Part shown: positions 1 through 33,059 of the stretch, in pieces
How positions within the stretch are numbered: position 1 is the stretch's first letter
How the letters are laid out: every line of letters begins with the position of its first letter
Origin: an endosymbiont of Lamellibrachia barhami
GTDB taxonomy: Bacteria; Pseudomonadota; Gammaproteobacteria; Chromatiales; Chromatiaceae
DNA length: 33,059 nucleotides
Reading direction: 5' to 3'
Assembly (NCBI RefSeq): GCF_011947365.2
Contig: NZ_JAAVSH020000001.1
Span: 3,765,103 to 3,798,161 of the forward strand
Program-made: the position numbers and the translations under genes
The notes under the pieces: model-generated
Seen by the model: the letters and a program-made list of their open reading frames with translations, nothing else
Database searches by the model: none
What the model was told of the DNA's origin: nothing

Positions 1-1
1 G

Positions 2-1441
2 GACAAACTTCTCAGGGAGCAGAAGAGTGTTCCAGATCTGCAGGGAGCCGTGGTGCTCAGCACCGATGGGCAAAACGCCGGACTCTATCTGGGACCGGAG
101 CAGCAGGTCACACTGACTTGGCAAGGCCTCTCCTGGGCCCGGCAGTTCAAGGACTCGGATCACCAGGGCTCTGAACCCAAAACCGCCGCCGATATTCTCC
201 AACCGGGAGATCTGATCAGAATCCACCGCGAAATACCCCAAGAGGGTGAACCCTACTGGCGTCTGGCGCAGATCCCCAAGGCCGAGGGAGCACTGGTCTC
301 GGTCGATCCTGATAACGGCGCCATTCTTGCGCTGGTCGGTGGCTACGACTTCTATCTAAGCAAGTTCAACCGCATCACCCAGGCCAGGCGTCAACCCGGC
401 TCCGGCTTCAAGGCATTCATCTACTCCGCCGCCCTGGAAGCCGGATACACGCCCGCCAGTCTTATCAACGACGCACCGGTGGTGTTCGATGACCCGGCGC
501 TGGAGGCCTCCTGGCGTCCGGAAAACTACAGCGGCAAATTTTTCGGTCCCACCCGTCTGCGCTACGCCCTGACAAAATCCCGTAACCTGGTCTCCATCCG
601 CCTCCTGCGGGCGATGGGCATCAAGTCCACCCTGGAGTATGTCACCCGTTTCGGTTTCGACAAGGGTAAACTGCCCCGCGATCTCTCACTGGCTCTCGGC
701 AGCGGCGCAATCGCCCCGCTACAGATGGCGGAGGGTTATTCAGTGCTGGCCAATGGTGGCTACCATATCGAGCCCTTCTTCATCGTTCGTATCGAAGACG
801 ACCACCGCGAGACCATCTTTCTGGCCAACCCGGCACAGATCTGCGAAGATCCGCCACCCTCCGCTGCACCGAAAGAACCCACTGAAACGACTGAAGTGAC
901 TGCAGAGCCAACCGTCGATGCGGAGATCCGCTGCGCTGAACGCGTCATCACTCCACAAAACCACTACCTGATGAACTCCATGATGCGCGACGTGGTACAG
1001 CGCGGCACCGCCCGCAAAGCCCGTGCGCTCGGCCGCAAGGATATCGCGGGTAAAACCGGCACCACCAACGATCAGCGTGACGCCTGGTTCAACGGTTTCA
1101 ACCGCAACCTGGTAGCTATCGCCTGGGTCGGTTTCGATAATTTTCAGCCCCTCGGCAGGGGTGAGGTCGGGGGGCGCGCTGCCCTGCCTGCCTGGATCCA
1201 TTTCATGCGCACCGGACTGGAGGGCACTGAAGAGGCGCCTCTGGAGATGCCTGAGGGCATGGTGACCATGCGCATCGACGAAAAGACAGGCAAGCCGGTC
1301 CACGCCGGTCACAAGGGCGCAATCTTTGAGGTCTTTCGCGAGAAATACGCCCCTGAGATCCCCACGCAGGTGAACGGGACAGCCGGCCTACCGGAAACGG
1401 AGAATCTGGACGCCCCGGCCCCGGAGGAGGATCCTTTCTAA
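2..1441 (+). CDS. mrcA: Penicillin-binding protein 1A, C-terminal part (5' end outside window)
   Basis: Bifunctional class A penicillin-binding protein: the inner-membrane, periplasm-facing enzyme that polymerises glycan strands and cross-links peptidoglycan. The frame is open to base 2, so the gene is cut by the window edge; 479 residues remain, against roughly 800 in the family. The missing part would carry the membrane anchor and glycosyltransferase domain. What is seen is the transpeptidase domain: SxxK as SGFK (serine codon at 401-403, after RQPG), SxN as SRN (about 580), and KTGT (lysine codon at 1052-1054). A Pro/Thr/Glu-rich linker (about 845-930) sits between SRN and KTGT, and the C-terminus is acidic and proline-rich. 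Family assignment is firm; mrcA rather than another class A paralogue is inferred from the motif layout. Confidence 0.92.
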   Translation, partial: DKLLREQKSVPDLQGAVVLSTDGQNAGLYLGPEQQVTLTWQGLSWARQFKDSDHQGSEPKTAADILQPGDLIRIHREIPQEGEPYWRLAQIPKAEGALVSVDPDNGAILALVGGYDFYLSKFNRITQARRQPGSGFKAFIYSAALEAGYTPASLINDAPVVFDDPALEASWRPENYSGKFFGPTRLRYALTKSRNLVSIRLLRAMGIKSTLEYVTRFGFDKGKLPRDLSLALGSGAIAPLQMAEGYSVLANGGYHIEPFFIVRIEDDHRETIFLANPAQICEDPPPSAAPKEPTETTEVTAEPTVDAEIRCAERVITPQNHYLMNSMMRDVVQRGTARKARALGRKDIAGKTGTTNDQRDAWFNGFNRNLVAIAWVGFDNFQPLGRGEVGGRAALPAWIHFMRTGLEGTEEAPLEMPEGMVTMRIDEKTGKPVHAGHKGAIFEVFREKYAPEIPTQVNGTAGLPETENLDAPAPEEDPF

Positions 1442-1511
1442 ACTTTAATCTCTGTCAGAAAATATGCCTAAAGGAACGCATGATTTGTTTGATGAGATAC
1501 CGAACGAAAGC

Positions 1512-1576
1512 AGGCCTGATCAAGCATAGCGGAACCGGAGAACCTCTAGCCCGATCCGCTATGCTTGATCAGGCCT
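1512..1576. repeat. Palindromic repeat with perfect 22-bp arms
   Basis: Arms 1512-1533 and 1555-1576 are exact reverse complements around a 21-nt spacer. The right arm with its flanks (1549-1579) recurs with two mismatches at 20289-20319, so this is a dispersed family. It lies downstream of the mrcA stop and may also terminate transcription, though no T-run follows. Just downstream (about 1610-1632) is a GC-rich stretch similar to the elements at 15781-15806 and 25900-25926. The whole interval 1442-1689 otherwise shows no credible gene. Confidence 0.85.
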
Positions 1577-1689
1577 ACGCCCCAGCGAAGATGCTCCTTT
1601 CCCTGTTGGAGCGGCGCCTCGCCGCGAGGGCCAACGCTCAGGACTTCCAGGCAGAATCCTATCCCAATTATCAGCGTCCACCCTGAAAC

Positions 1690-2298
1690 ATGAAAACGAA
1701 TAACCGGGAATCCCAGCGCCGCATCGCCTACGAGGCAGCTCGTATCCTTACCGAACTGCGTTCCGGAGATTACAACTACGCCTGCCAAAAGGCAGCCGAC
1801 CGGCTTGGTCTCGGTAACAGACGCCTGATGCCCAATCGCGATGAGATCGAAAGCGCTCTGCGTGAGCAGCAGCGTCTGTTTCGTGGAGAGGATCAGGCGA
1901 CAGCACTGCAACGTCTGCGCCGTCTCGCCATGGAAGCCATGGGTGCACTTGCCCGTTTCAAGCCACTGCTGGTCGGCCCGGTTTTCGACGGCACTGCCGA
2001 TCGGAACAGCCCAATCCGACTGCACCTCTCTGCCGACACCTCGGAAGAGGTGATCTTTGCCCTCTCGGATCTGCACATCCCCTGGGATGAGAGCCAATGG
2101 AGAATGAAGTTTGGCGACGGTTCAAAACAGACGATACCCGGTTTCCGTTTCCAGGCAGATGGAACCACCATCGAACTGGTGGTACTGCCGACCAAAGGGC
2201 GCTTCAGCAAACCTCTGGATCCCATCGACAACAGGACGACCCAAGGGGCAACCCTGTCACAGCTGAAACAGCTCGACAGCCACACCTCTCCCGTCTAG
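1690..2298 (+). CDS. Conserved uncharacterised protein, possibly nucleotidyltransferase-like
   Basis: A 202-residue soluble protein with no signal peptide or membrane segment. The N-terminal half is helical and Arg/Glu-rich (residues 1-85). The C-terminal half holds a segment beginning GPVFDGTADRNSPIRLHL, followed by alternating strands and an ELVVLPTKGR stretch. I recall similar gammaproteobacterial proteins described loosely as nucleotidyltransferase-like, but I see no decisive catalytic motif and do not assign a reaction. The start ATG at 1690 has no strong ribosome binding site, but no better in-frame start is visible. It follows mrcA on the same strand across a 248-base gap holding a palindrome, so separate transcription is likely. 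The ORFs overlapping it in other frames lack family-like character. Confidence 0.7.
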   Translation: MKTNNRESQRRIAYEAARILTELRSGDYNYACQKAADRLGLGNRRLMPNRDEIESALREQQRLFRGEDQATALQRLRRLAMEAMGALARFKPLLVGPVFDGTADRNSPIRLHLSADTSEEVIFALSDLHIPWDESQWRMKFGDGSKQTIPGFRFQADGTTIELVVLPTKGRFSKPLDPIDNRTTQGATLSQLKQLDSHTSPV

Positions 2299-2314
2299 CC
2301 TCTTGCGTCGTGAT

Positions 2315-2342
2315 GGGCCGGAGACAAATTTGACTCCAGCCC
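2315..2342. terminator. Hairpin between convergent genes
   Basis: GGGCCGGAG (2315-2323) pairs with CTCCAGCCC (2334-2342) with one mismatch. It lies between the stop of the 1690-2298 gene and the stop of the minus-strand 2364-2678 gene, where a bidirectional terminator would be expected. The core resembles the GGAGTCAAA palindromes at 20349 and 26286, so it may be a degraded member of that repeat family. Confidence 0.45.
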
Positions 2343-2363
2343 GGCTCCATCCCGAACATGGCC

Positions 2364-2678
2364 TTACGCCGCGCGTTTCTCCTCTGCCGGCTCATGCAGC
2401 ACTACCGGCCCCAGCTCAGCAAAGGTAAAGAGACGAAATGCCCGTTCACCATTGTAATCCAGCACCCTCAGATCATCGGTTTCGTGCAGATCATTGGCCA
2501 CTACGGTGAAGTGACCACCGTAACGCGCCTTGGCCAGATCGAAGGGAACTTCATAGGCAAGGAATTTATCGATGCCCTTACTTGCGAGTTTTTCCAACAT
2601 CTCAGGCTCTTCTATCGAGGTGTGAGAGGTAAGAATCATCAACGGACCGCTACCAGCCATCAACATAAAGACTTTCAT
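2364..2678 (-). CDS. Small conserved protein of unknown function
   Basis: A 104-residue protein starting MKVFMLMAGSGPLMILTS and rich in charged residues through its middle (GIDKFLAYEVPFDLA, then ANDLHETDDLRVLDYNGERA). The start is well supported by a strong AGGAGG site seven to eight bases upstream. The hydrophobic N-terminus (residues 3-17) looks more like a buried strand and loop than a signal peptide, because it lacks a basic n-region and a clear cleavage site, so a cytosolic location is inferred. I recall near-identical small proteins in sulfur-oxidising Gammaproteobacteria, but know of no established function. It lies 247 bases downstream of gltD on the same strand with its own ribosome site and a hairpin between, so it is probably a separate unit. 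Confidence 0.75.
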   Translation of the reverse strand: MKVFMLMAGSGPLMILTSHTSIEEPEMLEKLASKGIDKFLAYEVPFDLAKARYGGHFTVVANDLHETDDLRVLDYNGERAFRLFTFAELGPVVLHEPAEEKRAA

Positions 2679-2708
2679 GACAACCTCCTAAAGATTCGAC
2701 AGACCACT

Positions 2709-2746
2709 CCGGTCTCGATGTAACGGCTGTAGGGAAACGAGACCGG
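2709..2746. terminator. Hairpin in the gap between gltD and the small downstream gene
   Basis: CCGGTCTCG (2709-2717) and CGAGACCGG (2738-2746) are exact reverse complements with a 20-nt loop. On the minus strand this falls after gltD and about 30 bases before the 2364-2678 start, so it could end the gltD transcript or structure the leader of the small gene. No T-run is evident. Confidence 0.4.
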
Positions 2747-2863
2747 GGAGGACATCGCTGTTATCAACGCCAACTCACTGGCTTTGGAGCAACCCCTAAC
2801 CCGGGGATCTCCATCATCCCTACTCTAATTTTAGTTCATCTCCCGCAGGGAATCACCTTTCCA

Positions 2864-2895
2864 TGTAGGTTGAGTTAGCGCAGCGTAATCCAACA
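2864..2895. repeat. Dispersed short repeat (GTAGGTTGAGTTAGCGCAGC type)
   Basis: The segment matches, from memory, a short sequence scattered through many proteobacterial chromosomes, usually seen as TGTTGGGTTACGCTGCGCTA and its complement. It is partly self-complementary around AGCGCAGCG. It sits 30 bases past the gltD stop. Only one clear copy was noticed in this window. Confidence 0.5.
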
Positions 2896-2925
2896 AACAC
2901 TCTGACTGACGCCGGACGCGTCAAA

Positions 2926-4371
2926 TCATATCCCCGGCAGATCACTCGATCCTGAAAGCCAGACATCCACCGCCCGCGCACACTGCCGCCCTTCGCGGAT
3001 CGCCCACACCACCAGTGACTGCCCCCGGCGCACATCACCGCAGGCGAACACACCCCTGACACTGGTCTGATAGTCCTGCTCATTCGCCGCCACGTTACCA
3101 CGGTGATCGAATGCGACCCTTAAAAACTCCAGCAGCCCCGCATGCACGGGATGAGCATACCCCATCGCCAGCAGCACAAGCCCGGCCGGCATCTGCAGCC
3201 GCTGGTTAGGCAGCGGCTGCTTCGACCAACCGCCATCCGCCTGTTGAATCCACAACAGACGCTGCATCAACACACGGCTTATGCAGCCGTCACTCCCCTC
3301 AAAACTGCAGGTATCCCAGCCCCAGATACGCGCTGCACCCTCCGCCTCTGTATCCGATTCACCCGTTTGCGGCACCGGTTTCGGCCAGTGCTCCAGCACA
3401 TCCGCATCCTTTGAAGGCCGGTCATGGTACTGCACCTGAGTCACCACTTTCGCCCCCTGCCGGATTGCCGTACCCAAACAGTCGCTGCCGGTATCCCCAC
3501 CACCAATCACCACCACCGACTTGTCTCTGGCGTCAATCACAGATGCCGGATCACTCTCATCCCCCGCAACCCGCCGGTTCTGTTGTGAGAGATAGTCGAT
3601 AGCATAGTGAATACCTTTCAACTCACGGCCAGGAACAGCCACCTCACGGGGATGGGCTGACCCACAAGCCAGCACCACCGCATCCGCCGACTGTTGCAGC
3701 TCCGGCACAGCCATCGAAACGCCAACATGAACCCCGGTACGGAAAGAGACGCCCTCTGCTTCGAGCTGTTGCAGACGACGATCCACTATCCGCTTATCGA
3801 GCCGGAAATCGGGAATGCCGTAGCGCAGCAGACCGCCGATGCGATCCGCCTTTTCAAAGACCGTCACCTTGTAACCCGCCCGCGTCAACTGTTGGGCACA
3901 GGCTAAACCCGCAGGGCCTGAACCAATGACCGACACCCGTTGATCCCGTTTATGAACGTTGGGCTGCGGCTGCACCCAGCCGGACGACCAGGCACGCTCG
4001 GCAATCGCCAGCTCAATATTTTTTATCGTGACCGGTAATTGGGCGAGACTGAGAGTACAGGCGTTTTCACAGGGGGCAGGGCAGAGACGCCCGGTGATCT
4101 CAGGAAAACTGTTGGTCGTATCCAGCTGATCGTAGGCACTGCGCCAGTCCCGGCTCTCCACCAACATATTCCACTCAGGGATGATGTTATGCACCGGGCA
4201 GTAGTGGTGGCAGTAAGGCGTACCGCAATCCATGCAGCGGTTCGCCTGTCTTGCCGCCTGTGTATCAGGCATGACATCGACATATTCACCCCAGTGGCGA
4301 ATACGGACTTTGGGATGTTCCTTGGCCGCCTCCTCCCGCAGGCGCCGCAGAAAACCATGGAGATCTCGCAT
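2926..4371 (-). CDS. gltD: Glutamate synthase (NADPH) small subunit
   Basis: Beta subunit of NADPH-dependent glutamate synthase: it oxidises NADPH and passes electrons through FAD and [4Fe-4S] centres to the large subunit, which makes glutamate from glutamine and 2-oxoglutarate in the cytosol. At 481 residues it has the usual family length. Visible motifs: N-terminal cysteines in RCMDCGTPYCHHYCP (about 41-55) and CPAPCENAC (about 97-105) for the iron-sulfur centres; the FAD dinucleotide fold VIGSGPAGLACA (about 149-160); the NADPH fold VVVIGGGDTGSDC (about 287-299); and the C-terminal GVFACGDVRRGQSLVVWAI. No gltB lies beside it; the upstream co-oriented gene is a broken hemerythrin copy. Some BtuB-like confusion is impossible here, but related GltD-like oxidoreductases of other complexes remain a minor alternative. 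A second, broken copy of its first 54 codons is at 9642-9803. Confidence 0.93.
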   Translation of the reverse strand: MRDLHGFLRRLREEAAKEHPKVRIRHWGEYVDVMPDTQAARQANRCMDCGTPYCHHYCPVHNIIPEWNMLVESRDWRSAYDQLDTTNSFPEITGRLCPAPCENACTLSLAQLPVTIKNIELAIAERAWSSGWVQPQPNVHKRDQRVSVIGSGPAGLACAQQLTRAGYKVTVFEKADRIGGLLRYGIPDFRLDKRIVDRRLQQLEAEGVSFRTGVHVGVSMAVPELQQSADAVVLACGSAHPREVAVPGRELKGIHYAIDYLSQQNRRVAGDESDPASVIDARDKSVVVIGGGDTGSDCLGTAIRQGAKVVTQVQYHDRPSKDADVLEHWPKPVPQTGESDTEAEGAARIWGWDTCSFEGSDGCISRVLMQRLLWIQQADGGWSKQPLPNQRLQMPAGLVLLAMGYAHPVHAGLLEFLRVAFDHRGNVAANEQDYQTSVRGVFACGDVRRGQSLVVWAIREGRQCARAVDVWLSGSSDLPGI

Positions 4372-4387
4372 GAATCTCTGACCAATA

Positions 4388-4412
4388 ATGACCTAAGTAG
4401 AGTTTAGGTCAT
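4388..4412. promoter_or_regulatory. Inverted repeat in the gltD leader
   Basis: ATGACCTAA (4388-4396) and TTAGGTCAT (4404-4412) form an exact 9-bp inverted repeat 17 bases upstream of the gltD start. The same structure is retained in the second copy near 9820-9846, with a 10-bp arm. An operator or a leader hairpin is possible; which regulator might bind is unknown. Confidence 0.5.
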
Positions 4413-4516
4413 CTGGTCAGAGTCAGTTGGAAGGTCTGGTTTATCGCTCCATTGTCATCTCGACCATAAAGAGAGACATCAAGGCATTGTGTGGCCAACG
4501 AGTTACCAGGCAGGGT

Positions 4517-4541
4517 AAAAACTGTGGTACGTCCCCTATTT
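4517..4541. repeat. Half-site of the GTGGTGCGTCCCCT palindrome family
   Basis: AAAAACTGTGGTACGTCCCC followed by a T-rich stretch matches one arm of the hairpins at 12891-12951 and 15666-15720. The corresponding place in copy B (about 9880-9900) carries AACTGTGGTGCGTCC. Similar single arms are at 10677-10714 and 11676-11704. Confidence 0.6.
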
Positions 4542-4567
4542 TTACATTCAGCCCACGCTGAAGAGCA

Positions 4568-5014
4568 TCATCCGTGTTTCTGTAAATAGCTGTGCAGAGC
4601 CGGGTAACGCTCCTGTAACCCTGGCGCCAGCAATGGATCCTGGTCAGCTGGCAATGCCCCGCTGGCATAGTCGAAGTCATCCGGACCCAGCTGTTCGGCC
4701 AGCAACGGGAAGGCCTTCTCCTCTTCAAACGTCATGTGGCTGCGCTGATGATCCAGGTAGTCTCGACCAAGCTTCTCCACTTCATCAATCGAGAGACCAC
4801 CCGGTTTACCCAACTGCTCAATGGCCAGCCTGAATTCACGTGTCATGTTCATAATCGCCTGGTGATGAACCAGCAGCTGTTCCAGCGCCTCGCGCCCATC
4901 GTCTGTTCGCGCCAGGTTAATCTGGTAGAGGTGATCTTCAATCGGGTGATGAATGGTGTCGGAGTAGTCTCGCATGTAGTTCGCCACCTCCGTGATCAAA
5001 TCGATCGAGGTCAT
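4568..5014 (-). pseudogene. Hemerythrin-like gene, 5'-truncated duplicate
   Basis: The 148-residue frame is nearly identical to residues 34-181 of the intact hemerythrin encoded at 9936-10481. The homologous DNA stops at about 5035, where a palindrome begins, so the first helix, including the His-containing RDHVHFFKLMD segment that contributes iron ligands, is missing. In copy A the codon equivalent to a threonine in copy B has become ATG, creating an apparent start at 5014 with a purine-rich GGGAGG only one base away. The remaining HHPIEDH, LVHHQ and HMTFEEE motifs are present. A product lacking helix 1 is unlikely to form a diiron site, so I call it a pseudogene, although a short expressed protein cannot be excluded. 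Confidence 0.8.
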
Positions 5015-5038
5015 GCCTCCCTGTTTCAGACGATCTAG

Positions 5039-5099
5039 AGTTTGGGGTCAGAGTAAAAACTCAAAACTCCGAAGAGCGCTGTTACTCTGACCCCAAACT
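5039..5099. repeat. REP-like palindrome, GGGGTCAGAGTAA family
   Basis: AGTTTGGGGTCAGAGTAA (5039-5056) and its exact complement (5082-5099) form 18-bp perfect arms around a 25-nt loop. The element begins within about four bases of the point where the truncated hemerythrin gene loses homology to its intact copy. A second member with one arm mismatch is at 12833-12867. Such palindromes are commonly found beside IS200-like REP-associated transposases, none of which is in this window. Confidence 0.8.
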
Positions 5100-5150
5100 T
5101 CAAAATAGGTTAATGGGGTGACCAATTGAAAGCCAATGCGGCAGTTCAAG

Positions 5151-5223
5151 CGGGCTTTTTCAACAGCCCGTCGCGACGACTACAGATAAAAGGGACGGAG
5201 GGATTTTTTGTTAACCTCCGCCC
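5151..5223. terminator. Two hairpins downstream of the DNRLRE gene
   Basis: CGGGCT (5151-5156) pairs with AGCCCG (5165-5170), and GGGACGGAGG (about 5192-5201) pairs with CCTCCGCCCC (about 5215-5224) with one mismatch. Both stems are flanked by short T-runs. They lie on the 3' side of the minus-strand gene ending at 5332 and probably terminate it. The rest of 5100-5331 shows no credible gene. Confidence 0.45.
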
Positions 5224-5331
5224 CCTTTTTGACCCCTATGAAATTGTAACCAAGGAGAACCAATTATTGACGTGCCCCGGAATCAGGACACGCCAATGCT
5301 TCTCTGTGAACTCAATCGTTCGGATTATTTT

Positions 5332-7050
5332 TTACTTCGAGCGCCATTTATCCTTTTTCACGCTCAGTTCACTCTCACCCAAACTGGCGCTACCAAAATA
5401 ACGCTGTGCGCCCACATCAATGTCCAGCTCAATTGTGCGGGGTAACGTTGTTGCACCAGCCGGGAATGGTGACGCATCAAAATTAGCCTCCAGCTCAAAG
5501 CGCCCTATTGATCCTTTGAGCCCTTCAACCACATAGAGGACTCGGTATACACTGTCGCCCAATGTCCCGATCGTGATGATTGAGGTATCAAGCAACGGAA
5601 AGGGAAGGGTCAGGGTGATCTCCTTGCCTGTTTCTTCCACCTCGATCAGGACACCGGCAGTAACCGTCGTAGCCCCACCGGAAGCATCCACATCGATCAA
5701 AGCCCTACCGTCGATGTCGATTGGGAAGGCGCCACCAATGTCCTTCATCTTGTACTTTATCGTGAGCACGGTTTCCGTGGGCGCAATGATATGGCTTTTC
5801 ATCTTGATCGGGTAATCGGACTCTTTGAAACGGTAACGAGCCCCCTTCCAATCGATCTTGAACTTACTGATGCCATTGGTCGCTTCATTCCCTTCATACT
5901 CCCATTCATCCGCTCCAACTTCAGGCATAAAAGCGACTGTGGTCGGTGGTAAAATCTCGACTCCCGCCACATAAATATCTGCCACCGCTTCCGCTGACAG
6001 AGTCGTGTAGTCTTCCCCAAATGGCAGGCCGATTTCGCCGTGAAATTTCACATAGGAATTTTCGGTGAACTTGACCTTGCTCTTGTCAATTTCAAGGACC
6101 GCAAGTTCGGCTGGGTTCAGGGTTACAGTTTTCGTGGTCTCATCGCTCGCACCTTCAGGATCGGTGACTGTCAGGGCTACATCGTGGGCACCGAAGCCGA
6201 GCGGGATGTCGATAACGCCGCATAGGGCCAGATTACCGACGCAATCAGCCATGCCATCCACCGTCCACTGGAATGTCAGCACGTCGCCAGCATCAGGGTC
6301 GAAGGACCCAGTGCCATCAAGGCGAAGTAAGGCAGTGTTTCCGATGTTGGAGAGCTGCTCGAAGGCGAAATCAGCGGTGGGCGGGGTGTTGGTGGGTCCA
6401 GTCGTTATTGTAAGTACTCCCGGTGTGAGCCTGGTAAGCCCAGCAAACCAAGGACCCCAATCAACCCTTTCTCCGAAACGAGTGTAGAGGACCAACCCAG
6501 CATTTGTCGCTGGCGCCGCTCGCCAATCAGCAACAAGACTTGTAATGTCGAACGAATAGGTGCCGATGGGCGAATACTCGCTACCAAAGGTGCCGATAAA
6601 ATTCGTGGGAACGTATTGTGCGTTGGCCGCACCGCCCGTGTCTTCCTTGATGAGGCTTGGTGATGCCGCCCAAGTAGAACCATCAGCATTCACTGCACCT
6701 AGATATACTTGTGAACCTGTCTGGTAGATATCGAATGAAATCGTCGCAGACGAAATGACGTCTCCAGCCGCTATCTGCCCAGCTGCCGGTCCAAACAGGT
6801 CGTTGAAACGTAGAACGGCATAGTCGTAATACCGTGAGTCCAGGGCGGCCGTAGGTTGCACCAATGCAGTGGCATATGAGTTCAGATTGACCTGGTCAAA
6901 ACTGGCGTGTTCATACCCGGAGTAGGTAACACCTGTACTTACGCCGTCTACCGTTATGTCAGCGCCGTCGCTATAAATGACTTCGGCGGCCCCGGCTGAC
7001 AGTGAAATAAGCATAATGACAGCGAAAGTTAGTGATTTTTTTATTAACAT
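5332..7050 (-). CDS. Secreted DNRLRE / PKD-domain protein
   Basis: A 572-residue exported protein. Residues 1-22 form a Sec signal peptide (basic MLIKK, hydrophobic core, cleavage near SAGAA). Residues 23-215 look like a DNRLRE domain, the beta-sandwich often found in surface or carbohydrate-associated proteins: LDSRYYDYAVLRFNDL, SATISFDIYQTG, TYSFDITSLVADW and GLVLYTRFGER are typical. Residues 220-312 form a PKD-like repeat starting PPTADFAFEQ, with GTGSFDPDAGDVLTFQWTVDG and a VTLTVTDPEG-like edge. The last 260 residues are beta-rich with GISKFKIDWKG and SIGRFELEANF motifs that I do not recognise. No PEP-CTERM or membrane anchor is seen. The ribosome site AAGAGG precedes the ATG, and a sigma-54 promoter lies at 7179-7194. 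The neighbouring sigma-54 activator is its likely regulator. The substrate is unknown. Confidence 0.82.
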   Translation of the reverse strand: MLIKKSLTFAVIMLISLSAGAAEVIYSDGADITVDGVSTGVTYSGYEHASFDQVNLNSYATALVQPTAALDSRYYDYAVLRFNDLFGPAAGQIAAGDVISSATISFDIYQTGSQVYLGAVNADGSTWAASPSLIKEDTGGAANAQYVPTNFIGTFGSEYSPIGTYSFDITSLVADWRAAPATNAGLVLYTRFGERVDWGPWFAGLTRLTPGVLTITTGPTNTPPTADFAFEQLSNIGNTALLRLDGTGSFDPDAGDVLTFQWTVDGMADCVGNLALCGVIDIPLGFGAHDVALTVTDPEGASDETTKTVTLNPAELAVLEIDKSKVKFTENSYVKFHGEIGLPFGEDYTTLSAEAVADIYVAGVEILPPTTVAFMPEVGADEWEYEGNEATNGISKFKIDWKGARYRFKESDYPIKMKSHIIAPTETVLTIKYKMKDIGGAFPIDIDGRALIDVDASGGATTVTAGVLIEVEETGKEITLTLPFPLLDTSIITIGTLGDSVYRVLYVVEGLKGSIGRFELEANFDASPFPAGATTLPRTIELDIDVGAQRYFGSASLGESELSVKKDKWRSK

Positions 7051-7178
7051 AATTAACCTCTTATAATCTATGTTGAGTTATTGTTGCGTTCACACGATCA
7101 AGAACTAGATCAATTATCATGCCCAGCGCATAGCGCCTCGGCTTGCCCCGTGGACCCGATGCGTTACGTTGATAAGAG

Positions 7179-7194
7179 TGCAACATGTGGGCCA
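7179..7194 (-). promoter_or_regulatory. Sigma-54 (-24/-12) promoter for the DNRLRE gene
   Basis: Read on the minus strand the sequence is TGGCCCACATGTTGCA, against the consensus TGGCACRNNNNTTGCW: the -24 GG and -12 GC have the required ten-base spacing and the TTGCA half is exact. The start of transcription would be near 7168, giving a leader of about 118 bases before the ATG at 7050. An activator gene of the matching class ends 160 bases upstream. Confidence 0.7.
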
Positions 7195-7288
7195 GCGGGG
7201 AGCTGGCAAGGAAGAATTTTAATAACGTACTGTTTTACTTGGATTCTAGGGGAGCGAGAAGCTCAGGGAGGCTGGTCGAGGCGGGTCA

Positions 7289-7334
7289 GAACCCACCCTA
7301 TGGGGCGGGTCCCACGCCATAGGGTGGTGGGTTC
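7289..7334. promoter_or_regulatory. Large inverted repeat between activator and target gene
   Basis: GAACCCACCCTATGG (7289-7303) is the complement of most of 7317-7334, with a short bulge in the right arm. Its position 3' of the activator stop suits a terminator, but it is also about 100-140 bases upstream of the sigma-54 promoter, where an enhancer-like activator site is expected. No T-run follows on the minus strand, so I favour neither strongly. Confidence 0.5.
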
Positions 7335-7354
7335 ACCGTATTCTTACACGCAGC

Positions 7355-9193
7355 TCAGGGTTTTGGCGGGCGGTGAATGCCGTGTTTTTGCATGCGTTTT
7401 CGCAGGGTACTGGGAGGGACACCCAAGGCCTTGGCAGCCCCGCCTTCCCCCTCGATCTTCCAGTGGGTCGCTTCGAGCGCCCGGACGATGCAGCACGCTT
7501 CGGACTCGGCGAGGGTCCGGGGACAGGGGGACACCTCGGGTACACCCAGCGTGTCCATCAGGCGAAGACGGGGGCCTTGGGTGTTGATCACCGCCCGTTC
7601 GATCACGTTCTGCAGCTCTCGGACGTTGCCGGGCCAGGGGTAACGTTGCAGGGCCTCCATCGCTCCGGTCGGTACGGTGTTAATGGACTTGCCCGATTTG
7701 CAGGCAAGCTTCTCGACGAAGGCGCCCACCAGCAGGGGGATGTCTTCCCGACGCTCCCTGAGTGGCGGCACGGTGATTGGGAACACCTGCAACCGGTAGT
7801 AGAGATCTTTCCGAAACCGACCGCTGCGAATCTCTTCCTCCAGCTCTCGATTGGTCGCTGCGATGACCCGGACGTTCACCGGGATCGTCCGCGAGCTGCC
7901 CAACCGTTCGAACTCACCGTCCTGGAGCACCCGCAGCAGCTTGCTCTGGAGCTCCAGCGGCAGCTCGCCGATCTCATCCAGAAACAGGGTTCCGCCGTCG
8001 GCCACTTCGAACCGCCCCACCCGTTTGGCTTCGGCCCCGGTAAAAGCGCCTTTTTCGTGGCCAAAGAGCTCACTTTCGATCAGGTTCGCCGGCAAGGCCG
8101 CGCAGTTCACTTTGACCAGGGGCCGGGCGTTACGGGGGCTCCACTGATGAATGGCCCGGGCGACAAGCTCCTTGCCCACACCGGTTTCACCGAGCAACAG
8201 GACGGTCGTGTCGGAGGAGGCGACTTGCTCCGCCCGGAAGAGGACGGACTTGAGGGCGTCACTTTGGCCGATGATCCCATCGACATTGTGCTCTCCCTTG
8301 ACCTCTTCGCGCAGATAGACGTTTTCCACCTGGAGTTGCTGCTGGAGTGTCTGGATCTCCAAAAACGCCTTCTGGAGCGACTCGTCGGTCTGCTTGCGGC
8401 TCAATGCGTTGGAGAAGATCTCCCCGACCAACCGCAGTTGTTGAACCACCCCGTCGGGCCAGGGGCGCTCTGTACGAAGGGAAGCAAAGGCGACCGCTCC
8501 GGTGATGGAACCGGCCACCGCCAGTGGGATCGCCACCACCGACTTTGGGCCGCACTTTCGCAGATACTCCTGGTCACGTCTTGCATCAGCGGGCAGATCA
8601 GAACCTTGCGAAAACAGGAACATTTCGCCGCGGAGCATCTTCTCAGTGGCCCAGGGCAATTGATCAAACACAACCCGTGCCGGGGCTGGCTCACACCCAG
8701 GAGCCGTCCACGAGTGTGTAGCGCAAAAGTGGGTCTTTTCTTCCGAGAACCCGAACAGGGTGCTTCGATCCACCTGTAAAGATTCTGCGATGCATTTCAG
8801 CCCCTGCTCGATCTGCCGGTCTACCTCACCGGGCGGCAGATTCAGGAACCGAGTCGAGAGCTGAGAGAGCAGGGTTTCGAACCGAAGCTGTTCTTCAACT
8901 GCCGCTTCGACGTACTCGAGTTCAGTGAGCTTCCGTCTCAGCCGCTCATTCGACGCCCTCAGCTCGGCCGTACACTCCATCTCCCTGAGTTCTAGCTCTT
9001 CGTTCTGCTGTCGCAGTTCCTCTTCGGCAGCATGCAATTTCTGGTGGGAGGTCAGCAAGGCCTTGAGGGTCTCGGTGGGCATCACTTCACCGTTCACCCG
9101 CCGCCCACTGGGGCCTTGTCGCAGGCTTTCTACCCACTTGTGAAGCACCTTGATGTTGAGGGTTGATGAATCCGTACCCATTGTTTTTCTCAC
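7355..9193 (-). CDS. GAF-domain sigma-54-dependent transcriptional activator
   Basis: A 612-residue enhancer-binding protein of the FhlA/NorR type, which hydrolyses ATP to open promoters held by sigma-54 RNA polymerase. Domains: a Glu/Gln/Arg-rich coiled coil (about 45-105); a GAF sensor domain (about 105-265) with HFCATHSW and SVVAIPLAV; a second short coiled coil (268-300); the AAA+ domain (about 305-535) with Walker A GETGVGKE (335-342), the sigma-54 contact loop GAFTGA (383-388), Walker B GGTLFLDE (400-407) and the [13 protein letters not shown] sensor region; and a Fis-type helix-turn-helix (about 575-608, [17 protein letters not shown]). There is no receiver domain, so it probably senses a small ligand rather than a kinase. 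The start is GTG at 9193 or ATG at 9181; neither has a strong ribosome site. The most likely target is the adjacent downstream gene. Confidence 0.92.
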
Positions 9194-9232
9194 AGTGCAA
9201 AAATTCTGATTATCACATCTTAGCCAGACCCG

Positions 9233-9258
9233 ATGTCGACATGCTATCTACATCGACA
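9233..9258. promoter_or_regulatory. Paired ATGTCGACAT / ACATCGACA sites upstream of the activator gene
   Basis: A 10-bp perfect palindrome ATGTCGACAT (9233-9242) is followed by ACATCGACA (9250-9258); the TGTCGA and TCGACA cores face each other. They lie 40-65 bases upstream of the activator start and may be an autoregulatory operator. This is inferred from position only. Confidence 0.4.
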
Positions 9259-9641
9259 ATGCAGGGGGGGGGATTTTCTGCACTCCCTTGCTTTCGCCCT
9301 CGGAGGAGATCCTCTCAACATCGATAGCCTGTGACCCCACTTAATTCAGGCTGAGTAGTTACTTAACAAATATATTTAAGAACGATACAGACTAATCATT
9401 TTGTATTAATATTTCCTTTGCTTTGAGTTCTTTCTTGCTTAAAGAATTTCAGCAGCATGCGCCTGCTTGAGATATAGGGTTAATACCCGAAATTATTTCA
9501 CTTAGGGATGTATTCGTAATTAGTAAAAGGGAGTATTCGTAGATAGATCTAGAAGTTTTCACGGATAGATTTATTGGTAAGGCACGAGATTATTTTTTTG
9601 TCGGCGCGACTTGCTGAAACGGTCGACAAACCGCGCTTACA
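9259..9641. other. Gene-free AT-rich stretch
   Basis: No ORF with family-like character is visible. The stretch begins with a nine-G run (9265-9273), then becomes AT-rich. TATTCGTA occurs twice about 30 bases apart (near 9509 and 9533) in the contexts GGGATGTATTCGTAATTAG and GGGAGTATTCGTAGATAG. The stretch ends exactly where homology to the gltD segment starts. Confidence 0.6.
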
Positions 9642-9803
9642 TGGTAAGGCGTACCGCAATCCATGCAGCGGTTAGCCTGTCTTGCCGCCTGATTTTCAGG
9701 CATGACATCGACATATTCACCCCAGTGGCGAATACGAACCTTGGGAAGTTCTTTGGCCGCCGCCTCCCGCGGGAGGCGGCAGAAAACCATGGATATCTTG
9801 CAT
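9642..9803 (-). pseudogene. gltD 5' fragment (duplicate)
   Basis: The first 54 codons of gltD are recognisable, including VRIRHWGEYVDVMP and RCMDCGTPY, after which the reading frame runs into unrelated sequence. Relative to intact gltD there is also a one-base gain between codons 8 and 17, so the original ATG (9801-9803) is out of frame with the conserved part. It is broken at both ends and cannot encode GltD. Divergence from the intact copy is visibly greater than in the adjacent hemerythrin gene, as expected for sequence no longer under selection. Confidence 0.9.
9759..9780. repeat. Perfect 22-bp palindrome inside the gltD fragment
   Basis: The 22 bases centred on CCCGCGGG read identically on both strands. 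The equivalent stretch in intact gltD (about 4327-4350) is only an imperfect palindrome, and the change to a perfect one accounts for the frameshift of the fragment. Confidence 0.85.
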
Positions 9804-9935
9804 GAATCTCTGACCGATGATGACCTAATGTAGAGTTTAGGTCATCTGGTCAGAGTCAGTTGGAAAGTCTGGTTTATCGAAAAAACTGTGGTGCGTCCTA
9901 TTTATACATTCACATTCAGCCCACGCTGAAGAGCA

Positions 9936-10481
9936 TCATCCGTGTTTCTGTAAATAACTGTGCAGAGCCGGGTAACGCTCCTGTAACCCTGGCGCCAGCA
10001 ATGGATCCTGGTCAGCTGGCAATGCCCCGCTGGCATAGTCGAAGTCATCCGAACCCAGCTGTTCGGCCAGCAACGGGAAGGCCTTCTCCTCTTCAAACGT
10101 CATGTGGCTACGCTGATGATCCAGGTAGTCCCGACCCAGCCTCTCCACTTCATCAATCGAGAGACCATCCGGTTTACCCAACTGCTCAATGGCCAGCCTG
10201 AATTCACGTGTCATGTTCATAATCGCCTGGTGATGAACCAGCAGCTGTTCCAGCGCCTCGCGCCCATCGTCTGTTCGCGCCAGGTTAATCTGGTAGAGGT
10301 GATCTTCAATCGGGTGATGAATGGTGTCGGAGTAGTCTCGCATGTAGTTCGCCACCTCCGTGATCAAATCGATCGAGGTCGTACCTCCCTGTTTCAGACG
10401 ATCCAGTTCGACTTCGAAGATATCCATCAATTTGAAAAAATGGACGTGGTCGCGGTAGAGCTTAAGTAGGGTTTCATGCAT
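9936..10481 (-). CDS. Hemerythrin-domain (HHE) protein
   Basis: A 181-residue cytosolic four-helix-bundle protein of the hemerythrin/HHE family, whose members bind a diiron centre and serve in oxygen, nitric oxide or redox sensing and protection. Ligand-type motifs in order: H in LYRDHVHFFKLMD (helix 1, about 10-20), HHPIEDH (about 57-63), LVHHQAIM (about 87-94) and HMTFEEEKAFP (about 131-141). I chose the ATG at 10481 (MHETLLKLYRDH), with AGGTG upstream, over the longer frame from 10529, whose extra 16 residues do not look family-like. In the ancestral order it sat just upstream of gltD on the same strand, but here a gltD stub follows. A precise role cannot be read from the sequence. Confidence 0.85.
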   Translation of the reverse strand: MHETLLKLYRDHVHFFKLMDIFEVELDRLKQGGTTSIDLITEVANYMRDYSDTIHHPIEDHLYQINLARTDDGREALEQLLVHHQAIMNMTREFRLAIEQLGKPDGLSIDEVERLGRDYLDHQRSHMTFEEEKAFPLLAEQLGSDDFDYASGALPADQDPLLAPGLQERYPALHSYLQKHG

Positions 10482-10597
10482 GACTACACCTGGTCGCAGC
10501 TTCTGTTTACACGCAGTTTGCCCAATCACGCTCCAAAGTACCAGAGGCGAATTTACCTAGACTTTTTATGGTTATTGTCCAGCCGGTTTCTGTAGTA

Positions 10598-10660
10598 GGG
10601 GTCAGACCACGATTTACTAAAAACTGATCATAAGAAATCCAAGAAATCGTGGTCTGTCCC
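10598..10660. repeat. REP-like palindrome, GGGGTCAGACCACGATTT variant
   Basis: GGGGTCAGACCACGATTT (10598-10615) and AAATCGTGGTCTGTCCC (10644-10660) are complementary with one mismatch. It belongs to the same broad family as 5039-5099. A single arm of the other family, with CGTCCCCTA repeated twice, follows at 10677-10714 and runs into the parDE promoter region. Confidence 0.75.
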
Positions 10661-10733
10661 TAATTTGTTCCACAAAAAAACTGTGTTGCGTCCCCTATCG
10701 TCCCCTATTGTTTTCGTATCCAAGCTATAGGTT

Positions 10734-10750
10734 ATACTACTTGGTAGTAT
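10734..10750 (+). promoter_or_regulatory. Palindromic operator overlapping the parDE -10 region
   Basis: ATACTAC-TTG-GTAGTAT is a perfect inverted repeat 30 bases upstream of the parD start. A -10-like TATACT (10733-10738) overlaps its left arm, with a weak TTTTCG 16 bases upstream. Type II antitoxins with ribbon-helix-helix folds bind such sites to repress their own operon, so this is the expected autoregulation site. Confidence 0.7.
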
Positions 10751-10780
10751 TTATTCTTACCACTACCCCAGAGGCAACAC

Positions 10781-11053
10781 ATGGCCACAGTCGAAAAACT
10801 CAGCATCGCCCTGACCCCAGAAATTGCCCAGGAAGTTCGCATGGCGGTCAAAAGTGGTGACTACGCCAGCAGTAGCGAAGTGATACGCGAGGCCTTGCGA
10901 GACTGGAAGCGAAAACGCGCCCTGCAGGATCAGGAGATCAATGAGCTGCGCGGCTTGTGGCGTGAAGGCGTAGAGAGTGGCAGCGGGCGGTACGGCTCCA
11001 TGGAAGAGATCAAGCAAGCAGCCCATAAACGCTTGGCTGATAACGATCAGTAA
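10781..11053 (+). CDS. parD: ParD-type antitoxin (ribbon-helix-helix)
   Basis: A 90-residue antitoxin of a type II toxin-antitoxin pair. The N-terminal ribbon-helix-helix (residues 1-45) shows the typical EKLSIALTPEIAQEV strand followed by SGDYASSSEVIREALRDW, and dimerises to bind DNA. The acidic C-terminal half (50-90) should wrap around and neutralise the toxin. It is followed after nine bases by the parE gene, in the usual antitoxin-first order. A perfect palindromic operator lies just upstream. Length and motifs are standard for the family. The parDE pair sits in a stretch of repeats and broken genes, suggesting accessory DNA. Confidence 0.93.
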   Translation: MATVEKLSIALTPEIAQEVRMAVKSGDYASSSEVIREALRDWKRKRALQDQEINELRGLWREGVESGSGRYGSMEEIKQAAHKRLADNDQ

Positions 11054-11062
11054 GCTCTGACT

Positions 11063-11347
11063 ATGGCCGTTTTTCAGAAGACCGCCCAGGCTGAAGAAGA
11101 TCTAATCGATATCTGGCTCTACATCGCCCAGGACAACCCTACTGCCGCCGACCACCTGCTCGACACCTTTGAGGAGAGAGGCTGGCTGCTTGCTGAGAAT
11201 CCGAATCTGGGGCAGGCGCGACCGGACATCGCTGGTGGCTTCCATCATCTGCCCGTGGGTCGCTATCTGCTACTCTACCGGAAGATCCCTGGAGGGATTG
11301 AGCTGGTGCGCGTGGTGCATGGTATGCGAATGTTGAGTTCACTATAA
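11063..11347 (+). CDS. parE: ParE/RelE-superfamily toxin
   Basis: A 94-residue toxin whose family members mostly poison DNA gyrase; related RelE members cleave mRNA instead. Visible hallmarks are the N-terminal helix AEEDLIDIWLYIAQDNPTAA (residues 10-29), the central ENPNLGQARPDI, FHHLPVGRYLLLYRKIPGGI (residues 54-73), and the C-terminal IELVRVVHGMRML strand with conserved arginines. Length is typical and no disruption is seen. It is nine bases downstream of parD and should be translated from the same message. Without structural comparison the target (gyrase versus ribosome) stays inferred. Confidence 0.92.
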   Translation: MAVFQKTAQAEEDLIDIWLYIAQDNPTAADHLLDTFEERGWLLAENPNLGQARPDIAGGFHHLPVGRYLLLYRKIPGGIELVRVVHGMRMLSSL

Positions 11348-11799
11348 GTAATCTCCTTCCAGAAACGACCTATTTTCATCAGGCCGATATTTTTTTCTGC
11401 AAGTTATTTTGCTGTTCCTGCATAGCAAATACCGACGGTACGCACCTATCCGGCATAAGAGAAAGAATAGTCATTTAATTCTTCGTTCATTTCCAATTTT
11501 ATCCCAACACTTCATTTTACGCCTTCATGTGCATGTTCGGTAACAATATTTACGGTAGCAATCGTTCGAACAGCGCCAGATTGTGGGCGGCGATTGAAGG
11601 CCAGACACAGGCTCTGAAATGCGCCAGCACCTTTCCAGGTGCAACGGCCCAGTCCACAGACGCGCTTCAAGAGCGAAAAACTGTGGTAAGTCCCCTATTG
11701 TTTTCCTCTTCCAGGAATGTCCAAAAATATCAAACATTGCTAATCTTTGGTAAATTACTAATATTTCAGATAGACCCTTAATGCATTGACAGGTGATTT
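11348..11799. other. Gene-free interval with one repeat arm
   Basis: The interval is AT-rich at both ends. A short frame in 11527-11781 has no family-like character. A single arm of the GTGGTGCGTCCCCT family, with ACTGTGGTAAGTCCCCTATT, lies at 11676-11704 without its partner. The last bases hold the ribosome site AGGTGATTT before the second parD. Confidence 0.6.
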
Positions 11800-12060
11800 A
11801 TGAACGTATCTTTGACCACAGAACTGGAAGACTATGTAAATACACAGGTCAAATCCGGGCTCTATCGCTCAGCCAGTGAAGTCGTGCGCGAGGCATTGCG
11901 GAACCAGATTCGGAGGGGTATGGATGATCAGTTAGCACAGCGCATTTCCCTGGGGCGTCAGCAAGTCGCTGAGGGGCGCGTTGCCGAGGCCAATGAAAAC
12001 TATCTGGAAAGCAAGCGAGCCATGATTCGCGACCGATTCGAGGGTCGTGATCAGGGCTGA
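11800..12060 (+). CDS. Second ParD-type antitoxin, orphaned
   Basis: An 86-residue antitoxin with the ParD ribbon-helix-helix: MNVSLTTELEDYVNTQVKSG then SASEVVREALRNQIRR (to about residue 45), and a charged C-terminal tail. It differs clearly from the ParD at 10781, so it is not a recent duplicate. A start of a parE frame overlaps its stop codon (TGATG at 12058-12062), as in normal operons, but that frame is cut after eight native-looking residues. The antitoxin therefore stands without its toxin. It may still bind its own promoter or cross-neutralise another ParE; neither can be told from sequence. Confidence 0.88.
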   Translation: MNVSLTTELEDYVNTQVKSGLYRSASEVVREALRNQIRRGMDDQLAQRISLGRQQVAEGRVAEANENYLESKRAMIRDRFEGRDQG

Positions 12061-12107
12061 TGAGCTATCGCGTGGTGTTTGCGTATTCTGGTCATTCCGA
12101 TCACTGA
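12060..12107 (+). pseudogene. parE remnant, cut by an IS21-type end
   Basis: The frame starts MSYRVVFA, a typical ParE beginning, and then reads into sequence of the inserted element to a stop at 12105-12107. Only about 24 bases of the original toxin gene survive upstream of the junction near 12085. No other part of this parE was found in the window. Confidence 0.7.
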
Positions 12108-12828
12108 TTCTGGTTTTATTCGATCACTTAACCATCCCAGCACGAAGGATCTCATGGTATCACTCTGAGTGATCGGATTCAGTAAATTCACTCATGACCT
12201 TTCTCATCGACTCTCCCTTTAGTTTTAGCTTGTGACTATTGTGTAATAGACGGTCCAGAATGGCATCTGCCAGCGTCGCATCGCCGATGGTTTTATGCCA
12301 TTGTATTGTCGGTAGCTGACTGGTTACCAACGTGGATTTAAGGCCATGGCGATCATCCATGATAGTCAGTAGATCATTACGCTGGTTCAGGTTCATTTTC
12401 TCCAGTCCCCAGTCATCCAGTACCAGCAAATCCGTTTTTGCCAGTTGCTGGGTCAATCGGGTAAAACGACCATCTCCATGGGCGATAGTCAGCGTTTCAA
12501 GCAAGCGGGGCATACGGAAGTAACGAACCGATAATCCCTGCATGCACGCTTGGGTTGCCAGTGCACAACCAAGATAGGTTTTACCGCAACCGGTGGGGCC
12601 GGTGATGAGTATATTGTGATGCTGCAGTATCCAGTGTGTACTCAGTAAATCAGCAAACTGACTTTTCATCAGCCCACGCGGATGACTGTAATCAATATCA
12701 GCCGGGTTAGCCTGCAGTTTTAATTTTGCCACTTTAAGCAGACGTTTGATTTTATTGTTATGGCGATGTGTTGATTCCCGGTCTACCAGTAACGCCAGGC
12801 GTTCACTAAAGCCAAGTTCATCATGCGA
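12085..12828 (-). mobile_element. IS21-family remnant (one end plus truncated istB)
   Basis: The left boundary is where parE2 homology stops. The end contains two direct copies of an ATTCTGG...GATCACT unit (about 12086-12106 and 12107-12128) and a further TGAGTGATCGGATTCAG (about 12159-12175). IS21-family ends characteristically carry several internal repeats. The only gene is istB, cut at its 5' end at about 12828 by a palindrome; istA and the other end are missing. It cannot move on its own. Confidence 0.8.
12160..12828 (-). pseudogene. istB: IstB-like transposition ATPase, 5'-truncated
   Basis: IstB helps the IstA transposase of IS21-type elements and is related to DnaA/DnaC AAA+ ATPases. 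Walker A GPTGCGKTYLGCALA and Walker B TDLLVLDDWGL are intact, as is the C-terminal HNSHKLKLKGESMRK. Reading back from the GTG at 12730-12732, the frame continues without a stop through LGFSERLALLVDRES and KIKRLLKVAKLKL, typical IstB N-terminal sequence, to about 12828 where a palindrome interrupts it. About 30 N-terminal residues and the start codon are therefore lost, leaving some 222 codons. Translation from the internal GTG is possible but would omit the N-terminal domain. Confidence 0.85.
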
Positions 12829-12832
12829 GTTT

Positions 12833-12867
12833 GGGGTCAGAGTAAAAACCTGCTTTTACTCTGGCCC
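12833..12867. repeat. REP-like palindrome, GGGGTCAGAGTAAAA family
   Basis: GGGGTCAGAGTAAAA (12833-12847) faces TTTTACTCTGGCCC (12854-12867) with one mismatch. It begins within five bases of the istB truncation point. It matches the element at 5039-5099, which likewise adjoins a truncated gene. Confidence 0.75.
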
Positions 12868-12890
12868 ACAAAAACCGCTGATGAAATATT

Positions 12891-12951
12891 AGGGGACGCA
12901 TCCTGTTTTCCGTGCCACTTCTGGTACTTCGAAAAACGTGGTGCGTCCCCT
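12891..12951. repeat. REP-like palindrome, GTGGTGCGTCCCCT family
   Basis: The left arm 12891-12910 (AGGGGACGCATCCTGTTTTC) faces 12931-12951, the complement apart from a short mismatch block. A T-rich stretch follows, so it could also stop transcription. It is the sister of the near-perfect element at 15666-15720. Confidence 0.8.
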
Positions 12952-12983
12952 ATTGTTTTTTTGTTTTTTTCGTCAATTTTTCC

Positions 12984-13000
12984 TGTCGGAAAATCTTACA
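12984..13000 (+). promoter_or_regulatory. Upstream motif copy 1, TGTCGGAAAATCTTACA
   Basis: This 17-mer recurs at 13095-13111 with two differences. Both lie upstream of the PEP-CTERM gene and its sigma-54 promoter. From memory, similar TGTCGG...TTACA elements precede PEP-CTERM genes in other bacteria and are thought to bind the PrsR activator; I cannot verify that here. Confidence 0.6.
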
Positions 13001-13094
13001 CTTAGACTGCGGCACTGTGATGAATTAACTCATTGAATTAATAGATAATAATGTGGATTATCCCGGTTTTGGTTCCATATAAGCACGTTTATTG

Positions 13095-13111
13095 TGTCGG
13101 AATATTTTACA
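13095..13111 (+). promoter_or_regulatory. Upstream motif copy 2, TGTCGGAATATTTTACA
   Basis: This is the second copy of the motif at 12984-13000, 111 bases downstream of the first. It sits 64 bases upstream of the -24 element, a usual distance for a sigma-54 enhancer site. The conserved ends are TGTCGGAA and TTACA. Confidence 0.6.
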
Positions 13112-13174
13112 AATTGTTTTTGTGAACTGATTCCTTGATGGATAAGAAATTGATTCTTAAAAGGATTTTTCTTC

Positions 13175-13190
13175 TGGCGTGATATATGCC
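13175..13190 (+). promoter_or_regulatory. Sigma-54 (-24/-12) promoter for the PEP-CTERM gene
   Basis: TGGCGTGATATATGCC has the -24 GG and -12 GC at the required ten-base spacing and keeps TGGC and TGC. The start of transcription would be near 13201, giving a leader of about 135 bases. It is weaker than the promoter at 7179-7194 but supported by the two upstream motifs. Confidence 0.5.
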
Positions 13191-13334
13191 TTATAAATAA
13201 CATGGACTTTGCGATTGGATTGAATAAGGTCTGGTATCAATTGATTTCCAGGTTCTGCAATATTGATTAGTGGCGTCTGACCACAATCAACTCTACTGGA
13301 ACCACTGGATCTTTTTCCTCTATACGAGAAGGGG

Positions 13335-14231
13335 GTGAACGTGAAGAAGATACTGCTAAGTTGGGTTGGTTTGGCTCTGCTGGCGAACGTTCCGATTGCG
13401 CTGGCAGGCACCTGGAGTTGTGATTTCAGCGTAGACACTTGTGACTTCACCATGTTTGTGGATGATCCGGATCCCTCTACCAGCCTTGTCAACAATGGCC
13501 AGCTGATCATGCACACCAATGGGCAGGTATACGCGGAAGAGCCACCGAGTCCACCTACCAATTATGCGACGGCTGCAGAGGCCTATATGCATCAACTCTT
13601 TACTCCCGGGTATGGAGAATCCTGGTGGGCGGAAATTACCGGGATGATTCCTGCGATTATCGAGCCCAATTATCCGGTGGGTCCTATGGGCATTGATCAT
13701 TTGCATCTACAGGTGGGGTTGGCTGCAGGATTTGTTAAACCAGATGGATCTATTTACCTGATGGACAACGGCCTCATATTTTCTGGTGATGACAGGTCCG
13801 GATTAGAGGTCAAGAACCGGAAGTACGATGCCGACAGTAAGTTTCATCCGGTTTCAGGTGACTCTGTGGAATATGCAGATGCGCATACGTTGACAATGGA
13901 TGAGAGTGGTCTGCTCGGCTTGCGTTTCGATGCAGCTACCAAGGTACTGACAGCATACAATGGTCACACCAACGACTTCCTCAGTGTGGATATTGACGCA
14001 TCGGGTCCTGGAAATTGGAATATGACGGACTCCGATGATTTTTTCATTGCGCTCCTACTTGAGGTTCGGGGCTTGCCGGTTCCCGAAACGTCGCCGCTGG
14101 CGCTCGATAACTTTCATGCTTCGTCCGGCGTGTCCGTACCGGAGCCCACAACCTGGGTCATGATGCTTTACGGATTGGGTTTGGTGAGCGTGCTTCGACT
14201 CCGTGGCCACAACCATATATGGAGGGTTTAA
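13335..14231 (+). CDS. PEP-CTERM-anchored exoprotein
   Basis: A 298-residue exported protein with sorting signals at both ends. Residues 1-24 are a Sec signal peptide cleaved near ALAG. The C-terminus reads VPEPTTWVMMLYGLGLVSVL and then RLRGH, the PEP motif, membrane helix and basic tail recognised by exosortases, which cleave and release such proteins, often into an exopolysaccharide matrix. The mature middle has four cysteines near its start (SCDFSVDTCDF) and a beta-rich, Asp/Gly-rich body; its fold looks lectin- or jelly-roll-like but I do not recognise a named family. The start is GTG at 13335 or, better spaced from AAGGGGG, GTG at 13341. No exosortase gene is in the window. Regulation through sigma-54 is likely given 13175-13190. 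Confidence 0.85.
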   Translation: MNVKKILLSWVGLALLANVPIALAGTWSCDFSVDTCDFTMFVDDPDPSTSLVNNGQLIMHTNGQVYAEEPPSPPTNYATAAEAYMHQLFTPGYGESWWAEITGMIPAIIEPNYPVGPMGIDHLHLQVGLAAGFVKPDGSIYLMDNGLIFSGDDRSGLEVKNRKYDADSKFHPVSGDSVEYADAHTLTMDESGLLGLRFDAATKVLTAYNGHTNDFLSVDIDASGPGNWNMTDSDDFFIALLLEVRGLPVPETSPLALDNFHASSGVSVPEPTTWVMMLYGLGLVSVLRLRGHNHIWRV

Positions 14232-14310
14232 GAGAGCAATAAGACAAGAAAACCGGGTGCTACGTTATTGCGCGTCGACAATGCAAACACACGAGAAAAT
14301 ACTGGGGCTT

Positions 14311-14347
14311 GTTAACACTAATCAGTACATCAGTGATTAGTGTTAAC
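14311..14347. promoter_or_regulatory. Perfect 14-bp inverted repeat before the lipoprotein operon
   Basis: GTTAACACTAATCA (14311-14324) and its exact complement (14334-14347) surround a nine-base loop. It lies 80 bases after the PEP-CTERM stop and 30 bases before the lipoprotein start. No T-run follows on the plus strand, so an operator is as likely as a terminator. Confidence 0.65.
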
Positions 14348-14377
14348 AGGAAATGATGGATTTACAAGGAGACCATT

Positions 14378-15034
14378 GTGTTTTTGTTTGGAAACTATTC
14401 AGTACGAATAATTTCTGCTGTTGTCATATTATTTTTACTGTGCGGTTGTGCGACAGTTAAATTTACTGACTATCAGCAAGATACTATTAGCAATTTAAAC
14501 AATCAGCAGTTTAAAGATGGTTTAAGCATTTCTATCCTTGCCATTACTGACAAAAATAAAGTTATCAGTTATTTTGGTACTGATTTACTTTCTTCAGGAA
14601 TTCTGCCTGTCTTAATTGTTGCTGAGAATAAAAATGAATCCTCCAGCTTCATCATTCATAAAGAGCGAATTACTTTATCGAATATTGTTGAAAATGATAT
14701 TGAAGCCATCGATCAAGTTAGAGAATATTCAGCAGGTGAGGAAGTCGCGACCGTTGGCGCGGCGGCAGGAATTATGCCAATTGTCCTTCCTTTGTTTTTT
14801 GTTGGGGCTGCAATGGTTAATGATGCCAACGAAATCATGCACAATATGCTGGAAAAGGAAATAAGAACGGAAATGCTATCCCCAAGTGAAAAAATAAGTG
14901 GCTTTGTATATTTCTCTATTCCAAAAGAAAAGAATGAGCAAAAACAGCAGTATATCATTATAGACGTTATTAAATATCAGCTCACTGAGTCAGAGAGATT
15001 TATTTTTCCTATTAAGTGGAGGAATAACCAATGA
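14378..15034 (+). CDS. Predicted lipoprotein, function unknown (first of a pair)
   Basis: A 218-residue protein starting at GTG 14378, five bases after a strong AAGGAGA site. The N-terminus is a lipoprotein signal: VRIISAVVILFLL followed by the lipobox LCGC, with the lipidated cysteine at about residue 24. The mature part begins ATVKFTDYQQD. Residues 124-145 (ATVGAAAGIMPIVLPLFFVGA) form a Gly/Ala-rich hydrophobic stretch that could insert in or lie on a membrane. The rest is Lys/Glu/Ile-rich. The AT-rich composition contrasts with neighbouring genes and suggests transfer. The stop overlaps the next start by four bases, so the two products are probably made together. I do not recognise a named family. 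Confidence 0.78.
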   Translation: MFLFGNYSVRIISAVVILFLLCGCATVKFTDYQQDTISNLNNQQFKDGLSISILAITDKNKVISYFGTDLLSSGILPVLIVAENKNESSSFIIHKERITLSNIVENDIEAIDQVREYSAGEEVATVGAAAGIMPIVLPLFFVGAAMVNDANEIMHNMLEKEIRTEMLSPSEKISGFVYFSIPKEKNEQKQQYIIIDVIKYQLTESERFIFPIKWRNNQ

Positions 15035-15648
15035 CCAATAACAATAGGATGAGTAAGCATTTTTATATTATAGTTTTAATTATAATAGGGATAACATTAA
15101 GTAGCTGCCATGGTGTGCTAAAGTTTCCTGAACATCGGGTTATATTCCCTAATAAAGAAAAAATTGATTTAAATGTTCGCCTCCACATAGGCAAAGATAT
15201 TGCAGATGCGATATGGGAAAGTGACACCTTTAATGAAAAAGTCATTGTACTGGGTGAATCCCTCAGTTCTGGTGTGGAAGGTGTGTCACGCGCGGTGTTC
15301 TCTAATGTTGAAGTTGCTAAAGGAAAGGACGAAAAGTATCGAGGAGGCAGTGAAGCTATTTTAGCTCCTTCATTAAAATACTTAAAAAAATCTATACCTG
15401 TTCTTGGTTTTCAAGATACTCATACCACCATTGTGATGGAATGGTTGCTGAAGGATAGCTTGGGAAATATTATTTGGGCGGATAGCTTTTCAGTTCATAA
15501 AAAATTCCAGATGATGTCATCTCATAAAAAAACAAAAATATATATCCGAGAATTATTGGATGAGCTATTTGAGAAGACATTCGAATCTTTGTCGGAATCT
15601 CCCGAAATACGGACATATGCTGCTTTACAGAACAGGGGGCGGAAATAG
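15031..15648 (+). CDS. Predicted lipoprotein, function unknown (second of a pair)
   Basis: A 205-residue protein whose ATG overlaps the previous stop (ATGA, 15031-15034), with GGAGG eight bases upstream. The signal is FYIIVLIIIGITLSSC, with the lipobox LSSC and the lipidated cysteine at about residue 26. The mature part has a beta-rich N-terminal half (VNLNVRLHIGKD-like, VIVLGESLSSGVEG) and a central VMEWLLKDSLGNIIWADSF, the type of edge strands seen in envelope-assembly lipoproteins; this resemblance is loose. It is AT-rich like its partner and the operon ends just before a REP-like palindrome at 15666. Overlap and shared composition suggest that the two lipoproteins act as a pair in the envelope. 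Confidence 0.78.
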   Translation: MTNNNRMSKHFYIIVLIIIGITLSSCHGVLKFPEHRVIFPNKEKIDLNVRLHIGKDIADAIWESDTFNEKVIVLGESLSSGVEGVSRAVFSNVEVAKGKDEKYRGGSEAILAPSLKYLKKSIPVLGFQDTHTTIVMEWLLKDSLGNIIWADSFSVHKKFQMMSSHKKTKIYIRELLDELFEKTFESLSESPEIRTYAALQNRGRK

Positions 15649-15665
15649 GGTGCCGCTTGAATATT

Positions 15666-15720
15666 AGGGGACGCACCACGTTTTCTATGACCTGATTACG
15701 AAAAACGTGGTGCGTCCCCT
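15666..15720. repeat. REP-like palindrome, near-perfect 20-bp arms
   Basis: AGGGGACGCACCACGTTTTC (15666-15685) faces 15700-15720, its complement with one extra A. It is the best-preserved member of the GTGGTGCGTCCCCT family in the window. It follows the lipoprotein operon by 17 bases and may also terminate it. Confidence 0.85.
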
Positions 15721-15780
15721 GTTGTGTCGCTGAGAGGCGTTAGTAGCAGCGCCTTGCAGCTACGACTCCGCTGGCAGGAT

Positions 15781-15806
15781 CAATCGCGGCGAGGCGCCGC
15801 TCCTAC
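15781..15806. repeat. REP-type GC-rich element
   Basis: Read on the minus strand it is GTAGGAGCGGCGCCTCGCCG plus CGATTG, with the self-complementary core GGCGAGGCGCC. Related copies are at about 1610-1632 and 25900-25926. The GTAGGAGC start recalls classical Pseudomonas REP sequences. Confidence 0.6.
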
Positions 15807-15952
15807 AATTAAATTCCCTATCTGCTTGCTTGGGGATCGGTGTTTGTCAACAAAGTTGTCCGATTTTTCTCATGCAGCCTTAAGCAATTTCTGCTCTTCA
15901 GCACGCACCTCTTTTGGTGGATTCAACCAGACTTCAGTCACTGGACTCTATA

Positions 15953-16195
15953 ATGGTCGTGCTCAACAAAGGAGATCGCGACTGATTGGAGCCGGGGCAT
16001 GTCATGAAGATCTTCCAAGGCGGAGAGACAATCCGTGATGTGGTCGCTGGCGGCGGCAAGACCGTCAAGCTGCCGCTGGAAGAGGCCGGATTGCTGATGG
16101 TCTTCCGGATCTTCGACCGCGTCAGCTTCGCCTTGATCATGCATGCCACCCAGCCCCTTCATGTGCTGGACTGGGTGCGTTCGCCTGAAGGCTGA
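15953..16195 (+). pseudogene. C-terminal remnant of the LysM-domain protein normally upstream of dprA
   Basis: From 15953 the frame reads MVVLNKGDRD, then a TGA at 15983-15985, then LEPGHVMKIFQGGETIRD and onward to AGLLMVFRIFDRVSFALIMH and VLDWVRSPEG, stopping at 16193-16195. I recall this ending (MVFRxFDRVSYALxM...VLDxVRxP) from the LysM-domain protein encoded next to dprA in many Gammaproteobacteria, where the TGA position is usually a glycine (GGA). Upstream of about 15950 the homology is lost; the expected signal peptide and LysM repeats are absent. It is therefore a truncated gene with a nonsense codon. A TTG-started frame from 15986 would miss the conserved start and is not convincing as a gene. 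Confidence 0.6.
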
Positions 16196-16260
16196 TATCG
16201 ACCCAATCACCACTCAGGAAGGGGTTGTCAGCGGATGACAGAGTGCTGTCAATAAGTTGA

Positions 16261-17361
16261 CCTGGTAAATTTTGGCTGCTGATCCATCAGACGCCGGGGA
16301 TCGGCTGTCGCACCTATCTCAAACTGTTACACCATTTTGGCTCGCCTGAAAAAATCCTCGCTGCGACCCGAACCGAGCTGCAGGATATCGACCTGCAGCA
16401 AAAGAGTATCGACCACCTCTTTGCCGGAAATCTCAATGGCATACAGTCATCCCTGGAGTGGCTGGGTCAGCCGGATAACCACCTGCTGACACTGACGGAA
16501 ACAGGCTATCCGCCTCTGCTGGCCGCGATCGCGGATCCACCGCCTCTGCTGTTTGTGCATGGTGATCCGGCACACCTCTGCCAACCGCAACTCGCTATTG
16601 TCGGCAGCAGGAACCCCTCTCCCGCCGGTCTCAGCAACGCCCGCAACTTTGCAGCCTATCTGGCCGGCGCAGGCATCGCCATCACCAGCGGTCTGGCGGT
16701 GGGCATCGACGGCGCGGCCCATGAGGGCGCGCTGCGGCAGGGCAGCACCATTGCTGTCACCGGCACGGGACTGGATCGTGTTTACCCCGCCGGGCACCGT
16801 GATCTGGCGCACAAAATCGCCAAAAACGGTGTCCTTGTCTCAGAATTTCCACCGGGCACCGCCCCCAGACCGGAGAACTTTCCCCGCCGCAACCGGATTA
16901 TCAGCGGTCTCTCTGTCGGCACTCTGGTGGTGGAGGCCGCCCTACAGAGCGGCTCCCTGATCACCGCCCGTCTCGCAGTGGAACAGGATCGTGAGGTTTT
17001 CGCCATCCCCGGCTCTATCCACAACCCTCAGGCCCGCGGTTGCCATGCCCTGATTCGCCAGGGCGCAAAGCTGGTGGAGACCGGTCGGGATATCGTTGAC
17101 GAATTATCCTCACTGCTTGGCACGATGGAGATTCCCGCGCCGGCGTGCACACCTGAGAGTAAGAACACCGGCTTTCAGCTCGACCCTGACTACCATAAAC
17201 TATTGGATTCCATGGGCTATGACCCCATCTCCGCCGACGCCCTGATCGCCACGACGGGTTTGACCCCAGAAGCAGTTTCGTCCATGCTGCTGTTGCTCGA
17301 ACTGGAAGAGTATGTATCATCCGCACCCGGCGGCTACTATTGCCGCACCGAAAAATCGTAA
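16261..17361 (+). CDS. dprA: DNA processing protein DprA, with no recognisable start codon
   Basis: DprA loads RecA onto incoming single-stranded DNA during natural transformation. The frame is open from 16261 (after TGA 16258-16260) to 17361, 366 residues, the normal length. The N-terminal helical domain is intact (FWLLIHQTPGIG, LLHHFGSPEKIL). The Rossmann-like core follows: LAIVGSRNPSPAG, TSGLAVGIDGAAHEGAL, GTGLDRVYPAGH, SEFPPGTAPRPENFPRRNRI and AALQSGSLITARLA. A C-terminal winged-helix-like region ends the protein. No ATG, GTG or TTG occurs in frame before GTG 16555, which would delete the N-terminal domain. Removing one base near 16266 would put TTG 16257 in frame (MTWKFWLL), so a one-base insertion or an assembly error is plausible; a CTG start at 16276 is another option. 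It is followed by smg and topA as in relatives. Confidence 0.85.
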   Translation, partial: PGKFWLLIHQTPGIGCRTYLKLLHHFGSPEKILAATRTELQDIDLQQKSIDHLFAGNLNGIQSSLEWLGQPDNHLLTLTETGYPPLLAAIADPPPLLFVHGDPAHLCQPQLAIVGSRNPSPAGLSNARNFAAYLAGAGIAITSGLAVGIDGAAHEGALRQGSTIAVTGTGLDRVYPAGHRDLAHKIAKNGVLVSEFPPGTAPRPENFPRRNRIISGLSVGTLVVEAALQSGSLITARLAVEQDREVFAIPGSIHNPQARGCHALIRQGAKLVETGRDIVDELSSLLGTMEIPAPACTPESKNTGFQLDPDYHKLLDSMGYDPISADALIATTGLTPEAVSSMLLLLELEEYVSSAPGGYYCRTEKS

Positions 17362-17388
17362 TTCCCGCGACTGTGGGAGAGAGAGAGC

Positions 17389-17865
17389 ATGAACGAGAAC
17401 GTGGTCGACATCCTGATCTACCTCTACGAGAACTACATGGACGGTGAACAGGCTCCCCCTGCAGATCATAATGACCTGCGCGACGAGCTTGCCCAAGCCG
17501 GTTTTCCCTCCCGCGAGGTGGAAAAAGCCTTCAGCTGGCTGGACGAGCTTGCCGATAGTTATGAGGCACCGGCTGGCAGCGTCTCCGGGAATCACTCTCT
17601 GCGCATCTTTACCGATGAGGAGCACACCCGCCTCGACGCAGACTCCCGCGGCCTGCTGATGTTTCTGGAGCAGAACTCCATCCTCACCCAGACGGCACGG
17701 GAGCTGGTCATCGACCGGGCGCTGGCGCTGGACACCCCCTTTATTACAGAAGAGGAGCTTAAGTGGATCGTGCTACTGGTTCTGATGAACCAGCCCGGCC
17801 AGGAAGCTGCCTTCGCCCGCATGGAAGACATGGTCTACAACGAAGACCCTGTCTACCTGCACTAA
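17389..17865 (+). CDS. smg: Smg family protein (DUF494)
   Basis: A 158-residue cytosolic acidic protein of the Smg family. Its start NENVVDILIYLYENYMDGE and its end LKWIVLLVLMNQPGQEAAFARMEDM are characteristic; length matches the family. The biochemical role is not established, though the gene is almost always found between dprA and topA in Gammaproteobacteria, as here. The ATG is preceded by GGGAGAGAGAG at good spacing and lies 27 bases after the dprA stop, so the two are probably co-transcribed. A strong terminator follows at 17885-17914, which separates it from topA. Confidence 0.92.
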   Translation: MNENVVDILIYLYENYMDGEQAPPADHNDLRDELAQAGFPSREVEKAFSWLDELADSYEAPAGSVSGNHSLRIFTDEEHTRLDADSRGLLMFLEQNSILTQTARELVIDRALALDTPFITEEELKWIVLLVLMNQPGQEAAFARMEDMVYNEDPVYLH

Positions 17866-17884
17866 ACCTAACTGAACAATCCAT

Positions 17885-17914
17885 ACGCGGGGCGCCTGCT
17901 GTCCCGCGTTTTTT
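17885..17914 (+). terminator. Rho-independent terminator after smg
   Basis: ACGCGGG (17885-17891) pairs with CCCGCGT (17903-17909), followed directly by six T residues. It lies 20 bases past the smg stop and 20 bases before the topA start, so topA needs its own promoter or read-through. Confidence 0.85.
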
Positions 17915-17934
17915 ATTGAAGCCAATATATCCCC

Positions 17935-20223
17935 ATGAATCTGGTCATCGTCGAATCACCGGCAAAATCCAAAACCATCGAAAAATATCTGGGAAAGGAT
18001 TTTGAAGTTCTCGCCTCCTACGGTCACGTCAGGGATCTGATCCCCAAGGAGGGCGCTGTCGATACCGATCACAACTTCAAGATGAAGTACCAGATAATCG
18101 AAAGGAACGAGCGCCACGTTCAGGCGATATCCAAGGCATTGAAGAAGGCCGACACACTCTATCTTGCAACCGATCCGGACCGCGAGGGTGAGGCCATCTC
18201 CTGGCACCTTGTGGAGCTGCTCAAGGCCAGGGGCAAGCTGAAGAACAAGACAGTTCACCGGGTGGTCTTCAACGAGATTACGAAGAAGGCGGTCAACGAC
18301 GCCATCGCCAATCCACGGGAACTCTCCCACGATCTGATCGATGCCCAGCAGGCACGCCGCGCGCTCGACTACCTGGTGGGTTTCAACCTCTCCCCGCTGC
18401 TCTGGAAAAAGATACGTCGGGGCCTCTCCGCCGGCCGTGTGCAGAGCCCGGCCCTGCGCATGATCGTGGAACGGGAACTGGAGATCGAGGCCTTCAAGAC
18501 GGAAGAGTTTTGGACCATCGAAGCTGATACCGAAAAGGACAATCAGCCCTTCAGCGCCAAGCTTACCCATTTCCAGGGCGAAAAGCTGGAGAAGTTCAGC
18601 ATCACCAACGAAGGCGATGCAAACAAGACGGAACAGGCTCTGCAAGCAGCGGGAAAGAATGACCTGCTGATTGCCAAGGTCGAAAAGAAGCAGCGGCGCC
18701 GCAATCCGGCACCACCATTCACCACCTCCACCCTGCAGCAGGAGGCGGCCCGCAAGCTCGGTTTCACCACCCAGCGCACCATGCGCGTCGCCCAACAACT
18801 CTACGAAGGTGTCGACGTGGGGGAAGGCACTGTCGGCCTGATCACCTACATGCGTACCGACTCGGTAAACCTGGCGAACGAAGCGCTGGAGGATTTTCGC
18901 GCCTTTATCGCAGAACGCTACGGCAATGACCAGCTACCCAAAGAGGCCCGCCGTTTCAAGACCAAGGCAAAGAACGCCCAGGAGGCCCACGAGGCCATAC
19001 GTCCCACTGCGGTCGAACGTGTCCCTCAAGAGATCAAAGAGCACCTGAGCAAAGATCAGGCGCGACTCTACGAATTGATCTGGAAACGGGCAGTGGCCTG
19101 CCAGATGATCCACGCAACCATCCACACCGTCGCGGCGGATCTGCTGTGTGGTGAAGGCAATATCTTTCGCGCCACCGGCTCCACCATTGCCAAACCCGGT
19201 TTTATGGCGGTCTACCTGGAAGGTAAAGACGATGCGGCCAAGGGAGCCGGGGACGAAAAGATGCTGCCGCCCCTCAAGGAGGGTGAGACCTTGCCACTCA
19301 AAGCGATCCGTCCGGAGCAGCACTTTACCGAACCGCCACCAAGATACAGCGAGGCAAGCCTGGTAAAGACCCTGGAAGAGCATGGCATCGGCCGTCCCTC
19401 AACCTATGCCTCGATCATCTCCACACTACAGGATCGCGAATACGTCACCCTGGAGAAGAAGCGCTTCCAGCCAACCGATGTCGGCCGGGTGGTCAACAAG
19501 TTCCTGACCGACTACTTCACCCGCTATGTAGACTACGATTTCACCGCGAAACTTGAAGACGAACTCGACGCTGTATCCCGAGGCGAAGAGGATTGGGTGC
19601 CACTGCTGCAAAAATTCTGGGGGCCTTTCAAGGAGCGTATCGATCATACCCAGGAGAACGTCAAACGCAGCGACGTTACCCATGAGGCCCTTGACGAGAA
19701 GTGTCCGAAGTGCGGAGAACAGCTCTCGATCCGTCTCGGCCGCCACGGTCGATTCATCGGTTGCACCAACTATCCGACCTGCGACTACACCCGCGACCTC
19801 AACGGCAACAGCGAAGAGCGGGAGGAACCGGAGATCGTGGAGGGGCGCCAGTGTCCCGAATGCAACTCGGATCTGGTCATCAAAAAAGGCCGCTACGGCA
19901 AGTTCATCGGCTGTTCAGGCTATCCCAAGTGCCGCTATATCGAACCGCTGGAGAAACCGGAAGACACCGGCGTCAGTTGTCCCAAGTGCCACAAGGGCAC
20001 CCTGCTGAAGCGCAAATCACGGCGCGGCAAGATCTTCTACTCCTGCTCCACCTACCCCGGCTGCGACTATGCAATCTGGAACCAGCCGTTGACGGAACCC
20101 TGTCCCAAGTGCGGCTGGCCGGTACTGACCATCAAAACCACCAAACGCAATGGCACGGAAAAGGTCTGTCCGCAGAAGGAGTGCTCCTTTACGGAGCCTT
20201 ACGATCCGCCGTCGGATGCCTAA
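17935..20223 (+). CDS. topA: DNA topoisomerase I
   Basis: Type IA topoisomerase that relaxes negative supercoils by cutting one strand through a tyrosine-DNA bond. The 762-residue length is normal. Motifs: TOPRIM start VIVESPAKSKTIEKYLG (residues 4-20) and DPDREGEAISWH (about 82-93); GLSAGRVQSPALR (about 163-175); the catalytic tyrosine in GLITYMRTDSVNL (about 301-313); and FTEPPPRYSEASLVKTLEE. The C-terminus carries three clear CxxC...C...C topoisomerase zinc ribbons (CPKCGEQ...CTNYPTC, CPECNSD...CSGYPKC, CPKCHKG...CSTYPGC) and a fourth, variant one (CPKCGWP...CPQKEC). The ATG at 17935 has no obvious ribosome site, but alignment with the family start is exact. Confidence 0.96.
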   Translation: MNLVIVESPAKSKTIEKYLGKDFEVLASYGHVRDLIPKEGAVDTDHNFKMKYQIIERNERHVQAISKALKKADTLYLATDPDREGEAISWHLVELLKARGKLKNKTVHRVVFNEITKKAVNDAIANPRELSHDLIDAQQARRALDYLVGFNLSPLLWKKIRRGLSAGRVQSPALRMIVERELEIEAFKTEEFWTIEADTEKDNQPFSAKLTHFQGEKLEKFSITNEGDANKTEQALQAAGKNDLLIAKVEKKQRRRNPAPPFTTSTLQQEAARKLGFTTQRTMRVAQQLYEGVDVGEGTVGLITYMRTDSVNLANEALEDFRAFIAERYGNDQLPKEARRFKTKAKNAQEAHEAIRPTAVERVPQEIKEHLSKDQARLYELIWKRAVACQMIHATIHTVAADLLCGEGNIFRATGSTIAKPGFMAVYLEGKDDAAKGAGDEKMLPPLKEGETLPLKAIRPEQHFTEPPPRYSEASLVKTLEEHGIGRPSTYASIISTLQDREYVTLEKKRFQPTDVGRVVNKFLTDYFTRYVDYDFTAKLEDELDAVSRGEEDWVPLLQKFWGPFKERIDHTQENVKRSDVTHEALDEKCPKCGEQLSIRLGRHGRFIGCTNYPTCDYTRDLNGNSEEREEPEIVEGRQCPECNSDLVIKKGRYGKFIGCSGYPKCRYIEPLEKPEDTGVSCPKCHKGTLLKRKSRRGKIFYSCSTYPGCDYAIWNQPLTEPCPKCGWPVLTIKTTKRNGTEKVCPQKECSFTEPYDPPSDA

Positions 20224-20288
20224 ATACTGTAGAAGGCCGGTTCAAGCGTAGGGGAACCGGCAGCACAGCTTTGCCTCAACCTAGGATC

Positions 20289-20319
20289 GCCCGATCCGCT
20301 ACGCTTGATCGGGCCTACG
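20289..20319. repeat. Dispersed repeat shared with 1549-1579
   Basis: GCCCGATCCGCTACGCTTGA and the following 11 bases match the arm at 1549-1579 with two differences. Only one arm is present here. It lies between the topA stop and the cobalamin riboswitch. Confidence 0.75.
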
Positions 20320-20348
20320 TCAGCGCAATCTCTCATGGATTGTGCACA

Positions 20349-20419
20349 GGGGGCGGAGTCAAACTGTTCAAACCTAAATCAATTACCCGCAGTTCTGACC
20401 CGGCTTGACTCTGCCCCCC
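20349..20419. repeat. Palindrome, GGAGTCAAA family
   Basis: GGGGGCGGAGTCAA (20349-20362) faces TTGACTCTGCCCCCC (20405-20419) with one mismatch. It is related to the perfect palindrome at 26286-26355. It may act as the topA terminator, as it is the only stem between topA and the riboswitch. Confidence 0.7.
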
Positions 20420-20484
20420 CTACTCTCTTTCCACAAAAAAATATCTGCAAAAGTTGAAATACTCCTGCCCATCCATACAATACG

Positions 20485-20680
20485 CCGCAGAAACGGTGCC
20501 CTACGCGTCCAGAATGCGCAGGGTTAAAAGGGAACAGGGTGAGCAAACCATCGCAAAACCCTGGCTGTCCCCGCAACTGTAGGTGAGGAGCGCCTCCCGA
20601 CGACACCACTGGATAAAGATCCGGGAAGGCGGGCAGGCGCATCGATCCACGAGCCAGGAAACCTGCCGTTTCTGCGTCGC
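20485..20680 (+). ncRNA. Cobalamin (adenosylcobalamin) riboswitch
   Basis: All family hallmarks are present in order: P1 stem GCAGAAACGG (20487-20496) with CCGTTTCTGC (20666-20675); GGTGCC at about 20495; AAAAGGGAACAGGGTG at about 20526-20541; the B12-box type core CTGTCCCCGCAACTGTAG at about 20565-20582; ACCACTGGA near 20605; GGGAAGGCG near 20622; and GAGCCAGGAAACCTGCC at about 20651-20667. It precedes btuB by 170 bases and is expected to reduce expression of the uptake operon when cobalamin is bound. Confidence 0.96.
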
Positions 20681-20684
20681 ATGA

Positions 20685-20760
20685 CCACTGAACGGGGCAT
20701 TCAGTGGGGCGGAAATCCGCTGGTCGACGCAAGAAGTTTGAAGCTTCTATCGTCGATGTG
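20685..20760 (+). promoter_or_regulatory. Riboswitch expression platform stems
   Basis: CCACTGAA (20685-20692) pairs with TTCAGTGG (20700-20707), then GCGG/CCGC forms a small stem (20709-20720), and a longer imperfect stem spans about 20722-20758 (GTCGACG against CGTCGAT). Which of them changes on ligand binding cannot be told by eye. No stem is followed by a long T-run, so control of translation rather than termination is possible. Confidence 0.5.
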
Positions 20761-20852
20761 TAAACAGGCAGACTCTTTTTCCGGTAACTCTTCCCGGGAT
20801 TGACACCCGCTGCACATCTCCCGCTTATCGGTACGATTTACGGAGATCTATC

Positions 20853-22706
20853 ATGCCAAGCCTATTAGGGAGAGAAACCCTTCTATCCGTCACCATCAGT
20901 TGCACACTCGCCGCTTCAGCCGCACAGGCGGAGAGCACCCAAAAGCTTGATGACATCAATGTCACCGCCACCCGCACCGCCCGCACGATCGACGAAACCC
21001 TGGCGCCGGTGGAGATCATCACCCGCCAGCAGATCGAGCGCAGCCAGGCGAAAGATCTGATTGGCCTGCTCACAGGCCGCGCAGGACTCGACCTGCCCAT
21101 CGCCGGCGGGTACGGCCAAACCACCAGCATCTACCTGCGCGGCACAGGCTCCAGTCAGACCCTGGTGCTCATCGACGGGATTAGGGTCGGGGAGATAGTC
21201 ACCAGTATCCCTACTCTGCAAAAGTTGCCCCTGGCGCAGATCGATCGCATCGAGATCGTGCGCGGCCCCAGATCCAGCCTTTATGGTGCCGATGCCATCG
21301 GCGGCGTGATCCAGATCTTCACCCGCCAAGGCGAGCCAGGCATAAACCCCAGCGCTGTCGCTGCATTCGGCACCAACAATACAATCGATCTCTCCGCCAA
21401 CCTTTCAGGCGGCAGCGAGCGTACCCGTTTCAACCTGAACGCCAGCCACTTCAAAACCGACGGCATCAACGCCATCAAACTAAACAATCCCGACCGCGAC
21501 GGCTATCGTAACGACTCACTGGGCGGATCGTTCAGCCATGCCTTTGCCAGCGGGCAGAAAATTAACCTCCAGTTCATGCACGCCCAGGGTGAAACCAACT
21601 ATGACGGCTTTGACCCAACCGCCGACTACCGCGAGGATTTCGTACAGCAGACGCTGAACGGAAAATTCACTTTCATGCCGATGGAGGCCTGGGACTTAAC
21701 CCTCTCCGCCGGGGAAAGCCGCAACGAATCGGACAACTACACCAACGACCTGCCTGCCGGGGAGTTCAACACCCGCCGACTGCAAGCCTTCTGGCAGAAC
21801 GACATCTATCTTGCTGATGACCAAATCATTACCGCCGGGCTCGACTATCTGCGCGACGAGCTGGAGAGCAGCGTCCAGTTTGCCGAGGCCCGGCGCGACA
21901 ACAAAGCGGCCTTCGCCCAGTACCAGGGCATCTTTGGCGCTTTCAGCCTGACCGCAGGAGCCCGCCGCGACGATAACGAAGCCTTCGGCGGCCACACTAC
22001 CGGCAATGTCGCCGTTGGCTACGATCTCACCGCCAGCATCCGCACCACTGCCGCTTTCGGCACCGGCTTCAAGGCCCCGGACTTCAGCCAACTCTACTGG
22101 CCCTTCTCTTTCGGCTTCCAGGGCAATCCTGACCTGAAACCTGAAGAGTCGAAAAATATTGAACTGGGCCTGAAAGGCAGTTACAGCTGGGGCGGCTGGT
22201 CATTCAACCTTTTCCAGAACGACATCGAAAACCTGATCCAGAATGTGTTCGACCCGGTCACTTTTCTGCTGCAACCTGAGAATGTGGCGCAGGCCCGCAT
22301 CCGCGGCCTGGAGACCAGCCTTGATACCCGCCTTGCCGACTGGGATCTCTCCGGCAGCCTGACCCTGCTCGATCCCCGGGACCGCGATACCGATGAAGTG
22401 CTGCTGCGCCGCGCCCGCAAGACCCTGCGGCTGGATGCCGACCGCCAGTTTGGCGCGAGCGGGATCGGCATATCTCTCATCGCCCAGGACAGTCGCACCG
22501 ACCAGGACTTCTCCACCTTTCCCGCCCAAACGGTGGATCTGGCGGGTTATGCATTGGTCAACCTGCGCGCCAGTCATCGCCTGAGCAATGAGTGGATTGT
22601 ACGCGGGCAGATCAAAAATCTGCTCGACAAGGAGTACGAAACGGTCAAAACCTACAATTCGCTGGGACGGGAGGTGTTTGTCTCCATCGCCTATGCGCCG
22701 AAGTAG
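20853..22706 (+). CDS. btuB: Outer-membrane vitamin B12 receptor BtuB
   Basis: TonB-dependent outer-membrane receptor that binds cobalamin outside the cell and admits it using energy from the TonB-ExbBD complex. The 617-residue length matches BtuB. Residues 1-26 are a signal peptide ending AQA. The TonB box is INVTATR (about 35-41). The plug domain (about 42-155) has APVEIITRQQIERSQAKDL, SIYLRGTGSSQTLVLIDGI and RIEIVRGPRSSLYGADAIGG. The rest is a 22-strand barrel, with the conserved GFKAPDFSQLY and NPDLKPEESKNIELG, and it ends in a beta strand. A GGAG site lies six bases before the ATG. The riboswitch upstream and the btuFCD genes downstream identify the substrate beyond the general family. 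Confidence 0.95.
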   Translation: MPSLLGRETLLSVTISCTLAASAAQAESTQKLDDINVTATRTARTIDETLAPVEIITRQQIERSQAKDLIGLLTGRAGLDLPIAGGYGQTTSIYLRGTGSSQTLVLIDGIRVGEIVTSIPTLQKLPLAQIDRIEIVRGPRSSLYGADAIGGVIQIFTRQGEPGINPSAVAAFGTNNTIDLSANLSGGSERTRFNLNASHFKTDGINAIKLNNPDRDGYRNDSLGGSFSHAFASGQKINLQFMHAQGETNYDGFDPTADYREDFVQQTLNGKFTFMPMEAWDLTLSAGESRNESDNYTNDLPAGEFNTRRLQAFWQNDIYLADDQIITAGLDYLRDELESSVQFAEARRDNKAAFAQYQGIFGAFSLTAGARRDDNEAFGGHTTGNVAVGYDLTASIRTTAAFGTGFKAPDFSQLYWPFSFGFQGNPDLKPEESKNIELGLKGSYSWGGWSFNLFQNDIENLIQNVFDPVTFLLQPENVAQARIRGLETSLDTRLADWDLSGSLTLLDPRDRDTDEVLLRRARKTLRLDADRQFGASGIGISLIAQDSRTDQDFSTFPAQTVDLAGYALVNLRASHRLSNEWIVRGQIKNLLDKEYETVKTYNSLGREVFVSIAYAPK

Positions 22707-22812
22707 GAGCGTTCAGGCTAAAGTAGTGGAGTTGCATTTTTGTGGTGAATTTCGGGCTTCCGAATGGCGCCGGCCCATTGCACTCCCGGCTTTTTTGACC
22801 GACGCTATCGCC

Positions 22813-23652
22813 ATGTCTCTGCTACGCCCGACCCTGCTTCTCCTCTCACTGCTGACTGTTGCAGGGTGGGCGCATGGGGCGGATACCCCACCTTCCAGGG
22901 TCGTCTCCATCAATCTCTGCACCGACCAGTTGCTGTTGATGCTGGCCGATGCAGATCAGATCGCCTCGGTCAGCTACCTTTCGCTGCAACCCGAGAGTTC
23001 ATTTGTTGCTGAGGAGGCACAACGATACCCGGTCAATCATGCCCGCCCCGAGGAGTTGCTGGCTCTCGACCCCGACCTGATCCTCACCGTTGAATTCACC
23101 GACAGGCGACTGCTGGGACTGCTTGAGAAGCTCGGCTACCGGATAGCGCAGCTTCCCATGCCCACCAGTATCAGCGGTATCGAAAGCAATATCCGGTCTT
23201 TGGCAAAACTTCTGGGGCAGAATGCCCGCGGGGAAGCCCTCATCCATCAGATGCAGTCAATGCTGTCACGAATACCACACCAACCCGCCCATCAGAGACC
23301 CAAAGCCCTCTTCTATCAGCCGCGGGGATACACCAGCGGGATCGATACGCTGCAGAATGAGGCGCTGGCACTGGCAGGCTGGTCCAACCTGGCCGCCAAT
23401 ATAGGCATCAGCGGTTACAGCAGCATCGACCTGGAGAGTCTGCTGCTCGGACAGCCCGACCAAATTTTTTCCTCGGCCTACACCGGGGAGACCCGCTCAC
23501 TGGCCCAGAGACAACTGCATCATCCTGCACTGCGCCACATCACCCACAACCGCCCCATCATTGAGATCCCTTTCAAATATTGGATCTGTGGCGGACCCAT
23601 GATTGCCGATGCGGTGGCTGAACTGCATGCCGCACTGCCGAAGAAACAGTAA
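22813..23652 (+). CDS. btuF: Periplasmic cobalamin-binding protein BtuF
   Basis: Periplasmic partner of the B12 ABC importer. I place the start at ATG 22813 (MSLLRPTLLLLSLLTVAGWA), which yields a signal peptide cleaved near AHGAD; the longer frame from 22588 overlaps btuB and has no family-like residues before this Met. The mature part begins PSRVVSINLCTDQLLLMLAD, as in BtuF and related helical-backbone binding proteins, with HARPEELLALDPDLIL and a C-terminal FKYWICGGPMIADAVAEL. It has 279 residues, the usual size. The ribosome site is weak, so translation may be coupled to a btuB read-through message; the gap to btuB is 106 bases. Its stop overlaps the btuC start (TAATG). Confidence 0.9.
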   Translation: MSLLRPTLLLLSLLTVAGWAHGADTPPSRVVSINLCTDQLLLMLADADQIASVSYLSLQPESSFVAEEAQRYPVNHARPEELLALDPDLILTVEFTDRRLLGLLEKLGYRIAQLPMPTSISGIESNIRSLAKLLGQNARGEALIHQMQSMLSRIPHQPAHQRPKALFYQPRGYTSGIDTLQNEALALAGWSNLAANIGISGYSSIDLESLLLGQPDQIFSSAYTGETRSLAQRQLHHPALRHITHNRPIIEIPFKYWICGGPMIADAVAELHAALPKKQ

Positions 23653-24653
23653 TGCTGGGGGAGATAAGACAATCCCGACTACTCGGACTGTTGGTCGCAG
23701 CCGCTAGCAGCCTGTTTCTGTTCTCACTGCTCTTTGGCAGTCAGACAATTCCGGTTTTCCAGGCATTGCAGGAGACGTTTGATGACACCAGCAGCGTACT
23801 GGCACTGATTCTGACCGAAGTGCGCCTGCCCCGCGCGCTGATCGCGCTTTTCGCCGGGGCCACCCTTGGACTTTGCGGCGCCGCCATGCAGGCCATGCTG
23901 CGCAATCCCCTGGCAAGCCCCGGACTCATCGGCAGTGCCAGCGGCGCTGCGCTTGGAGCGGTGATCGCGCTCTATTTCGGCAGTGCTGCACTCTCCCAGT
24001 TCAGCCTGCCTCTCGGGGGCATCCTGGGATCACTCGGCGCCACCCTGCTGGTCTATCTGCTGGCAGGACGCAACGCCGGCACCCTCACCCTGATTCTGGC
24101 CGGCGTGGCGATCAACTCGCTGACCCTGGCGCTCATCTCCCTGCTGCTCAATCTCGCCCCCAGCCCCTATGCGGTGCAGGAGATCGTACTCTGGATGATG
24201 GGCTCACTGGCCAACAGCAGCATGCAAAATTTCTGGATCATGCTGCCCGGCACCCTGCTGGGCTGGATGCTGCTGTTGCGTGTCGGGCGGGCGCTGGATG
24301 CCCTGACACTGGGAGAGGAGACGGCCCAATCCATGGGTATAGACCTGCCCCGCCTGCGCTGGCGCATCTTTCTTGCGGTGGCGCTGGCGGTGGGATCGGC
24401 GGTTTCGGTGACCGGCGCAATCGGTTTTATCGGCCTGGTTGTGCCCCACATGCTGCGCCCGTTCGTCGGCTATCAACCCGGCAGACTGCTTGCCGCCAGC
24501 GCCTTGGGGGGCGCCATCCTGCTGCTTGCGGCCGACATCCTGGTACGCCTGCTACCGGCGCAGACAGAGATCAAGGTGGGCGTCGTCACCGCACTGGTGG
24601 GAGCGCCCTTTTTTCTCTACCTCATCATCAAGAGCAGGCGGTATAACCAATGA
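23652..24653 (+). CDS. btuC: Cobalamin ABC transporter permease BtuC
   Basis: Inner-membrane permease of the FecCD/BtuC family, with about ten transmembrane helices in 333 residues. Clear family sequence includes VRLPRALIALFAGATLGLCG (about 57-76), NPLASPGLIGSASGAALGA (about 89-107), LAGVAINSLTLALISL and GAIGFIGLVVPHMLR (about 256-270), where the cytoplasmic coupling region contacts the ATPase. The C-terminus ends in a basic SRRYNQ. The start ATG at 23652 overlaps the btuF stop and its own stop overlaps the btuD start, so the three are translationally coupled. Iron-siderophore permeases of the same family are the only real alternative, excluded by context. Confidence 0.94.
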   Translation: MLGEIRQSRLLGLLVAAASSLFLFSLLFGSQTIPVFQALQETFDDTSSVLALILTEVRLPRALIALFAGATLGLCGAAMQAMLRNPLASPGLIGSASGAALGAVIALYFGSAALSQFSLPLGGILGSLGATLLVYLLAGRNAGTLTLILAGVAINSLTLALISLLLNLAPSPYAVQEIVLWMMGSLANSSMQNFWIMLPGTLLGWMLLLRVGRALDALTLGEETAQSMGIDLPRLRWRIFLAVALAVGSAVSVTGAIGFIGLVVPHMLRPFVGYQPGRLLAASALGGAILLLAADILVRLLPAQTEIKVGVVTALVGAPFFLYLIIKSRRYNQ

Positions 24654-25432
24654 GCCTGCTTCGCGGAACCGCACTCTCTCTCGCTTTCGATGATCAACCC
24701 ATCCTGGAGGCTGTGGATATCGAGTTGGATAAGGGCGAGATGCTCGGCTTGATCGGACCCAACGGTGCGGGCAAGAGCAGCCTGCTGCGCTGTCTTGCCG
24801 GGTCGGCCCGGGCTGATAGCGGCGTGCTTCAACTTGGCGAACAGCGCCTCGAAGACATTCCACGCAGTGAACGGGCCAGACGTATCGCCTATCTGCCCCA
24901 GCAAACCGAGGTCCACTGGCCGCTCTCCGTAAAACGCATCATCGAATTGGGCCGCATTCCCCACCTAGAACCCTGGGGCAAACTTTCCGCACGGGATCAA
25001 CAAGTGATCGAAAGCGTCATCGCGGATGCTGACCTGTTGCCATTTCGTCACCGCCCCTACAACACGCTCTCCGGCGGAGAACGTGCCAGGGTACTGCTGG
25101 CACGGGCGCTTGCTTCAGAACCGGAGATCCTGCTCGCCGACGAACCCGTGGCCGCGCTCGATCCTGCCCATCAACTCGATGTTATGGCAATGCTTGCAGA
25201 GCACTGCTCACAAGGCAACGCTGTGATTGTTGTACTGCACGATTTACGGCTTGCCGCCCACTTCTGCCAGCGGCTGCAACTTCTGCATCAGGGATGCACA
25301 CTTGCCGTTGGGAAACCAGGAGAGGTGCTCACCCCTGACAATTTGGAAAACGCCTACCAGATCCATCTGCCCGATACTCAAAGCGCCATCGACACCCTGC
25401 TCAATATCACTTGGCAGCGAATCCCCAAGTAG
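24650..25432 (+). CDS. btuD: Cobalamin ABC transporter ATPase BtuD
   Basis: Cytoplasmic ATPase that powers B12 import through BtuC. The 260-residue protein shows Walker A GPNGAGKSS (about 36-44), the Q-loop YLPQQTEV (about 82-89), the ABC signature LSGGERARVLLARAL (about 140-154), Walker B EILLADEP (about 159-166), the D-loop AALDP and the switch histidine in VVLHDLRLA (about 199-207). It begins with ATGA overlapping btuC. It is the last gene of the operon; the next gene is convergent and ends six bases away, so termination must use sequence inside one of the two. Confidence 0.94.
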   Translation: MSLLRGTALSLAFDDQPILEAVDIELDKGEMLGLIGPNGAGKSSLLRCLAGSARADSGVLQLGEQRLEDIPRSERARRIAYLPQQTEVHWPLSVKRIIELGRIPHLEPWGKLSARDQQVIESVIADADLLPFRHRPYNTLSGGERARVLLARALASEPEILLADEPVAALDPAHQLDVMAMLAEHCSQGNAVIVVLHDLRLAAHFCQRLQLLHQGCTLAVGKPGEVLTPDNLENAYQIHLPDTQSAIDTLLNITWQRIPK

Positions 25433-25438
25433 ACTGTT

Positions 25439-25663
25439 TCATCGCTGCCTGAATACTGCCCGTGCGACAAAAAAGGTCAGTGCACTGGCGAACACCATCG
25501 CCATGAGCAGCAGAGGCCAGATGGCCGGAACCAACTCCCATCCCGTCGCCATCATAATCCACTCTCCTTCGCCCGCACTCTCGGAGAGAGCGAACTGTTC
25601 CACCACAGAATCGCTGTAGATCAGCAAAAGGGCGATCAGGGAAAAATAGAGGACGTAACACAT
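25439..25663 (-). CDS. Small two-helix membrane protein, function unknown
   Basis: A 74-residue protein with two predicted membrane segments: CYVLYFSLIALLLIY (residues 2-16) and LVPAIWPLLLMAMVFASALTF (about 43-65), separated by an acidic loop (SVVEQFALSESAGEGEW). The start ATG at 25663 (MCYVLYF) has GGAG eight bases upstream; the longer frame to 25693 adds ten residues without support. The C-terminus is basic (ARAVFRQR), consistent with a cytoplasmic end. It is convergent with btuD and I recognise no family. Upstream lies a GATGATTATCATC sequence near 25719 that may be part of its promoter. Confidence 0.6.
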   Translation of the reverse strand: MCYVLYFSLIALLLIYSDSVVEQFALSESAGEGEWIMMATGWELVPAIWPLLLMAMVFASALTFFVARAVFRQR

Positions 25664-25746
25664 GGGCGGGCTCCTGCAAAGTTCTACCCACATAATCCTG
25701 CAAACAGGGTCAACATCCGATGATTATCATCAATCCGGCTTAATTA

Positions 25747-25887
25747 GTGTCTATCCGGAAACAAGTGAATAATTGTAGCCTGGATGAAGCTCTGCGGAAT
25801 CCAGGAAGATAAGTGGCTGATTCAAAGTCTGTTCCCGGATTACGCAAGCTCCATCCGGGCTACGCCCATTGGTTTCCAGATAGACAC
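25747..25887. repeat. MITE-like element with terminal inverted repeats
   Basis: GTGTCTATCCGGAAAC (25747-25762) and GTTTCCAGATAGACAC (25872-25887) are terminal inverted repeats with one mismatch, bounding 141 bases. Inside is a second, nested inverted repeat, GTAGCCTGGATGAAGC near 25777 against GCTCCATCCGGGCTAC near 25849, of a type widespread in Proteobacteria. There is no coding capacity. A half similar to the right end (GTTTCTGGACAGACAC) is at about 32411-32426. Confidence 0.75.
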
Positions 25888-25899
25888 CAGACAGGGGCA

Positions 25900-25926
25900 G
25901 CACCTCGCTGCGAGGCGCGGCTCCTA
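25900..25926. repeat. REP-type GC-rich element
   Basis: The minus strand reads GTAGGAGCCGCGCCTCGCAG and on, related to 15781-15806 and to about 1610-1632. It adjoins the right end of the MITE-like element and precedes the stop of the Cys-rich gene. Confidence 0.55.
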
Positions 25927-25940
25927 CGAAGATAACCCGC

Positions 25941-26240
25941 CTATTTAAAAAGATCCTCTGCGGCGCTCAGCCTGTCATCTCCAGGGGTCGCTGTAACGCC
26001 GCCATAGGCAGCTTCCCAAGGTTCGAAATAGTCACAGAAATTGGGCCGCTCTTTGTCGGTCACCCGTTCGGCAACAGGTTCCCGGCAATCATTGGCCAAA
26101 CCGGGTTTGTAGTAACGGCAGTTTTTACAGGCATGCGTCGCCTTGCTGCAATCCGGACAACGGTCTTCACGGCTGAAGTCAGCCGCCTTCAGGGTCTGCC
26201 CGCAACTCCAGCAACGACCCTGCCAGTTCTCTCTTGTCAT
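25941..26240 (-). CDS. Small cysteine-rich (zinc-ribbon-like) conserved protein
   Basis: A 99-residue cytosolic protein with eight cysteines in pairs and singles: CWSC (about 10-13), CPDC (about 28-31), CKNC (about 37-40), CREP (about 51) and NFCDYFE (about 68). The first pairs probably bind a metal such as zinc. I recall the CKNCRYY...CREPVAERV.DKERPNFCDYF pattern from conserved proteins of unknown function in several proteobacterial groups. The start ATG at 26240 has GGGGAG seven bases upstream; the longer frame to 26414 runs through a palindrome and the 3' end of the RND gene and is rejected. It is in the same direction as, and downstream of, the RND gene, but a perfect palindrome lies between them. 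Confidence 0.8.
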   Translation of the reverse strand: MTRENWQGRCWSCGQTLKAADFSREDRCPDCSKATHACKNCRYYKPGLANDCREPVAERVTDKERPNFCDYFEPWEAAYGGVTATPGDDRLSAAEDLFK

Positions 26241-26285
26241 GAAGTACTCCCCGCCTGAATATCCTTCAGGCGATTTCGGGTTGTA

Positions 26286-26355
26286 GGGGTCGGAGTCAAA
26301 CCGCATTGACCCTGTCATTTTTGCCGCACTGTTTATACGGTTTGACTCCGACCCC
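26286..26355. repeat. Perfect 18-bp palindrome, GGGGTCGGAGTCAAA family
   Basis: GGGGTCGGAGTCAAACCG (26286-26303) and its exact complement (26338-26355) surround a 34-base loop. It lies just past the stop of the minus-strand RND gene and may stop its transcript. Related copies are at 20349-20419 and, degraded, at 2315-2342. Confidence 0.85.
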
Positions 26356-26364
26356 AGGCGGATA

Positions 26365-29300
26365 CTACTCACTCTCCGCCTGGAGAGCCCCCATGCGATT
26401 CCGCATTGCGGCATAGTAGACCACTGGGATCACGACCAGGGTCAATACCGTCGATACAAACAGGCCGAAGATCAATGATACCGCCAGACCGCTGAATATC
26501 GGATCGTCGAGGATGAAAAATCCACCAGCCATGGCCGCCAGCGCCGTCAACGCGATAGGTTTGGCACGCACTGCTGCGGCACTGACAACCGCCGCCTCCA
26601 AACTCAAACCTTCCCGTACCTGCTGATTGATAAAGTCCACCAGCAGGATGGAGTTGCGTACGATAATACCCGCCAGGGCAATCATGCCGATCAGGGAGGT
26701 GGCGGTGAACTGGGCGCCCATCAGCGCATGTCCCGGCAGGATGCCGATGATGGTCAGCGGGATTGGCGCCATGATCACCAGGGGCACCAGATAGGAGCGG
26801 AACTGCGCCACCACCAGCAGATAGATCATCAACAGACCCACCGAGTAGGCGATGCCCATATCACGGAAGGTCTCGTAGGTGATCTGCCACTCGCCATCCC
26901 ATTTGAGGCTGTACTCGTAGGGATTTTCCGGCTGGGAGAGAAACCACTGCTCCACACCCTCATCGCCATTGAGCTGGTCGGAAATCCCGAACAGACCATA
27001 GAGCGGGCTATCGGTATCACCCGCCATGTCACCCGTTACATAGACCACCGGCATCAGATCCTTGTGGTGGATGGAGTATTCCCGCACACTCGGCACCACC
27101 TGGACGATCTCCGAGAGCGGCACCAGCGTGCCACTCTGTGCGCGCACCCGCAGCGAGAGCACCTGCTCCAGATCGGCCTTGTCCGCATCCGAGTATTCCA
27201 GACGAATCGGCACGGCATACTTCAGGTTCTCACCGTGAAGGAAACTCACGTCTTCACCACCCAATACTGTGGCCAGCGCCTCAGCAACCGTGCTTTGAGC
27301 CACCCCCAGACGCGCCGCCTTGGCACGATCGACCTGTACGACAAACTTCACTGATGGATACTCGACGCTGTCATCCACATCGATGATGTCGGGGGTATTT
27401 TCAAAGATCTTGCGCGTCTCCCAGGCCACCTCCGTCTGCCCCTGATAGTCGAGACCATAAATCTCAGCCACCAGCGGCGACATCACCGGCGGGCCGGGAG
27501 GCACTTCGACAATCTTGGCGTTACCGTTGTACTCACGGGCGATTTTCTGCAGCGGCGCTCGCACCGACAGCGCTATTTCGTGACTCTTGCGTTCACGCAG
27601 ATGTTTTTCCACCAGGTTGACCTGGATATCGCCCAGGTGAGCCCCCTCCCGCAGGTAGTACTGGCGCACCAGACCATTGAAGCCGATCGGCGACGCTGTA
27701 CCTGAATAGACCTGATAGTCGGTCACCTCGTCTACGCTGGCCAGGTAGTCACCCATCTCGTCGAGCACTCGGGTGGTCTGCTCCAGGCTGGTCCCTTCCG
27801 GCATATCGAGCATCACCTGGAATTCCGACTTGTTGTCGAAGGGCAGCATCTTCAATACCACTGATTGGTTGACCACCAATGAGACCGAGATGGCCATGAG
27901 GATCAGGATGCCGCCCAGCAGCACCCAACGCATCCGATTACCCCGTGATCCCAGCAGAAACGGACGCATGACCCTGCCGAAGAAACGGCTGAGTCCGGTC
28001 TCCGCCTGTTCATTGTGGGCATGGACCGCGATCTTCTCCGCATGATTGGCCAGCACAATGTTGGTCAGCCAGGGGGTGAAGATGAAGGCCACTATCAGGG
28101 AGATCAGCATGCCGGTGCTGGCATTGATCGGGATCGGACTCATGTAGGGTCCCATCAGACCGGTGACGAAGGCCATCGGCAACAGGGCCGCAATTACGGT
28201 AAAGGTCGCCAGAATGGTGGGGCCACCCACCTCGTCCACTGCCACCGGGATCGCCTCCCGTAGATTTTTCGCGCCCATCTGCAGATGGCGGTGGATGTTC
28301 TCCACCACCACGATGGCATCATCGACAAGGATGCCGATGGAGAAGATAAGGGCGAACAGCGACACCCGGTTGAGAGTAAATCCCCAGACCCATGAGGCAA
28401 ACAGGGTGATCGCCAGGGTCACCACCACAGCGGCGCCGACGATGAAGGCCTCACGCCAGCCGATAGCCAAAAAGACCAGTACGATCACCGAAAGGGTTGC
28501 AAACGCCAACTTGGTGATCAGCTTGTTCGCCTTGGCCTCCGCCGTCTCACCATAGTTGCGGGTGATGGTGACGTTAACCCCATCGGGAATGAAGGTGCCC
28601 TTGAGCTGTTCAAAACGCTCGATCACCGCCTTCGAGATATCCACCGCATTGGTGCCGGCCTTTTTCGCCACTGCGATGGTGACCGCCGGATATTTTCCGC
28701 CGGACGGCACGCCCTTGAGCTCCCCCTGTTCGCCACCGCCCATCCAGACATACTGGTTCGGCTGGTCCGGTTCATGGCTCACCCTGGCCACATCCCGCAG
28801 GTAGATCGCCCTGCCCTCCTGGACACCGACCACCAGGGAGTCGATCTCCTCGGCAGAGGTAAGGAAGGTGCCCGCCTGCACCAGCACCTCATGATTTTGT
28901 GCCGTTATCGTGATGTTGTCACGAATCCGGTTGCCCGCCTGCAGCGCAGTACGCAGATCCTCCAGATCGATGTCGTGGCCCGCCAATGCCTGGGGATCCA
29001 GCTCCACATGCACCACCCTGTCGGGGTTGCCGATGGTGTAGATATCCCGTGTCCCAGGCACCCGCTTCAGCTCAGATTCGATGGCGTGCGCCACCTGTCC
29101 CAACTCATAGGCCCCCTTCTCTGGATCTTCGGTCCACAGGGTCGCGGTGACGATCGGCACATCATCTATGCCCATCGGTTTGATGATCGGCAGACCCACC
29201 CCCAGGTTATGCGGCAGCCAGTCCTGATTGGAGTAGACCTTACTGAAGAGACGCACGATGGCATCTTCCCGGTTTTCTCCGACCACAAATCTCACCGTCA

Positions 29301-29589
29301 GTACCGCCATACCGGGACGGGAGGTTGAGTAGACATGTTTTACCCCGTCTATCTCCGACAACACCTGCTCCGCAGGCGTTGCCACCAAGCTCTCCACCTC
29401 TTTCGCGGTGGCGCCGGGAAAGGGGATAAAGACGTTGGCAAAGGTGACATTGATCTGCGGCTCCTCCTCACGCGGCGTAACGAGCACCGCAAAAATACCC
29501 AGCAACAGCCCCACCAGGGCCAGCAGGGGAGTAATCTCCGTGAGCATGAAACGCTCCGCGATGCGTCCCGATATCGCCAGCTTACTCAT
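26365..29589 (-). CDS. RND efflux pump, inner-membrane permease subunit
   Basis: A 1074-residue proton-driven exporter of the AcrB/MexB-like resistance-nodulation-division superfamily, with the usual 12 helices and two large periplasmic loops. Helix 1 is at about 20-38. The proton-relay aspartates are in GILVDDAIVVVEN (about 419-431), as in drug-exporting members. Later signatures are PFDNKSEFQVMLDMPEGTSL (about 600), where the second half starts, and IGMIALAGIIVRNSILLVDF near 960. The sequence resembles the less studied members that extend past classical AcrB in periplasmic loops, so I do not name a substrate. It overlaps the adaptor stop by eight bases (29582-29589), showing translational coupling. 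No outer-membrane channel gene is near. Confidence 0.93.
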   Translation of the reverse strand: MSKLAISGRIAERFMLTEITPLLALVGLLLGIFAVLVTPREEEPQINVTFANVFIPFPGATAKEVESLVATPAEQVLSEIDGVKHVYSTSRPGMAVLTVRFVVGENREDAIVRLFSKVYSNQDWLPHNLGVGLPIIKPMGIDDVPIVTATLWTEDPEKGAYELGQVAHAIESELKRVPGTRDIYTIGNPDRVVHVELDPQALAGHDIDLEDLRTALQAGNRIRDNITITAQNHEVLVQAGTFLTSAEEIDSLVVGVQEGRAIYLRDVARVSHEPDQPNQYVWMGGGEQGELKGVPSGGKYPAVTIAVAKKAGTNAVDISKAVIERFEQLKGTFIPDGVNVTITRNYGETAEAKANKLITKLAFATLSVIVLVFLAIGWREAFIVGAAVVVTLAITLFASWVWGFTLNRVSLFALIFSIGILVDDAIVVVENIHRHLQMGAKNLREAIPVAVDEVGGPTILATFTVIAALLPMAFVTGLMGPYMSPIPINASTGMLISLIVAFIFTPWLTNIVLANHAEKIAVHAHNEQAETGLSRFFGRVMRPFLLGSRGNRMRWVLLGGILILMAISVSLVVNQSVVLKMLPFDNKSEFQVMLDMPEGTSLEQTTRVLDEMGDYLASVDEVTDYQVYSGTASPIGFNGLVRQYYLREGAHLGDIQVNLVEKHLRERKSHEIALSVRAPLQKIAREYNGNAKIVEVPPGPPVMSPLVAEIYGLDYQGQTEVAWETRKIFENTPDIIDVDDSVEYPSVKFVVQVDRAKAARLGVAQSTVAEALATVLGGEDVSFLHGENLKYAVPIRLEYSDADKADLEQVLSLRVRAQSGTLVPLSEIVQVVPSVREYSIHHKDLMPVVYVTGDMAGDTDSPLYGLFGISDQLNGDEGVEQWFLSQPENPYEYSLKWDGEWQITYETFRDMGIAYSVGLLMIYLLVVAQFRSYLVPLVIMAPIPLTIIGILPGHALMGAQFTATSLIGMIALAGIIVRNSILLVDFINQQVREGLSLEAAVVSAAAVRAKPIALTALAAMAGGFFILDDPIFSGLAVSLIFGLFVSTVLTLVVIPVVYYAAMRNRMGALQAESE

Positions 29590-30634
29590 TACCGGCCTCC
29601 GCCATCTGCTGCTTCAACAGGACGCCTGCCGCAATCGGATCGATCGCCACCCGGTCTCCCGCCGAAAGCCCGGCTATCACCGCCATCTTGCCGTCTTCCG
29701 ACCGATGACCCGCACGAATATGGCGGAAACGGACACGCCCACTCGCCTCGACCACATAGACAGCGGTGACTTCAGAGCGATAGACCACCGCCTCAACCGG
29801 CACAACCAGTTCCCGCTTGGTGCCTGTGACGAAGGCTGTCTTCACGAACATCCCGGGAAACAGGTCAGGAATACCCTCCGGCAGGTCGAGCCGCACCTTG
29901 AAAGTATTACTGCCGTGATGTGCAAAGGGGAAGATTGTGAGCTTGGTCGCTTCCACGAACACACTATCCGGCTGCTGTACCCGTGCCTTACCGGTCTTGC
30001 GAATGATGGGTATAAGACTCTGTGGTACGTCCACCAACACCCGTAGCTGATCCAGCGAGGTGCCACTCATCAGCTTCTGACCCGGCTGGGCGATCTCGCC
30101 CACCTCGATAAGACGATGGGTCACGATGCCGCTATAGGGCGCTCGGATCCTTGTGTACTCCAACTGCTCACTGGCCTGCACCAAACCCGCACTGGCAGCA
30201 TCCTGACGGGCACGGGCCGACTTCAGGCTTGCGTTCGCCTTATCCAGCTGTGACTGAGAGACCAGATTTTTGCCAGACAGCTCCTTGGTGCGCACATATT
30301 CATCTTTCGCCTCCTGCAATCGCGCCAAGACCTCCTTCAGGTCGGCTTCGGCCTGATGCAGGCGCGCCTTCTGTTCGGTATCTTTCAGGGTGATGAGTAA
30401 CTGTCCATTTTCGACATAGTCATCCACATCAAAGAGAATCTCCTGCACCTGACCCTGGGTCTGGGCGGAGACCGTAGTCTGATTGATCGCTTCCACCATA
30501 CCGTCGAGACGAAACTCCCTTGGGGTCTCACGGAAATCTGCCTCCACTGTGGTCAATTCAGCAGATGCTGACAGCGGGAACAGGCTGAGTATGACAAAAT
30601 GCCACGGCCGCCAAACTTGCTTATTTAATTTCAT
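29582..30634 (-). CDS. RND efflux pump periplasmic adaptor subunit
   Basis: A 350-residue membrane-fusion protein that links the RND permease to an outer-membrane channel. Residues 1-25 are a signal peptide (KQVWRPWHFVILSLFPLSASA). The order is typical: a lipoyl-like half (TVSAQTQGQVQEILFDVDDYV, about 52-72), an alpha-helical hairpin rich in Ala/Glu/Lys (about 88-150), the second lipoyl half (YTRIRAPYSGIVTHRLIEVGE, about 158-178), a beta barrel (about 185-265) and a membrane-proximal domain with VVPVEAVVYR (about 273-282). There is no lipobox cysteine, so it is probably not lipid-anchored. It is the first gene of a two-gene operon and overlaps the permease start. Confidence 0.92.
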   Translation of the reverse strand: MKLNKQVWRPWHFVILSLFPLSASAELTTVEADFRETPREFRLDGMVEAINQTTVSAQTQGQVQEILFDVDDYVENGQLLITLKDTEQKARLHQAEADLKEVLARLQEAKDEYVRTKELSGKNLVSQSQLDKANASLKSARARQDAASAGLVQASEQLEYTRIRAPYSGIVTHRLIEVGEIAQPGQKLMSGTSLDQLRVLVDVPQSLIPIIRKTGKARVQQPDSVFVEATKLTIFPFAHHGSNTFKVRLDLPEGIPDLFPGMFVKTAFVTGTKRELVVPVEAVVYRSEVTAVYVVEASGRVRFRHIRAGHRSEDGKMAVIAGLSAGDRVAIDPIAAGVLLKQQMAEAGNE

Positions 30635-30798
30635 GGGATTGTCCCGATTACTATATTAGATTTTGCTTATATTAGCCCTAAATCAGGATAATTCAAGTTT
30701 CTTATGCCACATAAAATAAATTTTGGTCACAAAATACCGCTCAACCCACCCGCTCTGGTAAGGTTTGCGATCAGATAATGGAAATACCTATATAACCC
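30635..30798. promoter_or_regulatory. Divergent promoter region, RND operon / ubiD
   Basis: The stretch is AT-rich between two divergently read genes and must hold both promoters. Several TATAAT- and TATATA-like hexamers are present (near 30650-30670 and 30788-30796), but no clear -35/-10 pair or operator palindrome stands out by eye. Confidence 0.4.
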
Positions 30799-32271
30799 AT
30801 GCAATACCAGGATCTGCGCGACTTTATCCGGCAACTTGAATCCCGGGGCGAACTGAAACGCATTCAGTTGGCGGTTGATCCCAACCTCGAAATCACCGAA
30901 ATCTGCGACCGCACCCTGCGGGCCGGTGGGCCCGCTCTGCTGTTCGAAAACGTAAAAGGCTCCCGCTATCCGCTGCTGGGCAACCTCTTCGGCACCCCGC
31001 AACGGGTCGCCATGGGCATGGGTGAGGAGAATGTGGAGGCGTTACGGGAGGTCGGCAGACTGCTGGCTTTTCTGAAAGAGCCCGATCCGCCAAAAGGAGT
31101 GAAGGACGCCTGGCAGAAACTGCCAATCTTTCGAAAGGTGCTGGATATGGCGCCGAAGGAGCGCCGCAATGCCCCCTGTCAGGCGCAGATCCTTGAAGAC
31201 GAAACTGTCGATCTGGCCGATCTGCCAGTGCAGACCTGTTGGCCTGGTGACGCCGGCCCACTGATCACCTGGGGACTGGTGGTGACCCAGGGTCCCAACA
31301 AGTCACGACAGAACCTGGGCATCTACCGCATGCAGGTCATCGGTCGCAACCGGGTTATCATGCGTTGGCTAGCCCACCGCGGCGGCGCCCTGGATTTTCG
31401 GGAGTGGCAGGAGAGTCATCCGGGAGAACCTTTCCCTATCGCCGTGGCGCTGGGCGCAGACCCTGCCACCATTCTGGCAGCGGTAACGCCGGTGCCCGAC
31501 ACACTTTCAGAATACGCCTTCGCCGGCCTGTTGCGGGGCAGCCGCACAGAGGTAGTGAAGTGTATCGGCTCAGACCTGCAGGTACCCGCCTCTGCTGAGT
31601 TTGTGCTGGAAGGCCATATCCATCCGGACGACATGGCGCCCGAAGGGCCTTTCGGCGACCACACGGGTTACTACAACGAGGTAGAAAGTTTTCCGGTCTT
31701 CACCATCGAACGCATTACCCACCGCGAGAACCCCATCTATCACAGCACCTATACCGGGCGGCCACCGGATGAACCGGCAATCCTCGGCGTGGCGCTAAAC
31801 GAGGTCTTCGTACCGATCCTGCAGAAACAGTTCCCGGAGATCGTCGACTTCTACCTGCCGCCGGAGGGTTGCTCCTACCGCATGGCGGTGGTGAGTATGA
31901 AAAAACAGTATCCGGGGCACGCCAAGCGGGTGATGATGGGGGTCTGGTCCTTTCTGCGCCAGTTCATGTACACCAAGTTCGTCATAGTGGTGGACGATGA
32001 TATCAACACCCGTGATTGGAACGACGTCATCTGGGCTATGACCACTCGCATGGACCCCGCGCGCGACACCACGCTGATCGAAAACACCCCTATCGACTAT
32101 CTCGATTTCGCCTCCCCGGTTTCCGGATTGGGTTCAAAGATCGGTTTTGACGCCACCAATAAATGGCCGGGAGAGACAAACCGGGAGTGGGGCACGCCGA
32201 TTGTCATGGACGATACGGTCAAGCAGCAGGTCGACGACATCTGGGACAAACTCGGCATCGACTCACCCTGA
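30799..32271 (+). CDS. ubiD: 4-hydroxy-3-polyprenylbenzoate decarboxylase UbiD
   Basis: Decarboxylase of ubiquinone biosynthesis that uses prenylated FMN made by UbiX. The 490-residue length is as in E. coli. Characteristic stretches: [15 protein letters not shown] (5-19); [25 protein letters not shown] (about 173-197), where the cofactor and substrate site is formed; [23 protein letters not shown] (about 269-291), holding the catalytic glutamate region; and [23 protein letters not shown] (about 355-377) with [16 protein letters not shown]. The ATG has a weak ribosome site, but the start agrees with the family. It is divergent from the adaptor gene, with a 164-base AT-rich intergenic region holding both promoters. 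Other UbiD-family decarboxylases act on different aromatics, but this sequence matches the UbiD subgroup throughout. Confidence 0.95.
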
Positions 32272-32319
32272 CTGTCGACCTTCCCAGGATTAGCAAGCGT
32301 TCATCCAAAAACACTGTTT

Positions 32320-32404
32320 TAACCACGAAGTGCACGAAGCACACAAAGATAATTTGTTGTTAATCAATTTGTTACCTTCGTGCTCTTCGTGATCTTTGTG
32401 GTTA
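32320..32404. repeat. Dispersed inverted repeat, AACCACGAAG type
   Basis: The left arm TAACCACGAAGTGCACGAAG onward (32320-32353) faces 32372-32404, its imperfect complement ending GATCTTTGTGGTTA. I recall this AACCACGAAG...CACGAAG sequence as a widespread bacterial intergenic repeat. It lies 50 bases past the ubiD stop and could form a long stem in the transcript. Confidence 0.65.
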
Positions 32405-32478
32405 GATATGGGTTTCTGGACAGACACTAGCTACAATTCGAAGTGGTAATCCGTCCAACGACCATTAGGAAACTCGCC

Positions 32479-33044
32479 ATGCGCTCCGTCATGTTGATGA
32501 ATGCCAAAGGTGGATGCGGCAAAACCACACTGGCCACCAATATTGCAACCTGGTATGCAGACGAAGGTCTCAAGGTGGCACTCGCCGATTTCGATCCCCA
32601 GAAATCCTCACTGGACTGGCTAGAGGCGCGTCAGGACTACGCAGGCATCCCCGACATCCAGGCGATCGATGCCACCGACGAACCCATCAAGACAAAAAAG
32701 GGGACCGACCTGCTGATCATGGACGCCCCGGCCGGCACCCATGGCAAGGCGATCAACAAGATGTTAGCGGGTCACACCTGGTCCGGTACTGCTCGCCCAT
32801 CGATTATCCGTAGTTCGCAGCCGCTTTCGAAGAGTTACTGGTAGCAACTGACTTCCTGGGCATCAGACCCGCATCGGCATCGTCGCCAACCGTACATGAA
32901 AAGAATCTCATCATCTACCACGAGTTGGTGTACTTCGGCCACCTGGCGTGCCGGTGATCACCCATCTGAGAGAGCAAAAATTACATCCAGCTTGCAGAGC
33001 GGGGTTTGGGCATTTCACTGGCGCCTCACAGGAGCAATATGTAA
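32479..33044 (+). pseudogene. ParA-family ATPase, broken by several frameshifts
   Basis: The start MRSVMLMNAKGGCGKTT (ATG 32479; the longer frame from 32443 adds 12 unsupported residues) is a standard deviant Walker A of ParA/Soj-type partition ATPases, followed by VALADFDPQKSSLDWLEAR and TDLLIMDAPAG. After NKMLA (about 32770) the family sequence continues only in other frames: a PIDYP-stop-FAAAFEELL part near 32798-32842, TRIGIVANRT near 32871-32900, EKNLIIYHELVYFGHL and VPVITHLREQ near 32900-32975, and YIQLAERGLGI to a TAA at 33042-33044. At least four frame changes and one in-frame stop are needed to join them. A functional full-length product is excluded; a 121-residue fragment could be made. 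Confidence 0.85.
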
Positions 33045-33059
33045 CTGAACCATACAACA

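Follow-up and report, generated by a model that had tools for sequence, protein, structure and literature searches.

Paired motif 1 sites upstream of a PEP-CTERM gene in an endosymbiont of Lamellibrachia barhami: recurrence, spacing and a proposed PrsR-dependent mechanism

Described systems and the promoter in the window

The closest described system is that of Haft et al. (2006; PMC1569441), in which a 17-nt motif 1, ending in TTTACA and "sometimes repeated", precedes a sigma-54 motif 2 lying 23-221 nt before the start codon; the spacer has a mean of 62.8 nt, a range of 32-92 nt and a standard deviation of 10.6 nt, which is close to one helical turn. The nearest experiment is the DAP-chip of a PrsR homologue of Desulfovibrio vulgaris (PMC3333781). 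The PEP-CTERM gene pepA of Aquincola tertiaricarbonis is RpoN1-dependent, with a mapped transcription start and -24/-12 element and a predicted enhancer upstream, and an epsB2 mutant of that organism was not restored by a plasmid carrying either prsK or prsK-prsR (PMC9850573). For other activators, nifH-type promoters combine an activator site, a loop whose assistance by IHF is established, and a sigma-54 promoter (PMC7057263), and activation of nifLA by NtrC from two sites is sensitive to the helical face (work cited in PMC7408454). In the relevant part of PMC7962754 a PEP/exosortase substrate is only listed in an expression table. Among the literature matches listed (titles and starts of abstracts, with few subscription papers covered), none described PrsR promoters with a spacing ladder or with an IHF site. 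In activated sludge, PEP-CTERM genes are important for the formation of flocs (PMC9850573).

The window is the whole 33,059-nt stretch of endosymbiont DNA that was analysed. It holds a further member, with a doubled site, of the promoter class known since 2006 (Table 1). The layout was described then (PMC1569441) and is therefore not new in itself, and the similar elements mentioned in an earlier note on this DNA as preceding PEP-CTERM genes elsewhere are those of Haft et al. The earlier note had also read two motif copies 111 bases apart, a sigma-54 element with correct -24/-12 spacing and a PEP-CTERM gene downstream, and all three were confirmed: TGTCGG-N6-TTACA occurs in the window in two exact copies and no others, 111 nt from start to start, followed by GG-N10-GC and by an open reading frame (13335-14231) whose C-terminal motif scores 23.4 bits with PF07589 (cut-off 20.7). 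The PEPxxWA-CTERM profile scored just below its cut-off on the product of this gene (33 against 35). The proximal copy, which ends at 13111, is separated by 63 nt from the TGG at 13175, a distance on a rung of the spacing ladder described below. The start codon GTG 13341, about 150 nt after the sigma-54 element, fits the Shine-Dalgarno sequence better than GTG 13335; transcription is expected to start near 13201, giving a leader of about 140 nt. A fragment of an IS21 helper ATPase (IstB) lies at 12160-12732 and a palindromic repeat, GGGGACGCA...TGCGTCCCC, was seen by eye at about 12890-12956, and these stop about 30 nt 5' of the distal site. Two open reading frames 3' of the PEP-CTERM gene (14378-15034 and 15031-15648) gave zero Pfam/NCBIfam matches.

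Table 1. Features at and near the PEP-CTERM promoter, in window coordinates
Feature	Position	Strand	Description
Distal activator site (motif 1, candidate)	12984-13000	+	TGTCGGAAAATCTTACA; exact match; 24.5 bits with own-genome matrix
Weak second sigma-54-like match	13070-13085	+	GG-N10-GC; 69 nt 3' of distal site
Proximal activator site (motif 1, candidate)	13095-13111	+	TGTCGGAATATTTTACA; exact match; 28.5 bits with own-genome matrix
Probable IHF site	13143-13155	-	TAAGAAATTGATT on + strand, WATCAANNNNTTR on - strand; 0 mismatches
Sigma-54 -24/-12 element	13175-13190	+	TGGCGTGATATATGCC; GG-N10-GC; 13.5 by simple consensus score
PEP-CTERM protein gene	13341-14231	+	GTG start, stop included; PF07589 above cut-off
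Neighbouring sigma-54 activator gene	7355-9193	-	GAF, AAA+, Fis-type HTH; not PrsR

Recurrence of the site and the PrsR cluster

The genome of the window (4.17 Mb, 19 contigs) contains 28 exact TGTCGG-N6-TTACA sites, 11 forward and 17 reverse, against one for the backwards-read control pattern, which rules out a chance origin of the motif. Within the window, nine sites with up to two mismatches were counted against 6.4 expected, a number reached in 20 of 100 shuffles and thus not unusual; the strength of the motif lies in its exactness, position and recurrence, not in this count. A matrix made from the own-genome sites and run on the window and 17 further stretches gave 49 sites above 11 bits (four shuffles: 2-6), a comparison that is partly circular because the stretches were picked for sites or PEP-CTERM genes. 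Sites above 13 bits formed 25 groups, 20 of them with at least two sites; the four groups whose best site scored below 18 bits (17.9, 15.7, 14.7 and 13.1) were all single, and without them 20 of 21 were doubled.

Seventeen PEP-CTERM motifs (PF07589) were found in the genome, and a correctly oriented site lies upstream of 11 of these genes, one of them frameshifted, compared with 99 of 167 in Haft et al. (PMC1569441); no site was found directly upstream of the other six, two of which follow a third on the same strand. The genome scan that the earlier note had proposed thus bears out its expectation of a motif placed non-randomly relative to PEP-CTERM genes. Counted from the sites, on our reading 13 of the 21 groups lie 5' of a PEP-CTERM gene, including one frameshifted, one truncated and one decayed. 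The remaining eight lie 5' of genes for an outer-membrane beta-barrel protein, a HisKA_3 kinase, an SdrD B-like surface protein, a PKD-domain protein with a near copy and a peptidoglycan-binding/HdeA-like protein, with no downstream gene identified for two of them. A candidate sigma-54 element follows in 18 of the 21 groups, at gaps of 42, 63-65, 73, 75, 84, 96 and 97 nt and, in three related groups, 153 nt; in group 386516 a match at gap 63 was chosen over a slightly higher-scoring one at 174, and groups 304760, 573649 and 2772329 had no acceptable element. The three promoters whose gap, measured from the proximal site, is 153 nt (C1:3299298, 3304431 and 3309043) are two-site promoters, and they have a further, degenerate TGTCGG-like word some 57 nt downstream of the proximal site as well as a GACA...TGTC palindrome.

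Two apparent exceptions were rejected. The site at 3278940, taken at first sight to lack a gene, has a decayed PEP-CTERM remnant downstream. Convergent sites at C1:2164035/2164175 (+) and 2165332/2165475 (-) had suggested an antisense or small-RNA promoter. At the matching place the genus mate G138 has two convergent PEP-CTERM genes forming 706-nt, 100% identical inverted repeats (locus 846-3025), each with its own, different two-site promoter, while in the window's genome (C1:2164035-2165491) one copy is cut short and the 5' part of the other is broken; the arrangement is therefore a decayed or mis-assembled duplicate, and gene conversion or inversion may have acted on the pair.

A single protein of the genome, encoded at C1:3395690-3397018, exceeds the PrsR cut-off (about 735.6-735.9 bits against 502.6), and its gene stands in the run prsK - prsR - exosortase - prsT - XrtA-associated tyrosine kinase - TIGR03016 protein. 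PrsK (837.6 bits), PrsT (612.6 bits) and the exosortase (TIGR02602, 144.7 bits) each lie above their own cut-offs; the XrtA subtype profile TIGR03109 reached 187.2 bits against a cut-off of 208, and therefore the exosortase is accepted and the XrtA subtype is not claimed. The genome has one rpoN (502.6 bits). No site above 13 bits lies in the 19.9 kb surrounding the prsK-prsR-exosortase-prsT cluster. In a survey of 146 genomes of the family, 70 with PrsR above the cut-off and 76 without, the mean site count was 3.74 in the former and 0.58 in the latter (P 1.6e-7; P 3.7e-6 without the window's genus), and the reversed-pattern control did not differ (0.84 and 0.61; P 0.17). Four or more sites were present in 17 of the 70 and 2 of the 76 genomes. 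The median count in the PrsR-positive genomes is only 1, and the exact site is absent from several of them.

The genes that the earlier note had looked to, namely prsK/prsR, an exosortase and sigma-54, are thus all present, and with the recurrent sites they support its suggestion of a PrsR-like enhancer-binding activator, with binding by PrsR itself as the inferred step. A different source of control would be the sigma-54 activator whose gene lies some 4 kb upstream of the PEP-CTERM gene, which is close by and has the domains of such a protein. NifA-type activators use TGT-N10-ACA sites, and the TGT-N11-ACA frame seen here resembles them. The same site, however, is found at 20 further places in this genome and across the family goes with PrsR, and this neighbour scores 329.3 bits with the PrsR profile TIGR02915, far under the cut-off of 502.6; we regard its control of the gene in place of PrsR as very unlikely.

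Spacing of the activator site and the bend element

Genome contigs were scanned for motif 1, 50-80 nt and TGGC-N8-TGC, which gave at least 119 stretches and from these 80 loci. Among the matches listed, the loci are, judged by title, mostly from Pseudomonadota, with some from Geobacter-type organisms, Nitrospira and others, and their gaps fall at 50-53 nt (16 loci), 61-65 nt (43) and 73-80 nt (19), with none at 54-60 and two at 66-72. A further set was obtained from 398 genomes of the phylum, of which 25 gave a match, and from 56 genomes known to have such promoters, the latter searched in gap windows of 20-49, 50-79 and 80-110 nt. The spacing analysis used 217 distinct rows from 68 genomes, among the matches listed and excluding the window's genome, with at most 13 rows per genome and a site with two partner matches counted twice; a few rows resemble chance matches in coding sequence. 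This set overlaps with the 80 loci, up to 50 of which have promoters among the rows. In genomes G428 and G386, a motif 1 site is closely followed by an ATG that reads MIRLFKHYVPNAV and resembles the start of an EpsB-type sugar transferase, with the sigma-54 match inside coding sequence.

The gap clusters form a helical ladder of about 11 nt. Among the 217 listed rows, the peaks lie at 42.2 (6 rows), 52.0 (32), 63.4 (112), 74.7 (27), 85.4 (26) and 97.1 nt (14), the best period is 11.2 nt (R 0.73, jitter maximum 0.24), and 202 rows are within 2.5 nt of a rung, the rungs being derived from the same data. With one row per genome (68, among the matches listed), the median R was 0.69 against 0.42. 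Fourteen gaps from the window's genome (paired groups, duplicates removed) gave R 0.87 at period 11.2, and most gaps of the genus mates are also on the ladder (42, 62-65, 73-75, 84 and 97), with weak elements at 126 (twice) and 132 off it. Motif 1 was forward in 179 cases and reversed in 4, a count that proves little because the loci were selected by the forward pattern.

The ladder bears on the second GG-N10-GC match, 69 nt downstream of the distal site, which might make the locus two tandem promoters with one site each, the distal copy serving this match. The match is weak, 69 nt lies between rungs, and no gap of 69 occurs in the 217 rows among the matches listed; it is probably no promoter, and a tandem arrangement is extremely improbable.

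Between the proximal site and the promoter, the element TAAGAAATTGATT, which the earlier note does not mention, is a perfect reverse match to the IHF consensus WATCAANNNNTTR. For E. coli the consensus is given as WATCARXXXXTTR (PMC7962754). The pattern YAANNNNTTGATW, with at most one mismatch, was sought in spacers from activator site to TGG and in shuffles of them. It occurs in 26 of the 80 spacers (loci among the matches listed; shuffle mean 3.4, maximum 9), in 14 of 31 phylum spacers (mean 1.9, maximum 7) and in 42 of 99 promoters of a third set (mean 5.3, maximum 13) that has a few promoters in common with the 31. The element of the window ends 19 nt 5' of TGG, the position favoured in other genomes: 33 of the 43 matches in the first two sets (80 among the matches listed, and 31) end 18-20 nt before TGG, as do 27 of 44 in the third, where ten more end at 29-31. 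The opposite orientation was weakly enriched in the first sets (8/80, among the matches listed, against 3.4; 6/31 against 2.0) and clearly in the third (27/99 against 5.2), and an element in one orientation only was rejected. These opposite matches lie 5-7 nt before TGG, mostly with gaps of 50-53, or 17-19 nt before it with gaps of 84-98. Either orientation is present in 61 of the 99 promoters. Within 1.5 kb, 74 of the 99 promoters had a PEP-CTERM-like tail, and by a narrower test so did 32 of the 80 loci among the matches listed.

Columns anchored at TGG and read free of any consensus have AA at -31/-30 and something close to TTGATT between -25 and -18 in 84 promoters with gaps of 60-66; gaps of 73-77 (27 promoters) agree, those of 50-53 (33) do so more weakly, and with gaps of 84-98 (30) the AA is displaced upstream by about one turn. 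The phased matches and these columns therefore indicate a bend element fixed to the promoter in turn-spaced positions, with the PrsR site shifting in helical steps. Within the window's genome, the IHF consensus (at most one mismatch) lies 18-20 nt before -24 in only 4 of 21 groups. The genome encodes IHF-beta (148.1 bits, cut-off 119.95); IHF-alpha was not recognised in this assembly when its three PF00216 proteins were compared with profiles, the second being nearest to HU-beta (134.7 bits, below the cut-off of 157) and a divergent HU/IHF-family protein (C1:1926192-1926482) reaching 33 bits for HU-alpha and 32.5 for IHF-alpha, far below the cut-offs. The lack of a recognised IHF-alpha and the AT-rich spacers would suit, in place of an IHF site, a site for a different bending protein (HU or a homologue of IHF) or an upstream element, rich in A and T, that serves polymerase. 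The columns reading AA-N4-TTGATT, the fixed, turn-spaced positions of both IHF orientations and the presence of IHF-beta speak against this, and we consider it unlikely; binding by IHF is the reading followed here.

The second site, the proposed mechanism and known systems

Doubled sites occur in 51 of the 59 groups counted in three genomes of the genus (20/21, 14/19 and 17/19), where doubling in the genus mates means a best site of 20 bits and a partner above 15. Outside the genus, a second upstream site was recognised in only 18 of 175 promoters, 9 of 77 above 13 bits (among the matches listed) and 9 of 98 above 14 bits (shuffles 0.06), as scored with the matrix of the window's genome, which may miss diverged copies. 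The paired layout, put forward in the earlier note as a search key, is therefore of use mainly inside the genus. A blastn search of the window's promoter against 34 loci of the two genus mates gave no orthologue and only a 33-nt match. Two triple motif 1 arrays, with steps of about 99-112 nt, lie upstream of sigma-54 elements in the Rhodospirillales MAG OFTM194.

The spacing between copies is phased at about 11.2 nt, less markedly than the ladder from site to -24. At the period of 11.2, set in advance by the ladder, P was 0.007 for the own genome (n=17) and 0.0002 for other genomes (n=27); at 10.5 the combined spacings gave little signal (R 0.21). With a free period, own and other genomes together gave 11.2 (P 0.002, n=34), all 20 own spacings gave P 0.05, and the 17 left without three paralogous spacings (469, 3304 and 3309) gave a best period of 8.0, at the edge of the scan, with P 0.20; distal site to -24 gave P 0.29 (n=14). 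Spacings of 59 and 314 nt are absent from the free-period tests and included in the fixed-period test, and one G132 spacing, already counted, was removed from the fresh other-genome set. One orthologous spacing is 302 nt in two genomes and 259 in the third, a difference of 43 nt, near four turns.

A second copy that is a redundant or decaying duplicate, one site being sufficient, would agree with its rarity outside the genus and with the non-significant free-period result once paralogous duplicates are dropped. Against it stand the retention of two copies in the genus, the phasing at the fixed period and the orthologous difference of near four turns, and a duplicate without function is improbable; a contributing second site is the reading kept below.

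We think it probable that the window holds a PrsR-controlled, sigma-54-dependent PEP-CTERM promoter, in which PrsR on same-face sites reaches the polymerase through a short, IHF-bent loop. The model draws on the observed sites, their recurrence, the regulator cluster, the ladder of about 11 nt, the IHF-like element with its phased positions and the doubling throughout the genus; beyond these, we infer PrsR binding, IHF binding, looping, a signal and a role of the second copy. PrsK would sense the signal and activate PrsR, whose dimers would bind both TGTCGG-N6-TTACA sites, as the family profile and the Desulfovibrio DAP-chip indirectly suggest for motif 1. IHF or a similar protein would bind 13143-13155 and bend the DNA, and the AAA+ ring of PrsR, held on a fixed helical face, could then reach and remodel sigma-54 RNA polymerase at 13175-13190, opening the promoter. 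The distal copy, on roughly the same face, would probably aid PrsR assembly.

We lean slightly towards a broader proposal, that a single rigid geometry is common to PrsR promoters in much of the Pseudomonadota, with an IHF bend turn-spaced to the sigma-54 element and PrsR sites, the second copy included, on one face only and moved by evolution in steps of about 11 nt. For the window's genus, the proposal is that a second site on the same face has become the norm, so that the enhancer of the entire surface-protein regulon would have gone from one site to two and would probably act cooperatively. Ladder and bend element would turn a known sequence pattern into a mechanical model that predicts working sites, allow PEP-CTERM regulons to be searched for with greater specificity and provide a natural record, over many genomes, of the face-of-helix constraint in sigma-54 activation.

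The system of Haft et al. and the window have in common the 17-nt motif 1 (TTTACA at its end in the text of the relevant section, with which the match was made, and TTACA in the pattern used here), the spacer, the sigma-54 element, the PEP-CTERM gene and the PrsR cluster (PMC1569441). They differ in that this section gives the spacer only as mean, standard deviation and range and says nothing of quantised spacing or of an IHF site; doubling is occasional in it and usual in the window's genus. The DVUA0057 regulon of Desulfovibrio vulgaris (PMC3333781, PMC4641369) is similar in its sigma-54 promoters and belongs to another lineage. The promoter resembles that of Aquincola tertiaricarbonis pepA in being an RpoN-type PEP-CTERM promoter with a predicted enhancer upstream (PMC9850573). 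The NifA and NtrC systems of nifH and nifLA were shown on single promoters with other activators (PMC7057263, PMC7408454), whereas the system described here presents a natural spacing ladder over many genomes, read from their sequences.
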